DNA of 64,000 nt. It comes from Fictibacillus arsenicus. GTDB taxonomy: Bacteria > Bacillota > Bacilli > Bacillales > Fictibacillaceae. The stretch lies in contig NZ_CP016761.1 in assembly GCF_001642935.1 (NCBI RefSeq), positions 3,162,001 through 3,226,000 on the forward strand. Direction: 5' to 3'. The translations under genes and the position numbers were made by a program. Shown piece after piece: positions 1 to 64,000 of this stretch; positions within the stretch are counted from its first letter, which is position 1; each line of letters begins with the position of its first letter. The notes under the pieces are model-generated. The model was given only the letters and a program-made list of their open reading frames with translations. It was not told the origin of the DNA and did no database searches.

Positions 1-57
1 CTCTTTAAGTACCGTCTTACCGTCATATCCTCCAGATACTTGATCAACGTGAATCAT
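1..57 (-). CDS. ABC transporter ATP-binding protein, N-terminal fragment (cobalamin/iron-siderophore type)
   Basis: Only the first 19 codons lie in the window. The ATG at 57-55 overlaps the stop of the upstream permease gene in an ATGA arrangement, so the two are translationally coupled. The visible N-terminus (MIHVDQVSGGYDGKTVLKE) has the usual start of a BtuD/FecE-type ATPase, with the aromatic stacking residue in the GGYDGK segment. By position it should energise the B12 permease and binding protein encoded just upstream. The Walker motifs are outside the window. Confidence 0.75.
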   Translation of the reverse strand, partial: MIHVDQVSGGYDGKTVLKE

Positions 58-1118
58 GAACCCACCCTCTTTTTTCGATAAGAAATAAAAATTATAGCAA
101 ACACAGGACTGCCTATAATGGCTGTCAAAACACCGATCGGCAGTTCTGTCGGCGAAATAATCGTTCGTGCGATAACATCAATCAATACGAGGAAGATACC
201 TCCAAGCACCATAGATAATGGCAATAAATGACGATGGTCAGTGCCCCAAAGTTTTCTGGCTATGTGTGGGATAACGAGCCCTACAAATCCAATCGTTCCA
301 GAAACCGCTACCGCGGATCCAGTCAGTATCGAAGCAGCCAGTAAAATCCATTTCGTGTGCCCCTTTACATTAACACCAGTAGATCTAGCATCTTCCCTGC
401 TGAAGGACATCGCATTTAATTCCCTGCTGTTAAACATTAGTATAATAAAGCCAATTATCAGGAATGGGGTGACGAGTTGAACGTACGGCCAGCCCCTCAT
501 CGAGACACTTCCTAATAGCCAGCCGATGATCTGCCGAAGCTCTTCACCCGTCAGCGCGATTAATAAGGAAACTAGCGCACCAAGGAATGAACTCGATAAA
601 ATGCCGGCAAGGATGATCGTTTCAATCGACATTTCCCGTTGGACAATTCGGGCAAGGCCCAGCACTCCAATTAATGCAACGAAGCCGCCAAGCACACTGA
701 CCACTGGTAGTGTGAAATCTTGCAGAAAAGGCAGCTGGAAGCTGAAAAACAAAACACAGACTGCCCCAAGTGCTGAACCAGACGAAACCCCGAGTGTGTA
801 TGGGTCAGCGAGCGGATTTTTTAAGAGTCCCTGAAATGCAGTTCCTGCCAAAGCCAGGGAACAGCCGACCATTGTAGCTAATAGTACTCTTGGAAATCGA
901 ATTTGCATGACTATATTTATTGTTGAAGCTTCAATGCCAGCAGGCAGCTTCGTATGAAAAATTTCTGAACAAACAATTTGAAAAACATGAGCCAGGGGAA
1001 TTGGCACACTTCCTGCCGATACCCCAAGTCCGATGGTAAAGAATAAAATAATGATGACACCTAGGTAAGACCAGAATAATTTATTCGGTGAATACATCTG
1101 GATAGATAGCTTCGGCAA
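54..1118 (-). CDS. btuC: FecCD/BtuC-family ABC transporter permease, probably vitamin B12 uptake
   Basis: A hydrophobic protein of about 354 residues with repeated transmembrane helices, typical of the FecCD family. The family signature is visible in the middle (RFPRVLLATMVGCSLALAG, then LKNPLADPYTLGVSSGSALG) and near the end (GTIGFVGLVIPHIAR). It forms the membrane channel moving the corrinoid delivered by the binding lipoprotein. The reading frame overlaps the 3' end of the binding-protein gene. A TTG start at 1118 has a GGGG Shine-Dalgarno about 9 bases upstream; the ATG at 1097 (MYSPNK) is the alternative but has no well-spaced site. Cobalamin specificity is inferred from the upstream riboswitch, because FecCD sequence alone does not separate B12 from siderophores. 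Confidence 0.88.
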   Translation of the reverse strand: MPKLSIQMYSPNKLFWSYLGVIIILFFTIGLGVSAGSVPIPLAHVFQIVCSEIFHTKLPAGIEASTINIVMQIRFPRVLLATMVGCSLALAGTAFQGLLKNPLADPYTLGVSSGSALGAVCVLFFSFQLPFLQDFTLPVVSVLGGFVALIGVLGLARIVQREMSIETIILAGILSSSFLGALVSLLIALTGEELRQIIGWLLGSVSMRGWPYVQLVTPFLIIGFIILMFNSRELNAMSFSREDARSTGVNVKGHTKWILLAASILTGSAVAVSGTIGFVGLVIPHIARKLWGTDHRHLLPLSMVLGGIFLVLIDVIARTIISPTELPIGVLTAIIGSPVFAIIFISYRKKRVGS

Positions 1119-2040
1119 GCTCCTTCACCCCTTCGATCAAGCGAGGACCAGGTCTTGTTACTTTATCAGAATGAACATCAAACACTTGCTCATTTTTTAC
1201 CGCAGAAACATCTTTCCATGCACTTCTTTTCATCACTTGTTCTTTTGCGTTTTCAACATAATAACCGTATGTTGTAATCACTACCTCTGGATTGTAGTTT
1301 ATCGCTTCTTCTTCTGTTACTTTTACCCAGCCTTGCTGATCACCAGCTGCATTGGTTGCGTGAATAGCATTTAACATCTCATCAATAAACGTTCCTTTTC
1401 CAGTCGTAAAGATCTCAGGCTCTGGAGAAACCTCTACCCATACTTTTTTCTTTTCTTTTACATGTTTAGCTCGATCTTTAATCTCTTTTAAATCAGCTTT
1501 CATGGACTGAATGATCTTTTGTCCTTCTTTTTCCGTACCTGTAGCTTTTGCGATCATCTCGATGGTTGCATAAGTGTCTTCAAAATTAGTTGCATCTTTT
1601 ACGACAAGAACGGTAATTCCTGCATCTTTAAGCTGTGTTAACCCTGGCTTTGCACTTTCACCACCTGAAGCATGTGCAAGGACAATGTCTGGCTTTAAAC
1701 CTATAATCTTCTCAACATTAAACTCCATATCCCCGATTTTTTCTTTCTTCAGGGCTGCTTCAGGGTAATTATCAAAATCAGAAACCCCTACGATTTCGTT
1801 TTCTAACCCAAGAGCAAAAGCAATCTCCGTATTACTTGGAACCAAGGATACGATACGGTCCGGCTTTTTTTCTATTGTTATTTTTTCTCCTGTATCGTCT
1901 GTTATCGAAACAGGAAACTCAGTATGTACATTTGAGTTTTCAGAAGCTTTTTCTGAAGTTGATGTTTTTTCAGCAGAACACCCTGCTATTACACCAATGA
2001 CGAGCATCAGCGTAAACCATATTGTAAGCAATCTTTTCAT
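1081..2040 (-). CDS. btuF: Cobalamin-binding lipoprotein (BtuF-like, ABC substrate-binding protein)
   Basis: 319 residues. A short positively charged start and a hydrophobic stretch end in the lipobox VIAGC, with Cys21 as the predicted lipidated residue, so the protein should be anchored outside the membrane. The body has the class III binding-protein fold signature: DRIVSLVPSNTEIAFALG, then VGVSDFDNYPEAA. It captures corrinoids and passes them to the permease. The ATG at 2040 follows a GGGGAG site by 9 bases. It is the first gene of the operon, separated from the cobalamin riboswitch by an intrinsic terminator. Family assignment is sure; the exact ligand rests on the riboswitch. Confidence 0.9.
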   Translation of the reverse strand: MKRLLTIWFTLMLVIGVIAGCSAEKTSTSEKASENSNVHTEFPVSITDDTGEKITIEKKPDRIVSLVPSNTEIAFALGLENEIVGVSDFDNYPEAALKKEKIGDMEFNVEKIIGLKPDIVLAHASGGESAKPGLTQLKDAGITVLVVKDATNFEDTYATIEMIAKATGTEKEGQKIIQSMKADLKEIKDRAKHVKEKKKVWVEVSPEPEIFTTGKGTFIDEMLNAIHATNAAGDQQGWVKVTEEEAINYNPEVVITTYGYYVENAKEQVMKRSAWKDVSAVKNEQVFDVHSDKVTRPGPRLIEGVKELAEAIYPDVFTE

Positions 2041-2137
2041 CTTTCATCTCTCCCCTAGTCTCTCGTATAATTAACCAGCTAAACAAATCGATCGGTACTG
2101 CTTCTAAATACTGTTTGAAAGGGGGATTTTTGAAAAT

Positions 2138-2162
2138 AAAAAAAGCCCTCCCTTCGGAGAGC
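2138..2162 (-). terminator. Intrinsic terminator, expression platform of the cobalamin riboswitch
   Basis: On the minus strand GCTCTCC and GGAGGGC pair around a short loop and are followed by a run of seven T. It lies between the riboswitch aptamer and btuF, where a B12-induced terminator would be expected. Confidence 0.8.
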
Positions 2163-2235
2163 AAAATACAATAAAGTAAACAAAATACGTTAACGTCTAC
2201 CTATTGCTTTCCCTTTTCCTCGAAGGTACGCACAA

Positions 2236-2400
2236 TCGATTAAGGCAGGTTTCCTGACTCACGGATCAAACAAGCGTAGTTCCCCTTCCCATTCTTATAT
2301 CGAACAGTGGGCGAATGAACAGCTCTACCGATTACAGTGGCGGGACCGTGTTGGATTTACACCAACTTCCCTTTTAACGTTTTATGCCAAACATAAAACG
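2236..2400 (-). promoter_or_regulatory. Cobalamin (B12) riboswitch controlling the btuFCD operon
   Basis: Read on the minus strand, the element shows the conserved parts of the cobalamin riboswitch in order: the GGTGTAAATCC segment, CGGTCCCGCCACTGTAAT containing the B12 box GCCACTG, and the distal GAGTCAGGAAACCTGCC. A small perfect hairpin (2378-2400) lies at its 5' edge. The family is known to sense adenosyl- or related cobalamins and switch off downstream uptake or synthesis genes; here btuF-btuC-ATPase follow, with a terminator in between. Confidence 0.95.
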
Positions 2401-2427
2401 ACCTTAATTCTTATTCAGCTAGTTCTA

Positions 2428-2433
2428 ATTATA
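2428..2433 (-). promoter_or_regulatory. Candidate -10 box for the riboswitch/btu transcript
   Basis: TATAAT on the minus strand, about 30 bases upstream of the riboswitch. No good -35 hexamer is visible at 17 bases, so this is a position estimate only. Confidence 0.4.
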
Positions 2434-2510
2434 CAAATATCCATGTAAAAGAAAAGCATATTACAAAAAGTTCGTTGTAGTTGGAGGACTGACCTTTTTA
2501 AATCCACATA

Positions 2511-2552
2511 AAAACACCTCCGAGTTTCTGAGGAACTCGGAGGTGTTTTTTC
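2511..2552 (-). terminator. Strong terminator at the end of the glycolytic operon
   Basis: Near-perfect inverted repeat (AACACCTCCGAGTT / AACTCGGAGGTGTT) with T-runs on both sides, placed after eno. It could also stop transcription arriving from the other side. Confidence 0.9.
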
Positions 2553-2553
2553 C

Positions 2554-2600
2554 ACAAAGACAAAATGGCGTTTTGTCTTTGTATGGGGTCAGACCCCTAC
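2554..2600. repeat. GGGGTC-GACCCC dispersed element, copy 1 (3' of eno)
   Basis: Two stacked palindromes: ACAAAGACAAAA/TTTTGTCTTTGT around a 5-base loop, then GGGGTCaGACCCC. A closely related sequence is found downstream of crh (16502-16543) and at the 3' end of trpE (14336-14377). Confidence 0.75.
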
Positions 2601-2611
2601 TTTTGTACTAC

Positions 2612-3931
<1,320 letters not shown>

Positions 3932-3994
3932 TTAATGTAAAGGCTCATTACAAAAAGATTCTTGCTTTTAAACATGAGTATGCTTCTAAGACAA

Positions 3995-4016
3995 GTTGAT
4001 TGGAGCGGAAATCAAC
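3995..4016. repeat. Collapsed 22-bp remnant of the 129-bp Bacillaceae repeat
   Basis: GTTGATTGGAGCG joined directly to the right end CGGAAATCAAC, sharing AGCG. It equals the two ends of the long repeat (see 6446-6574) with the whole middle missing. It lies between gpmI and eno. Confidence 0.7.
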
Positions 4017-4069
4017 TACTTCTACAATTCGTACAAGGGCCTTTTGCAGCGTTATGCACCTAAGCTCCC

Positions 4070-6357
<2,288 letters not shown>

Positions 6358-6445
6358 TCAAATTCACCTCTTTAAAGTGTCTCTTTTAGGTTCTTTTCAA
6401 AAAGTGTTGCATTCGATCGTTCTTGTTATGATTCATCATTGACAA

Positions 6446-6574
6446 GTTGATTGGAGCGTAAGGTGCGAGACTCCTGCGGGATCAGTGGGACAGGTGAGAC
6501 TTCTAAAGGCGCAAAGCGCGAGAAGGCTCACCGCCCGCCCCGCGGAAAGCGAGCAACCTGAAGCGGAAATCAAC
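6446..6574. repeat. 129-bp Bacillaceae-type intergenic repeat, copy A (inside the glycolytic operon)
   Basis: Begins GTTGATTGGAGCG and ends AGCGGAAATCAAC, so the ends form a short inverted repeat. GC-rich inner modules include GGTGCGAGACTCCTGCGGGA and GGCTCACCGCCCGCCCCGCG. The same arrangement recurs at 10665-10853, 30200-30328 and 59409-59603. Open frames across it are not genes. It sits between tpiA and pgk, so it must be transcribed with the operon. Confidence 0.85.
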
Positions 6575-6630
6575 CACTCACGAAAGCAACAAAGCTTACG
6601 TATAACAGTTCTTTTCAACTTGTAATCGTA

Positions 6631-7815
6631 TTACTTGTCGTTAAGAGCTTCGACGCCTGGAAGTGCCTTACCTTCCATGAACTCAAGAGAAGCTCCGCCG
6701 CCTGTTGAGATGTGGCTCATCTTGTCAGCGAGACCAAACTTTTCAACAGCTGCAGCTGAGTCTCCGCCGCCGATAACACTGTATGTGTCAGTTGCTTCTG
6801 CAAGAGCGTTTGCAACAGAACGAGTACCGTTTGCGAATGCGTCAATTTCAAACACACCCATCGGTCCGTTCCATATTACAAGCTTCGATTCCTTAATAAC
6901 CTTTACGTACTTTTCGATTGTTTTCGTTCCGATATCAAGACCTTCCCAGTCTGATGGGATGGAATCGATGTCTACATTTTTAGTGTTAGCATCATTTGAA
7001 AAATCGTCTGCTACTAAAACATCTTCAGCAATCAGGAAGTTTACGCCTTTTTCTTTCGCTTTTTCCATGAAGCCTCGAGCTGTTTCAATTTTGTCTTCTT
7101 CTAAAAGAGACTTCCCTACGTCATGGCCAAGAGCCTTAATAAATGTGTAGCCAAGGCCACCGCCAATGATCAAGTTGTCTACTTTGTCTAAAAGATTGTC
7201 AATTACGTCAATCTTGTCCTTAACTTTCGCACCGCCAATAATCGCAGTGAAAGGACGGTCAGGATTTGATAGAGCTTTTCCAAGCACTTCAAGTTCTTTT
7301 TCCATTAACAAACCTGATACAGCAGGAAGATGTTTTGCGATTCCTTCTGTTGAAGCATGCGCACGGTGTGCCGCTCCGAAAGCATCGTTAACATACACAT
7401 CAGCCAAAGCTCCGAATTTTTCTGCTAGTTCAGGATCGTTCTTTTCCTCACCAGGGTAAAAACGAACGTTCTCTAATAGAATTACGCCGCCTTCTTCTAG
7501 GCTTGCTAATGCTTTTTCTACTTCTTCCCCGTATGCTTCATCCGTTTTTACAACTTCTTTTCCAAGAAGATCGCTTAAACGCTGTGCAACTGGATCTAAG
7601 CGAAGCTCTTCCACAACTTGTCCTTTTGGACGTCCTAAGTGGCTTGCTAAAAGAACTTTTGCACCTTGCTCTGTTAAGTATTTGATGGTTGGAAGAGCAG
7701 CGTTAATACGCGTTTCATCCGTAATGTTTCCATCTTTCATCGGCACGTTGAAATCAACGCGGCAAAAAACGACTTTGCCTTTTAAATCGATGTCGCGAAC
7801 ACTTTTTTTGTTCAT
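6631..7815 (-). CDS. pgk: Phosphoglycerate kinase
   Basis: 394 residues from the ATG at 7815 ([13 protein letters not shown]), matching family length; a longer in-frame TTG start at 7842 would place the ribosome-binding site inside the gene. It transfers phosphate from 1,3-bisphosphoglycerate to ADP. Seen: the substrate site [26 protein letters not shown], and the C-terminal nucleotide loop GGGDSAAAV with [10 protein letters not shown]. The AGGAGG lies 12 bases from this ATG; a 3-codon ORF (ATG TAC TTA TGA) sits between, its stop overlapping the pgk start as ATGA. Confidence 0.97.
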
Positions 7816-7867
7816 AAGTACATGAAACCTCCTGACAGTCAAAAAGATTAAAAGAATGACAACCCAG

Positions 7868-7873
7868 ATTATA
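7868..7873 (-). promoter_or_regulatory. Candidate -10 of an internal pgk promoter
   Basis: TATAAT on the minus strand about 50 bases before pgk; the -35 is poor. In B. subtilis the pgk-eno part of this operon has its own constitutive promoter, so the position fits. A GC-rich imperfect hairpin (about 7885-7920) precedes it without a T-run. Confidence 0.4.
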
Positions 7874-7940
7874 CATGGGAAAGAGGAGTAGAAGCCCTGA
7901 AAAATGACTTCTCCCCCTCCTTATTGTTCTTCTCTATCTA

Positions 7941-9029
<1,089 letters not shown>

Positions 9030-10052
9030 TTACGGGCGACCCAAAAGATTGCGGGCAGCTCCCTCGTCTGTTATGAGTACCTTTTTTGGACCATGTTTCA
9101 TAAAAGCTGCAATCGCATCTGCTTTAGATGAACCGCCTGCTACTGCCATGATGAAATCACTGTTGTGAAGCTCATCAAGCTGCAGTCCAATCGTACGGAC
9201 GCGATGAACGACTTCCCCTTGCTGGTTAAAGTAGTAGCCAAACGCCTCAGCTACGGCTTTTTCTTCATCCAGTTTTTCCAAAAGGGATGGGTTGGAATTC
9301 CTGCGTTCTGCCATTGTTTTAGCATCACCAATCCCATGCAGCACTATACCAGCGGAGTGTATGAGCTCCATCACTTCTTTTACACCAGGTTCAGCCATTA
9401 AAGAAAGATAGGTTTCTTTGCTTAGCTGATCCGGCAAATGAAGCAGCCTGTATTCGCCGTTGGCTTTTTGAGCCATTGTTGAGCAAATCGTGTTGGCTTG
9501 GTTTTCAACCTTCTCCCCAAGTCCACCGCGGGCTGGAACAAACAGCAATTGTTGGCCTTTTTGGATCGGTGACATCATTTCTGCAACAGAGGCGAGAGTT
9601 GTGCCACCCGTTACTGCAATGATGTTTTCCGTTGACAGCTGACGCTTAAGCCTGTCAGCTGCAGCTTTACCCATGTCGTTCTGGACCCAAAGATCTTGAT
9701 CACTGTCACCTGGTACAACGATGACTTCAGACAGATTTAACATTTCCTTAAGATCTGATTCTAAAACATGCAAACCTGACAATTCTTTCATCATCTCAGA
9801 GAGTTCTACTAAAATATCATGCCCCTCTGAAGTTAATGACATGCCAGCCGTCTGAATTGTTAGAAGCCCTTGATCTTTCAGAAAGGAAACCTCAGAACGC
9901 AAAACCCGTTCTGTCATGTTCAGGGTGGAAGCTAAGCTTCTTCTGCCAATGGGCTCATGAATTCTTACCACATTTAAAACGTTGTAACGTTTCCGCATCG
10001 TATCCAGAAGGTCTGGCAGCAATTTCTTTTGCACATCTAATAGATTCTTCAT
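9030..10052 (-). CDS. cggR: CggR, central glycolytic genes repressor (SorC/DeoR family)
   Basis: 340 residues from ATG 10052 (MKNLLDVQKK), chosen because AGGAG lies 8 bases upstream; the extra 15 in-frame codons further upstream would read through that site. N-terminal winged helix-turn-helix (about 20-75, RRSLASTLNMTERVLRSEV), then a sugar-phosphate-binding domain with GGTTLASV and AVAGGSSKADAI. The B. subtilis protein represses this operon and is released by fructose 1,6-bisphosphate. A matching operator lies upstream. Confidence 0.96.
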   Translation of the reverse strand: MKNLLDVQKKLLPDLLDTMRKRYNVLNVVRIHEPIGRRSLASTLNMTERVLRSEVSFLKDQGLLTIQTAGMSLTSEGHDILVELSEMMKELSGLHVLESDLKEMLNLSEVIVVPGDSDQDLWVQNDMGKAAADRLKRQLSTENIIAVTGGTTLASVAEMMSPIQKGQQLLFVPARGGLGEKVENQANTICSTMAQKANGEYRLLHLPDQLSKETYLSLMAEPGVKEVMELIHSAGIVLHGIGDAKTMAERRNSNPSLLEKLDEEKAVAEAFGYYFNQQGEVVHRVRTIGLQLDELHNSDFIMAVAGGSSKADAIAAFMKHGPKKVLITDEGAARNLLGRP

Positions 10053-10119
10053 TGCACATTCTCCTGATTTAATGGGTTTACGGTATGTTTTGTTCATGAG
10101 GGATAAAACGATGTTTCTG

Positions 10120-10155
10120 GACGTTTTTCGTCCCGGTTAGTCATTTTTTGTCCCA
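10120..10155 (-). promoter_or_regulatory. CggR operator (two direct repeats)
   Basis: On the minus strand: GGGAC-N6-TGAC-N4-CGGGAC-N6-CGTC. Spacing is identical to the known CggR operator (CGGGAC-N6-TGTC-N4-CGGGAC-N6-TGTC). It lies between the putative promoter and cggR, so bound repressor would block elongation or initiation of the whole operon. Confidence 0.9.
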
Positions 10156-10157
10156 TT

Positions 10158-10187
10158 AGCGTAAGAAAATAACTTGGTGTTACCCAA
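10158..10187 (-). promoter_or_regulatory. Candidate promoter of the cggR-gapA operon
   Basis: TTGGGT and TACGCT separated by 18 bases on the minus strand, immediately upstream of the operator. The -10 is weak; position is the main argument. Confidence 0.4.
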
Positions 10188-10332
10188 GTATGTTATTGCC
10201 AATTGTATAATTCCCTGATCACATGATTTTCAAACGTGCCAGAAAATACTTTTTGTCATAAAAAAGTTAATTTTCCTTCTGGCAAGTTTATATTATCAAA
10301 TACTTTCACTAGATTTCAACAACTTTTACTTA

Positions 10333-10578
10333 TTAAAAATTAGTAAGCGCTTTCTTTACTTTATCAATGGAGATAATTCCATAATCGATTTCAACGCCAT
10401 CCACTTCTATAACAGGAATCATTAATCCGTATTTTTCAAGAAGTACGTCGTCTTTATAAATGTCTACAGATTCAATTGTGAACGGTATTTCTTTTTGCAG
10501 TTCTTGTAATAGTTTATGTGCCTTATCGCAGAGTGGACAATGTATTTTCGTATAAAAAATCAAGTTTTTTATGCCCAT
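10333..10578 (-). CDS. Glutaredoxin-like small thiol-disulfide protein
   Basis: 81 residues, one glutaredoxin/thioredoxin-fold domain. Starts with a beta strand and the redox motif CPLC (Cys14, Cys17); later the cis-proline loop MIPVIEV. Comparable small glutaredoxin-family proteins are common in Bacillaceae. ATG 10578 has AAGGAGAT upstream. It is transcribed toward cggR but separated from it by the operator region. The substrate is unknown. Confidence 0.85.
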   Translation of the reverse strand: MGIKNLIFYTKIHCPLCDKAHKLLQELQKEIPFTIESVDIYKDDVLLEKYGLMIPVIEVDGVEIDYGIISIDKVKKALTNF

Positions 10579-10664
10579 TTTTGGATCTCCTTTTCAAACG
10601 ATTGTTTAACTTAGATGATAGCAGAACTTATATAAAAAAGTATTCATTGATGCTCTTGAATGTG

Positions 10665-10853
10665 GTTGATTTCCGCTCCAGGTTGCTCGCTTTCCACGGG
10701 GCGTGCGGTGAGCCTCCTGCCGCTTTACGCCATTAGGAGTCTCACCTGTCTGCTCGTCCCGTAGGACAAGGAAGGTTTCGACAGCGTTACATCGCACGAA
10801 GAAAATGTGATTTTTCGTTTTCGAGGAGTCTCGCACCTTACGCTCCAATCAAC
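10665..10853. repeat. Bacillaceae-type intergenic repeat, copy B (189 bp, expanded)
   Basis: Inverted relative to copy A: begins GTTGATTTCCGCTCC and ends CGCTCCAATCAAC. About 60 extra bases follow the CACCTGT module and include a local AT-rich hairpin (about 10794-10820). Lies between sigL and the glutaredoxin-like gene. Confidence 0.82.
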
Positions 10854-10913
10854 TAGTCAAAGAAGCCTACTCAATAGAAAATGTTCTAAAGCAATAATCT
10901 TTAAAATGAATCA

Positions 10914-10946
10914 AAGGAAAAGATCTCTTCCTGCTGGAAAAGATCT
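10914..10946 (-). terminator. Probable sigL terminator
   Basis: AGATCTTTTCC-loop-GGAAGAGATCT on the minus strand directly after the sigL stop, followed by a modest T-rich stretch (TTTCCTTTG). Stem is strong, U-tract is not. Confidence 0.5.
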
Positions 10947-10955
10947 AGATTTCAT

Positions 10956-12281
10956 TTATGAAGAGTAACGTTTTCTTTTTGCAGAAGACGGAATATTTAA
11001 TTCTTCCCTATATTTTGCAACTGTTCTTCGCGAGATGCTTAGTCCGCTGTTTTTTTCTAATAAAGCTGCAAGAACTTGATCAGATAATGGCTTAAGTTTG
11101 TTCTCGCTTTCTACCAGCTTTTTTATCTCTGTTTTAGCTGATGCTGCTGAAGCACTACCGCCATCCTGTGTATATATTTTTGCTGAGAAAAAAGACTTAA
11201 GCTCGACTGCTCCTTTGGAAGTCTGTAAAACTTTATTCTTCACCGCGCGGCTGACAGTAGATTCATGCACGCCTATTTGATCAGCTACATCTTTTAACGT
11301 TAACGGTATAAGGTCCTTTTTCTCGAACGTATGAAAATATTTCTCTTGGACTCTAACGATCTCAGATGTAATTTTAAGCAGTGTTTCTTTCCTTTGCTCA
11401 AGAGCTTTTTTTAGCCAGTTGAACTTTTGATACGATTCATCTATAAACTTTGACGTTTTATTTTTATCTTGTAAAAGGGATGCATAGCTTTCATTCAGCT
11501 TCAAGACTGGTGAATATTGTTCGTTGATCAAAATACGAAGCTTCCCGCTTTCCACTGACACTGACACATCTGGATATAAGTACGACTGTTCATCCGCTGG
11601 TGAAAAAGCTGCTCCCGGCCGTGGATCTAATGTCTGAAGAAAATCTGCCGCTTCTTCAATCTGCTGCGGGGAGACATTAAGCAGTTCAGATAAGGTTTTG
11701 ATTTTACGTTCTGCTAGCAGTTCTAAATGCTGATCTACGATTATGTAGCTTAATGTGTGTTCAAGATTTTGTTCAGAAAGCTGGATTAAAAGGCACTCTC
11801 TTAAACTGCGGGCACCGATGCCAGTCGGTTCTAACTTCTGCAGCATCGAGATAAGTTCTTCACACTTCTCTATGGATGCTGTAAATCGAGTTGCTGTCTC
11901 TTCAGCCGTTACAGTCAGATAACCATTTTCATTCAAGCTTAATAAAAGATAATTAAATATTTTCCGATCCTGTTCCTGAAGAGGAAGCAAGATTGCTTGT
12001 TTATATAGATAGTCATACAGGGTTTCTTGTTCGATGATCAGATGGTCGTAACTCTGTTTATCGGCTGATTGACCGCTGACTCCATTTTTACGTACGCTTT
12101 TTTTCAGCGTTGTAAACATGCCTTTAGGCTCGGAAATTTCGATTAACGGATTTTCTAAAGCCTGCTCTTGCAGATAGGAAGTAAGTTCATAACTAGGAAC
12201 TTGTAAAATGGCGATGGCCTGGCGTAGTTCAGTTGTCATGACGAGATTCATGCTCTGCTGTTGGTACAAACCCATTTCCAT
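10956..12281 (-). CDS. sigL: RNA polymerase sigma-54 factor (SigL/RpoN)
   Basis: 441 residues. Directs core polymerase to -24/-12 promoters and needs an enhancer-binding activator. The glutamine-containing activator-response region is at the N-terminus (MGLYQQQSMNL, QAIAILQ), followed by the core-binding domain, an HTH (LKDVADQIGVHESTVSRAV) and the C-terminal RpoN box SRRTVAKYREELNI that reads the -24 element. ATG 12281 follows GGGGGAGGG by a normal distance. An imperfect cre-like sequence (12316-12330) lies just upstream; B. subtilis sigL is CcpA-repressed, but this match is not exact. Confidence 0.96.
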   Translation of the reverse strand: MEMGLYQQQSMNLVMTTELRQAIAILQVPSYELTSYLQEQALENPLIEISEPKGMFTTLKKSVRKNGVSGQSADKQSYDHLIIEQETLYDYLYKQAILLPLQEQDRKIFNYLLLSLNENGYLTVTAEETATRFTASIEKCEELISMLQKLEPTGIGARSLRECLLIQLSEQNLEHTLSYIIVDQHLELLAERKIKTLSELLNVSPQQIEEAADFLQTLDPRPGAAFSPADEQSYLYPDVSVSVESGKLRILINEQYSPVLKLNESYASLLQDKNKTSKFIDESYQKFNWLKKALEQRKETLLKITSEIVRVQEKYFHTFEKKDLIPLTLKDVADQIGVHESTVSRAVKNKVLQTSKGAVELKSFFSAKIYTQDGGSASAASAKTEIKKLVESENKLKPLSDQVLAALLEKNSGLSISRRTVAKYREELNIPSSAKRKRYSS

Positions 12282-12361
12282 TTTGTATCCCTCCCCCTAT
12301 TCATGATACTACAGATGTAAGCGCTATACATCCTACAAAATTTGGCGGTGATTGAATTGAA

Positions 12362-12411
12362 ATGAGAATTGACTGGGGTCTGTCCCGGGACTGACCCCAG
12401 TCAATTCTCAT
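12362..12411. repeat. GGGGTC-GACCCC element, copy 2: perfect 19-bp inverted repeat
   Basis: Arms 12362-12380 and 12393-12411 are exact reverse complements and contain GGGGTC/GACCCC; the 12-base loop centres on CCCGGG. Lies between the start of sigL and the csp terminator. Confidence 0.8.
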
Positions 12412-12427
12412 ACAATTTTAAGGGTAC

Positions 12428-12466
12428 AAAAAAATGCCAGCACCGCCCGGGGGCAGTCTGGCATTC
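12428..12466 (-). terminator. Terminator of the cold-shock gene
   Basis: Minus-strand AATGCCAG...CTGGCATT stem with a GC-rich inner part, then seven T, 13 bases after the csp stop. Confidence 0.88.
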
Positions 12467-12478
12467 TAAACTTTACTA

Positions 12479-12679
12479 TTAAAGTTTTGTTACGTTAGCA
12501 GCTTGTGGTCCACGCTCGCCATCAACGATTTCGAAAGATACTTCTTGTCCTTCTTCAAGAGACTTGAAGCCTTCTGATTGAATCGCAGAAAAGTGAACGA
12601 ATACGTCGTTTCCGCCTTCAACTTCGATGAAGCCGAAACCTTTCTCAGCGTTAAACCATTTTACTTTACCATTTTGCAT
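12479..12679 (-). CDS. Cold-shock protein (CspB/CspD family)
   Basis: 66 residues, one cold-shock domain. RNP1 (KGFGFIEV) and RNP2 (VFVHF) single-strand nucleic acid binding motifs are both intact. Acts as an RNA chaperone and transcription antiterminator. ATG 12679 follows AAGGAGG. A consensus sigma-A promoter lies about 190 bases upstream, leaving a long structured 5' leader typical of csp genes. Which Csp paralogue it corresponds to cannot be decided from sequence alone. Confidence 0.96.
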
Positions 12680-12865
12680 GGGTGTTTCCTCCTTACAAAC
12701 GCTATGTAAGCGTTTTAACTCTTTTAACCGTATTACTATGTAAATAAAAAGGCATAAAAAAATGCGTACTCATCTGAATAATCAGAAGCGGATTTAAGTG
12801 TTCCACTTCTTATTCAAAAAGTACGACCGCTTTAAATCCAAACATATTCACACCGTAAATGGTTA
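12680..12865 (-). promoter_or_regulatory. Structured 5' leader of the cold-shock gene
   Basis: Holds a three-part hairpin between 12765 and 12825: CGTACT/AGTACG outside, GAATAA/TTATTC in the middle, AAGnGGA/TCCnCTT inside, followed on the minus strand by seven T (12756-12762), so it looks like an intrinsic terminator inside the leader. Closer to the gene is a small CGCT-ACATAGCG stem next to the SD. Confidence 0.65.
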
Positions 12866-12870
12866 AATAA

Positions 12871-12899
12871 ATTATAACATGCCTAAATTTAATTGTCAA
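12871..12899 (-). promoter_or_regulatory. Consensus sigma-A promoter of the cold-shock gene
   Basis: TTGACA-17-TATAAT on the minus strand, a perfect match to the vegetative consensus. Confidence 0.9.
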
Positions 12900-13015
12900 A
12901 ACTAGGGATGATTTTTTTCATTTGATTTTGATTAGGCACAAGAATAGGCTATGATAGATAAGGGTTTTATATACATATAAATTATTTAGTTTCCACTTTG
13001 AATTAGGAGGATAAC

Positions 13016-13231
13016 ATGAGCGAAGCATTTTCAGTACCTTATTTTAAAGAAAACTTTCAGCAATTTATAGAAAGAAATAAAGACGTTTTTACAAAAACAC
13101 ACGCGATGAACGCCTATTATCGTTCTATTGTTGGGACACTTATTAATGACAACTTGAATAAAAACAGTGAGATCGTTCGCCGCATCCGTAATTTAGAAAC
13201 AGCTTATATCGAAATTAAAAACCAAAACTAA
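13016..13231 (+). CDS. Small conserved-looking protein of unknown function
   Basis: 71 residues, not recognised. Mostly helical and charged, no membrane segment or signal peptide; the C-terminal half (NSEIVRRIRNLETAYIEIKN) could form a short coiled coil. The start is well supported by AGGAGG five bases before the ATG. A plausible promoter (TTGATT-16-TATGAT, 12928-12955) is upstream. It stands alone, divergent from the cold-shock gene, upstream of clpP. Confidence 0.7.
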   Translation: MSEAFSVPYFKENFQQFIERNKDVFTKTHAMNAYYRSIVGTLINDNLNKNSEIVRRIRNLETAYIEIKNQN

Positions 13232-13380
13232 GCTTAGTTATTTAAGAAAAAGGGTAATGTTTTCACATCCAGAGGTTTAAAATCCTACTCCTAGCGGGCA
13301 TTATGATGATAGCCCATACATAAGGTTTAAGAAGGATATTATGCATAGGTTGGCGAAATGAAAAGTTAAACAGCATATCG

Positions 13381-13410
13381 TTTGACCTTGTTTGACCTTT
13401 TTTGTATGAT
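13381..13410 (+). promoter_or_regulatory. CtsR operator overlapping the clpP promoter
   Basis: 13381-13397 reads, on the minus strand, GGTCAAACAAGGTCAAA: an exact fit to the CtsR heptad operator RGTCAAANANRGTCAAA. It covers the -35 of a promoter TTGACC (13382-13387)-17-TATGAT (13405-13410). CtsR is the class III heat-shock repressor. Confidence 0.93.
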
Positions 13411-13451
13411 GACAATACAGTTTAAAGTGAAAAAGGAGAAGGAGGATTTCC

Positions 13452-14054
13452 ATGAACTTAATTCCAACAGTAATTGAACAAACGAACCGTGGGGAGCGCG
13501 CTTACGATATCTACTCCCGATTATTAAAAGACCGTATTATTATGCTTGGTAGCGCGATCGATGACAACGTATCAAACTCAATCGTTGCACAGCTTTTATT
13601 CCTAGCTGCTGAAGATCCTGATAAAGACATCTCGTTATACATAAACAGCCCAGGTGGATCGATCACAGCTGGTATGGCGATCTATGACACAATGAACTTC
13701 ATCAAGCCGCATGTATCAACAATCTGTATCGGAATGGCTGCATCCATGGGTGCATTTCTGCTTGCTGCAGGTGAAAAAGGAAAGCGTTACGTTCTTCCAA
13801 ACTCAGAAGTAATGATTCACCAGCCACTAGGCGGAACTCGCGGTCAAGCGAGCGACATCGAAATCCACGCTCGCCGCATTATCCAGATGCGTGAACAGCT
13901 AAACAAAATCTTGGCTGAAAAAACTGGCCAGCCGCTTGAAGTGATCGAGCGCGACACAGACCGTGACAACTTCTTAACTGCTGAATCTGCTGTAGAATAT
14001 GGTTTAGTTGATAAGCTGATTACTTCAGTAGACAGCACAGATATAAAAAAATAA
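13452..14054 (+). CDS. clpP: ATP-dependent Clp protease proteolytic subunit
   Basis: 200 residues. Forms the tetradecameric serine-protease barrel that degrades substrates fed by ClpC/ClpX/ClpE. The catalytic triad is visible: Ser in [11 protein letters not shown] (about 98), His in MIHQPLGG (about 123) and the Asp in ERDTDRDNF (about 172). SD GGAGG seven bases before ATG. Monocistronic, with a CtsR operator upstream and a terminator downstream, so heat-induced. Confidence 0.98.
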
Positions 14055-14060
14055 GTGTAT

Positions 14061-14095
14061 AAAAACAGGACCGCTAAGGCGATCCTGTTTTTTTG
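14061..14095 (+). terminator. clpP terminator
   Basis: AAACAGGACCGC-TAAG-GCGATCCTGTTT stem followed by a run of T. Confidence 0.9.
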
Positions 14096-14106
14096 TTTGC
14101 AAATAA

Positions 14107-14331
14107 TTAAATGACAGCTACAATTTTTCCTTTAACATGTCTTTCTGAAAGTTTGATAAGCGCAGCCGGCACTTCTTCTAACGTTATTTTTTCTGAAATC
14201 ATTGTAGATAGCTTGCCTTCAACAACGTGATTGGCTAATTCTTCATTCATTGCTGCTAAATCTTTTTGTGCTTCAATATTATTTGAAAAACGAGCTGCGC
14301 CAAGTGCGATTTCATGAATGGTGTCTTCACC
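14107..14331 (-). pseudogene. C-terminal remnant of a zinc-type alcohol dehydrogenase/quinone oxidoreductase
   Basis: The minus strand reads about 75 uninterrupted codons ending VPAALIKLSERHVKGKIVAVI, the characteristic tail of MDR-family dehydrogenases. It has no start, no Rossmann fold and no catalytic part. The homology stops exactly where the GGGGTC repeat begins, and that repeat joins the 3' end of trpE. It is therefore the stump of a gene deleted from its 5' side. Confidence 0.75.
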
Positions 14332-15868
14332 GAATGGACAAACTGGGCATTTGTATTTGTCTGGGGTCTGTCCCCCCTTCGATTGCTTTGAGCATTGCCT
14401 TGGCTTTGTTTACGGTTTCTTCGTATTCCCGCTCTGGTACAGAGTCTGCTACGACTCCTGCTCCAGCTTGGACATACGCTTTTCCGTCTTGGAAAACGAT
14501 TGTCCGAATGGCGATACATGAGTCCATTTGGCCATTAAATCCTAGGTAGCCGATTGCACCTCCATAGACGCCCCGTGCTTCTTTTTCAAGTTCGGAGATA
14601 ATCTGCATCGCCCTTACCTTTGGAGCACCTGATACGGTACCTGCTGGCATACATGAACGAAGCGCATCAAAGAAATCTTTATCCTTTTTCATTTTTCCTT
14701 TTACATGCGAAACGATGTGCATCACATGGGAATATCGTTCGATCTCCATATAAGAATCAAGTTCTACTGTGCCAAATTCGCTCACACGGCCAACATCGTT
14801 CCGGCCTAAGTCAACGAGCATCACATGTTCCGCGCGTTCTTTTTCATCTGCCAAAAGGTCTTCTTCAAACGCTAAGTCTTCTTCCCGAGTTTTTCCTCTA
14901 GGTCGGGTTCCTGCGATAGGCCGGTTCTCAATGCAGCCGTTATCCACTTTTACAAGAAGTTCAGGGGACGCTCCAACGATATAGGTATCTTTCGACTTGT
15001 AATAATACATGTACGGTGAAGGGTTCATCGAACGAAGCAGTCTATACACATCAAAAGGATCTACTTCTGTTTCCTGCTCGAACCGCTGTGACAGAACGAC
15101 TTGAAAGATGTCACCTGTTTTGATGTATTCCTTTGCTTTTTCCACCATTGAGCAAAACTCTTCTTTCGAATGGGAAGAACTGACATTTCCGGTTTGCTTA
15201 TTCTTTTCAAATTCAAAATCGCTTTTTATAGAAGTCTTTTTAGAAGGCTCCTGCAATTCACGATAGGTTTTACGGATGTTTGCGCAAACTTGTTCATATT
15301 TCTTTTGAATGGTTTCTTCTTGATCGTCACGATCAATATGCATATTGCAAAGAATCGTAGTTTTTTGTTTAAGATGATCAAAAACGATCATTTCATCGGT
15401 GAATAAAAATTCCATTTCATTCGACTGGTTGGATGGAGTGGGCGGTGAAGGGACATTTTCGAAAGTATGAATAAGATCATATCCGAAGAATCCGACAGCA
15501 CCTCCTGTAAATGGCGGCAGTTCAGAGAGTTTGGGAGATTTGTAGCGTGATATGTGTTTTTTCACTATATCTAAAGGAGAACCATGTTCTTGCAGGATTT
15601 TGCTTTCATTATCTTTTAAGTATGTTAGATTCACATCATTCCCTTTTGAGGAGATTACCAGGAAAGGATTCCTGCCAATATAAGAGTACCTTGCCCATCG
15701 TTCTCCGCCTTCAACACTTTCGAGTAGGAACGAATAATTTTCATGACGGACCTTTTCAAATTGTGAGATACACGTTTCATGATCGGAAAGGTACGTAAAA
15801 CCGACCGGAATGGCATTATAATTTTGTTTTGTAAGAGATACGACGTCCTCTATTGATGGGGTAAACAT
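14327..15868 (-). CDS. trpE: Anthranilate synthase component I, with repeat-derived C-terminus
   Basis: 513 residues. Converts chorismate and glutamine (or ammonia) to anthranilate, the first step of tryptophan synthesis. The tryptophan feedback site LLES is at residues 48-51, and the chorismate-binding domain has IAGTRPRGKTREED, LVDLGRNDVGRV and GAPKVRAMQII. Normal homology ends at about KAMLKAI; the last 16 or so residues (EGGTDPRQIQMPSLSIR) come from a GGGGTC dispersed repeat. A complete TRAP-type leader precedes it, so it is TrpE rather than PabB. No trpDCFBA follows: the next thing downstream is a dehydrogenase remnant. Confidence 0.93.
   Translation of the reverse strand: MFTPSIEDVVSLTKQNYNAIPVGFTYLSDHETCISQFEKVRHENYSFLLESVEGGERWARYSYIGRNPFLVISSKGNDVNLTYLKDNESKILQEHGSPLDIVKKHISRYKSPKLSELPPFTGGAVGFFGYDLIHTFENVPSPPTPSNQSNEMEFLFTDEMIVFDHLKQKTTILCNMHIDRDDQEETIQKKYEQVCANIRKTYRELQEPSKKTSIKSDFEFEKNKQTGNVSSSHSKEEFCSMVEKAKEYIKTGDIFQVVLSQRFEQETEVDPFDVYRLLRSMNPSPYMYYYKSKDTYIVGASPELLVKVDNGCIENRPIAGTRPRGKTREEDLAFEEDLLADEKERAEHVMLVDLGRNDVGRVSEFGTVELDSYMEIERYSHVMHIVSHVKGKMKKDKDFFDALRSCMPAGTVSGAPKVRAMQIISELEKEARGVYGGAIGYLGFNGQMDSCIAIRTIVFQDGKAYVQAGAGVVADSVPEREYEETVNKAKAMLKAIEGGTDPRQIQMPSLSIR
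14336..14377. repeat. GGGGTC-GACCCC element, copy 3 (fused into the trpE 3' end)
   Basis: Shares GGACAAA-, -TTTGTATTTGTCTGGGGTC and CCCC modules with the copies after crh and eno. It supplies the last codons and the stop of trpE. Confidence 0.7.
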
Positions 15869-15871
15869 TTT

Positions 15872-15959
15872 TAACCACCTCTTTCAAATAATAAAAGCCT
15901 CGCGCTTGTTACAGCGGAGGCTTGTTTTAATGCAACATTAATAAACTAAGAAAGAGGTT
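15872..15959 (-). promoter_or_regulatory. trpE Shine-Dalgarno and its complementary blocking sequence
   Basis: The SD region GAAAGAGGTGG (15874-15884) has an 8-base perfect complement, CCTCTTTC, at 15950-15957 in the same transcript. In B. subtilis, TRAP binding to read-through trp mRNA exposes such a sequence to hide the trpE SD; the same layout is present here. Confidence 0.65.
15885..15923 (-). terminator. trp leader attenuator terminator
   Basis: Minus-strand AAGCCTCCGCT-loop-AGCGCGAGGCTT followed by TTTTATTATT, just upstream of the trpE SD and downstream of the TRAP site. Confidence 0.88.
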
Positions 15960-15978
15960 TAATCCAGGATTAAATACT

Positions 15979-16038
15979 CTCAACTCAGCTCAATCTATGC
16001 TCTCTTCTCTCCACTCATCTCAACTAACTGCTATTCTC
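15979..16038 (-). promoter_or_regulatory. TRAP (MtrB) binding site in the trp leader
   Basis: Eleven GAG/TAG triplets in 60 bases of the minus strand, mostly spaced 2 bases, some 3-4. Eleven is the number bound by the TRAP ring. With tryptophan, TRAP would bind here and favour the downstream terminator. Confidence 0.92.
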
Positions 16039-16052
16039 CTGATTAGTGATTA

Positions 16053-16081
16053 ATATAAAGGCTAGCCCCTTTGTCTGTCAA
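16053..16081 (-). promoter_or_regulatory. trp promoter
   Basis: TTGACA-17-TTATAT on the minus strand (TATATT at 18 is equally possible), ending about 15 bases before the first TRAP triplet. Confidence 0.85.
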
Positions 16082-16105
16082 CTGTTTGCAGTGCTTTGAA
16101 CAGAA

Positions 16106-16405
16106 TCAGCGGTAAAAGGAATGCCTGATAACCCAGATCCAGCATACACTGAAAAATAAAAGGATGCTGAAGGTTGCGGTGATCCCGAAAGCAAGGCTTA
16201 AGAAGAGACCTGGGTTTGAAGGATCAGCAAATGAATTGCCGAGCAATGCAAGAGGATAGATGATAATAAAAATAAGCATGAAAACCCAATAGATTCTTCT
16301 CAGCGTGCTTTTCTTTGGTTTAAGGATATAAAGGGTTAAGAGGATATTTACCATTGTTAAACCAGCGGCAAACGACCAGTCATACATAATACTCGTATGC
16401 TCCAA
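16106..16405 (-). CDS. Small membrane protein of unknown function
   Basis: 99 residues with three predicted membrane helices (about 10-30, 40-58, 68-92), a positive loop KPKKSTLRR and no signal peptide. Not recognised. A TTG start at 16405 is supported by GGGAGG eight bases upstream. Lies between crh and the trp promoter. Confidence 0.6.
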   Translation of the reverse strand: MEHTSIMYDWSFAAGLTMVNILLTLYILKPKKSTLRRIYWVFMLIFIIIYPLALLGNSFADPSNPGLFLSLAFGITATFSILLFFSVCWIWVIRHSFYR

Positions 16406-16471
16406 AGCAATCGCCTCCCTTTCCTCTTTATCAATATATTAAGAAACTGTGTGAGGCCAACCCTGCAAAAT

Positions 16472-16514
16472 AAAAAAACCGCCATTTTGTCCTCCTCGTA
16501 TGGACAAAATGGCG
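16472..16514 (-). terminator. crh operon terminator
   Basis: Perfect 13-base stem CGCCATTTTGTCC/GGACAAAATGGCG, then GTTTTTTT on the minus strand. Confidence 0.92.
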
Positions 16515-16543
16515 TTTTGTATTTGTCTGGGGTCAGACCCCTA
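16502..16543. repeat. GGGGTC-GACCCC element, copy 4 (3' of crh)
   Basis: GACAAAATGGCGTTTTGT, then TTTGTCTGGGGTCAGACCCC, nearly identical to the copy after eno. Its left part doubles as one arm of the crh terminator and its right edge touches the crh stop codon. Confidence 0.75.
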
Positions 16544-16798
16544 CTCGGTTTTTGAGACAAACTCTGCGAGGGCTTCGATCGCTTCATTTTCATCAGGGCC
16601 ATCCACTGCTAACACAAGCTCAGAGCCAGATCCGACTGCTAAGCTCATGATCCCCATGATGCTTTTTGCATTTACTTTCTTGCCTTCTTTTTCAACGAAC
16701 ACATCTGAAGTGAAACGGTTTGCTTCTTGAACGAAAAGCGCTGCCGGTCGTGCCTGAAGTCCGCTTTTCAACTGCACAGTTACTTTTTTCTCAACCAT
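16541..16798 (-). CDS. crh: Crh, catabolite-repression HPr-like protein
   Basis: 85 residues, the same length as B. subtilis Crh. HPr fold, but the PEP-phosphorylated His15 is replaced by Gln (GLQARPAA), while the regulatory serine (Ser46, NAKSIMGIM) is kept. So it cannot carry PTS phosphate but can be phosphorylated by HprK, encoded at 40816-41751, and act as a CcpA corepressor. Last gene of the rapZ-yvcK-whiA-crh unit. Confidence 0.96.
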   Translation of the reverse strand: MVEKKVTVQLKSGLQARPAALFVQEANRFTSDVFVEKEGKKVNAKSIMGIMSLAVGSGSELVLAVDGPDENEAIEALAEFVSKTE

Positions 16799-16841
16799 TC
16801 TATTCTACCTCCTCTAGCCTTCTTCTCTTTATATCGAAACA

Positions 16842-17783
16842 TCAATTGATGGGTTGACCTGTTCTAAGTTTCTCTGCAATTTCATCAATTTTTCGCAATC
16901 GGTGATTTACACCTGATTTGCTGACGGGGCCGGATGATACCATCTCTCCCAGCTCCTTTAGCGTTATTTCCTGATGGGTTACACGAAGCTGCGCGATTTC
17001 ACGCAGCTTGTTAGGAAGCACTTCGAGTCCTACCTGATCTTCAATGTATTTAATATTTTCCACCTGTCTCATAGCGGCGCCAACGGTTTTGTTCAAGTTT
17101 GCCGTTTCGCAGTTTACAAGGCGGTTAACCGAATTTCGCATATCTTTTAAAATACGGATATCTTCAAAGAATAGAACAGCATGGTGAGCGCCGATCAGTG
17201 TTAAGAACTCTGAAATTTTCTCACCGTCTTTTAAGTAAATGATGTACCCTTTTTTACGCTCAAGCACTTTGGCTTTCAGCTTAAACTTATTCATCAGTTC
17301 AGCCAATGCAACCGTATGCTCTTCGTACATGGAAAAAATCTCAAGATGATAACTTGTCTCAGGATGGTTCACCGAACCACCTGCTAGAAAAGCACCTCTC
17401 ATATATGCACGGCGGCAGCAGCTTTTTTTATTAAATTCCTCTGCAATATTGCGGGTAAACGTGAACGACCCGTCAATAATCTTCAAATCTTCCAACAATG
17501 CTCTCGATTCTTCTGAAACACGGACGATGTAAACGTTGTTCTTTTTCAAGCGCATCTTTTTTCGTACTAACAGCTCAACGTGATAAGGATACACACCCTT
17601 AATCAGCGTATAAATTCTTCTTGCAATTGCAGCGTTCTCAGTTGGAATATCAAGAATCAGCTTTCTGTTGCTGAAAGAGATGGAGCCATTCATTCGAATC
17701 AATGCAGCCAGCTCTGCTTTTTTACAGCAGTCCTTCAGTTCAAGCTGCGTTAATTCTTTCTTTGTATCTGCAGCGAATGACAT
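16842..17783 (-). CDS. whiA: WhiA, sporulation/cell-division regulator
   Basis: 313 residues from ATG 17783 ([11 protein letters not shown]), with AGAGGTGG at good distance; two in-frame GTG codons just upstream are less likely. N-terminal LAGLIDADG-like fold ([25 protein letters not shown]) without catalytic residues, and C-terminal HTH ([26 protein letters not shown], broken here for length as ITLKELGEM and SKSGVNHRL). In B. subtilis it affects cell division and chromosome segregation. Confidence 0.95.
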
Positions 17784-17816
17784 CTGCTTCACCACCTCTC
17801 TTTTTGTTCCCTAAAC

Positions 17817-18770
17817 TTAACTATTTTTCAATAGTCCTAACAGCAGATCAGATACACGTCTTGCATCATGTCTGACAAGCGTTCCATACTGAATGATATT
17901 ATCGCAAACTAACCCGATGCCGAACGACTTTAGACGCTCCTCATCAAATAAAACCTGTGATGCACCTTCTTCAAGATAAAGATCCAGAAACTCAGAAGGT
18001 ATCGTTTCATTATTCACGATTACGACATCTATAAAATTATGCCCTACATGATCGATTAAAGCTTGAATGTGATCTCCTGCTGTGTAATCCGTTGTCTCAC
18101 CTGGCTGTGTCATGACGTTGCATACATACACTCTAGGTGCCGTTGCCTCGCGGATGGCCTTTGAAATTCCGCCAACGAGAAGATTCGGCAGAATGCTCGT
18201 ATAAAGACTTCCTGGTCCGATTACAATAAGATCTGCTTCTTGAATGGCTTTAACACTTTCACGAAGCGGTTCGATATGTTCATCATTTAAGAAAACCCGT
18301 CTAATCTTTTTATTCGACAGCGGGATTTTAGATTCCCCCTGTACAATCGTCCCATCTTCTAATACAGCACTTAAAATAATACTGTTCTTCGCTGCAGGCA
18401 GTACTTGACCTCTTACGTTTAAAACGCGGGAAAGTTCCCGGATTCCTGTTAAAAAGTCTCCCGTAATATCGTGCATTGCAGCTAAAAGAAGGTTCCCGAG
18501 CGAGTGACCGGTTATACCGTCACCCACCTTGAACCGGTGCTGAAACATTTTTTCTACAAGCGGCTCTACTTCAGAAAGCGCAGCGATCACATTTCTGACG
18601 TCGCCTGGAGGGGGCATATCATAATCCCTCCTCAGTCTTCCTGAACTGCCGCCGTCATCTGCAACCGTAACGATAGCAGTAATATCTACAGGATAGTGCT
18701 TCAAACCGCGAAGGAGAACGGAAAGACCCGTTCCTCCGCCAAGCACTACCACTTTCGGCTGCTTCTTCAT
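17817..18770 (-). CDS. yvcK: YvcK family gluconeogenesis factor (CofD-like)
   Basis: 317 residues. UDP-sugar-binding CofD-like Rossmann protein needed for growth on gluconeogenic carbon and normal cell shape. Seen: VVLGGGTGLSVLLRGLK, TVADDGGSSGRLR, GHSLGNLLLA and VIGPGSLYTSI. The ATG follows the rapZ TAG with no gap, so translation is coupled. Sits in the conserved rapZ-yvcK-whiA block. Confidence 0.96.
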   Translation of the reverse strand: MKKQPKVVVLGGGTGLSVLLRGLKHYPVDITAIVTVADDGGSSGRLRRDYDMPPPGDVRNVIAALSEVEPLVEKMFQHRFKVGDGITGHSLGNLLLAAMHDITGDFLTGIRELSRVLNVRGQVLPAAKNSIILSAVLEDGTIVQGESKIPLSNKKIRRVFLNDEHIEPLRESVKAIQEADLIVIGPGSLYTSILPNLLVGGISKAIREATAPRVYVCNVMTQPGETTDYTAGDHIQALIDHVGHNFIDVVIVNNETIPSEFLDLYLEEGASQVLFDEERLKSFGIGLVCDNIIQYGTLVRHDARRVSDLLLGLLKNS

Positions 18771-19646
18771 CTATACTTTATCCTTTCCCATATCTCTGTG
18801 GCTGCTGAATGTAACGTATTCTTTGGATAGTGCGTTTCCGATATATTCAGCAAGGGCTACAGAACGGTGCTTTCCGCCTGTACAGCCGATTCCGATTATG
18901 AGCTGACTCTTTCCTTCACGCTTGTATTGCGGAACCATAAAGTGAAGAAGGTCAAGCAATTTCTCTAAGAATTTGTTTGTCTCCGGCCATTTTAAAACAT
19001 ACTCAGATATGTCCGGCTCAAGCCCTGTTCTCGGTCTCATATGCTCAATGTAATGAGGGTTCGGCAAGAAACGAACGTCAAATACTAAGTCAGCGTCAAT
19101 CGGCATGCCATATTTAAAACCGAATGACATTACATTGACCGTAAACGGATGTGCAGCGTTCGCAGAATAGCGCTGAATGATGCGCTCACGCAATTGCAGT
19201 GGTTTAAGGTCTGATGTATCGAGAACTTGCTGAGCTCTTCCCTTTAACTCTTCCAGCATTTCACGTTCCTGCGTTATGCCTTGAAGAGGATTTCCGCTTT
19301 TCGCCAGCGGATGCGAACGGCGCGTTTCCTTATATCGGCGGACAAGAGTAGCATCCTTGCAGTCTAAATATAAAATCTGCGGCTGAATGTCTGATGAGAC
19401 CGCAAGCTGGTCAAGCGTTGAAAACAACTGATCAAAAAACTCACGGCCGCGAAGGTCCATTACGAGTGCTACCTTATTGAGCTTGCCAGCAGATTCTTGC
19501 ATCAATTCTACAAATTTAGGGAGTAGTGCAGGCGGCAGATTATCTACACAGAAGTAGCCTAAATCCTCGAAGCTCTGCATGGCCACCGTTTTTCCGGCTC
19601 CTGACATTCCTGTAATAATCACCATTTGTACGTCTTGTCTTTCCAT
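18771..19646 (-). CDS. rapZ: RapZ/YvcJ nucleotide-binding protein
   Basis: 291 residues. P-loop [12 protein letters not shown] at the N-terminus, followed by YFCVDNLPP and, in the C-terminal domain, [16 protein letters not shown]. YvcJ of B. subtilis hydrolyses GTP and affects competence; the E. coli homologue RapZ is an RNase E adaptor, a role not established in Bacillus. ATG 19646 is preceded by GGGGGGAT. Confidence 0.95.
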
Positions 19647-19697
19647 GCCATATCCCCCCTGTAAACTATGTTCAATTCTTATGTTGCCGGCACCATT

Positions 19698-20156
19698 TTA
19701 AGCCGGATCTAATCGATAGGAAAGCAATTCAAAATCAGGTGTATACGTGAATGTGCCAAAAATCATATTGCTTCCTTTTGTCACATAATCCAAAATGTGA
19801 TGATCCCCTGGTGCCATCGGCAGTTCTCTCACTTCATCGACCGGCTTCCAGGCTAATTTACCTTCTTCACATTCCTCTAGCGCTTCACCTTCTGAATCTG
19901 TTGCTAAAAAGGTAAACATCATCCATTCCGATACGATTTTGTCACCTTGTTTAATAATAAAATTAAAAACACCCTTTAATTGCGGGTTCTTTAAATAAAT
20001 ACCTGTTTCTTCCCGGTATTCCCGGATAACAGTGTCACGGATCGACTCTTCAGACTCCATTTTACCTCCGGGTGCTACCCACCAGCCCCGTCTAGGCTTT
20101 TGCAGCAAAAGCACTTGATTATCTTTGATTAACACACAGTTTGTTACTCTTTGCAC
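19698..20156 (-). CDS. yvcI: NUDIX hydrolase (YvcI-type)
   Basis: 152 residues. Nudix box is complete: GGKMESEESIRDTVIREYREE, given here in parts as GGKMESEES and REYREETGI. Cleaves a nucleoside diphosphate-linked substrate; the specific one is not evident. GTG start at 20156 has TGAGGTG upstream. First gene of the yvcI-rapZ-yvcK-whiA-crh run. Confidence 0.9.
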   Translation of the reverse strand: MQRVTNCVLIKDNQVLLLQKPRRGWWVAPGGKMESEESIRDTVIREYREETGIYLKNPQLKGVFNFIIKQGDKIVSEWMMFTFLATDSEGEALEECEEGKLAWKPVDEVRELPMAPGDHHILDYVTKGSNMIFGTFTYTPDFELLSYRLDPA

Positions 20157-20385
20157 TTATTTCACCTCAGGGCTTTGTCTATATCGTTTAGTATACTAAA
20201 TTATGTAACCCCTCACAATACAGACGCCTCAAGGGTTGAACGTATTTAGTATTCTTAGTTTTAAAGTATCGTTTTCGTCTTATTATGTGATAAGATCCCG
20301 ATAAATAAAAAAAGGACTTCGCTCAACACATTGATTGAAGCTTAGGATCGTTGAATCAACCATTCGAATAACTTTCAAACGCTAT

Positions 20386-20532
20386 AATCCCGGAAACTTT
20401 GGCAATAATCCCGCGAATTTCATTGTTAATTCCGCGAGTTTTGGCAGTAATCCCGCGAGTTTCATCGGTAATCCCGCGAGTTTCATCGGTAATCCCGCGA
20501 ATTTCATCGGTAATCCCGCGAATTTGTATTGC
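20386..20532. repeat. 21-bp tandem array (seven units), locus T1
   Basis: Units start at 20386, 20407, 20428, 20449, 20470, 20491 and 20512, exactly 21 bases apart: AATCCCGCGAGTTTCATCGGT and close variants. Central units are identical, outer ones diverged. Open frames across it encode heptad repeats (NPASFIG on +, RGITDET on -) but have no ribosome-binding site. It fills much of the 550-base yvcI-trxB gap; 20157-20385 shows nothing recognisable. Confidence 0.85.
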
Positions 20533-20593
20533 TGCCTCCTCTAACTGCCCTAAAAAAACAATGCACAATATCAAAACATATTAGGCCCATACA

Positions 20594-20625
20594 TAAAAAA
20601 AGGACACGAAGCATAGCTCCGTGTC
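20594..20625 (-). terminator. trxB terminator
   Basis: GACACGGAGC/GCTTCGTGTC stem then CTTTTTTT on the minus strand, about 80 bases after the trxB stop. Confidence 0.85.
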
Positions 20626-20706
20626 AAAGTCTTGCCTTTATAAAAAGGGGGTCAATTTCTTATTTTTATATTACCCCACAATTGTTTCACCACTGTTACA
20701 AGTTGA

Positions 20707-21696
<990 letters not shown>

Positions 21697-21747
21697 TTAC
21701 TATACGTCTATCCTATCGGCTCATAGGAGCAAAGTCCAAGATTCTGC

Positions 21748-23373
21748 TCATACGTTACGATTTACCCAGCTGATCAGCTTTTTAATCCTTAAGGAGAGGA
21801 CAGAAACCGAAACATCGTACAATCCAGCGATTGCTTTTTGAGTTGATTTACCTCTTTGCTTACGTGCCAAGTGGTCGATCGCCGCTGCGATTGCTTTTTC
21901 ATTATCAAAGATTCTTTCGCCCTTAACCTCTGACAGCTTTATAGCTTCTGACCAGTAAAAAAGAACTTGCTCATCAATTGCAGAGCCGCTTTCTTTAACA
22001 ATCTGAAGAACATCAAGTGCCTGAGTTAATAAACCTGAAGGACTCCCTACTTCTACGAGAGCTTCTTCATGTGCTAGTTTAACCGGAAATTCCGGATGGT
22101 GCTCAAGCATGATGTTTGCAGCAATTTCTTTTACAAAAAGAGATTCTTCCTTGCGCATACAAAAATCACGAAGAGTCTCGTAGGCCTCTTCATTTTTATT
22201 CCCTCTAAGTAAAAATAAATGCGTGATTTTGTTTTTTTCCAGCCCTTTACGTACATGCTGGATATGTTCCATCGCTTTGATCTGGCGGTCTTTTTTCGGC
22301 TTGTTCTGCTTGTTCGAGGGAATGCGGTACTGATAGTCTCCGCCTGACACCGTCAGTTCACCGTTTTGTGCTTTTTCCATATAAAATGGTGCAACATTGC
22401 CTTCTGGATCTAATTCGAGCACCTTTTTCCACGTTTTTAAAGAGAGTTCTTTATGTCCGAGCGCGTAATAAGAAACAGCGAGCATGTGTGTCGTTACAGG
22501 ATCATATACGAACGACGATTTCCTTAACGTCTGCAGCCATTTATTCGCATAAACATGCTCCTCTAAAAGACCAAACGTATTTCCGAGCTTGTACCTGTGC
22601 TCCGGATGCATCGGGTGCACCATTTTAAGCCGGTCAACAAGCTTTCCCCCAGGTTCGTCCATGCCTAAATGGAATAAAAAGATCGCTAAATTACATAAAG
22701 CGTTCAAGTTTCCAGGATTCTTATCCAGCACATCCTGAAGAACATCCATTGCTTCATCAAATTCACTTTTATAAAAATGCGTGAGAGCTAAATTATTGTA
22801 TGCTGCCCAAAACTTCGGGTGATTCTCGATGATTTCACGAAGCTGCTCTTGTGCAAGAGGTAGGTCTCCCCGCTCAATTGATTGTCTTGCCTCATCATGA
22901 GATTTGATCAGCTCCTCTTCAGTCGAAAGAGGCAGGCCGTTCGTTGACTTGCTGCCTGTTTCAAGACTGATCAGATCAAGCAATTCCTGCGTGTCATCGA
23001 CAAACTCACCGTCTGGATCGTATTGCATGTACAACAAAGCATGTTCTTCTGCATCAGAATACATGCCTAAATGAGCAAAATTGTTCGCAAGGAAAAAATG
23101 GCATTCTGACATATCAGATCCACTCTCGATTACGTGCAATAAATGCCTGTTGGATTCTTCATATTCACCGATCTCAGCAAGCGTTGAAGCCAGCTGACAT
23201 AAAAAAGAGGGCTCTTCCGGCTGGAAGGTCACGGCCCGCTCAAACATTTTTTTTGCTGTATATAAATCACGCCTGTTATAGGCTTTAATTCCTTTTTCGA
23301 AAAAATAGTCCCCATCCTGAATAAAGGGAAGAACGCGGCCGCCTGCTTCACCGGCGCTTTTTCTTTTATACAT
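21748..23373 (-). CDS. TPR-repeat protein (YvcD-like)
   Basis: 541 residues, soluble. Several tetratricopeptide repeats span about residues 25-330 (for example AKKMFERAVTFQPEEPSFL and AYNNLALTHFYKSEFDEA), a scaffold for protein contacts. The C-terminal part carries an HTH-like segment (STQKAIAGLYDVSVSVLSLR). Position upstream of trxB matches the TPR protein YvcD of B. subtilis. The molecular role is not known. Confidence 0.85.
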   Translation of the reverse strand: MYKRKSAGEAGGRVLPFIQDGDYFFEKGIKAYNRRDLYTAKKMFERAVTFQPEEPSFLCQLASTLAEIGEYEESNRHLLHVIESGSDMSECHFFLANNFAHLGMYSDAEEHALLYMQYDPDGEFVDDTQELLDLISLETGSKSTNGLPLSTEEELIKSHDEARQSIERGDLPLAQEQLREIIENHPKFWAAYNNLALTHFYKSEFDEAMDVLQDVLDKNPGNLNALCNLAIFLFHLGMDEPGGKLVDRLKMVHPMHPEHRYKLGNTFGLLEEHVYANKWLQTLRKSSFVYDPVTTHMLAVSYYALGHKELSLKTWKKVLELDPEGNVAPFYMEKAQNGELTVSGGDYQYRIPSNKQNKPKKDRQIKAMEHIQHVRKGLEKNKITHLFLLRGNKNEEAYETLRDFCMRKEESLFVKEIAANIMLEHHPEFPVKLAHEEALVEVGSPSGLLTQALDVLQIVKESGSAIDEQVLFYWSEAIKLSEVKGERIFDNEKAIAAAIDHLARKQRGKSTQKAIAGLYDVSVSVLSLRIKKLISWVNRNV

Positions 23374-23563
23374 ATACTAGTTCCCCCATCTACTATGTAA
23401 ACTCTTTACTTCTTTATCGTTCAGTTCACAAAGTTTTCAACCCAAAAATTATAACACAGGCGAAAAATACTAACACCCCTTTGACTGTAAATAATGTGCA
23501 GGAAACTTTCGACAAAAAATGATTGAAGCAGGTTAGAGATTGGAAGGACTGGGCTCTAAGCAT

Positions 23564-23635
23564 GCGAGCGGAATCTCGCTGGCGAGCATAAATTTCGCAG
23601 GACGAGCATAAACCCACCACGAGCGCGCATATCTG
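23564..23635. repeat. Degenerate CGAGC-based short tandem repeats
   Basis: Four CGAGC(G/A) motifs at 17-20 base spacing (for example GCGAGCATAAATTTCGCAG, ACGAGCATAAACCCACC) in the gap after hisIE. Irregular, so support is modest. Confidence 0.4.
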
Positions 23636-23644
23636 CTATAAAAA

Positions 23645-23678
23645 CAAAAAAACAACCGAGAAGTCACTCCTCAGTTGT
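23645..23678 (-). terminator. his operon terminator
   Basis: ACAACTGAG/CTCGGTTGT stem and TTTTTTT on the minus strand; the hisIE stop codon lies inside the first arm. Confidence 0.9.
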
Positions 23679-24315
23679 CCTTTTTTGTATGTCTTTCCTT
23701 CAATGTCGCTAAAACTTCGTCCAACGGTACCTTTTGCTCCTGCAAAAGCACCAATACGTGATAAAGAAGATCGGAAACCTCCCACTTCAGCTCTTTTGGG
23801 TCGCGATTTTTCGCTGCGATGATGACTTCTCCCGCTTCTTCCCCTACTTTTTTAAGAATCTTATCTACCCCATGTTCGAAAAGATAAGTGGTGTAAGCTC
23901 CCTCAGGCATTTCATGCTCTCTTTGCGCGATGATTTCCTGAAGTTCGCTTAAGATCGCGTATCTGTCCGGACTTGGTCCATCATTATTTTCGTCAGTACT
24001 ATAAATCGTCTCTGAAAAACAGCTGTACGTTCCTGTGTGGCATGCTGGTCCTTGAGGCTCTACTAAAACCACTAATGCATCCTGGTCACAGTCGTATCGG
24101 ATGCTCTTTACTTTTTGTGTATTTCCAGACGTTTCACCTTTGTGCCACAATTTTTTTCGTGATCTTGAAAAAAATACAGTTTCGCCGATTTCGACCGTTT
24201 TTTCGAGCGACTTTTCACTCATATATGCGACCGTCAAAACTTCTTTTGACTGATAATCCTGCACTACAGCAGGAATCAGCCCGTTTTCGTCAAATTTCAG
24301 CTTTTCCCATTTCAA
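23671..24315 (-). CDS. hisIE: Bifunctional phosphoribosyl-AMP cyclohydrolase/phosphoribosyl-ATP pyrophosphatase
   Basis: 214 residues. HisI domain first (about 1-110: [31 protein letters not shown] zinc ligands), HisE domain after (about 118-205: [20 protein letters not shown]). Performs steps 2 and 3 of histidine synthesis. Overlaps hisF by 4 bases. Last gene of the his operon. Confidence 0.97.
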
Positions 24316-25070
24316 CGTACAGACACCCCCAACTTTTGCAATTCTGACTTTAGCTCTCCGATTGATGTTTCTTTATAATGAAAAATGCTAGCGGCAAGAC
24401 CTGCATCTGCTTTACCTTCTGTGAACGCATCATAAAAATGATCCGCGTTTCCAGCGCCGCCAGATGCAATTACAGGAACAGTCACTGCTTCACTGACTGC
24501 TTTTGTAAGAGCAAGGTTAAATCCCGACTTTTCTCCATCCTTGTCCATGCTGGTTAAAAGAATTTCTCCAGCACCTCGCTTAACTGCCTCTTGCGCCCAC
24601 TCAGTGACTTCCCATTGGGTGGGTTTGCGCCCTCCATGTGTGTATACACGCCATGATCCAAGCTCTTCATCATGCTTAGCATCAATGGCAACTACGATAC
24701 ATTGGGCGCCAAAGTAATCAGATCCTTCTGTAATCAGTTCCGGTCTGAGAATTGCTGCTGTGTTCACTGAGACTTTATCAGCACCTGCTCTTAAGACTCT
24801 TTTCATATCTTCTAATTTGTTAATTCCGCCTCCGACTGTAAATGGGATGGCGAGTTCAGCTGCAACCCGTTCCACGACTTCAACCATCGTATCCCGTCCT
24901 TCATGGCTTGCTGAAATATCAAGAAAAACGAGTTCATCTGCACCTGCTCTATCGTAAAACCTGGCAAGCTCGACAGGGTCTCCTGCATCTACTAAGTTTA
25001 AAAACTGAATGCCTTTTACAACCCTGCCTTCTTTTACATCCAAACACGGAATAATTCGTTTTGTCAGCAT
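24312..25070 (-). CDS. hisF: Imidazole glycerol phosphate synthase, cyclase subunit
   Basis: 252-residue TIM barrel. With HisH makes imidazole glycerol phosphate and AICAR. Catalytic Asp residues in [14 protein letters not shown] and LLTSMDKDG; phosphate loops GGGINK and ASGGAGN. Start overlaps the hisA stop by one base. Confidence 0.98.
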
Positions 25071-25801
25071 TACTTCACACTTCCTAACGCGTCTGAAATA
25101 GTAAATCTTCCAGTGTAGAGAGCTTTTCCGATAATTGCACCCGCAATGTTCCGTTCATCTTTCTTTAAGCTCACTAAATCATCGATCGAGCTTACACCGC
25201 CTGAAGCAATCACTTCTTTTCCTGTAATACGTGCGAGCTCACCAATCGCTTCTACATTAGGTCCCTGCAGCATGCCGTCTTTAGAGATATCAGTAAAAAT
25301 AAACGTTTCAGCGCCTTCTTCTACAAGTCTTTTTGCGAGATCAACCGCCATGATGTGAGAAGTTTCAACCCAGCCTTCAGTCGCAACAAAGCCATCTCTC
25401 GCATCGAGTCCGATCGCAACTCTTGAGCCGCCATAACGGTTTAATGCTTCTCGTACAAACTCAGGGTAAGATACCGCAGCACTTCCTAAAATAACGCGGT
25501 CAACACCGCTATCTAAGTAGAATGAAACGTCATCCATCGATCGAATACCGCCGCCGATCTGCACTTTTGCAGGCAGTTCTTTCGCCACACGAATGACATG
25601 TTCATGATTTACTTTTTTGCCGTCCTTAGCACCATCGAGGTCTACCATATGAATCCACGCGGCACCTTGGTCTGCAAATTGTTTAGCCATATCAAAAGGA
25701 GAATCACCATATACGGTCTCCTGGTTGTAATCACCCTGCAAAAGTCTTACACATTTTCCGCCGCGCATATCAATCGCAGGATATAGTGTGAATGAACTCA
25801 T
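25070..25801 (-). CDS. hisA: ProFAR isomerase (HisA)
   Basis: 243-residue TIM barrel paralogous to HisF. Amadori isomerase acting on ProFAR. Catalytic Asp in [15 protein letters not shown] and in [10 protein letters not shown]; phosphate loops GGGIRS and ASGGVSS. Overlaps hisH by 4 bases. Confidence 0.98.
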
Positions 25802-26439
25802 CTTTGTTTTCCCTCCTCAACGAAATGGCAAAAGTTTTTCAGCATCCCCATGCCTGTCTCTGAACTTTTTTCAGGGTGAAACTGCGTACCCATAATATGA
25901 TCGCGTCCAACAACTGCTGGCACTTCCACATCTTCATAATGGGCTGCCGCAGCTAAGACGTTTCTGTCATCTGTTTGAACGACGAATGAATGCACAAAAT
26001 AGACATACCCTTCATCCAGCCCTTTTAACAGAGGCTGTTCTTTTTGTAAAAAGTGAAGGTTGTTCCATCCCATATGAGGTACTTTATAGGATTTGCCTTC
26101 AGCTGTAACACCGCTAAAACGATCGACTTTTCCCGGCAAAAGTCCGAGTCCTTTCGTTAACCCGTTCTCTGTGCTTTCTTCAAACAGAAGCTGCATGCCT
26201 AAACAGATTCCCATAAGCGGTTTTCCGTTTTCTGTTTCTTTTTTTATAAAATCGATAAGTCCTGTTTCCTCAAGCTCATTCATCGCATCTTTAAAAGATC
26301 CAACCCCTGGAAGAAGCAAGCCATCTGTTTCATGAAGTTCCTCAGGATTGCCAGAAAGAATGTACGGCTGTTCGATTCTTTTTAATGCGGAACAGACAGA
26401 GTGAAGATTGCCCATTCCATAATCAATAATTCCGATCAT
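25798..26439 (-). CDS. hisH: Imidazole glycerol phosphate synthase, glutaminase subunit
   Basis: 213-residue class I amidotransferase. Catalytic Cys in [14 protein letters not shown] (about 80), His and Glu in GTQFHPEKS. Supplies ammonia to HisF. Directly abuts hisB. Confidence 0.98.
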
Positions 26440-27033
26440 CTATAACATTCCTTTCGTTGAAGGCACTCCTTTAACACGCGGATCGATCTGTGTAGCTTCG
26501 TCCAGCGCTTTTGTAAAAGCTTTAAAAACCGCTTCGATCATATGATGTGTATTTGTTCCATAATGAACAATTACGTGCAGGTTCATCCTTGCTTCTAAAG
26601 CTAATTTCCAGAAGAATTCATGTACGAGTTCTGTATCAAACGAACCTACCTTCTGGCTTGGAAATTCTGCACGAAATTCTAAATGTGGACGGTTTGAAAG
26701 ATCGATTATCACTTGAGCCAATGTTTCATCCATCGGGACAAAGGCGTTTCCGTAACGCTTGATCCCTCTTTTATCACCTAATGCACCTTGAATCGCTTGT
26801 CCAAGACAAATTCCAATGTCTTCTGTCGTATGATGGTCATCAATCTCTACATCACCAGCTGCGTTCACCGTCAGATCGAAGTGGCCATGACGCGCAATCG
26901 CATCAAGCATGTGGTTTAAAAATGGTACAGGCGTCTGAATGTCAGCTTGCCCTTCTCCATCAATATCGAGGGATAAGCTAATTTGTGTTTCTTTCGTATT
27001 TCGTTCGATCGTATGCTGACGTCTATTTTCCAT
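26440..27033 (-). CDS. hisB: Imidazoleglycerol-phosphate dehydratase
   Basis: 197 residues, monofunctional HisB dehydratase. The two Mn-binding segments [16 protein letters not shown] and [11 protein letters not shown] are intact, as is [12 protein letters not shown]. Abuts hisD. Confidence 0.97.
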
Positions 27034-28305
27034 TTATTTGTCCTCCAGTCGGTAATCGACCGCTCTCGCGTGAGCTTCAAGTCCTTCTAAGCGTGCAAAC
27101 GCGGAAATTTTACGGCCGTTTTCTTTCATTGCCTGTTCGCTATAGCGGATCACACTAGATTTTTTCGTGAAATCATCCACGTTCAGCGGACTTGAAAAAC
27201 GGGCTGTTCCGCTCGTAGGAAGTACATGGTTGCTGCCCGCAAAATAATCACCGACAGGTTCAGAGCTGTATTCACCAAGGAAAATCGCTCCAGCATGCTT
27301 GATTTTACCGAGCAGGCTCATCGGATCTTTAGTCATAATTTCTAAGTGTTCCGGTGCGATCCGGTTAATGACTTCGGCACCTTCAGCGAGTGAATCAACA
27401 ATATAAATAGCCCCGTAATCTCGTACGGCTTGAGCAGCAATTTCTTTTCTTGGCAGGTCGTTAAGCTGGCTTTCTACTTCTGCCGCAACCTTTTCTGCAA
27501 GATCTTTGGAAGTCGTTACTAAAAATGCTGCAGAACGAGGATCATGTTCAGCTTGGGAAAGTAAATCAGCTGCAATATATTTAGCGTTCCCTGTTTCATC
27601 TGCAAGTACGGCTATTTCGCTTGGACCCGCGATCATGTCGATATCACAAACTCCGAACACTTCACGTTTTGCCAGTGCTACAAAAATGTTTCCCGGACCA
27701 ACGATTTTATCCGTTTTCGGTACGGTTTCGGTTCCGTATGCGAGCGCACCGATCGCTTGAGCGCCTCCCAATTTAAACATCCGTTTAACGCCAGCGATTG
27801 AAGCTGCTGCTAAAACGGCTGCCGGAAGCTTTCCGTCTTTCCCAGGAGGAGATACAAGTATGATTTCTTCAACACCTGCTACAGCTGCCGGAATGACACC
27901 CATCAATACAGATGAGGGATAGGCAGCCGTTCCACCCGGCACATAAACTCCCACAGAATCTAATGGTGTTACTTTTTGTCCCAGCATCGTTCCGTCTTCT
28001 CTTGTAAAAAACCAAGACTGGCGCTTCTGCTTTTCGTGATATTCCCGAATGTTTGCAGCCGCTTCAGAAATAATATCGATCATCTCTTGATCAAGAGATG
28101 CAACAGCTTCATCAATTTCCTCTTTTGTTACTTCAAGAGAACTCTGCGAAACACCGTCAAATTTTTCAGTGTAGTTTAAAAGTGCTTTATCACCTTCAAG
28201 TTTTACATTCTGCAAGATTTCTAAAACAGCTTTTCGCTGCTCTTCCGTATTTTGTTCAACACTTCTCTCTAACGTTTTCAATTCAGAAACAGGCTGGATT
28301 TTCAC
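27034..28305 (-). CDS. hisD: Histidinol dehydrogenase
   Basis: 423 residues. Oxidises L-histidinol to histidine in two NAD-dependent steps, with Zn. Signature: [15 protein letters not shown] context (seen as [14 protein letters not shown]), [21 protein letters not shown] and [14 protein letters not shown]. Overlaps hisG by 4 bases. Confidence 0.98.
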
Positions 28306-28946
28306 TGGACATCCCCCTTGTTTTCTACAAGTTTACGCATGCGTTCGACCAGTTCGTTAATTCTCATCGCATGAAGTCTGTAGCTTGCCGGGTTCACAAT
28401 GAGTCTCGATGTAATGTCTGCAATTTTTTCAAGCTCAACCAAACCGTTTTCTTTCAGCGTTCGTCCCGTGGAAACAATATCTACAATGCGGTCTGCAAGC
28501 CCAATTAACGGTGCAAGTTCAATAGAGCCGTTCAATTTAATCACTTCCACTTGCTGACCTTGCTCTCGGAAATAATGAGAAGCAACATTCGGATACTTTG
28601 AAGCGATTTTTGGTGCGACTTTTTGATAGTTCCCGCCTGGCAGACCTGCTACAGCTAAATAGCAGGCTGAAATCTTCAGATCAAGCACTTCGTAAACATC
28701 ACGCTCTTCCTCGAGCATTACGTCCTTGCCTGCGATTCCGATATCCGCAACACCATGCTCTACATATGTGGGAACATCCATCGGCTTTGCGAGAATGAAT
28801 CGAAGCCCTGCTTCAGGTGCATCGATGATCAGTTTGCGTGATTCTTCAAATTCAGGAGGCAGCGGATAGCCTGCTTGTCTTAACAGGTCGACTGCTTCTT
28901 CAAATATTCTTCCTTTAGGCATCGCCATCGTTAAAACTGTATTCAT
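28302..28946 (-). CDS. hisG: ATP phosphoribosyltransferase, short form
   Basis: 214 residues, the short HisG that lacks the C-terminal regulatory domain and needs His[17 protein letters not shown] at the start and the PRPP loop [14 protein letters not shown] are seen. First committed step of histidine synthesis. Start overlaps the hisZ stop by one base. Confidence 0.97.
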
Positions 28947-30127
28947 TACAAGTCCTCTCCTTGCTGTCTTCCGATCAAATAATGAATTTCATCGAAACGT
29001 TTGCTGAACTCATCGACATTTCTAACACCAGATAGGTCTTGCATCACTACATTTCCGCCTTCTGATCTTTTGGATTTCGCCAGTTGCAGCGCTTCTTTTC
29101 TGCGTTCAGGCGTAAACAAAATGCATTGTTTTTTAATCGTGTCGTTCTTGCTTCCCAACGCTTCTATAAAATAATCCATTCGAATCGCAAATCCGATTGC
29201 TGGCGCTTTGCGGTCAAAACGACTCAAAAGGTCGTCGTATCTGCCGCCGCTTGCGATTGGCGCACCGATACCAGCTGCATATCCTTCAAACACGATGCCT
29301 GTGTAATAGCTCATATGGCTAAACAACGTAAAGTCGAAAACGATATTTTGTGCAGCATCATAATCCTGAAGCAGTTTGTATAACGTTTTGAGTTCTTCTA
29401 GAGCCTGCTGACCCTTGTTGTTGGGAGTCAATGCAGAGGCTTCATCAAGCACTTCAATCCCGCCTCTTAAATCCAGTATTTTTAACAAGCGCTGTGTATC
29501 AATAGAAGATAACGGAAGCTCTTTTACATGAGAGGTATAACCAACATAGTTTTTCTCATTGAGGTAACGAAGAAGCTCAGCAACCCTGCTATCGTTTCCT
29601 AAAATATCTGCTAAAAGCTCTTGAACGAAACCAATATGTCCTACAGCTACTGTAAAAGAATTGATTCCGCTCTTTTTGATCACTTCCGTCATTAAAGCTA
29701 GTGCCTCAGCTTCTGCACTGGATGTTCCCTCACCGATCAATTCGATTCCTACTTGTTCAAATTCAGCCGGTCTTCCACCTTCACGCTGCTGAGCACGGAA
29801 AACAGGTGAACTATAGGCAAGTCGAAGTGGATAAGCTACATTTTTCATGCTCGAAGAAACCACCCGTGCGATAGGCGCTGTCATATCCGGACGTAAAACA
29901 AGTGTTTTCCCTTCCATGTCGAGAAGTTTAAATAACTGCTGATCTAAGATAGCTGAAGCTTCCCCAACTGTTTCGTGATACTCCAGTGTTGGGGTCTGAA
30001 TGAACTGATATCCCCATGACTCCATCTCTTTTTTTATTATATTTTTGATATCTTCATTTTTTTGATAAAAAGCAGGAAGTGTATCCCGCATGCCTGCAGG
30101 CTTTTCAAAGACAAATGGTTTAGACAT
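28946..30127 (-). CDS. hisZ: ATP phosphoribosyltransferase regulatory subunit
   Basis: 393 residues, a class II histidyl-tRNA synthetase-like protein without the anticodon domain. Motif-2-like [13 protein letters not shown] and the histidine-A-like GGRYDDLL are visible. Pairs with short HisG and confers histidine feedback. First gene of the operon; its 5' leader of about 300 bases contains a 129-bp repeat. Confidence 0.96.
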
Positions 30128-30199
30128 TTTCCTTCATCCTTTTATATGTGAAGTTGTTATTAATAAGCTGTTTTCGTAAACGTTGTTGCTTTGGAAGTA

Positions 30200-30328
30200 G
30201 TTGATTTCCGCTCCAGGTTGCTCGCTTTCCGCGGGGCGTGCGGTGAGCCTCCTTGCGCTTTGCGCCATTAGGAGTCTCACCTGTTCCACTGATCCCGCAG
30301 GAGTCTCGCACCTTGCGCTCCAATCAAC
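30200..30328. repeat. 129-bp Bacillaceae-type repeat, copy C (in the his leader)
   Basis: Same length as copy A, opposite orientation (GTTGATTTCCGCTCC ... GCGCTCCAATCAAC). Located between the candidate his promoter and hisZ, so it should be part of the his mRNA leader. Confidence 0.85.
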
Positions 30329-30430
30329 AAATCAAAGAAGCATATTCAACAAAATGTTCAAAAGTAAAAGAGCTTTTATTAAAAACACTTTAGTTCGATA
30401 ATATACTACCATGATAAAGATTTAGTTGTT

Positions 30431-30459
30431 AGTGTACACGTACCCTCGAAACATGTCAA
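30431..30459 (-). promoter_or_regulatory. Candidate his operon promoter
   Basis: TTGACA-17-TACACT on the minus strand. No T-box or other known his leader motif is visible between it and hisZ. Confidence 0.65.
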
Positions 30460-30552
30460 CCGATACACCCGAAAATCTTGTAGTTAAGAAATTCGATTTC
30501 AGGGAATAGTATGTAAAAAATAATACATACATATGAAAGGATGGAATGCGTC

Positions 30553-31608
30553 TTGTTTAATCGCATCTTTTTTCTCGCCATCATAATTGGTGTGCCGCTA
30601 TCTGTTTTCGGCAGCATGCAGCATTGGCCGGCCGTTATTTTGTTTGTAATCTATTGTGCTACCATCGTTGCCCTGGCGGGTTATATGGGCCGAGCGACAG
30701 AAAGCTTAGCGATCGTTGCCGGACCACGGATCGGCGGACTTTTAAACGCAACTTTTGGAAATGCCGTTGAGCTTATCATTTCTATCTTTGCTTTAAAAGC
30801 TGGACTCATAAGTGTAGTATTAGCTTCATTAACGGGTTCCGTACTAGGAAACCTTTTACTCGTAGGAGGGCTTTCCTTTTTTGTCGGAGGATTAAAATTT
30901 AAACAGCAAAAGTTCAATGTTTATGATGCCCGTCATAACGCTGGATTGCTCATCTTTGGAGTTGTTGTCGCTTTTGTTTTCCCTGAGGTGTTTTCCTATA
31001 AACTGAACGATGCTGATTCACTCACATTAAGTGTTTGGGTTTCTGTTATCATGATTGTTTTGTACATTGCCGCATTGCTGTTCAAACTCGTTACACACCG
31101 CGGTGTTTATCAGACAGAACACGATGAGGGACATGAACACGAAACAGCAGAATGGAGCAAGATGAAAGCACTTATTATTCTTGCCCTATCTACTGTTGCC
31201 GTTGCTTATGTTTCCGAAAAATTGGTTCATACGTTCGAAGAAGTTGGAGAAACACTCGGCTGGAGTGAAGTATTCATCGGGGTAATCATCGTTGCAATCG
31301 TGGGGAACGCCGCAGAACACGCTTCTGCGATCATTATGGCTTATAAGAACAAAATGAACGTAGCTGTCGAAATCGCGATCGGCTCAACTCTGCAGATTGC
31401 CATGTTCGTTGCTCCAGTTCTCGTACTGATCTCGCTGTTCTTTGAGAAATCTATGGCGCTCGTGTTCACGCTTCCCGAGCTCGTCGCAATGGTCTTGGCC
31501 GTATTCTTGACCATTTCCTTAACCAACGACGGTGACACGAACTGGTTCGAGGGTCTGACACTATTGGCAGCCTATCTCATAATGGGTGTTGGATTTTATC
31601 TTCTTTAA
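30553..31608 (+). CDS. Calcium/proton antiporter (CaCA family, YfkE/ChaA-like)
   Basis: 351 residues, eleven or so membrane helices. The two CaCA alpha-repeat motifs are clear: GGLLNATFGNAVELII and GNAAEHASAIIMAYK, each with the ion-binding Glu. Exports Ca2+ in exchange for H+. An ATG at 30541 touches the Shine-Dalgarno, so the TTG at 30553 (MFNRIFFLAI) is the better start. Single gene with its own terminator. Confidence 0.92.
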   Translation: MFNRIFFLAIIIGVPLSVFGSMQHWPAVILFVIYCATIVALAGYMGRATESLAIVAGPRIGGLLNATFGNAVELIISIFALKAGLISVVLASLTGSVLGNLLLVGGLSFFVGGLKFKQQKFNVYDARHNAGLLIFGVVVAFVFPEVFSYKLNDADSLTLSVWVSVIMIVLYIAALLFKLVTHRGVYQTEHDEGHEHETAEWSKMKALIILALSTVAVAYVSEKLVHTFEEVGETLGWSEVFIGVIIVAIVGNAAEHASAIIMAYKNKMNVAVEIAIGSTLQIAMFVAPVLVLISLFFEKSMALVFTLPELVAMVLAVFLTISLTNDGDTNWFEGLTLLAAYLIMGVGFYLL

Positions 31609-31623
31609 AAAGAAGCTACTGGC

Positions 31624-31654
31624 GGTGAAGGATTTAGTCCTTCACCTTTTTTTT
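31624..31654 (+). terminator. Terminator of the Ca2+/H+ antiporter gene
   Basis: GGTGAAGGA-TTTAG-TCCTTCACC followed by eight T. Confidence 0.92.
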
Positions 31655-31919
31655 GCACTCTAAACGATTGTATTTGGAGGAAGTTTTGTCGAAAATCGTT
31701 TATATTTTAATTAACGTGCGATTAATTTTCATGACTAAAGTTGTTCATATTAGGTAAACAAAAATAAAATATGTACATATAAGGATCTACAGCTTTTTTC
31801 AAAGGGCACAGAGAGAGGCATGAAATTCTTAGTTCAAGTAAATTTCAGGCCATTATTAGGAATAAATATAATGAATCTTTGATAAAGTTTAGAATAAGGA
31901 CAAGTTTAGGGACGGTGCG

Positions 31920-32945
31920 ATGATGGAGAACTACATTTCAATTGGATCTTTTCCGGTGAAAATAGTTTGGCTTGCGATTCTTGGCTCTGCTTTGATCGCG
32001 TATGGAATATTGAACGTGAAATTAAGAAAAGAACCGGATAAAAAACAGCTTCTCGATGTTCTAAGTAATGCCATTGTAATCTGCTGGTTTGTATGGAAAA
32101 TCAGCTATGTGCTCTTGCATCCGGTTCTCACTTTTAAACAACCGTTTAATCTTATTTATTTTAACGGCGGTGAAACAGGTGTCGTTCTTGGAATTATTGC
32201 AGCCGTTCTCTATTTATTGAGATCAGCAGGTAAAAGAGAGCTCGATAGAAACCGAATTTTTTATAGCGGTATTTTAGGGCTGACGATATTCTTTGCGGTC
32301 TATTTCGGCGCACATTTTGCATCCGAAACAGTAGCAGCAGACGGGCTGATCTCTATATTTTTTACAATTCTAGCTTTTTATCTTTACACTTATGGATCAT
32401 TTCAGCTCAAAAAAACCGTTCTTTCTATGCTTGTGACTGCCCTTTTCTTTTCAGTCATTAACAATACTCCGCTTGGCGGCAAAAAAGAAGACACTGCAGC
32501 TGTTGAAACGGTTGCTACGGGTATAAAGCCAGGGAACAAAGCTCCGGATTTTGACCTTAAAACGATCGATGGAGAAACGATGCGGCTTTCTGATTTAAAA
32601 GGAAATGTCGTGTTTATTAACCTTTGGGCAACATGGTGTCCCCCATGCCGTGCAGAAATGCCTGAGATGGTGCGGTATTATAATGAGCACTCATCTGAAA
32701 AAATCGAAATTCTAGCAGTAAACCTGACTGATAGTGATTCAGAAAAAGAAGTGAAGCAGTTTGCCGATGATTATAAGATTAACTTCCCTATCCTGCTAGA
32801 TACAGAAGGCAAAGCCGGTAATCTGTACAAAACCGTATCGATCCCTACAACTTTTATTGTAGATAAAAAAGGAATTATTCGCGAAAAACACATCGGTCCG
32901 ATGAGTTACGAGATGATGGAGGAATTTGTGAAGGCAGCACAATAA
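31920..32945 (+). CDS. Membrane-anchored TlpA/ResA-type thioredoxin with multi-helix N-terminus
   Basis: 341 residues. The first about 185 residues have several hydrophobic helices (for example IVWLAILGSALIAYGIL, GVVLGIIAAVLYLL), then a linker and a TlpA-like thioredoxin domain (about 203-341: GNKAPDFDLKTIDGE, WCPPC at 239-243, PTTFIVDKKG). Likely faces outside and reduces or exchanges disulfides. ResA normally has one anchor helix; here the membrane part is much larger and faintly resembles polytopic Lgt- or CcdA-type partners. Its role is inferred only. Confidence 0.85.
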   Translation: MMENYISIGSFPVKIVWLAILGSALIAYGILNVKLRKEPDKKQLLDVLSNAIVICWFVWKISYVLLHPVLTFKQPFNLIYFNGGETGVVLGIIAAVLYLLRSAGKRELDRNRIFYSGILGLTIFFAVYFGAHFASETVAADGLISIFFTILAFYLYTYGSFQLKKTVLSMLVTALFFSVINNTPLGGKKEDTAAVETVATGIKPGNKAPDFDLKTIDGETMRLSDLKGNVVFINLWATWCPPCRAEMPEMVRYYNEHSSEKIEILAVNLTDSDSEKEVKQFADDYKINFPILLDTEGKAGNLYKTVSIPTTFIVDKKGIIREKHIGPMSYEMMEEFVKAAQ

Positions 32946-33006
32946 AAAATGGATCAAATAAGGAGCGTTTGATAAACAAACGTTTACATTTTTAATGAAA
33001 ATGAAG

Positions 33007-33055
33007 AAAAGCTGGTTTTCCGTTACCCTTTTAAGGTACAGGAACCAGCTTTTTG
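33007..33055 (+). terminator. Terminator of the thioredoxin gene
   Basis: AAAAGCTGGTT ... AACCAGCTTTTT with a long partly paired loop. Confidence 0.75.
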
Positions 33056-33082
33056 GATTAAAAGTGATCTCATCGCTAAAGA

Positions 33083-33164
33083 ATCCCACGTTAAATGGAA
33101 TAATCCCACGCTTAGCAACAATAATCCCTTGCTTAATTTCAATAATCCCACGTTAAAAACAATA
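33083..33164. repeat. 20-21-bp tandem array (four units), locus T2
   Basis: AATCCC(A/T) units start at 33083, 33103, 33123 and 33144. Same AATCCC(A)CG head as T1 and T3, with divergent tails. Intergenic, downstream of two convergent genes. Confidence 0.7.
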
Positions 33165-33207
33165 TAACCAGGAGTCGACAAACCTCGACATATTGAGGTT
33201 CATTCCC

Positions 33208-33750
33208 CTACATCTTCTCAAACAAGTAAAGCTTCGCGTTTTCAGGCCGTCCAAGTTTTGGTCCTTTAAATCCGCGGCGGATCAGTTCTTTCCTCATAAA
33301 CATCATAAGTGCACCATGGCTCACGATTAACGCATTTTCCTTACTCTCTTCTAAAATCCGATCAACGATTTTAGAAACACGCATTTCCACATCTGTCCTG
33401 CGTTCCAGCTGGGATTTGTGGTTAAAGAACCAAGCCGCTCGGATGCACAACGGATAAAGAATCATCGGGATTTTAATGTCCCGCTTAAAGAAAGGATATA
33501 CTGCAATTTCCCGAAGATCATCAGTCCTAATCAGTTCGCCGTTATAGATTTTTTCTGCTGTAATCCCTGCTCGCCGAACGGTACTCACATAGCATTTCCG
33601 CCACTCAATCCCGCCTAAATCCACTTCCGATTCTTCCACATCAGATTCTTCATATTCCTTCATCCACTGATCAAATTCTGAAGGGGTGATCCATTTCTCT
33701 GTTGGATATCCCCTTGTTACTTTAAAATGCCTGACCAACCCGATTTTCAT
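33208..33750 (-). CDS. Histidine phosphatase family protein
   Basis: 180 residues from ATG 33750 (MKIGLVRH). Phosphoglycerate-mutase-like fold: catalytic His in GLVRHFKV at the N-terminus and the second His in IVSHGALMMFM. Substrate unknown. The partner arginine seems present (STVRRAGITAE). Transcribed behind the SRPBCC gene with a 6-base gap, so probably the same unit. Confidence 0.85.
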   Translation of the reverse strand: MKIGLVRHFKVTRGYPTEKWITPSEFDQWMKEYEESDVEESEVDLGGIEWRKCYVSTVRRAGITAEKIYNGELIRTDDLREIAVYPFFKRDIKIPMILYPLCIRAAWFFNHKSQLERRTDVEMRVSKIVDRILEESKENALIVSHGALMMFMRKELIRRGFKGPKLGRPENAKLYLFEKM

Positions 33751-33768
33751 TATTCCACCCACTGCTCT

Positions 33769-34239
33769 CTATCTATTATTATAGTTATTCTCCGCTATCT
33801 CTTTTAAAGCTTTAGCTCGTCTTACAAGAAAATCCGTCATATATCTTTCCAAGAAAAGTCGATCTGCTAATTTTCCAATCACGCCAAATGGCGATTTATA
33901 ATCAAAATGGTCTGTCATCACAGTTCCCTTATCTTTCACCTCGAATGTATGTGTATGTCTGAAGGAATGAAAAGCTCCTTCCACCATCACATCAACGAAT
34001 TGATATGGTCTGTCCATTTCAATAATCTTGGCAGTCAGCCGCTGTTTCACCCCTAAATGTACGGCTTCCCATGTAACTGAGTCGCCATTCTCCATCAGCC
34101 CAGACGTAACTCCTCCCAAAGCTCTTTCCTTCGTATGGGATGTGGTCACTGTGTGTATATCTACATTTCTAGCAAGGTCAAAACAAACTTCAATAGGTGC
34201 TTTTATGTATTCCTGATGCTTTATGACTGGCATTGCCAT
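33769..34239 (-). CDS. SRPBCC-family (START-like) protein
   Basis: 156 residues, a single hydrophobic-pocket domain of the polyketide-cyclase/CoxG type. Family pattern: IKAPIEVCFDLARNVD at the start, GDSVTWEAVHLGVKQRL and DHFDYKSPFGVIGKLAD later. Ligand not known. No membrane segment. Followed closely by the phosphatase-like gene. Confidence 0.8.
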   Translation of the reverse strand: MAMPVIKHQEYIKAPIEVCFDLARNVDIHTVTTSHTKERALGGVTSGLMENGDSVTWEAVHLGVKQRLTAKIIEMDRPYQFVDVMVEGAFHSFRHTHTFEVKDKGTVMTDHFDYKSPFGVIGKLADRLFLERYMTDFLVRRAKALKEIAENNYNNR

Positions 34240-34261
34240 CTCTCACTTTCAAACGATTCAA

Positions 34262-34291
34262 AACAACACCCCACAAAGTGAGGTGCTGCTC
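34262..34291 (-). terminator. Probable terminator downstream of the 34302 gene
   Basis: CAGCACCTCA/TGGGGTGTTG stem then TTTT on the minus strand. Confidence 0.6.
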
Positions 34292-34301
34292 ATTTTATAC
34301 T

Positions 34302-34610
34302 TTAGTTATTCCACGCATAAAATGAAATTCCTTCACTCATATGATCTTTGAAGAAGACGATGAGGTCTGGCAGTGTAAAATAGTTGCGATAATCCTCATT
34401 TACACCGAAAACGTCTTTTACGTAAACGATGCCCAGCTGATCTTTTTCTTCAAACAAAATGAGCCCGTATCCATCTCTCATTGTAAAAATGACCGGACAG
34501 CCAAGCTCCAAACTATACGTGAACTGCTCTCGATTTTCGATTGGTATTAATGACTCCTGCGTATAAAGCGGTCCTAAAAACCACTGCTTCACTTTATCTT
34601 TTATACCCAT
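34302..34610 (-). CDS. Small protein of unknown function
   Basis: 102 residues from ATG 34610 (MGIKDKVKQWF); the upstream in-frame GTG lies inside the SD GGGGTG. Acidic and aromatic, no signal or membrane helix. Not recognised. It has its own terminator and sits between an acetyltransferase and the SRPBCC gene. Confidence 0.6.
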   Translation of the reverse strand: MGIKDKVKQWFLGPLYTQESLIPIENREQFTYSLELGCPVIFTMRDGYGLILFEEKDQLGIVYVKDVFGVNEDYRNYFTLPDLIVFFKDHMSEGISFYAWNN

Positions 34611-34666
34611 GTCATTCACCCCGCTTAATTCATCATATGCGGGTGTTGTTGAATGTTACATCTGGT

Positions 34667-35113
34667 TTACTCAACCAAATTTTTTTCTAAAATAATTTTA
34701 TGTAATCCTTTTTCGTTCGTGTATGTACTAATGATATCAAACCCTGATTTGATATTTAAGATCAGCATGCTTCTCCACTTATTCATGGTTTTCGTTTGAA
34801 CAAATCGATATCCATTTTCCTTTAAATACTGATGCTGCTGTTCCATTAGTTTTGAAGCGACACCATGACCTCTAAAACGAGTGTCCACTCCGCCAAGCCA
34901 GCTATAAAACTTTCTTTTATCGAGTTCATAGCCAATCTTATAGCCGATGACTTGGCTATCGTTCAATGCAACGTTTACTAATAGTTGAGGCTTAATTTCC
35001 ATCTTTTTAACTAAATCATCTGATTCTCCAAATATACGTTTATGCAAATCTATAATTTCCTCTAAAATAGACCCTTCTGGCATTGAATTAAAGAAGATGT
35101 ACTTAATCTCCAT
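34667..35113 (-). CDS. GNAT-family N-acetyltransferase
   Basis: 148 residues from ATG 35113 (MEIKYIFFNS), with GAAGGGG eight bases upstream. Acetyl-CoA site of the R-x-x-G-x-A type in RFRGHGVASKLMEQQHQ, followed by the usual GFDIISTYTN end. Acceptor unknown. Confidence 0.82.
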   Translation of the reverse strand: MEIKYIFFNSMPEGSILEEIIDLHKRIFGESDDLVKKMEIKPQLLVNVALNDSQVIGYKIGYELDKRKFYSWLGGVDTRFRGHGVASKLMEQQHQYLKENGYRFVQTKTMNKWRSMLILNIKSGFDIISTYTNEKGLHKIILEKNLVE

Positions 35114-35140
35114 GACAATAACCCCTTCCAAATAAAACAA

Positions 35141-35171
35141 AGAACCTCTCTTTAATAAGAGAGATTCCTAT
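35141..35171 (-). terminator. putP terminator
   Basis: GAATCTCTCT/AGAGAGGTTC stem and TTTGTTTTA on the minus strand, starting just after the putP stop. Confidence 0.8.
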
Positions 35172-35175
35172 TTTC

Positions 35176-36648
35176 TTATTCATTCACTAGTCTTTTAGAT
35201 TCTTCAAATTCACCCTGAATGACTTCACTTGGTTCCTTTGTCATTAGACTGACTACTACGATTGTAATCGTACACGCAATGAAACCTGGAATGATTTCAT
35301 AAACATCTGCAAATGCGGGGATCAGCTCCCACACGATAACAGTGACCGCACCAACAACGATACCAGCAAATGCAGCCCATTTCGTCATGCGTTTCCAATA
35401 TAGACTTAACAGTACGACCGGTCCGAATGCTGCTCCAAACCCTGCCCATGCATATCCAACAAGGTTTAAGATTGTTTCACTCGGGTTCAACGCTAAGACA
35501 AAAGCGATTACTGAAACAACAAGAACTGCCAAACGCCCGACAAAAACAAGTTCCTTATCAGAAGCTGAACGTTTCACGAACGCTTTGTAAAAGTCCTCTG
35601 TCAGTGCACTCGAAGTAACAAGCAACTGAGACGAGATCGTACTCATGACAGCTGCAAGGATCGCAGCCAGCAAGAAGCCCGTGATAATCGGGTGGAACAA
35701 TACATCAGATAATAAAATAAACACGGTTTCAGCATTTGACTCATCTAAAGGCGCGCTTGACTGATTGAAATAAGCGATACCAACCAAACCAGTGAACATT
35801 GCTCCAACGATCGAGAAGATCATCCACCCCATCCCGATTCGTCTAGCACTCTTCATTTCTTTTACAGAAGTAATCGCCATAAAACGAACGATAATATGAG
35901 GCTGGCCGAAGTAACCGAGGCCCCAAGCAAGCAAAGAGATGATGCCGATTAAGCTTGTCCCTGTAAATGCGTCCAATAAAGCAGGGCTTACACTTTCAAT
36001 CTCATTAAAAGTTGTATCCCAGCCGCCAACTTTTAAAATGGCTACAAATGGAACAAGTATAAGGGCAACGAACATGATTGCACCTTGAACAAAATCTGTG
36101 TAACTTACAGCTAAAAATCCGCCAAATAACGTATAAATGATAACGACACCTGCTGTAAGCAAGATTCCCCACATATAATCCAGCTTAAATGCAGTTTCAA
36201 AAAGCTGGCCTCCCGCTACCATTCCGGAAGAAGAGTAAAACGTAAAAAAGATAACAATAACTAAAGCTGAAGTGATTCTTAAAATACGGGAAGTATCTTT
36301 GAACCGATTCTCAAAATAGTCGGGAATCGTAATGGAGTTATTTGCGACCTCCGTATACGTTCTTAGTCGAGGGGCAACATACAGCCAGTTCAAATAAGCC
36401 CCCACACTCAAACCTACAACGATCCAGCCGCTGCTTAACCCTGACATATACATTGCGCCAGGCAGACCCATCAACAGCCATCCGCTCATGTCAGATGCAC
36501 CCGCACTAAGTGCTGTTACAGCTGGCCCGAGATTTCTTCCGCCAAGCATGTAATCGGTAAGGTTATCTGTCTTGCGATAAGCATACAAACCAATCAGCAG
36601 CATGCCGATCATATAAACACTGATTGAAAAAATAACACCATAATCCAT
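35176..36648 (-). CDS. putP: Sodium/proline symporter
   Basis: 490 residues from ATG 36648 (MDYGVIFSIS), AGGAGG upstream. Thirteen helices of the SSS family. Typical segments: DYMLGGRNLGPAVTALSAGASDMSGWLLMG (seen as GRNLGPAVTALSAGASDM), GGFLAVSYTDFVQG, AAVMSTISSQLLV and GFGAAFGPVVLLSLYW. Takes up proline with Na+. A good cre-like site near the start suggests CcpA control. Could serve osmoprotection (OpuE-like) rather than catabolism. Confidence 0.94.
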   Translation of the reverse strand: MDYGVIFSISVYMIGMLLIGLYAYRKTDNLTDYMLGGRNLGPAVTALSAGASDMSGWLLMGLPGAMYMSGLSSGWIVVGLSVGAYLNWLYVAPRLRTYTEVANNSITIPDYFENRFKDTSRILRITSALVIVIFFTFYSSSGMVAGGQLFETAFKLDYMWGILLTAGVVIIYTLFGGFLAVSYTDFVQGAIMFVALILVPFVAILKVGGWDTTFNEIESVSPALLDAFTGTSLIGIISLLAWGLGYFGQPHIIVRFMAITSVKEMKSARRIGMGWMIFSIVGAMFTGLVGIAYFNQSSAPLDESNAETVFILLSDVLFHPIITGFLLAAILAAVMSTISSQLLVTSSALTEDFYKAFVKRSASDKELVFVGRLAVLVVSVIAFVLALNPSETILNLVGYAWAGFGAAFGPVVLLSLYWKRMTKWAAFAGIVVGAVTVIVWELIPAFADVYEIIPGFIACTITIVVVSLMTKEPSEVIQGEFEESKRLVNE

Positions 36649-36678
36649 ATTCAGTTTTCCTCCTGTTCTCACATGTTG

Positions 36679-36692
36679 TTAAAACGCTTTCA
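36679..36692 (-). promoter_or_regulatory. cre-like site upstream of putP
   Basis: TGAAAGCGTTTTAA on the minus strand: 13 of 14 positions fit TGWAARCGNTWNCA. About 31 bases before the putP start codon. Confidence 0.55.
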
Positions 36693-36934
36693 ATTTTTTA
36701 AAAATTAGAAAAAGGAACATTTTTATTATAAATACATTTTTCGACAAAAGGAATATAATTTTTTTGGAAATACGCCTGCCTTGGCACTTTAGAAGAATAT
36801 GGGCGAAAAAAACATCATTTCAGAGTGGATTCACTACGAAGACGAATACAATTAGGTGGCTTGGCGGACGCCAAGCTTCAGATCACCGGTTAAAGGGGGT
36901 GTAGGAATAGTCAAATAGAGGGCTAGTTAACCAT

Positions 36935-37060
36935 AATCCTACAAATTAATCTATGAATCCACGAGATTCGGCAGTGAATCCAAAAAGTCCGGCTGTGAAT
37001 CCAAAAATTTTGGTGTTGAATCCAAAAGTTTTAGCTGTTTATCCACGAGTCTACAATCCT
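36935..37060. repeat. 21-bp tandem array (six units), locus T3
   Basis: AATCC units at 36935, 36956, 36977, 36998, 37019 and a TATCC unit at 37040, all exactly 21 apart (for example AATCCAAAAAGTCCGGCTGTG). More diverged than T1. The rest of the 528-base putP-37177 gap (36693-36934) shows only one small hairpin, GCTTGGCGGACGCCAAGC. Confidence 0.75.
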
Positions 37061-37118
37061 CGACTAATCTCGCGCCTCCCGCTTGATATTCGCTGCTACC
37101 CACCCTCTTACAGACAAC

Positions 37119-37164
37119 AAAAAAACTGACACCCGGTTCATAAGGCGTTTGGGCGCCAGTTTTC
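37119..37164 (-). terminator. Terminator after the 37177 gene
   Basis: AAAACTGGCGCCC ... GGGTGTCAGTTTTTTT on the minus strand. Confidence 0.8.
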
Positions 37165-37176
37165 GCAAGAATTCTA

Positions 37177-37767
37177 TTATAGCTTTTTGCGTCTTATACG
37201 TTTCACTTTTACGAATTGATTCGTAAACTGATCCAGTTCTTGATCGCGGTAGATGTAGAAGAAACGATGATGATGGCCATCCTTCATCTCAGTGAGTTCA
37301 CAGTTCATGTAGTGATCCATCTCCTGTCTGGTCAGCTCAACTGAATACAGCTTGCCGTGACTCGGAATATCAAGTTGGATCTCGTTTAAAAAATGGAGTT
37401 CTTTAAATAAATAAATAGAAGTATCAAGGAGAAATTCACAGATTAAATCTTCTGAACCAAAGTAGTGTTGAAAATGTTCGCGTGTAAGCGAAGTATGGGG
37501 TACGTAACGCTTGCAGGTAGAATAATCGCCGTAAAAAACCAGCTTTGCACGTGTGCTTTGAAGTTCATAATACTTAACGAGGCCGCTGCCTTTCATTTTT
37601 GAAACAGCCGTGCGGAAACGGTACGTATCACGGGCTGCTAATTGTTCGGCCTTGTTTTCTGGATGTGCTGCTTTCGGTGCATGCTGAGACTGGCAGTTAT
37701 CTTCTACTAGGTGTCCAATCTTAAATGAATTCTTCATATAAACGATCGAAAATGATTTCCTTCTCAT
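37177..37767 (-). CDS. Protein of unknown function downstream of yvoF
   Basis: 196 residues, soluble, rich in aromatic and His residues (DGHHHRFFYIYRD), basic C-terminus KVKRIRRKKL. Not recognised and no catalytic motif evident. ATG 37767 follows GGAGG by eight bases. It lies 87 bases after yvoF and may be read from the hprK operon. Confidence 0.7.
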   Translation of the reverse strand: MRRKSFSIVYMKNSFKIGHLVEDNCQSQHAPKAAHPENKAEQLAARDTYRFRTAVSKMKGSGLVKYYELQSTRAKLVFYGDYSTCKRYVPHTSLTREHFQHYFGSEDLICEFLLDTSIYLFKELHFLNEIQLDIPSHGKLYSVELTRQEMDHYMNCELTEMKDGHHHRFFYIYRDQELDQFTNQFVKVKRIRRKKL

Positions 37768-37854
37768 AGTATGCGCCTCCAGCTTTCGCTTTTTTGCCTG
37801 ATTTAAGTATACGACGAAATTTCAGAAAACCCAAGAGGGGAACATCCGACAAAT

Positions 37855-38370
37855 TTAGATGTTTTCCGCTTCCCTCTTGGATCGCTCTTCTTTTGTATAA
37901 ATCACTTGCATCGGATTGCCTCCGACAAATGAACCTTCAGGGACGCTTTTATGAACGAGCGTACCGGCCGATACAATCGCCCCGTCACCGATCGTAACAC
38001 CTGGAAGGATTGTTGAATTAGCCCCGATCATCACTTCGTCCCCGATGATCACATCACCGAGGCGATATTCTTTTATTAAATATTCATGAGCAAGAATCGT
38101 TGTATTATAGCCGATCACGCAGTTCTTCCCGACCGTAATCCGCTCAGGGTACATGATGTCCGGCATCACCATTAAGGCAAAAGCTGTTCCCTCACCGACT
38201 TTCATTCTTAAAAATGTGCGGTACAGCCAATTTTTCATCGGCAAAAAGGGGGTGTATCTAGCGGCTTGAATGGCAACAAAATTTTTCACGACTTTCCAAA
38301 ATGGAACCGTATCATATACCTGATATAACGAGTTCCTGCCTTTTACAGGATAACGCTCTGTATCACGCAC
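37855..38370 (-). CDS. yvoF: Acyltransferase with left-handed beta-helix (YvoF)
   Basis: 171 residues. Hexapeptide repeats (VGKNCVIGYNTTILA, IGDEVMIGANSTILPGVTIGDGAIVSAG in pieces) identify a bacterial-transferase O-acetyltransferase. Acceptor unknown. Starts right at the ppaX stop, as in the B. subtilis hprK-lgt-yvoD-ppaX-yvoF operon. Confidence 0.88.
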   Translation of the reverse strand: MRDTERYPVKGRNSLYQVYDTVPFWKVVKNFVAIQAARYTPFLPMKNWLYRTFLRMKVGEGTAFALMVMPDIMYPERITVGKNCVIGYNTTILAHEYLIKEYRLGDVIIGDEVMIGANSTILPGVTIGDGAIVSAGTLVHKSVPEGSFVGGNPMQVIYTKEERSKREAENI

Positions 38371-39012
38371 TTATCTCTCTCCTAAAACATCCAGCAAATC
38401 CGTCATTTCATTCAGCATGTAATCGGGATTAAACTGCTGCAAATAATCATTGCCTCGAATGGTCCACGAAACGCCTGCAGTCTGTGTGCCGGCATTCTGG
38501 CCAGCAAGAATGTCATACTTGCTGTCTCCTACCATGATTGCTCGTTCTGGAGTGGACTGAAGCAATGCTAACGCTTTTTGAACCGGCTCTGGATCAGGTT
38601 TCGCTTTTTCGACATCATCCAACGTTACAACAGTTTGAAAGAATTTATCGAGGCCGGTAAGCTTAAGTCCCATCTTGACGGTGTTTCTCATTTTAGTTGT
38701 TACAATGCCCAATTTGTAGCCTTTTTTATACAATTCTTCTACTGTTTCAAAAACTCCTTTAAACTCCGTTACAAGTTCATCATGATGTGCGATGTTATGC
38801 TCTCTGTAGGTTTGAACGAGATCCTGAACACGTTCCTTATCAAACAGTTCCATTGTTTCGATAAGCGGCGTACCCATCAATGGCAGAATATGCTCACGAT
38901 TGTACTGTTCAGGAAAATATTTATCGAGTGTATACAGAAATGAAGCGATGATCAGCTCATTCGTGTTGATCAGCGTTCCGTCCAGATCAAATAGTATGGT
39001 GTCTCGTTTCAT
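38371..39012 (-). CDS. ppaX: Pyrophosphatase PpaX (HAD superfamily)
   Basis: 213 residues. HAD motif I FDLDGTLINT, motif II VTTK and motif III/IV GDSKYDILAGQNAG. In B. subtilis it hydrolyses the pyrophosphate made when HprK dephosphorylates HPr-Ser-P by phosphorolysis; co-occurrence with hprK supports this. Overlaps yvoD by 26 bases. Confidence 0.95.
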   Translation of the reverse strand: MKRDTILFDLDGTLINTNELIIASFLYTLDKYFPEQYNREHILPLMGTPLIETMELFDKERVQDLVQTYREHNIAHHDELVTEFKGVFETVEELYKKGYKLGIVTTKMRNTVKMGLKLTGLDKFFQTVVTLDDVEKAKPDPEPVQKALALLQSTPERAIMVGDSKYDILAGQNAGTQTAGVSWTIRGNDYLQQFNPDYMLNEMTDLLDVLGER

Positions 39013-39961
39013 GTTGCAGTTCCTCTTTTCTTAAACTATTTTTCCGCTCTAGCTTGTTCCAAATATATGCTACGAGAATGGTAAGAACAACAGCTGTTAC
39101 AACCCTGATAATCAGAAGTGGTAACACTGGGATACCAAGCGGAACAAAAACCAACGTATCCTCAACAACAGCATGACAGCTTACGAGAAAGATAAAAGCG
39201 AGATAAAGGTCTTTTTTTGATACCCCATCTTCTTTCGCCGCCTGCATCATCACGCCTGCGCCATAAGCAAGACCGATCGTAAGCCCTGCCGCCATAGTCA
39301 TGGACGTGTTTTCTTTCATACCTAAAAGTTTCATAGCGGGCGCCATCCAGTTAGAAAACCGGTTCAGCCAGCCTTTGTCCTTCAGATACAGATATTGCAT
39401 GACAATCATTAGCGGAATAACGATAAGAGCTAATTGAAGAATGCCAAGTGACGCTTTTTCAAGAGCGGTTAAGGTGATTTCACCCCATCCGTTCGGTGCA
39501 GCTTCAGGCTTTGAGATAAAACCATACTGAGCCTTTTCAGTTCCGCCATCCCAAAAAAGATTGATCATAAATGCGGAAAATAGAGCCAAACCGACTCTGA
39601 CTAGCAGGATCACCCATAACTTAATGCCAACACTCGCTGCAACACCTGATTCGATAAATAGGTTATGAGAGAACGAGAGCATGACAGCCAGGATAAAAAC
39701 ATCCTGAACCGTTAATGTATCAAGAGTCAAAATTCCCCCGATACCAGCATAGAGATTAAGAAAATTCCCGAGTACGAGCGGGATAGCCGCTTCACCAGGC
39801 AGTCCGATCCATTTCATCGCTGGTGCGATTGCTGAAATGAGCCAATCCAGCACAGGTGTATGGCTTAATAGTGTAATGATCAATGTTACGGGGAATATGA
39901 TTTTCCCAAGCGTCCAAGTGGTTTTCAATCCTGCAAGTGTGCCTTTTTTTAACGTCTCCAC
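38987..39961 (-). CDS. yvoD: Nucleoside-recognition (Gate) domain membrane protein (YvoD)
   Basis: 324 residues, about eight membrane helices. Related to spore-maturation-type Gate proteins: GNFLNLYAGIGGILTL, GLAYGAGVMMQAAKEDG and VSCHAVVEDTLVFVPLG. Transport function suspected but not shown. Operon position between lgt and ppaX matches B. subtilis. Confidence 0.85.
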   Translation of the reverse strand: METLKKGTLAGLKTTWTLGKIIFPVTLIITLLSHTPVLDWLISAIAPAMKWIGLPGEAAIPLVLGNFLNLYAGIGGILTLDTLTVQDVFILAVMLSFSHNLFIESGVAASVGIKLWVILLVRVGLALFSAFMINLFWDGGTEKAQYGFISKPEAAPNGWGEITLTALEKASLGILQLALIVIPLMIVMQYLYLKDKGWLNRFSNWMAPAMKLLGMKENTSMTMAAGLTIGLAYGAGVMMQAAKEDGVSKKDLYLAFIFLVSCHAVVEDTLVFVPLGIPVLPLLIIRVVTAVVLTILVAYIWNKLERKNSLRKEELQHETRHHTI

Positions 39962-39977
39962 TTTTCATTCGCCCCCC

Positions 39978-40802
39978 TTAGCTCTCCAAGTATCTTTTTT
40001 CAGCCAAACCCGCTTTTCTTCTATAGATCCAGATGATGACTGCTGCAGAAATCCAGATTAAGCTCATTACTTGAGCGATTCGAAGAGAAGTATCCCAGAC
40101 AATCAAACTGTCTGTACGCAATCCTTCCACAAAAAAACGGCCGATTGAGTACCAGATAATATAAGTTAAGAACAGTTCCCCTCTATGAAGGTTTGCTCTG
40201 CGTAAATAAAGAAGAATAATGACACCCGCGAAGCTCCAAAGAGATTCATATAAAAATGTTGGGTGATAATAGGTTCCATCAATATACATCTGATTGATGA
40301 TAAAGTCAGGCAGCATCAATGACTCCAGGAAATCTCTTGTAACAGGTCCACCGTGAGCCTCCTGGTTCATAAAATTGCCCCAGCGGCCGATCGCTTGACC
40401 AAGTAAAATACTAGGTGCCGCAATATCAACAAGCTTCCAAAACGAGATTCCTCTTTTTTTAGAAAAAATAAGAGCTGTTAAAAAAGAACCGATCAACGCA
40501 CCATGAATAGCGATTCCGCCTTCCCATACTGCAAGGATCTTGCCCGGATTATCTTTATAAAAGTCCCATTCAAACGCAACATAATAAAGTCTTGCACAAA
40601 GAATCGCAACAGGAACAGCAATCATAACCACATCTACAAAGGTGTCCTTTGCAAGTCCCCGGCGCTCAGATTCTCTAACGACGAGCCATAGACCGAGCAT
40701 CGCACCTAAACCAATAATAAGACCGTACCAATAGATCGTGATAGGACCTAACTCCAGCGCTACACGGTCCAACGGCTGAATCGTTTGTTCCACATTCTCC
40801 AC
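39978..40802 (-). CDS. lgt: Prolipoprotein diacylglyceryl transferase
   Basis: 274 residues, polytopic membrane enzyme. Attaches diacylglycerol from phosphatidylglycerol to the lipobox cysteine, the first step of lipoprotein maturation (substrates include the BtuF-like lipoprotein here). Lgt signature [13 protein letters not shown] with the essential Arg and Asn is intact, as are the HGALIG and GRFFVEGLR segments. Starts 13 bases after hprK. Confidence 0.97.
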
Positions 40803-40815
40803 TTCCTTTTAGTTC

Positions 40816-41751
40816 TTATAGATCGTCATCGTCTCCAGCTTCGATTACATCTGTCAGCCTCTCGGAAAATTGCTGCGCAGCGTTCATACCCATTCGCTTC
40901 AATCGGAAGTTCATGGCTGCTACCTCAATGATTACAGCTAAGTTTCGTCCAGGACGAACAGGGATCGTCAAAATTGGTATCTCTGTATCGATGATTTTCG
41001 TTGTTTCCTCTTCCAATCCTAGTCGGTCATACACCTTTTTAGAATCCCAAGCTTCAAGATTCATAACAATTGAGATCTTTTTATAGTTGCGGATCGCTCC
41101 AGCACCAAATAGTGTCATCACATTGATGATTCCAAGACCTCTGATTTCTAAAAGATGCTGAATCAGTTCAGGTGCGCTCCCAATCAGCGTATCTTCATCT
41201 TCCTGACGGATTTCAACAGAATCATCGGCAACGAGTCTGTGACCGCGCTTTACGAGTTCAAGCGCCGTTTCACTCTTACCAACTCCTGAGTTACCGGTAA
41301 TGAGCACACCAATACCATATATATCGACAAGCACACCATGCTTCGCAGTCGTTGGTGCAAGGCGGCTCTCAAGAAAGTTCGTGATCCTGCTCGAAAGACG
41401 TGTTGTCGTAACAGGTGAGCGCATGATCGGCACACCTGTTTTGTGTGAAGCCTTCAGCAGCTCTTTTGGCACCTCGATATCTCGTGAAACGATGATTCCA
41501 GGAGTTTCATCTGTACAAAGCAGGCTCAATCTTTCCATGCGTGTTTCAGGATCCAGCTCAGAAATGAACGACAGCTCCGTTTTTCCTAATAACTGAAGTC
41601 GCTCTCCCGGATAAAATGTAAAATACCCAGCCATCTCAAGACCAGGGCGTGAAATATCGCTCGTACGAATCGTGCGGTGAATGCCTTCCTCACCGCTGAC
41701 AAGCTCCAGTTGAAACTTATTGATTAATTCATGAATATGTACCTTCGCCAT
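40816..41751 (-). CDS. hprK: HPr kinase/phosphorylase
   Basis: 311 residues from ATG 41751 ([10 protein letters not shown]), AAGGAGG upstream. N-terminal domain, then the catalytic domain with His138 (KHGVLVD), P-loop GNSGVGKS at 153-160 and the HRLVADD and EIRGLGI signature segments. Phosphorylates Ser46 of HPr and Crh (encoded at 16541-16798) and so drives catabolite repression. First gene of the hprK-lgt-yvoD-ppaX-yvoF operon. Confidence 0.98.
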
Positions 41752-41804
41752 AGGGTCCTCCTTGACATTTTCCAATGATTCTATTGTATCACTTCACAAC
41801 CGTA

Positions 41805-42332
41805 TTAACCAAAAGGTAGGTTTGAATTTAATGAGTCAGATGTCCACGCATAAACATTCACAGGGATCGCGTTGAATGTCGTGTTTTTCTCATGTGCCAT
41901 GCCAAGCTTAAGCGCAACACTGATAGACCGTTCATTTTGCTTCTGAATCAGGCAGATTAGTCGCTTTAATCCGAGTTTTTGGCATGCGTATTGTTTAAAA
42001 AAGACAGCCGCTTCTGTCGCATATCCGTTTCCCCAATATTCCTTAGCGATCCAATAACCGATTTCGAATTCTTTCTTGCCGTCTACTGCTTGCTGAACAA
42101 CACCAGCATGACCAATCGGATGCTCGGTTTCTTTATGTAGTATGAGATATAGTCCTCTGCCGTCCCGGTAGCCCGGGAGAAGCCATTCCCGGAAACTTTT
42201 TCGAGCTTCTTCCGGAGAACGTGTTACACCTTTTCCGATGTATCGAACGACTGCGGGGTCTGCCCAAAGCGAGGAGAAAAAAGAGAAATCTTCACTTGTA
42301 TATGGTCTAAATTGTAGCCGTTCCGTTTCCAT
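41805..42332 (-). CDS. GNAT-family acetyltransferase (RimJ/RimL type)
   Basis: 175 residues. TERLQFRPYTSEDF start and the acetyl-CoA-binding stretch GYWIAKEYWGNGYATEAAVFF are typical of ribosomal-protein-alanine-acetyltransferase-like enzymes; NERSISVALKLGM completes the pattern. Acceptor unknown. Confidence 0.88.
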   Translation of the reverse strand: METERLQFRPYTSEDFSFFSSLWADPAVVRYIGKGVTRSPEEARKSFREWLLPGYRDGRGLYLILHKETEHPIGHAGVVQQAVDGKKEFEIGYWIAKEYWGNGYATEAAVFFKQYACQKLGLKRLICLIQKQNERSISVALKLGMAHEKNTTFNAIPVNVYAWTSDSLNSNLPFG

Positions 42333-42346
42333 ATTTAATTTCTCCT

Positions 42347-42385
42347 TTAAAAATAAAGACCGTTTGAATGATTCAAACAGTCCCT
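42347..42385 (-). terminator. Terminator after the S4-domain gene
   Basis: GACTGTTTGAAT/ATTCAAACGGTC stem then TTTATTTTT on the minus strand. Confidence 0.85.
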
Positions 42386-42395
42386 GTTTTATTGT

Positions 42396-42896
42396 TTATT
42401 CGTTTACTGTTATTAAAATTTTATCATGAACAGACAGCTTCTGGCTTGGTTTTGTTAAACAATCGTTTAAAAGAATCTTGCCAGCTTTAATTTTTTGAAC
42501 GATTTTGGTACGGCTCCAGCCCTCGATATGATCTGCAAGTGTACGGTCTAATCGGAAGTTTCCTTCTGTTGCAGAGATATTAATTTCAAATGTCTCCTTT
42601 TCTGAACGGAGTGTAATCTTTTCGCCTTCCTCGATCGGTTTGAATTCTGTAGAAACAAGTGTCGCTGGATCAACATGTTCAGAAAAAGATTTGTAGATAT
42701 CGAGCTTTTTGTTCCAGGAATGATTCTTCGGACACTTATAAATCGCAAATTGATAAATGTTTTTACCGTTCGCGTTATGTCTTCGTATTGTCGTATCTGT
42801 AAAAGTTGTGACCTTCCCGCACATTTTGCATTGTTTTTTTACTGTATCCGCTTCTTGTTTTTTACGTAATACTAAAGAGTATTGTTGATTTTCCAT
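42396..42896 (-). CDS. S4 RNA-binding domain protein with N-terminal zinc ribbon-like motif
   Basis: 166 residues from ATG 42896 (MENQQYSLVL), GAGGTG eight bases upstream. CKMCGKV at about 22-28 and a later CPKNH could hold zinc. The C-terminal about 60 residues (FRLDRTLADHI, WSRTKIVQKIKAGKILLND) are a classic S4 fold, which binds structured RNA. Exact function not recognised. A terminator and a strongly folded RNA lie directly upstream, so autogenous or ligand-controlled regulation is a fair guess. Confidence 0.82.
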   Translation of the reverse strand: MENQQYSLVLRKKQEADTVKKQCKMCGKVTTFTDTTIRRHNANGKNIYQFAIYKCPKNHSWNKKLDIYKSFSEHVDPATLVSTEFKPIEEGEKITLRSEKETFEINISATEGNFRLDRTLADHIEGWSRTKIVQKIKAGKILLNDCLTKPSQKLSVHDKILITVNE

Positions 42897-42960
42897 AGTT
42901 TTTTCACCTCGAAATAGTAGCGAGGGAAATACAACTTCCATTTGATAGTCTTGCAGAACG

Positions 42961-42992
42961 AAAAAAAACCTCCCTAAAATAGAGAGGTTCTT
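42961..42992 (-). terminator. Intrinsic terminator in the leader of the S4-domain gene
   Basis: AACCTCTC-TATTTTA-GGGAGGTT then TTTTTT on the minus strand, 65 bases before the S4-gene start. No convincing promoter lies between it and the gene, so it looks like an attenuator. Confidence 0.85.
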
Positions 42993-43028
42993 GAACGCAT
43001 AGTTAAAGAATTAACGGACTGCAGTTCG

Positions 43029-43148
43029 CTGTATTTCCTCTGTAATGGGATGTAGACAGACTTCTCCCGTGGTCAAAAACGTAAGGTTTTTTAACGGCTG
43101 AGAAGCGATCCAATTGTTGTCCATTACAGATTAGATGTTGGCATACAG
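43029..43148 (-). ncRNA. Long rod-like structured RNA, candidate cis-regulatory leader or sRNA
   Basis: Nested pairings on the minus strand: CTGTAT/ATACAG (43143-43148 with 43029-43034), TCTGTAATGG/CCATTACAGA (43121-43130 with 43039-43048), CTTCTC/GAGAAG (100-105 with 61-66), CCGT/ACGG and AAAAAC/GTTTTT with a 5-base loop. A large 15/12-base internal loop separates the second and third helices. Not recognised as any known riboswitch. An extended -10 candidate (TGGTAAAAT, 43186-43194) lies upstream. Confidence 0.65.
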
Positions 43149-43220
43149 GTCACTAAAGTTCCTTTCTTTCAAATAGATTGAATTTATTTTACCATATTTT
43201 AAATAAAATGGGTATAAAAA

Positions 43221-43248
43221 TACCTCCCGCTTTCGACGAGAGGTATTA
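43221..43248 (-). terminator. Terminator of the M6 protease gene
   Basis: AATACCTC ... GAGGTATT then TTTA on the minus strand, right after the protease stop. Confidence 0.85.
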
Positions 43249-43252
43249 ATAA

Positions 43253-45667
43253 TTATTTGTAGATTACGATCGAGCCAACAGATTTGTCTTTTGCTTGTCC
43301 GTTAACACGAACCTTTAGTCCGTATTTTCCGATGTTTCGTCCAGCCTCAGGCATATATTTGTTCATGAATGACTGATTGTCATTAAATAAGGATACCGCT
43401 GGCTGGCTTTTAAGTGTTAATGATTGTAATCCTGGATAGTCTAAGTTTAAACCAGATGTTTTGTCTAAACCGAATGCCGCATCAGCAATGTGGTAACGAG
43501 TACTTGCTTGTACTTTTTCACCTGTAGCCATGTCCCACAGTAAATTTGTATTTGTGTGAGCATCCACTACTCCTACGAAACCATCACCTGGATGAACTCC
43601 TGTCCAGTTTTCTGTATAAGATGGGTCAACATACCAAACTACTAATCCACCATCATAGCTCATTAAAGACTGACCGCGTTTAATGTTCTTAAGACCCATA
43701 TCTACTCCAGCATGATTTCTCCACTCAAGTAAATAGTAGTGATCACCATAACGGTATCCATCAGATTTATCAAAACCTTTTTGAATGAATGAGCTCGTAC
43801 CTTCAGCACCATCCTCAAATACGGAAGCTCCATCAGCAGTTACTTTTACATTATCTACATAGAAACCATCTTCACTTGTACCCCAGTCCGTAATGTAACG
43901 GAACTTAAGTTGCACTTTTTGTCCTGCGTAAGCAGAAAGATCAAACTCTTGTGCCGTCCATCCATTTGAATTGCCCGTAAACCCAGGGAGGTTTGGAGCA
44001 ATCGTTGGATACGCACCCGGAACAGGATTAGAAGTAGTGTTTGAATTTCCTAGAGAAGTCCATGTTGCACCTTCGTCAGTTGACACTTGAACAAATGCAT
44101 AATCCCAGTCTTTTTCAATCTCATACCAAGAATCAAAGTTTAATGTAGCCGACGTCTTTCCAGTAAGATCAACAGTTGCTACCATATTAGTGTCAATTTC
44201 ATCGCCAACTCCGCCAAAGTATTCGTAACTACCTGTTTTTGGAGTATTGATTAACGTTTTCTTTTGTGGAAGATTTACTTTGATAGCTTGATTGTTTTGA
44301 CCATTTGGTGAATTACTTTGATCTAATAAAAACTGTGCTCCATTAGATGATACTTCATCCCAGTCTAACTCAACTGTAGATGTCCAGTTTCCGCCTAAAT
44401 AAGACTGGAAATACGATTTCGCTAAGGGTGAGAAACCTGTAGGTTCTGTCCCTGCAATTTTCCCAGCCCATGAACCAGCAGACATTATAGACCAGTATCC
44501 TACTGGCTCACCAGATCCAGAATAAACAGTGTCATACTCATCCGGATAACCAAGATCGTGCCCGTATTCATGAGCAAAAACTCCAGTTGCTCCGTCTTCT
44601 GGCATCATTGTGTAATCATAGAACCCAGGAAGGCCTTGACCTAGACCATCTGGATCATAGAATGATGCTGAACGGTGAGACCAAATTGCGTTATCTCCCT
44701 GTGAACCACCACCTGCTTCTTGTCCCATCCCAGAATGGATAATCATTAAGTGATCAACAAGTCCGTCTGGCTCACGCAAGTTGCCATCGCCATCCAAGTC
44801 ATGAACATCCTCTTGATCATAGTCCTGCAATGGTACTCCAGCTGCTTTTGCAGCTATTAAGGTATCTCTAACTAATTGTTTAGATCCACCTGGTGCAACG
44901 TTATCATGGCCTCCTCTTTCTACATCATCCGCTCCATAAAAAGCTGCAGTTCCAGGAACTTTTAGCCATCCATACGCGTTACCCTGTACGGAATATGTAC
45001 CTCCAGACTGCTGTTCATAGAATTGTTTCATAGAGACTAAATCTTCTCCATTTGGACCTTTTACACCATCTTCACCAAATATCATATCTTCATAATGTGA
45101 TAGTGGATAATCTTCATAATAGTTATCAGTTTCGTCAGGCTGGATGTTGTTATGAGCAAAATCAGAATACTCTACTGCGAGAACAAGAACTTTGTCTTCT
45201 CTTTTAGTACCTGTATACGATGTTTCTTTTACTGGATCTGGATTTCCTTTTAAATGACCGTTCTTTTTACCATTACCTTTTAATAAACTGTCTTTAAAAT
45301 CATTAAATTCACGCTGTTTTTTTCCTTCTGCAGCTTTCGCTTTTGTAGCGATTGGATCATTTCCAACTGCTTTATTCTCTTTCCCTTTAAAATCAAGGTA
45401 ATTATGTAAAGCTGTTTCCTTCTGTTTTGCAGAAGCGTTCTCTGAAATTACACCTCTTTTAATAAGCGATTCTAGTAATTTCTCCTCGTTTACGATAGCT
45501 AGATCAAGACTAGAATGGGAGTGTGTGTGCTTCCCTTTTAATACTTCATCTAATGCTGTTTGTGCTTTAACATCCATTGACCCTGCAAACAAGGATGATG
45601 AAGCTAGTCCAAACGACAAACTAGTTGCTAGCAGGACTTTCCCCCAAGACTTATTTCTTTTCCCCAT
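43253..45667 (-). CDS. inhA: Secreted M6-family metalloprotease (immune inhibitor A type)
   Basis: 804 residues. Signal peptide (KVLLATSLSFGLASSSLFAG, about 10-29, ending near SMDVKA), propeptide, then the zinc protease domain with HEYGHDLGYPDEYD (His366, Glu367, His370; M6 signature HExxHxxGxxDEYD). C-terminal beta-rich part of the MAM or VEG/I type. Family members degrade antibacterial peptides and matrix proteins in B. cereus group; that specific role is not shown here. SD AGGAGGGG before ATG. Confidence 0.93.
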   Translation of the reverse strand: MGKRNKSWGKVLLATSLSFGLASSSLFAGSMDVKAQTALDEVLKGKHTHSHSSLDLAIVNEEKLLESLIKRGVISENASAKQKETALHNYLDFKGKENKAVGNDPIATKAKAAEGKKQREFNDFKDSLLKGNGKKNGHLKGNPDPVKETSYTGTKREDKVLVLAVEYSDFAHNNIQPDETDNYYEDYPLSHYEDMIFGEDGVKGPNGEDLVSMKQFYEQQSGGTYSVQGNAYGWLKVPGTAAFYGADDVERGGHDNVAPGGSKQLVRDTLIAAKAAGVPLQDYDQEDVHDLDGDGNLREPDGLVDHLMIIHSGMGQEAGGGSQGDNAIWSHRSASFYDPDGLGQGLPGFYDYTMMPEDGATGVFAHEYGHDLGYPDEYDTVYSGSGEPVGYWSIMSAGSWAGKIAGTEPTGFSPLAKSYFQSYLGGNWTSTVELDWDEVSSNGAQFLLDQSNSPNGQNNQAIKVNLPQKKTLINTPKTGSYEYFGGVGDEIDTNMVATVDLTGKTSATLNFDSWYEIEKDWDYAFVQVSTDEGATWTSLGNSNTTSNPVPGAYPTIAPNLPGFTGNSNGWTAQEFDLSAYAGQKVQLKFRYITDWGTSEDGFYVDNVKVTADGASVFEDGAEGTSSFIQKGFDKSDGYRYGDHYYLLEWRNHAGVDMGLKNIKRGQSLMSYDGGLVVWYVDPSYTENWTGVHPGDGFVGVVDAHTNTNLLWDMATGEKVQASTRYHIADAAFGLDKTSGLNLDYPGLQSLTLKSQPAVSLFNDNQSFMNKYMPEAGRNIGKYGLKVRVNGQAKDKSVGSIVIYK

Positions 45668-45845
45668 AAATAACTACCCCTCCTGATTGAATAGTATAAA
45701 TATTCAGATTTGTTTTGCTATTAAAATTTACCATATTATCCATCATTTTAAATTGGACTTCCGTACTATAAAAAGAACAATTTGTGTGTTTAGTACTAGT
45801 TCTTTATGCTCATTTTTATATTAAAAATATTGCTTTTTCCCCAAA

Positions 45846-45873
45846 ATAAAAACACCTCTGCAGTTAGAGGTGT
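45846..45873 (-). terminator. yvl operon terminator
   Basis: ACACCTCT-AACTGC-AGAGGTGT then TTTTATTTT on the minus strand. Confidence 0.88.
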
Positions 45874-45880
45874 CGAATCA

Positions 45881-46255
45881 TTATTTTCTTTTCTTTTTTC
45901 TTTTCTTCAAAGGTTCCAAGATAAAGTTTGTCAGGAACATATTGAGCAAGGATATGATAATGGCTGAAAGGAGCGCCATTCCAAAGCCATCGATATTAAA
46001 GGAGTCACCCATTAATTCAGCTGTCAGTGAAAGGAGTGCTGCATTGATTACGATAAGAAATAATCCTAAAGAAATAATAGTGACTGGCAGTGTCAAAAGT
46101 ACTAATATCGGTTTTAAGAAAACATTAAACAGCGACAACAATACGCTGGCTAATAGTGCAGCACTGATATTTTCGATATGAAACCCATCGAAATACCCAG
46201 CGACAACCATTAAAGCAATCGTATTAATTAATAAGGAAGCCAGCCAGCTTTTCAT
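45881..46255 (-). CDS. yvlD: YvlD-like four-helix membrane protein (phage-holin-4 superfamily)
   Basis: 124 residues, four hydrophobic helices, with NVFLKPILVLLTLPVTIISLGLF in pieces (NVFLKPILVLLTLPVTI). Despite the holin-family label there is no phage context. In B. subtilis yvlABCD is induced by cell-envelope stress (sigma-W). Abuts yvlC without gap. Confidence 0.88.
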   Translation of the reverse strand: MKSWLASLLINTIALMVVAGYFDGFHIENISAALLASVLLSLFNVFLKPILVLLTLPVTIISLGLFLIVINAALLSLTAELMGDSFNIDGFGMALLSAIIISLLNMFLTNFILEPLKKRKKKRK

Positions 46256-46447
46256 TTATACGTCGCTTTCTTCAGGCATGACTGCCATTGCGATAATGTA
46301 GGAAAGTCCTACAGGAATTACCGCTGTAAAAATGGCAAGAGCTACTGTTCCGAGCCGTACAACAGTTGCGTCAACATTCATATATTCAGCGAGTCCGCCG
46401 CAAACTCCAGCGATTTTCGCGTCATTAGATCTTTTCAGCTTTTTCAT
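46256..46447 (-). CDS. yvlC: PspC-domain membrane protein (YvlC-like)
   Basis: 63 residues: basic start, GVCGGLAEYMNVDATVVRL and one membrane helix, the typical PspC fold. A putative envelope-stress sensor or anchor with YvlB/YvlD. Confidence 0.9.
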   Translation of the reverse strand: MKKLKRSNDAKIAGVCGGLAEYMNVDATVVRLGTVALAIFTAVIPVGLSYIIAMAVMPEESDV

Positions 46448-46462
46448 AAAATAACATCACCT

Positions 46463-47542
46463 CTATTTGGCTTTTAACACCGCAATTGAACCTGTTTTTG
46501 CTTCAGCTTCAAGCTTGAACGGCGGCCATGTTGTTCCTTTATTCGCGATAAAAGAGAGAAATTTTCGCGTGACTTCCTTTTTCTCTTCTCTAACTTCTAC
46601 AGAATCAAAGTCACAAATAAATCCTCCGACAATCGTTTTCAGCACCGCATCAAGTTCTAGTGTTTCCGGGAATTCAGTTTCTATTTTTCCCGTCACCGTC
46701 TTAAAAGATGCATACCCTTCAACAGGTGAGGCAAAACGGCAGTAGATCGATCCATTAATGGTTTCAGAACGCACCTGTGAAGCATCAACTGTAAGCCGGA
46801 CCGGACCATTCATCGTGTCTGCTTCAACGTCTTTATACGCACATTCTTTTAGTGTTAATGAACCATTTGCGGCTGTTGCTTTGACTGCTTCTCCCGAACA
46901 ATGATTAACGGCAATTGCTCCAACTGTCGTTTTTACGGTTAGTGTTTTTGCCTGGCAATCACTGATTTTAACAGGACCATTAAAAGTCGTAATTTTAATT
47001 ACATCATATGAATCTCTTGGAACCGAGATAACGGCATTCACTTTTTGATGTTTATTCCTAGAATAAAAACGCATTTTTGTTGCGTCACAATCATAGAACG
47101 TCTCATTTCTGAACTTTGTTTTTGCAGAAGATCCTTCAGGCACCTTGTAAACGTGGGCATCACATTCAACTTGGACATCCTTTCGATCCCAAGGCACAAT
47201 CGTAACTGATCCATTATAGACTTCAATGTCCATCTCCTGAAACATCACATGGCTGTCTTGAAAAACATAATTTACCGGCTCTGATGGTCCAAAGTTCAAA
47301 TCAAAATCAACAGTCTTAATCCGTTTTACGACACGATCAAAGAACTTTGCCACTTTGTAGCCGGATGACGGGAGCTTTACAGCAGTAGCTCCGTTCACAG
47401 CTTTCTTTTTTAGACTGATCGGACTCAGTGAGCTGATTTGCATTTTCTTCTTGTCATTTAAGGCATATAGCAATTTTTCAGCCTCTTCCGCTGAAATTTT
47501 CCCTTCGTTTAACATGTTTAAAATCATTTTCCGTTCTTCCAT
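46463..47542 (-). CDS. yvlB: YvlB-like DUF4097 beta-helix protein
   Basis: 359 residues. N-terminal short SHOCT-like helix pair (MEERKMILNMLNEGKISAEEAEKLL, in parts), then repeated beta strands of the DUF4097/adhesin type (TTVGAIAVNHCSGEAV, TMNGPVRLTVDASQV). No signal peptide. Upstream of yvlC in the same unit. Function not known beyond envelope-stress association. Confidence 0.88.
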   Translation of the reverse strand: MEERKMILNMLNEGKISAEEAEKLLYALNDKKKMQISSLSPISLKKKAVNGATAVKLPSSGYKVAKFFDRVVKRIKTVDFDLNFGPSEPVNYVFQDSHVMFQEMDIEVYNGSVTIVPWDRKDVQVECDAHVYKVPEGSSAKTKFRNETFYDCDATKMRFYSRNKHQKVNAVISVPRDSYDVIKITTFNGPVKISDCQAKTLTVKTTVGAIAVNHCSGEAVKATAANGSLTLKECAYKDVEADTMNGPVRLTVDASQVRSETINGSIYCRFASPVEGYASFKTVTGKIETEFPETLELDAVLKTIVGGFICDFDSVEVREEKKEVTRKFLSFIANKGTTWPPFKLEAEAKTGSIAVLKAK

Positions 47543-47627
47543 GCATTGACGCCTCCCTTTTGGATTCCGTCACCGGCGCCGGCTGATTCTAAGGTGTCTG
47601 ATACGTTTCCGGTATTACTTGTACGAT

Positions 47628-47930
47628 TTATGAGAGAATAACCTTTATCCCTTTAACAATATTCCAGATGGTCACAATTAATGTCAAAGTACCAAAAATG
47701 AGTGCGCTGATTATTATTGCAGCTAAATGATATTGTGTTTCAAAAACGATAATAATTCCTAGCGGTACTGCGACAATTGGCAATAAGTGCGATAAAAATG
47801 ATTTTTTTGCATGCTCCATTACTTCAGAATCATCTACAATTAAGTAAACGACGATCGGAAAAAGAAACGGTGCAAAAAACAAACTAAAATAACATATAGC
47901 AGAAACTGCTTTTTTCGTGCCCTCTTTCAT
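47628..47930 (-). CDS. yvlA: YvlA-like DUF4870 membrane protein
   Basis: 100 residues from ATG 47930 (MKEGTKKAVS) behind AGGAGGT; the upstream in-frame start would include the SD. Three membrane helices of the Tic20-like DUF4870 family (FAPFLFPIVVYLIVDDSE, HAKKSFLSHLLPI). Forms yvlABCD with the three genes that follow. Confidence 0.85.
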   Translation of the reverse strand: MKEGTKKAVSAICYFSLFFAPFLFPIVVYLIVDDSEVMEHAKKSFLSHLLPIVAVPLGIIIVFETQYHLAAIIISALIFGTLTLIVTIWNIVKGIKVILS

Positions 47931-48107
47931 AACATGACCTCCTGCTCTGAATGAAAACGAAAACCGAACATGAATGCAAGCAAAAGGCATGTGCCTTTTT
48001 TTACTTCGACCTCATGAAACAAACTTCCTTTTTCCCTATACCCATTCGACATAACTTCTAAAATTCCGTATGATAATGACAAAAACCCCAAAGGGAGCGT
48101 CTTCCAT

Positions 48108-48308
48108 TTGAAAAATATTAAAACCTTAAAGGTACTTTTTATAGTATTAACCATGCTAATGATCACTAGCATTATATTCGGTGTTATGACCGAAAATGAT
48201 AGGGATTTAAGTGTTTCTGATCGAATTCTTGCCGGTATGATCGGCTCGTTAATTGCTACAGCAATTAATTATGTAGTATACAAACTTCTTTCTAAGATAT
48301 GGAAATAA
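48108..48308 (+). CDS. Small membrane protein of unknown function
   Basis: 66 residues, TTG start with AAGGGAG ten bases upstream. Two predicted membrane helices (about 9-26, 42-58) and a conserved-looking acidic loop ENDRDLSVSDRI. Not recognised. Confidence 0.6.
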   Translation: MKNIKTLKVLFIVLTMLMITSIIFGVMTENDRDLSVSDRILAGMIGSLIATAINYVVYKLLSKIWK

Positions 48309-48414
48309 ATCACTCATCTATTTTATATGAAAATTGTCGATTTGAGGAGAAATTGTTTGAATTTCGAGCAAAAAAGGGAATGATACATATAAACAGGAAC
48401 AGGAGTGATGTCTA

Positions 48415-48618
48415 ATGTCTGAAGAGAAGAAGAAACAAAGAAGAAAAATGGACAATCCTGAACAATACGATACAGATATAGAAAGCTTATTTGATAAATT
48501 TGAAAGCGAAAAAAATGTAGACCCTATTCCGATGGAAGATCTGAAACAAGAAAAACGTGAAGAAAAAGATAAGAAGGGGACGAAAGATTCTTCGTCTAGT
48601 GAGAAGAAATATAAGTGA
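48415..48618 (+). CDS. Highly charged small protein of unknown function
   Basis: 67 residues, almost entirely Lys, Glu and Asp, probably unstructured (EEKKKQRRKMDNPEQYDTD), with a serine patch SSSSEKK. SD AGGAG before ATG; terminator right after. Not recognised. Confidence 0.6.
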   Translation: MSEEKKKQRRKMDNPEQYDTDIESLFDKFESEKNVDPIPMEDLKQEKREEKDKKGTKDSSSSEKKYK

Positions 48619-48628
48619 AAACGAAACA

Positions 48629-48659
48629 GTGCTCCCAAACGAGTTGGGGCACTGTTTTT
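48629..48659 (+). terminator. Terminator after the charged small protein gene
   Basis: CAGTGCTCCCAA/TTGGGGCACTG then TTTTTT. Confidence 0.88.
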
Positions 48660-48684
48660 TGATTGGATTTTTGATTCATCTAAA

Positions 48685-49125
48685 CTAACGCGAATTTTCG
48701 TTTAATACAACATCAGAGAAGATTCTGTGTTTGCACATATTCACTTGTTCTATCATATGACCAATATTCCCCTCTCCAGCAAAAAGGGACATATCAAAAA
48801 AATCTTCACTCAAATCAGACCAAAATAAAGGATGTTCATCACCTGAGACGATAACATCTCGTTTCAATCTACCCACATAAACTTCAACATAACAATGATT
48901 CAAATAGTATGTGAAATCCATTAAATGATGAAGCATAATATCTTCATTTGAAATGCTAGTTTCTTCAAAAAGTTCTCGATACGCAGCTTCAAAACCTGTT
49001 TCTCCAACCTCAATTTTTCCCCCAACTAAATTACTCAATCCTTTATAGGGATGATTTAATCTTTTACACATTAATAATTTATCCAGGCTTCTACTGTAAA
49101 TCATAATAACGTTATAACCTTGCAT
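48685..49125 (-). CDS. NUDIX hydrolase
   Basis: 146 residues. Nudix box seen as GGKIEVGETGFEAAYRELFEETSI, quoted here as GGKIEVGET and RELFEETSI. Likely a nucleotide-pool or cofactor-cleaning hydrolase; substrate unknown. Confidence 0.88.
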   Translation of the reverse strand: MQGYNVIMIYSRSLDKLLMCKRLNHPYKGLSNLVGGKIEVGETGFEAAYRELFEETSISNEDIMLHHLMDFTYYLNHCYVEVYVGRLKRDVIVSGDEHPLFWSDLSEDFFDMSLFAGEGNIGHMIEQVNMCKHRIFSDVVLNENSR

Positions 49126-49197
49126 TTAAACAAACCTCCTTTATAAAACGTGTCCTTTACTGCAAGAAAAATTACTTTTAAAAAACTATTTTTTGAA

Positions 49198-49641
49198 TTA
49201 TAAGTCTTGTTTGTACACAATGCCGTGTTCTATGTATATCTTTAAAAGCATCATTGCTTCTCCCCAACCAATAGCACATCCAATACAGGCATTTAAGTCC
49301 TTCTCAGAATTTGAATATCCCGCCTCTTCAAGAATTATTAATGTTCCTTCTTTATAAGGTTCAAGTTTAAAGGATACGGTTGTTTTCCTTTCTCCCGGAG
49401 ACCATTGAAATATAAATGATTTGTTTGAAATCGCTTCAAGAATTCTGCCTCAATCTTCAATATTCTCTTTTTTATTGCCGAATTCAGTCCATCTTAATCG
49501 AATTTCACCCGTTCCTTCAGGCGTTAATTGTATAGAAGTATTATCCGTGAACCAGGAATTCCAACCCTCTGCAGTTGAAAGTATGTTAAATACTTCTTCT
49601 TGATCAGCTTTAATATATGTTTTATGTGTAATTGAAGGCAT
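49198..49641 (-). pseudogene. SRPBCC/AHSA1-domain gene interrupted by an in-frame TGA
   Basis: From ATG 49641 the frame reads SRPBCC protein for 63 codons, hits TGA at 49450-49452, then continues in the same frame for another 83 codons (GRILEAISNKSFIFQWSPGE ... VYKQDL) to TAA at 49198. The interrupted sequence is IED-stop-GRILEA where the family has D-G-G-R-I-L, so GGA to TGA is the simplest cause. No frameshift. Alternative: sequencing error. Confidence 0.85.
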
Positions 49642-49719
49642 ACCTTTCTCCCTCCTTTTCCTCTAAATTCTATAAAAATATACAACTCACCTCCTGTAAA
49701 AATGTTTCAAATAAAATTA

Positions 49720-49762
49720 AAAAAGAGATCAAACCATCTATATTTATGATTTAATCTCTTCA
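49720..49762 (-). terminator. uvrA terminator
   Basis: AAGAGATTAAA ... TTTGATCTCTT then TTTTT on the minus strand. Confidence 0.8.
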
Positions 49763-49765
49763 GAG

Positions 49766-52639
49766 TTATTTAGCTAACTTTTCTTTTTCTTTGATTTTAC
49801 CTGTCATACGCTTCTTATCACGTTTTAAAATTGGTGCAAGATAGCGGCCGGTGTGGGATTCTTCAACCTCAGCAAGTTCCTCAGGTGTTCCTGCTCCAAC
49901 GATCATGCCTCCCTTGTCCCCGCCTTCAGGACCTAGGTCGATCAAGTGATCACACTGTTTGATAACATCAAGGTTATGCTCAATAACTAGAACAGAATCC
50001 CCGTTATCAACGAGACGCTGCAGTACAACGAGTAAACGTGAAATATCATCCACGTGAAGTCCAGTTGTAGGTTCATCGAGAATATAAATCGTTTTCCCTG
50101 TTGAACGTTTATGCAGCTGCGAAGCCAGTTTTACACGCTGCGCTTCCCCGCCTGATAATGTTGTTGCTGACTGACCAAGTTTGATGTAGCCAAGTCCTAC
50201 ATCAAGAATGGTTTGAAGCTTGCGTTTAATCTTAGGGATATTCGCAAAGAAATCTACTGAATCCTCAACGGTCATATCAAGAATGTCTGCAATGTTTTTC
50301 CCTTTATACTTCACTTCAAGTGTTTCGCGGTTATATCGCTTTCCATGACACACTTCGCACGGTACATAAACATCCGGTAAAAAGTGCATCTCGATTTTAA
50401 TGATTCCGTCTCCGCGGCAAGCTTCACACCTACCTCCTTTTACGTTGAAGGAGAAACGGCCTTTTTTGTATCCACGCACTTTCGCTTCATTCGTTGATGC
50501 AAACACATCACGAATATCGTCAAAAACGCCTGTGTAAGTTGCTGGATTTGAGCGAGGTGTACGTCCGATCGGTGACTGATCGATATCAATAACTTTATCG
50601 ATATGCTCCAGACCTTTGATCGACTTGTGTGTACCTGGTTTGTCTTTTGCACGGTGAAGTTTTTGTGCTAGCGCTTTGTGCAAAATCTCATTTACAAGCG
50701 TACTTTTCCCAGAGCCAGAAACACCTGTAACGCCAGTGAACAATCCTAGTGGGATTTTAGCAGAGACATTTTTCAGGTTGTTTTCTGTCGCACCCTTCAC
50801 CTCGATGTAACGGCCATCTGGTTTACGTCTTTTCTTCGGAAGAGGTATAAACTTCTTGCCAGACAGATACTGACCTGTAAGTGATTCAGGGTCTTCCATA
50901 ATCTCCTGCGGTGTCCCTTGTGATGTGATCACACCGCCGTGAGCACCTGCACCAGGACCAATATCAATGATATAGTCCGCCGCAAGCATCGTATCTTCAT
51001 CATGTTCAACTACGATTAACGTGTTTCCAAGTGAACGCATTTCTTCAAGTGTACGGATCAGCCTGTCGTTATCACGCTGGTGAAGACCGATTGATGGCTC
51101 ATCCAGAATATAGAGAACACCCATTAAACGTGAACCAACCTGTGTAGCAAGACGAATACGCTGTGCTTCTCCGCCTGACAAAGTACCCGCTGAACGGCTG
51201 AGCGTAAGGTAGTCGAGTCCAACGTTAATTAGGAAACCTGAGCGATCCACGATTTCTCGTAAAATTAATTTTGCGATGGCTTGCTCTTTTTCTGTCAGGT
51301 CAAGGTTATCGAAAAATTCTTTTGCCTCCGTAATAGAAAGAGATGTTGTTTCTCCGATATGTCTTCCGTTAATTAATACTGATAGTGCTTCTTTTTTCAG
51401 ACGGTGTCCTTTACATGTCGGACACGGTTTCTGTGCCATGTAGCCTTCCATCTGTTCACGGATGTAATCAGAGCTTGTCTCTCTGTAACGGCGCTGAATA
51501 TTCCCAAGAACACCTTCAAACTGAATCTCATTTTTACGGATTTGACCAAAATCATTTTTATAACGGAAAGTAAGATATTCCTTACTTCCGTTTAATATTT
51601 TATCCATCTGATCTTTTGGCAGGTTTTCTACTGGCACATCCATATCAATACCGAAATGGTTACAGATGCTCTCTAAGAGCTGAGGATAATATTGAGAACT
51701 AATCGGTTCCCATGGTGCAATTGCATTTTCACGCAATGTGCGGCTCCAATCTGGAATTACCAGTTCAGGATCCACTTCAAGCTTAACTCCAAGCCCGTCA
51801 CAAGATGAACAAGCTCCGAACGGACTGTTAAATGAGAACAGACGTGGTTCGAGTTCACCGATAGAAAAACCGCAATGAGGACATGCATGATTTTGAGAGA
51901 ATAAAAGTTCTTCTTCTCCCATTACATCAACCACTACACTTCCGCCTCCAAGATTTAAAGCAGCTTCAAGAGAGTCTGCTAAACGAGTCGCGATTCCCTC
52001 TTTAACTACGATCCGGTCAATAACGATTTCAATAGAGTGTTTTTTATTTTTTTCTAGTTTGATTTCTTCTGAGACTTCCCGCATTTCTCCATCTACACGA
52101 ACGCGGACATATCCTTGCTTCTTAATGTCTTCAAGAGCTTTAACGTGCTCGCCTTTACGACCAGAAACAACTGGTGATAAAATTTGCAGCTTCGTTCGTT
52201 CCGGATATTCTAAAATTCGGTCTACCATTTGTTCAATCGTTTGAGATGTAATCTCTACATGATGAACAGGACAAACAGGACGTCCGATACGCGCAAATAA
52301 TAGACGAAGGTAATCATAGATTTCAGTAACCGTTCCAACCGTTGAACGCGGATTGCGGCTTGTTGTCTTCTGATCGATCGAGATAGCCGGTGATAGACCT
52401 TCTATAGAATCAACATCCGGCTTGTCCATCTGTCCGAGGAACTGACGGGCATACGCAGATAGAGATTCAACGTAACGGCGCTGACCTTCTGCATAAATCG
52501 TATCGAAAGCCAGAGAAGATTTCCCCGAACCAGATAAGCCGGTTAAAACTACCAGCTTATCACGCGGGATCGTAATATCTATATTCTTTAAATTATGGGC
52601 TCTAGCACCCTTAACAATAATGTTTTGATTGGTTGCCAA
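49766..52639 (-). CDS. uvrA: UvrABC excinuclease subunit A
   Basis: 957 residues. Damage-recognition ATPase of nucleotide excision repair. Two ABC modules: Walker [13 protein letters not shown] and [12 protein letters not shown], two signature loops ([29 protein letters not shown]), and zinc fingers ([37 protein letters not shown] in parts). Six bases after uvrB. Confidence 0.99.
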
Positions 52640-52645
52640 CTGCTA

Positions 52646-54637
52646 TCATCCTTCCGCTTTTAACTCAAGTATGAGGTCACGAAGCTCTGCTGCACGCTCG
52701 AACTGAAGGTTCTTGGCGGCGTCCTTCATCTCTTTTTCCATACGCTCGATAAAGGCTTCGCGATCTTTCTTGCTCATCTTTTGCTTAGGAGCTTGTGCAC
52801 CTGTATAAGTTTCTGTATCTTCAGCAGCTTGTGTAGCACGAATGACATCACGAACTTCTTTCTTAATCGTAGTCGGAGTTATGCCGTGCTTTTCATTATG
52901 TTCCATCTGCTTCTGTCGACGGCGCTGCGTTTCATCGATCGCAATCTGCATGGATTTCGTTATTTTATCTCCGTACATGATAACGTGTCCGTTTGAGTTA
53001 CGGGCAGCACGTCCAATCGTCTGAATAAGTGAACGCTCTGAACGAAGGAAACCTTCTTTATCTGCATCTAAAATTGCAACAAGTGATACTTCAGGAATAT
53101 CGAGTCCTTCTCTTAAAAGGTTAATCCCGACAAGAACATCAAAAACTCCAAGTCGAAGGTCACGTATGATTTGAATCCGCTCAAGTGTTTTGATTTCTGA
53201 GTGAAGATAGCGGACTTTTATTCCGAGCTCTACGAAATAGTCGGTCAGATCCTCAGACATTTTTTTCGTTAACGTTGTAACTAGCACTCTTTCATTCCGA
53301 GCAACTCTTTCGTTAATTTCACCGAGCAAATCGTCAATCTGCCCTTTGATCGGACGCACTTCTAATGTAGGATCAAGCAAACCTGTAGGACGAATAATCT
53401 GCTCAACAGGGTCTGGTGCATGTTCAAGCTCATAAGGTCCTGGTGTTGCTGATACATAGATGTGCTGAAACTTCGTATATCTTTCAAATTCATCAAAGGT
53501 TAATGGACGGTTGTCTTTTGCTGAAGGCAGACGGAAACCATGATCAACAAGAACACTTTTTCTCGCTTGGTCTCCATTAAACATTCCACGAATCTGCGGA
53601 AGTGTAACATGCGACTCGTCGATAACAATTAAAGAATCATCCGGAAAATAGTCCAGCAATGTATAAGGAGTAGATCCTAAAGGACGAAGTGTTAAATGAA
53701 CAGAATAATTCTCGATTCCCGAACAGAATCCCATTTCAGCCATCATCTCAAGATCGTAGCGGGTACGCTGTTCCAGTCTCTGTGCTTCCAGCAGTTTCCC
53801 TGCTTCATTAAGCTCTTTAAGCCGGTCCTCAAGTTCAGCTTCGATCCGTTTGATCGCAAGCTTCATCTTTTCTTCACGGGTTACGAAGTGGGATGCCGGG
53901 AAAATAGCAACGTGTTTACGTTCGCCTAATATTTCACCTGTAAGTGCATCTACTTCTGTAATTCTGTCGATCTCATCACCAAAAAACTCCACTCGCAAGC
54001 AATGTTCGTCACGTGAAGCCGGGAAGATTTCCACAACATCACCGCGAACACGGAACGTACCACGAGTGAAATTGATATCGTTTCGATTGTACTGAATATC
54101 TACCAAATCACGTAAAAGCTGATCACGGTCTCTTTCCATTCCTTCTCTGAGCGAGATTACCATGTCGCGGTATTCGTCTGGAGAACCTAGACCGTAGATA
54201 CAAGAAACACTGGCAACAATAATAACGTCTTTTCGTTCAAAAAGAGAAGAGGTTGCGGAGTGACGAAGTTTATCGATCTCATCGTTGATGCTGGCATCTT
54301 TTTCGATGTACGTGTCTGAATGAGCGATGTAGGCTTCAGGCTGATAATAATCGTAGTACGACACAAAATATTCAACCGCATTATTCGGAAAAAACTCCTT
54401 CAGCTCACTATAAAGCTGGCCGGCTAATGTTTTGTTATGAGCAATGACAAGAGTCGGTTTGTTCACTTCCTGAATGACATTCGATACGGTAAACGTCTTC
54501 CCTGTTCCGGTCGCACCAAGCAATGTCATGCTTTTCTTTCCTGCATTAATATTGTTCACAAGGTGTTTGATCGCTGCGGGCTGATCCCCTTGTGGCTGAT
54601 AATCAGATTTGATTTCAAACATTTGACTTTGACTCAC
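52646..54637 (-). CDS. uvrB: UvrABC excinuclease subunit B
   Basis: 663 residues. DNA helicase-like damage verifier. Walker [13 protein letters not shown], beta-hairpin region [15 protein letters not shown]-like DESH ([11 protein letters not shown]), motif [11 protein letters not shown], and a C-terminal UVR motif ([19 protein letters not shown]). A LexA-type box and extended -10 promoter precede it. Confidence 0.99.
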
Positions 54638-54674
54638 AAAACCGAACCTCCGTTCCTAATTTCTGGTTACTCAA

Positions 54675-54725
54675 ATTATAGCACAGCACCGATCCAAAAA
54701 CCTAATAATTACGAACAAATATTCG
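54675..54725 (-). promoter_or_regulatory. uvrB promoter with LexA (SOS) box
   Basis: Extended -10 TGC-TATAAT (54675-54683, minus) with weak -35. Upstream at 54712-54725, CGAATATTTGTTCG resembles the B. subtilis SOS box CGAACRNRYGTTYC with the GTTCG half intact. A second box-like CGAACCTCCGTTCC (54645-54658) overlaps the SD and may be chance. Confidence 0.65.
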
Positions 54726-54777
54726 CAGAAGTTTCTGGAAGGAATTCATAGTGGTATACTTAAAGGCAGGCGCTGGT

Positions 54778-54814
54778 TGGGAAATAAATTGTTTGGGGTC
54801 AGACCCCATTTCCC
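54778..54814. repeat. GGGGTC-GACCCC element, copy 5 (long-arm subfamily)
   Basis: GGGAAAT-9 bases-GGGGTC-A-GACCCC-ATTTCCC. Nearly the same sequence recurs at 56114-56152. Confidence 0.75.
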
Positions 54815-54879
54815 GCTAGCTGTATCAACGGTTTCGGGGAAATTGTAGCAGGTGTGTCCCCAAAAGGAGATGCTTTTAA

Positions 54880-55755
54880 TTGGAATTTTTCTATATATTA
54901 CTTGGATTGTGCATTGGTATATTCTCAGGATTTTTCGGCATTGGCGGAGGCTTTATTCTGACGCCGGTACTTATTTTGTTTGGGATTCCTCCACTCTCTG
55001 CGATTGGGACGAGTTTGATGTATTCGATCGGGACGAGCGTGTCAGGCGTTGCTGCTCACTTGCGGTATAAGAATATTATCTGGAAAACTGCTGCTGTCAT
55101 CGGTTTTGTTGGTGTACTAGCGACTCAAGTGGCTCATCCGCTTGTAGTATGGCTTGAGAGAATGGGTTATGACGATACAATCATCCCGGTTTTCTATATT
55201 TTGCTTCTTGCATACTTTGCACTTTCCCTGCTTTATAAACAATCAAAACACAACAAAAGTACTGAATCAGGCCAAAGGCAAATTTCTTTTTCTTTGGTGA
55301 AAGTCGTTTTCATTGGATTTACCGGAGGTTTTATTTCTGCGACCCTTGGTGTTGGCGGAGGCTTTGTAATGGTGCCCTTGCTGATCTCAATGATGAACTT
55401 CCCCTCCAGAAAAGCAGTCGGAACAAGTTTGGTCAGTGTTTTCTTAATCGTAACGGCTGGTTTCTTAACGTACGCAGCATCCATTCAGCTCGACTACAAA
55501 CTTGGCATTCTCTTAATCCTGGGGGCTTTAGTCGGCACACAGCTTGGCGCTAAACTAACGACCATTTATTCGAACGAACAAATTCAAAAATATTTAGGAG
55601 CTCTATACATCACGATTTTAACCTCTGTTATATTGAAGCTTTTCAATTTTGATAAAGCTGGTCTAGGAGTAATCACGATCTACGTCTTAACATTACTAAT
55701 CCTCTTCTTAAGAGAAACGATCTCGCATACAAAAAGAAAGACGTCTACCTCATAA
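54880..55755 (+). CDS. Sulfite exporter TauE/SafE family permease
   Basis: 291 residues, eight membrane helices in two related halves, each starting with a glycine-rich loop (GFFGIGGGFILTPVLILFG and ATLGVGGGFVMVPLL). Family members export sulfite or related anions; substrate not known. TTG start at 54880 with AAAGGAG ten bases upstream. Confidence 0.88.
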   Translation: MEFFYILLGLCIGIFSGFFGIGGGFILTPVLILFGIPPLSAIGTSLMYSIGTSVSGVAAHLRYKNIIWKTAAVIGFVGVLATQVAHPLVVWLERMGYDDTIIPVFYILLLAYFALSLLYKQSKHNKSTESGQRQISFSLVKVVFIGFTGGFISATLGVGGGFVMVPLLISMMNFPSRKAVGTSLVSVFLIVTAGFLTYAASIQLDYKLGILLILGALVGTQLGAKLTTIYSNEQIQKYLGALYITILTSVILKLFNFDKAGLGVITIYVLTLLILFLRETISHTKRKTSTS

Positions 55756-55773
55756 AGGTGACGTCTTTTTCTA
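55741..55773. terminator. Bidirectional terminator between TauE and csbA genes
   Basis: AGACGTCTACCT/AGGTGACGTCT palindrome with A-tract before and T-tract after; serves both convergent genes. Confidence 0.85.
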
Positions 55774-56001
55774 TTTTACTTTTCTCTTTTGTTTTTTATA
55801 GATTTTCAACCCAAGAAAAAAGCCTATAATTGTAGAAATTCCAGCAATGATTTGGAGCGGCAGCGGCTGATGTAAACCATCTAACCCGAAAATTAATATT
55901 AAAATGGTGATCCCTAACGGCAGAAACTTTGAAAATAACACTCTGTTAAATAACAGCAGCAAGAACACTGGAAACAGAGCCGCAAAAACATACTCCATCA
56001 T
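55771..56001 (-). CDS. csbA: CsbA-like membrane protein (DUF2198)
   Basis: 76 residues from ATG 56001 (MMEYVFAALF), the same length as B. subtilis CsbA, with AGAGGGG 11 bases upstream. Three hydrophobic helices and a basic tail. CsbA is sigma-B-controlled and lies beside uvrBA in B. subtilis. Here the TauE gene is between csbA and uvrB. Function unknown. Confidence 0.75.
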   Translation of the reverse strand: MMEYVFAALFPVFLLLLFNRVLFSKFLPLGITILILIFGLDGLHQPLPLQIIAGISTIIGFFLGLKIYKKQKRKVK

Positions 56002-56113
56002 GAAACAATTGACCCCTCTCATCGGAACGCTCAAAAACACAACTTTAGTAAACGTTCATCTTTACCTCTCTAAATTTAACCAAACTCCCTATACAAAAAC
56101 AAGGAAATTGTTA

Positions 56114-56152
56114 TGGGAAATAAATTGTTTGGGGCCAGACCCCATTTCCCAA
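56114..56152. repeat. GGGGTC-GACCCC element, copy 6 (long-arm subfamily)
   Basis: GGGAAATAAATTGTTTGGGG-CCA-GACCCCATTTCCC, differing from copy 5 by one base in the core. The two lie about 1.3 kb apart on either side of the TauE-csbA pair. Confidence 0.75.
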
Positions 56153-56242
56153 TGAAACTTTCTGTTTAGATGGACGTACAGTAGGATAATGTATACAAAG
56201 TTCGAATATGATTAACAATGTATCTTTAAGGAGATGATTGAT

Positions 56243-56428
56243 ATGTTAAAGAAAATACTAAAATCGTTATTGGGTCACAAAAGCTATAAAAAATACAGCA
56301 GCTCTGGATACAAGCACAAGAAAAGCTATAGAAAGTACAGCAGCAGTGACTTTGGAAAGAAGCATTATGGCGGTTATGGCCATAAGCATTACAAGAAGAA
56401 AAAGAGAAGCAGCTTCTTTAGCAGCTGA
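56243..56428 (+). CDS. Lys/Tyr/Ser-rich basic peptide next to a protein kinase
   Basis: 61 residues from ATG 56243 (MLKKILKSLLGHKSY), AAGGAG nine bases upstream; the ATG at 56234 touches the SD. Amphipathic N-terminal helix, then low-complexity repeats KSYKKYSSSGY, KSYRKYSSSDF and a Gly/His/Lys tail. No cysteine, no signal. Unrecognised. 23 bases upstream of the kinase gene, so probably co-transcribed. Confidence 0.75.
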   Translation: MLKKILKSLLGHKSYKKYSSSGYKHKKSYRKYSSSDFGKKHYGGYGHKHYKKKKRSSFFSS

Positions 56429-56451
56429 TCTTCCCTAGCTGATTATTCCTA

Positions 56452-57246
56452 ATGATCACTGAATTCCTAAAAGGTCTTCAAAGAACACTATTTGATAGAC
56501 CTCTTAAACCGGGTCTCCTCATTCAAGAACGTTATCGTATTACCGAAGTGTTAGGGATGGGGAGTTACGGAATTACTTATTTAGCACTTGATAACCTAAC
56601 AAAAACTACCGTTGTTCTGAAGCAGCTTCGAAAAACAAAGGCAAAAACAAAAAGCGGACTCCGGTCTTTCCAGAGAGAGTCTGAAATTCTTAAAGCAGTG
56701 AATCACCCACAAGTCCCAAAGCTTCTAGATGAATTTCAAAATAATAAAGGTTTATTTATCACTATGGAATGGGTACAGGGAGAGACTTTTGAGGATCTGA
56801 TCTTTCGCGATCAGCACTCGTACAATGAAAAAGAAACCAAAGCCATTTTACTGGAGCTTTTAAACATTATTGAGTCCTTTCACGAAAAAGACATCATACA
56901 CCGTGATCTTCGCATACCGAATATCATTCAGCGAAATGGAACGCTGCACATCATTGATTTTGGACTGGCTTGTTTTTTATCAGATGAAGAAACGTTAGAT
57001 CCTGATGACCATCCCGAAAAACTGCGAATGCAACCCGTCACCGTTGAAAGCGATCTTTTTGCACTTGGTCATTTTGCCTTGTTTCTCCTCTATTCTTCCT
57101 ATGATCCTCAATCTAAAAAGGAAAAGAGCTGGGAAGAGGAATTAACGATTTCACATTCATTCAAGGCCGCACTTCGCAACATGCTGCAGCTGGACGAGCC
57201 TTTTCATTCAGTTGCGGAAGCCCGATCTGCATTAAACCAAATATAA
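56452..57246 (+). CDS. Hanks-type Ser/Thr protein kinase (YbdM-like)
   Basis: 264 residues, a lone kinase domain without transmembrane or PASTA parts. Gly-loop GMGSYG (35-40), Lys57 in VVLKQLR, catalytic IIHRDLRIPN (Asp152, Asn157) and IIDFGLA (Asp169). HRDLK is HRDLR here and no clear APE motif follows. The N-terminus LFDRPLKPG and overall layout match B. subtilis YbdM. No obvious SD, which suggests coupling to the small gene upstream. Confidence 0.88.
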   Translation: MITEFLKGLQRTLFDRPLKPGLLIQERYRITEVLGMGSYGITYLALDNLTKTTVVLKQLRKTKAKTKSGLRSFQRESEILKAVNHPQVPKLLDEFQNNKGLFITMEWVQGETFEDLIFRDQHSYNEKETKAILLELLNIIESFHEKDIIHRDLRIPNIIQRNGTLHIIDFGLACFLSDEETLDPDDHPEKLRMQPVTVESDLFALGHFALFLLYSSYDPQSKKEKSWEEELTISHSFKAALRNMLQLDEPFHSVAEARSALNQI

Positions 57247-57248
57247 AG

Positions 57249-57279
57249 CAAAAAACCCGGTTAAATGTCCGGGTTTTTC
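57249..57279. terminator. Bidirectional terminator between kinase and DUF2254 genes
   Basis: AAAACCCGG-TTAAATGT-CCGGGTTTTT, A- and T-tracts on both sides of a GC stem. Confidence 0.88.
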
Positions 57280-58664
57280 AAGTTATTGAATTCACTTTTC
57301 CTTTTCTCCATGAACTTTTCAAACTCTTTTTCATGTTTTGTCGTAACGGCTAAGTTTTGTAGGGCAATGTGGAATTGCTGATAATCTAATGTAAACAAAA
57401 AAAGGTCTTCAAATCCTCTTGCTGTGAACACTCCAAATTCCCATACCGCATTATAATCACGCTTATTAAGCGATTTCGCCATCAGATCCAGCACTTTCAA
57501 TATTTCGGTGCACACTATTACATTATCTTTTGCATAGTGCCTGATATAGCCAAAAGCATTATATAAATAATGACTAAAGTCTCTTTCTTGTAAAACGACT
57601 CGCAAATTATTGTTCTTATCTACTAAATACTTGGAGAATATAGAATTCCGAGAAATCGAAGCAAGGACTTCTCCAAGCTGGTAGATGGCGTTTGTCGCAG
57701 TTTTCGGATCATAATTCCCGAGAGATCTTATCGCAACTTCAACCAGTTTATTGATGCTGAACTCTATATCTTGAACTTCCGTCTGCCTTCTTCCAATACT
57801 GATAAGAGACATATATTTTTGTTCATCAACTTCATTTTCACCATTTTTCCAATACGTGATAATTGGTGTTGAAGCAAACACATAACTGCCAATCGTATAT
57901 TCGAGCTGGATCACAATATCATCTTTTTCAGCTTCTTTAATAATAGAAATAAAGTCTACCAACTGAATGTAGCCTGATTTTCCAGCCGATATAGAATTAC
58001 CCTTATTCTCACAGATATCACTGTTAACCGTGCTTAAATCGTTTACTTTGTAAGGATCAACTTCATCCTCTAACGTATTTTTAACAATAGATAACGCTTC
58101 TCTTTTCATGTCGTATGTCATCTGGTTTACTTGCAGCCAGGCGACTGCATGATTAATAAAAAAGATAAACGTTCCCATTGAAAATGCAGCAATGATTGCC
58201 GCAAGCAAAGGAACAGCAAAATAATATTCCGCCATTCTTTTATTCAAAAATAGAAAACTCAATAACATATAGATAAAACTCGATGTAAATATGCCCAGCA
58301 CGCGCTGTGTTGACTTACTTGCAATAAAATTTTTGAGCATTCGGGGTGAAAACTGGCCTGAAAATGTTGTAAAAACAACTAGAATTAAGTTAAAGGTAAA
58401 GGTAGTCAGCGTTAAAATCGCAGCTGTAAGTGTTCCCACTAGATTTCGTGTTAGATCATAATCTACCGCAAAAAAAGGGCGCATCTGATCTCCTAAATCG
58501 TACTTTAGATCAGTGGTTAGTGTAACACTCACTAATAGAGAAGAAAAAATAACATAAAGCACGGGAGTAAACCACATATTAGATTGAACAGTATGAGATA
58601 GTTCCCTCTCAGACATTTTTGTATATTTCTTTAGATAATTATCAAGCAGATTCATCCTAAACAT
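57261..58664 (-). CDS. DUF2254 membrane protein
   Basis: 467 residues. Four membrane helices in the first 200 residues (VLYVIFSSLLVSVTLT, LTAAILTLTTFTFNLILVV, FIYMLLSFLFL, LAAIIAAFSMGTFIFFI), with the family segment FSGQFSPRMLKNF, then a long soluble C-terminal half. Function unknown; ion-channel-like character has been suggested for the family. ATG 58664 follows AGAGG. Confidence 0.85.
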   Translation of the reverse strand: MFRMNLLDNYLKKYTKMSERELSHTVQSNMWFTPVLYVIFSSLLVSVTLTTDLKYDLGDQMRPFFAVDYDLTRNLVGTLTAAILTLTTFTFNLILVVFTTFSGQFSPRMLKNFIASKSTQRVLGIFTSSFIYMLLSFLFLNKRMAEYYFAVPLLAAIIAAFSMGTFIFFINHAVAWLQVNQMTYDMKREALSIVKNTLEDEVDPYKVNDLSTVNSDICENKGNSISAGKSGYIQLVDFISIIKEAEKDDIVIQLEYTIGSYVFASTPIITYWKNGENEVDEQKYMSLISIGRRQTEVQDIEFSINKLVEVAIRSLGNYDPKTATNAIYQLGEVLASISRNSIFSKYLVDKNNNLRVVLQERDFSHYLYNAFGYIRHYAKDNVIVCTEILKVLDLMAKSLNKRDYNAVWEFGVFTARGFEDLFLFTLDYQQFHIALQNLAVTTKHEKEFEKFMEKRKSEFNNLKNPDI

Positions 58665-58783
58665 GTGTACATCCTCTCATGACTCAAAAAAGAATAATAA
58701 CCATTCAGCAGCCAAACTTATTCCTATCATATTTTGCCCTAATTACAAAAAGTAAAACTTCCTCGATCGTTTTACTGCAAAAA

Positions 58784-58813
58784 TAAAGAGCGATTCTCTT
58801 AAAGAATCACTCC
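58784..58813 (-). terminator. Terminator of the 58829 acetyltransferase gene
   Basis: GAGTGATTCT/AGAATCGCTC then TTTATTTTT on the minus strand. Confidence 0.85.
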
Positions 58814-58828
58814 AAAAATGTATATCGT

Positions 58829-59317
58829 TTAACTGCAGAACGCTTGGATTACTTTCCCCTCTTCCGTCCTCTCTGCAAACTGCTCATCTGTATAATCTTT
58901 GATCACCTTTCTCCAAAAAGCCTGAGCAGGTTTGTTACTCTCAATCTGGAAAACTTCCCAATTCCCTTTATGTATTTGAAATACTTGATGTGCTGCATAT
59001 TTTCCTAACCCGCTAAGACGGAATTTTTTCATAATAAAAAATTCCGATATTGACCAGTAGCGCTTATCTTTATCTTGAACTTCTCTTACTAAGATAAATC
59101 CTGCTATTTTTCCCTCTTTTTCGATCAGATAAGGAAATCTCTCTTTTTCTTCCCAATAGTTGTTCAAATAAGTATACTCATCAAACAATCCGTTGTTTCC
59201 AACGTACGCTTCAACAAACTCCGAGAAGTCATAAAAGTAAAATTGCATTAAATTTTTAATCGTTTCTTTATCATTTATTTCTGCGTTTTTAATCACCGGA
59301 TTCTGCAAGGTTTTCAT
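58829..59317 (-). CDS. GNAT-family acetyltransferase
   Basis: 162 residues. GNAT core ISEFFIMKKFRLSGLGKYAA with the acetyl-CoA loop RLSGLG, and NKPAQAFWRKVI at the end. Acceptor unknown. Confidence 0.85.
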   Translation of the reverse strand: MKTLQNPVIKNAEINDKETIKNLMQFYFYDFSEFVEAYVGNNGLFDEYTYLNNYWEEKERFPYLIEKEGKIAGFILVREVQDKDKRYWSISEFFIMKKFRLSGLGKYAAHQVFQIHKGNWEVFQIESNKPAQAFWRKVIKDYTDEQFAERTEEGKVIQAFCS

Positions 59318-59408
59318 AGATCAATGGCTCCCTGTTTTTCTTTTCTTAAGGCTCTTTTCTAAAGGATTGTTACTTCTGGGTCATTTTTGTGATTGACCTC
59401 ATCGGCAA

Positions 59409-59603
59409 ATTGATTGGAGTGTAAGGTGCGAGATTCCTGCGGGATCAGCGTGCCAGCTACCTGAGTATTCTTCTCGTAAGGCATGCGACGAGGAAGCTCG
59501 CATCATCAGGATTTTCTTGTAGACGCAGGAGCAGCACTTCATATCTTCACAGGGGCTCACCGCACGCCCCGCGGAAAGCGAGCATCCTGAAACGGAGATC
59601 AAT
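59409..59603. repeat. Bacillaceae-type intergenic repeat, copy D (195 bp, expanded)
   Basis: Same orientation as copy A: ATTGATTGGAGTG at one end, CGGAGATCAAT at the other, with GGTGCGAGA, CTGCGGGATCAG and GGGCTCACCGCACGCCCCG modules. An insertion of about 65-70 bases differs in sequence from that in copy B. Confidence 0.8.
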
Positions 59604-59643
59604 TGCTTTCAAAAAACAACACTGATTGAGAAAACAGCCTTTT

Positions 59644-59967
59644 TTATAGATACTCATCACCATCTGGCTGGTATCTATATTTTTCCATATCAATTGTTCT
59701 TTTTCCTTTAATTTGCACTCCCTCGTCTTCCAACAGCGATTTTTGAGTAAAAAACAATTCCTCATCCTGAATTCCGATTTCACCTTTTGAATTTATTACT
59801 CTATGCCATGGCAAGTTGTATTTTCCACTCATCGAATGCAGAATACGGACAACCTGCCTTGCCCCTCTAGGGCTTCCGGCTGCCTTTGCGATCTGGCCAT
59901 ACGACATTACTTTTCCAGGCGGTATGCTTTTTATGATATTGATTACCGCTTCGGTAAAACGCTCCAC
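59644..59967 (-). CDS. Alkyltransferase-like protein (ATL, MGMT family without active Cys)
   Basis: 107 residues, only the DNA-binding C-terminal domain of O6-alkylguanine-DNA alkyltransferase. Helix-turn-helix GQIAKAAGSPRGARQVVRIL and the active-site loop PWHRVINS, where Trp replaces the acceptor Cys of PCHRV. ATL proteins bind alkylated guanine without repairing it and hand it to nucleotide excision repair. Confidence 0.92.
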   Translation of the reverse strand: MERFTEAVINIIKSIPPGKVMSYGQIAKAAGSPRGARQVVRILHSMSGKYNLPWHRVINSKGEIGIQDEELFFTQKSLLEDEGVQIKGKRTIDMEKYRYQPDGDEYL

Positions 59968-59988
59968 AGTTCATCCTCCTAGAACTTA

Positions 59989-60028
59989 AAAAAGGAGTGT
60001 TAAATCTTCTTCAGACTTAACACTCCTT
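59989..60028 (-). terminator. Terminator of the ABC-F gene
   Basis: AAGGAGTGTTAAGTC ... GATTTAACACTCCTT then TTTT on the minus strand. Confidence 0.9.
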
Positions 60029-60038
60029 CTGCATAAAA

Positions 60039-61673
<1,635 letters not shown>

Positions 61674-61880
61674 TTATAAAAACACATTCCCAATGATTGT
61701 ATCATAAATGAATCCTCTTCAACTTTACAATCTTGTACACTCTGTAAATATTTCATACAAATAAGAGGAAAATAAAAGACAGCTGTGGCAAAATGCAAAA
61801 TATTTGAGATTTAAATAGACCCTATGTTACCTTTTACAAAACAAAAATTATCAACTTACTTTTAGGAGGTATTAAGCAAC

Positions 61881-62993
61881 ATGTCTAAACATGTATTCTC
61901 TTCTTACACACTTGGTCCTCTTTCATTAAAAAACAGATATTTGGTCGCTCCAATGACACGAATCAGCGCGGAGGAAAATGGCGCTGCAAACGATACGATG
62001 ACTCGCTATTATGAACGTTTCGCTAAAGGCGGTTTTGCGGCTATTATCTCTGAGGGAATTTACATTGATAGATTATACAGTCAGGGATACAGAAACCAGC
62101 CAGGGCTTGCTTCAGAGGAGCACGTTGAGGCGTGGAAAGACGTTGTAAGTGCCGTGAAAAACAACGGAGCAAAAATGATTGCCCAGTTGATGCATGCCGG
62201 TGGTCAAAGTCAAGCAAATGCCTATACCGAAATAACGGTCGGCCCTTCCAGCACTGCACCTAAAGGAGAACAACTAGGCTTTTACCATGGTTCCGGACCT
62301 TTTAAAACACCAAAAGTGATGGACGCGAAGGATATCGAGCAAGTCATCCATGCATTTGCAGCAGCAGCAGTTAATGCTAAGAAAGCTGGTTTCGATGGTG
62401 TTGAGATTCACGGAGCAAACGGATATTTACTCGATGAATTTTTGACGGATTACTTGAATAACCGCAATGACGATTATGGTCCTTCAATTGAAAAAGGATT
62501 GAATCTATTTGTGAGAGTAATTGAGGCGGTAAGAAAAACAACAGGGCCAGACTTCACAGTTGGAGTCCGTATCTCGCAAGGGAAGGTATCCGATCAGACA
62601 TACAAATGGGGAAATGGGGAAAATGATGCCGCTTTGATTTTTTCAACACTTGGCAAAACAGACATTGATTATATTCACGTAACGGATAAAGACGGATCTG
62701 CACCAGGCTTTGGGGAAGGAACAAAATCATTAGCTGAAGCAGCAAAAGCTTTTGGAAATGGAAAGACTGTTATAGCAAACGGAATGCTGCATGACGTTGA
62801 AAAAGCCGAAACTATTATAAAAAATGGGCAAGCAGATCTAATTAGCATTGGAACAGGAGCTCTCGCCAATCCTGACCTTCCTCTTTTATTGGAAAAAGGT
62901 GAACGATTAAAACCGTTTCAACCTCAAGAAATTTTAATGCCGATCGCTTATATTAAAGAAGCAGAACTTGAATATGAACTTGTGAACAAATAA
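61881..62993 (+). CDS. NADH:flavin oxidoreductase (Old Yellow Enzyme family)
   Basis: 370 residues, FMN TIM barrel. NRYLVAPMTR at the start, QLMHAGGQ, EIHGANGYLLDEFLTDYLNNR (in parts HGANGYLLDEFLT) with the substrate-binding His and Asn region, and an FMN-phosphate region near GTGALANPDLP. Reduces activated alkenes; physiological substrate unknown. AGGAGG upstream. Confidence 0.9.
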   Translation: MSKHVFSSYTLGPLSLKNRYLVAPMTRISAEENGAANDTMTRYYERFAKGGFAAIISEGIYIDRLYSQGYRNQPGLASEEHVEAWKDVVSAVKNNGAKMIAQLMHAGGQSQANAYTEITVGPSSTAPKGEQLGFYHGSGPFKTPKVMDAKDIEQVIHAFAAAAVNAKKAGFDGVEIHGANGYLLDEFLTDYLNNRNDDYGPSIEKGLNLFVRVIEAVRKTTGPDFTVGVRISQGKVSDQTYKWGNGENDAALIFSTLGKTDIDYIHVTDKDGSAPGFGEGTKSLAEAAKAFGNGKTVIANGMLHDVEKAETIIKNGQADLISIGTGALANPDLPLLLEKGERLKPFQPQEILMPIAYIKEAELEYELVNK

Positions 62994-63002
62994 ACACAAA
63001 TC

Positions 63003-63047
63003 AAAGCCCCGAAGCTGCAAATTGCAAATCGGGGCTTCTTTCTTTCT
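63003..63047 (+). terminator. Terminator of the flavin oxidoreductase gene
   Basis: AAGCCCCGA ... TCGGGGCTT then CTTTCTTT. Confidence 0.85.
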
Positions 63048-63163
63048 AAAATGACTCAGCACACAAATGCACGAAGTTTAGCAAGGATTACATGAACAGA
63101 AAGCATATGTCATGTGTTACTCTGTTTCCTTTACGGTTAGTTCAATTGAGCTTGTAATATACG

Positions 63164-64000
63164 CTATACTGCCGGTGATGATGGAGCTTGTGTATTGTCT
63201 TTTTTCAATAGCCAATATTGGCTTCCTAGCATAAGAGCAAACGCAGCAAGACCGATCACACTGTAGATACCTTCGGGATAGATAAGCAAGAATCCAATCA
63301 CAACTGCTGGTATTCTCTCTAGCCAATTAAGAGGACGCATCCAATATCCGATCATCCCTGCCCCAATAGCAATCATTCCAACAAATGCCGTCGAAATGAC
63401 CCATACAGCTTCTGTCCAAGTCGTATCAATCAGCATAAGCTGAGGTGAGATAACGAAGATGTACGGAATAATGAACGCAGCAATAGCAAGTTTCGACGAT
63501 ATGATTCCCGTTCGTATCGGTTCACCACCTGATACACCAGCTGCTGCAAAAGCTGCCAGTGCTACTGGAGGTGTAATATCAGCGATTATCCCAAAATAGA
63601 ACACGAACATATGCGCCGAAAGATCCGGAACACCAAATAATAGAATGGCTGGTGCTGCAATGGTAGATGTGATTACATAGTTTGCTGTTGTTGGCGATCC
63701 CATTCCTAGTACAAGGGACGCGATCATCGTTAAAATCAATGTTGGAATTAAATAACCGCCTGAAAGTTCAAGCAAGCCATTCGCCATTTTGAGACCGACA
63801 CCAGTCACTGTTACAACACCGACGATCATACCCGCAGCTGCTGTAGCTGCAGCAACGCCAAGAGCCGTTCTGGCACCATCGGCTAATGCTTCAACAAAGA
63901 GCTTCGGTCCCATACGAGTTTGCTTATTGAACATACCAACGGCAATCGCACTAACGATCGACCATAGAGCCGCTTTCGTTACACTCATCCCGCTCATTAA
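63164..64000 (-). CDS. TRAP transporter fused permease, C-terminal part (runs off window)
   Basis: At least 278 residues, all hydrophobic helices; the N-terminal part is beyond the window edge. Signature segments of the large DctM-type TRAP permease: MGSPTTANYVITSTIAAPA, FYFGIIADITPPVALAAFAAAG in parts. Likely takes up a carboxylate or amino-acid-like solute with a periplasmic TAXI/DctP partner, not seen here. ATG codons at 63997 and beyond are internal. Confidence 0.88.
   Translation of the reverse strand, partial: LMSGMSVTKAALWSIVSAIAVGMFNKQTRMGPKLFVEALADGARTALGVAAATAAAGMIVGVVTVTGVGLKMANGLLELSGGYLIPTLILTMIASLVLGMGSPTTANYVITSTIAAPAILLFGVPDLSAHMFVFYFGIIADITPPVALAAFAAAGVSGGEPIRTGIISSKLAIAAFIIPYIFVISPQLMLIDTTWTEAVWVISTAFVGMIAIGAGMIGYWMRPLNWLERIPAVVIGFLLIYPEGIYSVIGLAAFALMLGSQYWLLKKDNTQAPSSPAV

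Follow-up and report, generated by a model that had tools for sequence, protein, structure and literature searches.

What does the long structured RNA do that precedes the gene of an S4-domain protein in Fictibacillus arsenicus and is followed by an intrinsic terminator? The locus lies on the minus strand of a 64,000-nucleotide stretch of contig NZ_CP016761.1, hereafter called the window. A first-pass annotation of this DNA had described a rod-like fold and a terminator ahead of the gene and had interpreted them as an undescribed cis-regulatory leader, either riboswitch-like or autoregulated by the S4 protein. Folding of positions 42880-43200 (minus strand, 321 nt) yielded a minimum free energy of -82.9 kcal/mol (z = -3.92), and 0 of 100 dinucleotide shuffles were as stable. 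The predicted structure includes a 10-bp helix (TCTGTAATGG/CCATTACAGA), a CTTCTC/GAGAAG helix and the terminator hairpin, for which the terminator scan reports a 13-pair stem (42992-42964) followed by T's. Rod and terminator were thereby confirmed. A promoter scan of 42380-43400 returned none on the minus strand.

A search for an Rfam match, which had been named as a possible refutation, did not refute the annotation. At gathering score there was no match at the window locus, and none to the element at the 18 related loci examined; at E<=10 the window locus gave implausible matches only, far under cut-off. Other Rfam gathering hits in the window are a cobalamin riboswitch (2227-2421) and a cspA thermoregulator (12432-12810), both on the minus strand. 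A DNA search of 60 genomes revealed 25 that match the leader region. One match (G053) consists of 29 bases only and is terminator-like sequence, and in the remaining 24 genomes (L001-L024, own genome counted) the S4 gene follows immediately downstream. The leader is thus conserved together with its gene, with covariation across 14 sequence clusters (see below), and the other refuting condition examined, a lack of conservation or covariation, did not refute the annotation either; the window's genome carries one copy. Literature searches by title and abstract, with subscription journals, preprints and the PMC8632094 supplement with its further motifs outside their scope, revealed no description of this leader RNA among the titles and abstract beginnings listed. 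They also found nothing on an S4 domain with a leader or on a zinc ribbon combined with S4, and the DUF1062 papers retrieved are not about a leader. Apparently, this RNA family has not been described previously. Beyond the annotated features, it possesses a short upstream open reading frame (uORF) and two pairing strands downstream of the terminator, and the same RNA also precedes other genes.

Conserved helices of the leader RNA

Helices were evaluated in a set of 64 loci, that is 63 S4 loci and the DUF1062 locus L112, selected by the pattern [A/T]TGCC, 4-14 free bases, [C/T]TGTAATG. Excluded were three loci with an S4 gene in which no element was found (L079, L080, L104), one with an insertion between leader and gene (L072) and one in which the rod is deleted and strand b' was not found (L075). 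Duplex energies were scored per locus against dinucleotide shuffles; in the swap test, which is the stricter control, one strand was exchanged among the 14 sequence clusters. In the order of transcription, the leader comprises strand a, the Shine-Dalgarno sequence of the uORF, the uORF, strand b, an inner hairpin, a conserved motif, strands b' and c, the terminator, strands a' and c', and finally the Shine-Dalgarno sequence of the gene and the gene itself. Directly upstream of strand a, an extended -10 promoter-like box (TGGTAAAAT, 43186..43194; minus strand, as all features below) is seen by eye, which is not among the results of the consensus promoter scan; a TGnTA..nT box is present at this place in 37 of the 64 loci.

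The 10-bp helix is formed by strand b (TCTGTAATGG, 43121..43130), which overlaps the end of the uORF, and strand b' (CCATTACAGA, 43039..43048). This duplex reached p<=0.01 in 64/64 loci with swap p values of 0.0002-0.0008 (median 0.0002), and RNAalifold kept it with compensatory changes at 3 of its 10 pairs (36 sequences). Between both strands lies the rod interior (43055..43111), an irregular hairpin with the CTTCTC/GAGAAG helix, whose median swap p is about 0.0002. Compensatory changes, which the first-pass annotation had suggested to look for in the 10-bp helix and in the rod interior, were accordingly detected in the former, while the latter passes the swap test.

Two long-range helices span the terminator (42961..42992). 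Strand a (TCTATTTGAAAG, 43166..43177) pairs with a' (CTATCAAATGGA, 42937..42948) at p<=0.01 in 49 and at p<=0.05 in 61 of 62 loci, the window's own duplex having one mismatch and p=0.025. Strand c (AGAGGAAATACAGC, 43028..43041), which overlaps b', finds an alternative partner in c' (GTTGTATTTCCCT, 42923..42935) at p<=0.01 in 61 and at p<=0.05 in all of the 64 loci. For each of the two, the median swap p is about 0.0002, and compensatory changes are exemplified by CTATTTGGATA/TATCCAAATAG vs GGAGATAT/ATATCTCC (a:a') and AAATACAGC/GTTGTATTT vs GGAACGTAAC/GTTACGTTTCC (c:c'). Since strand a lies before c and a' before c', the two helices are crossed, which indicates either a pseudoknot or two successive states. 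Strand c' also overlaps a local hairpin, CCTCG...CGAGG (42907..42925), over the Shine-Dalgarno sequence of the S4 gene (GAGGTG, 42905..42910). The corresponding duplex c':SD2 reached p<=0.01 in 12/64 and p<=0.05 in 42/64 loci, with a moderate swap p of 0.018. Several features of ribosome-mediated attenuators are found: a stem (b) overlapping the uORF, a strand (c) that overlaps b' and has an alternative partner, a terminator in 62/64 loci and, with moderate values, a hairpin masking a Shine-Dalgarno sequence. An additional helix d:d' around the terminator was not used (p<=0.01 in 3/62 and p<=0.05 in 14/62 loci; swap p 0.024).

The conserved terminator, for which only L007 and L101 gave no call, would also be in line with an independent small RNA ending at this site, the S4 gene being served by leak-through or by another promoter. 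However, a' and c' are located past the terminator, beside the gene, and show covariation with their partners a and c, and they stay gene-adjacent in L013 and L103 despite about 180 extra bases between terminator and gene. We therefore regard an independent small RNA as highly improbable and treat the RNA as a leader of the downstream gene.

A very short uORF within the fold

The predicted uORF of the window (ATGCCAACATCTAATCTGTAA, MPTSNL*, 43124..43144) is preceded by the Shine-Dalgarno sequence AGAAAGGA (43160..43167). A corresponding uORF of 5 or 6 codons is in frame in 64/64 loci. Since the selection pattern contains both ends, presence of the uORF end is built into this set and only the length was left free; yet, although spacers of 4-14 bases were allowed, codon-sized lengths occur exclusively. 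The start codon is ATG in 63 loci and TTG in one, the second codon is CCA in 62/64 and otherwise CCT or CCC, and two or three variable codons without codon runs follow. The uORF ends with TTG (45) or CTG (19) and then TAA, that is, a Leu-stop end is conserved in the S4 set. In 62/64 loci, 6-9 nt of the Shine-Dalgarno sequence are complementary to the 3' end of 16S rRNA. Such a reading frame, placed inside the structure behind a strong Shine-Dalgarno match, points to the ribosome as the sensor. A second ORF starting at the overlapping TAATG was considered and rejected as it is not conserved (ATG GCC TAA in L041; ATG GTT AAG TAA in L076).

Upstream of b', a conserved motif is present (GGGAGAAGTCTGTC, 43055..43068). 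GTNYGYC occurs <=28 nt upstream of b' in all 64 loci, as compared to 1.5 expected from shuffles. The motif fits the elemental-pause consensus and may represent a polymerase pause signal.

Genes downstream of the RNA

The regulated gene (42396..42896) encodes a 166-aa protein with a zinc ribbon and an S4 domain; its start at 42896 was chosen by Shine-Dalgarno sequence and relatives, the mechanical ORF beginning at 42941. Among 19 aligned family members a C-x2-C...C-x3-H pattern is invariant. The assignment as an S4 RNA-binding gene holds for the family, of which 18/19 members match PF01479 at E<=1 (best 4.8e-9), but is sub-threshold for the window protein itself (15.5 bits vs a cut-off of 22.8). 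AlphaFold2 modelled it with medium confidence (pLDDT 74). The top Foldseek matches to this model are the S4 domains of RluD and, in fifth place, of Hsp15; no match reached E<=0.001. Comparison of the protein family with a DUF1062 protein gave an hhalign probability of 95.7 (E 9.8e-9, 156 columns), whereas the window protein scores 11.5 bits vs the 23 bits required for PF06353 (DUF1062). Judged by sequence, it appears to be a remote homologue of DUF1062 proteins, which likewise combine a zinc-ribbon N-terminus with an S4-like C-terminus. DUF1062 genes also share the leader, which is present upstream of nine inspected DUF1062 loci; clostridial-type DUF1062 loci from other classes (L113-L115) were dismissed as carriers, no such leader being visible by eye.

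Full-length members of the S4-protein family have a patchy distribution: they occur in 23/397 Bacillales genomes, including 12 from the window's genus, and whatever else this search matched is confined to the S4 domain. A scan of species genomes yielded 54 S4 loci in named genera, including Fictibacillus, Neobacillus, Lysinibacillus, Brevibacillus, Rossellomorea, Psychrobacillus, Paenibacillus and Hazenella. The leader element, intact or damaged, is located upstream in 52 of these loci (interrupted in L072, truncated in L075), and no leader element was seen upstream in L079 and L080. The gap between leader and S4 gene in L072 (2200-2520) contains an ORF start that resembles an IS200/IS605-type transposase. 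No S4 protein was found on plasmids. Downstream of the window's S4 gene, an inverted repeat followed by T's (GACTGTTTGAATCATTCAAACGGTCTTTATTTTT, 42340-42395) is seen by eye in front of the next gene, and the S4 gene thus looks monocistronic. This neighbour (41805-42332) encodes a GNAT acetyltransferase (PF13302), and this family is also found behind the same leader in L156, L158 and L185.

Occurrence of the RNA elsewhere was assessed with two covariance models, R1 (36 sequences, 155 positions, 10 pairs) and R2 (34 sequences, 9 pairs), which score mostly sequence because they hold only 9-10 pairs each. R1 detected 49 places in 44/397 Bacillales genomes. By coordinates, 22 places adjoin S4 genes, which puts the leader in 22 of the 23 genomes with this gene. 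The 24 further places comprise 8 DUF1062, 5 APH, 4 SDR, 3 GNAT-a and 2 GNAT-b genes, one beta-lactamase-fold gene (L160), and L141, which was left out of gene assignment, the next long ORF (beta-lactamase-fold) starting about 0.8 kb downstream; three places (G144; G158, two) are left out of these counts. R2 detected 44 places in 34/299 genomes of the class, that is 15 S4 (window's own included), 12 SDR, 9 GNAT-c, 2 APH and 2 ABC-F genes as well as one each of DUF1062, a P-loop protein, a short unassigned ORF and an apparently decayed SDR (L199). In a phylum sample, 2/199 genomes match, both within the class. Family searches were carried out for 17 downstream proteins, and the others were assigned by likeness to these. 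The two ABC-F hits (E 0.0011 and 0.0098 per genome) are weak, as chance hits are expected at such E values over 299 genomes; both proteins exceed the NCBIfam cut-off for ribosomal-protection-like ABC-F.

Elements in front of genes other than S4 were analysed in a set of 49, leaving out L141, L199 and the ABC-F loci. Because b-like patterns guided the choice of this set together with the best b' duplex, a b:b' duplex with p<=0.05 in 40/49 elements is partly built in. The c:c' duplex reached p<=0.05 in 29/47 elements (0/9 GNAT-c), and a:a' did so in 9/47 with a wide and in 25/49 with a narrow window; by these tests GNAT-c elements have neither. GTNYGYC is present <=28 nt upstream of b' in 32/49 (4.6 expected). 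In 46/49, a short uORF is kept, ending within b or one codon past it. Among the predicted peptides are some with tryptophan at the second position (MWTTL*, MWTSL*, MWTAL*, MWNTL*, MWKTL*, MWQTL*, MWITL*, MWIIL*), and further variants are MCPTL*, MCPIL*, MGDIL*, MPTTL*, MPTYL*, MPDFS* and MVTL* as well as the TTG-started PTYL* and PTNL*. The frame is not preserved in L151, L152 (both DUF1062) or L183 (S4), and the ambiguous uORF of L159 (SDR) was not counted among the keepers. In L186 and L187 the stop is located one codon further downstream (TTG AAA TGA), and the stem sequence still appears paired. In L196, upstream of a P-loop protein gene (PRK06761), a change of TAATG to TAAAG is balanced by one in b', and therefore both the stop codon and the helix are kept. 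GNAT-c proteins of L185 and L190 carry pentapeptide repeats beside their GNAT domains, and the leaders of these loci are shorter, without a:a' or c:c'.

These data bear on both interpretations offered by the first-pass annotation. S4 domains bind structured RNA, and the leader's presence beside the gene in nearly all S4-gene genomes of the Bacillales sample would suit autorepression as in some ribosomal proteins, with the S4 protein attaching to the rod or pseudoknot in front of its gene. However, an occurrence restricted to S4 genes was not found, as the 24 further Bacillales places and 29/44 places in the class do not lie before this gene, with uORF and motif conserved. An S4 gene downstream, as had been expected, is the rule in L001-L024, but the covariance models also retrieved unrelated genes. 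Because the same RNA precedes DUF1062, SDR, APH and GNAT genes, usually with a uORF, the undescribed cis-regulatory leader stands, whereas its riboswitch-like or S4-autoregulated nature is not supported, and autorepression appears very improbable. Still less credit is given to a metabolite riboswitch in which the rod is the aptamer and the uORF incidental: the length and conservation of the rod and the motif conserved inside it would suit it, but a match in Rfam is absent, uORF lengths change in codon-sized steps and the stop is kept while pairs change (L196).

Plasmid DNA gave no match to the DUF1062 and S4 leaders. For the APH leader, a single plasmid record matched; its length equals that of the contig from which the query was taken (G376), indicating the same copy rather than a second one. 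The SDR leader has a 70-base match upstream of a phosphotransferase gene on a Metabacillus plasmid.

Proposed mechanism and related leaders

Computation on sequences supports the uORF, the helices, the terminator and the spread of the family, and the leader is probably a ribosome-sensing, that is ribosome-stalling, attenuator. This is the best reading; the layout follows the logic of the vmlR leader of Bacillus subtilis, whose mechanism is experimentally established (PMC9226507). By default, a ribosome would translate the six-codon uORF and depart, upon which b, at the uORF end, would pair with b' to form the rod, and the terminator would form. Transcripts that leak through would keep the Shine-Dalgarno sequence of the S4 gene beneath the local hairpin. 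Under inducing conditions, a ribosome would stall on the uORF, probably due to a ribosome-targeting compound, and its footprint over b is proposed to leave b' and the overlapping strand c free. In read-through transcripts, c could then capture c', thereby opening the hairpin over the gene's Shine-Dalgarno sequence, and formation of a:a' may complete a pseudoknot that closes the leader. Polymerase may be held at the motif upstream of b' until a ribosome has loaded. Translation, stalling, drug sensing and pausing, as well as the function of the protein, are what we infer in this scheme.

Control of translation is well grounded, since strong support exists for pairing of the released strand c with c', which adjoins the gene's Shine-Dalgarno sequence. 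The stalled ribosome probably also allows read-through of the terminator, but control at this step is not well grounded: an antiterminator was not identified, and masking b shifts mean terminator pairing only from 0.73 to 0.68. Pairing of b'c with the 5' arm of the terminator (T5), seen by eye in several sequences (e.g. ACAAGG/CCTTGT), was tried as a candidate. It reached p<=0.01 in 1/62 and p<=0.05 in 10/62 loci (swap p 0.065), and nascent folds gained >=4 b'c:T5 pairs in 14/62 loci with b masked and in 0 unmasked. This antiterminator is not clearly supported and is kept as a possibility only.

Alternatively, the uORF could sense a physiological signal, such as charged tRNA, slowed initiation or termination, or general translation stress. 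The Leu-stop end conserved in the S4 set and the lack of codon runs would be compatible with this option, but the downstream genes resemble drug-modifying or ribosome-protecting ones, the S4 gene is patchy (23/397 genomes) and the layout is similar to that of antibiotic-induced vmlR (PMC9226507). We consider such a signal unlikely, though the most plausible of the alternatives, and favour stalling by a ribosome inhibitor. By inference, this leader RNA would then control several resistance-like effectors, the S4 protein being one of them and most likely acting in ribosome rescue or protection.

The vmlR leader likewise has a micro-uORF in its first stem, a terminator, a hairpin masking the Shine-Dalgarno sequence and a freed strand opening this hairpin, and its NusG-independent pause sites are located opposite the uORF, near the bottom of SL-1 (PMC9226507). 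Besides the architecture, the micro-uORF and the GGATTAGTCTGCCCATTTT-like motif of the present RNA resemble vmlR: two vmlR-like ABC-F leaders (uORF MIN) contain GGATTAGTCTGCCCATTTTC, similar to the motif upstream of b'. In vmlR, however, the uORF has three codons (MIN) and the gene is ABC-F, as stated there (PMC9226507), while uORFs of this family have 4-6 codons; a counterpart of the terminator-spanning a:a' was not seen in vmlR in a comparison by description. R2 scores vmlR-like loci weakly (L212, 17.5 bits, E 0.039) or partially (L213, E 0.62). The cplR, vmlR2 and lsaA leaders also combine very short uORFs (MR[I/M], MK[L/Q], MAGN) with transcriptional and translational attenuation, and for cplR translational attenuation alone keeps expression low without antibiotic, but uORF sequences and gene are different, as judged by description (PMC10201436). 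Similarly, two reports describe uORF-based attenuators of ribosome-rescue genes, namely the hflXr leader rli80 (PMC6310831) and the motif uORFC-6-1, mainly in Bacillales (PMC8632094). These differ by an Arg-Leu-Arg uORF and an hflX-type gene, the rli80 peptide having 14 residues.

As a more far-reaching suggestion, which we would rate slightly below an even chance, this Bacilli leader family with its 4-6 codon uORF and terminator-spanning pseudoknot might constitute an unrecognised ribosome-inhibitor-resistance regulon, including candidate drug-modifying APH, GNAT and SDR proteins and a DUF1062-type rescue or protection class, with vmlR as a distant member. If true, the leader RNA would mark genes that are switched on upon ribosome blockage, resistance-type genes could be found by their leader rather than by protein similarity, and DUF1062-type proteins and anonymous APH, GNAT and SDR genes would gain a testable function. 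The uORFs also provide a natural set of very short reading frames, with P, W, C, G or V as second and mostly L as last residue, for questions on stalling in early elongation. Finally, in L214 and L215, the leaders of other ABC-F genes contain an apparent uORF of three codons, MWN*, together with a related motif, GGATGAGTGCGCTCATTTTTC.
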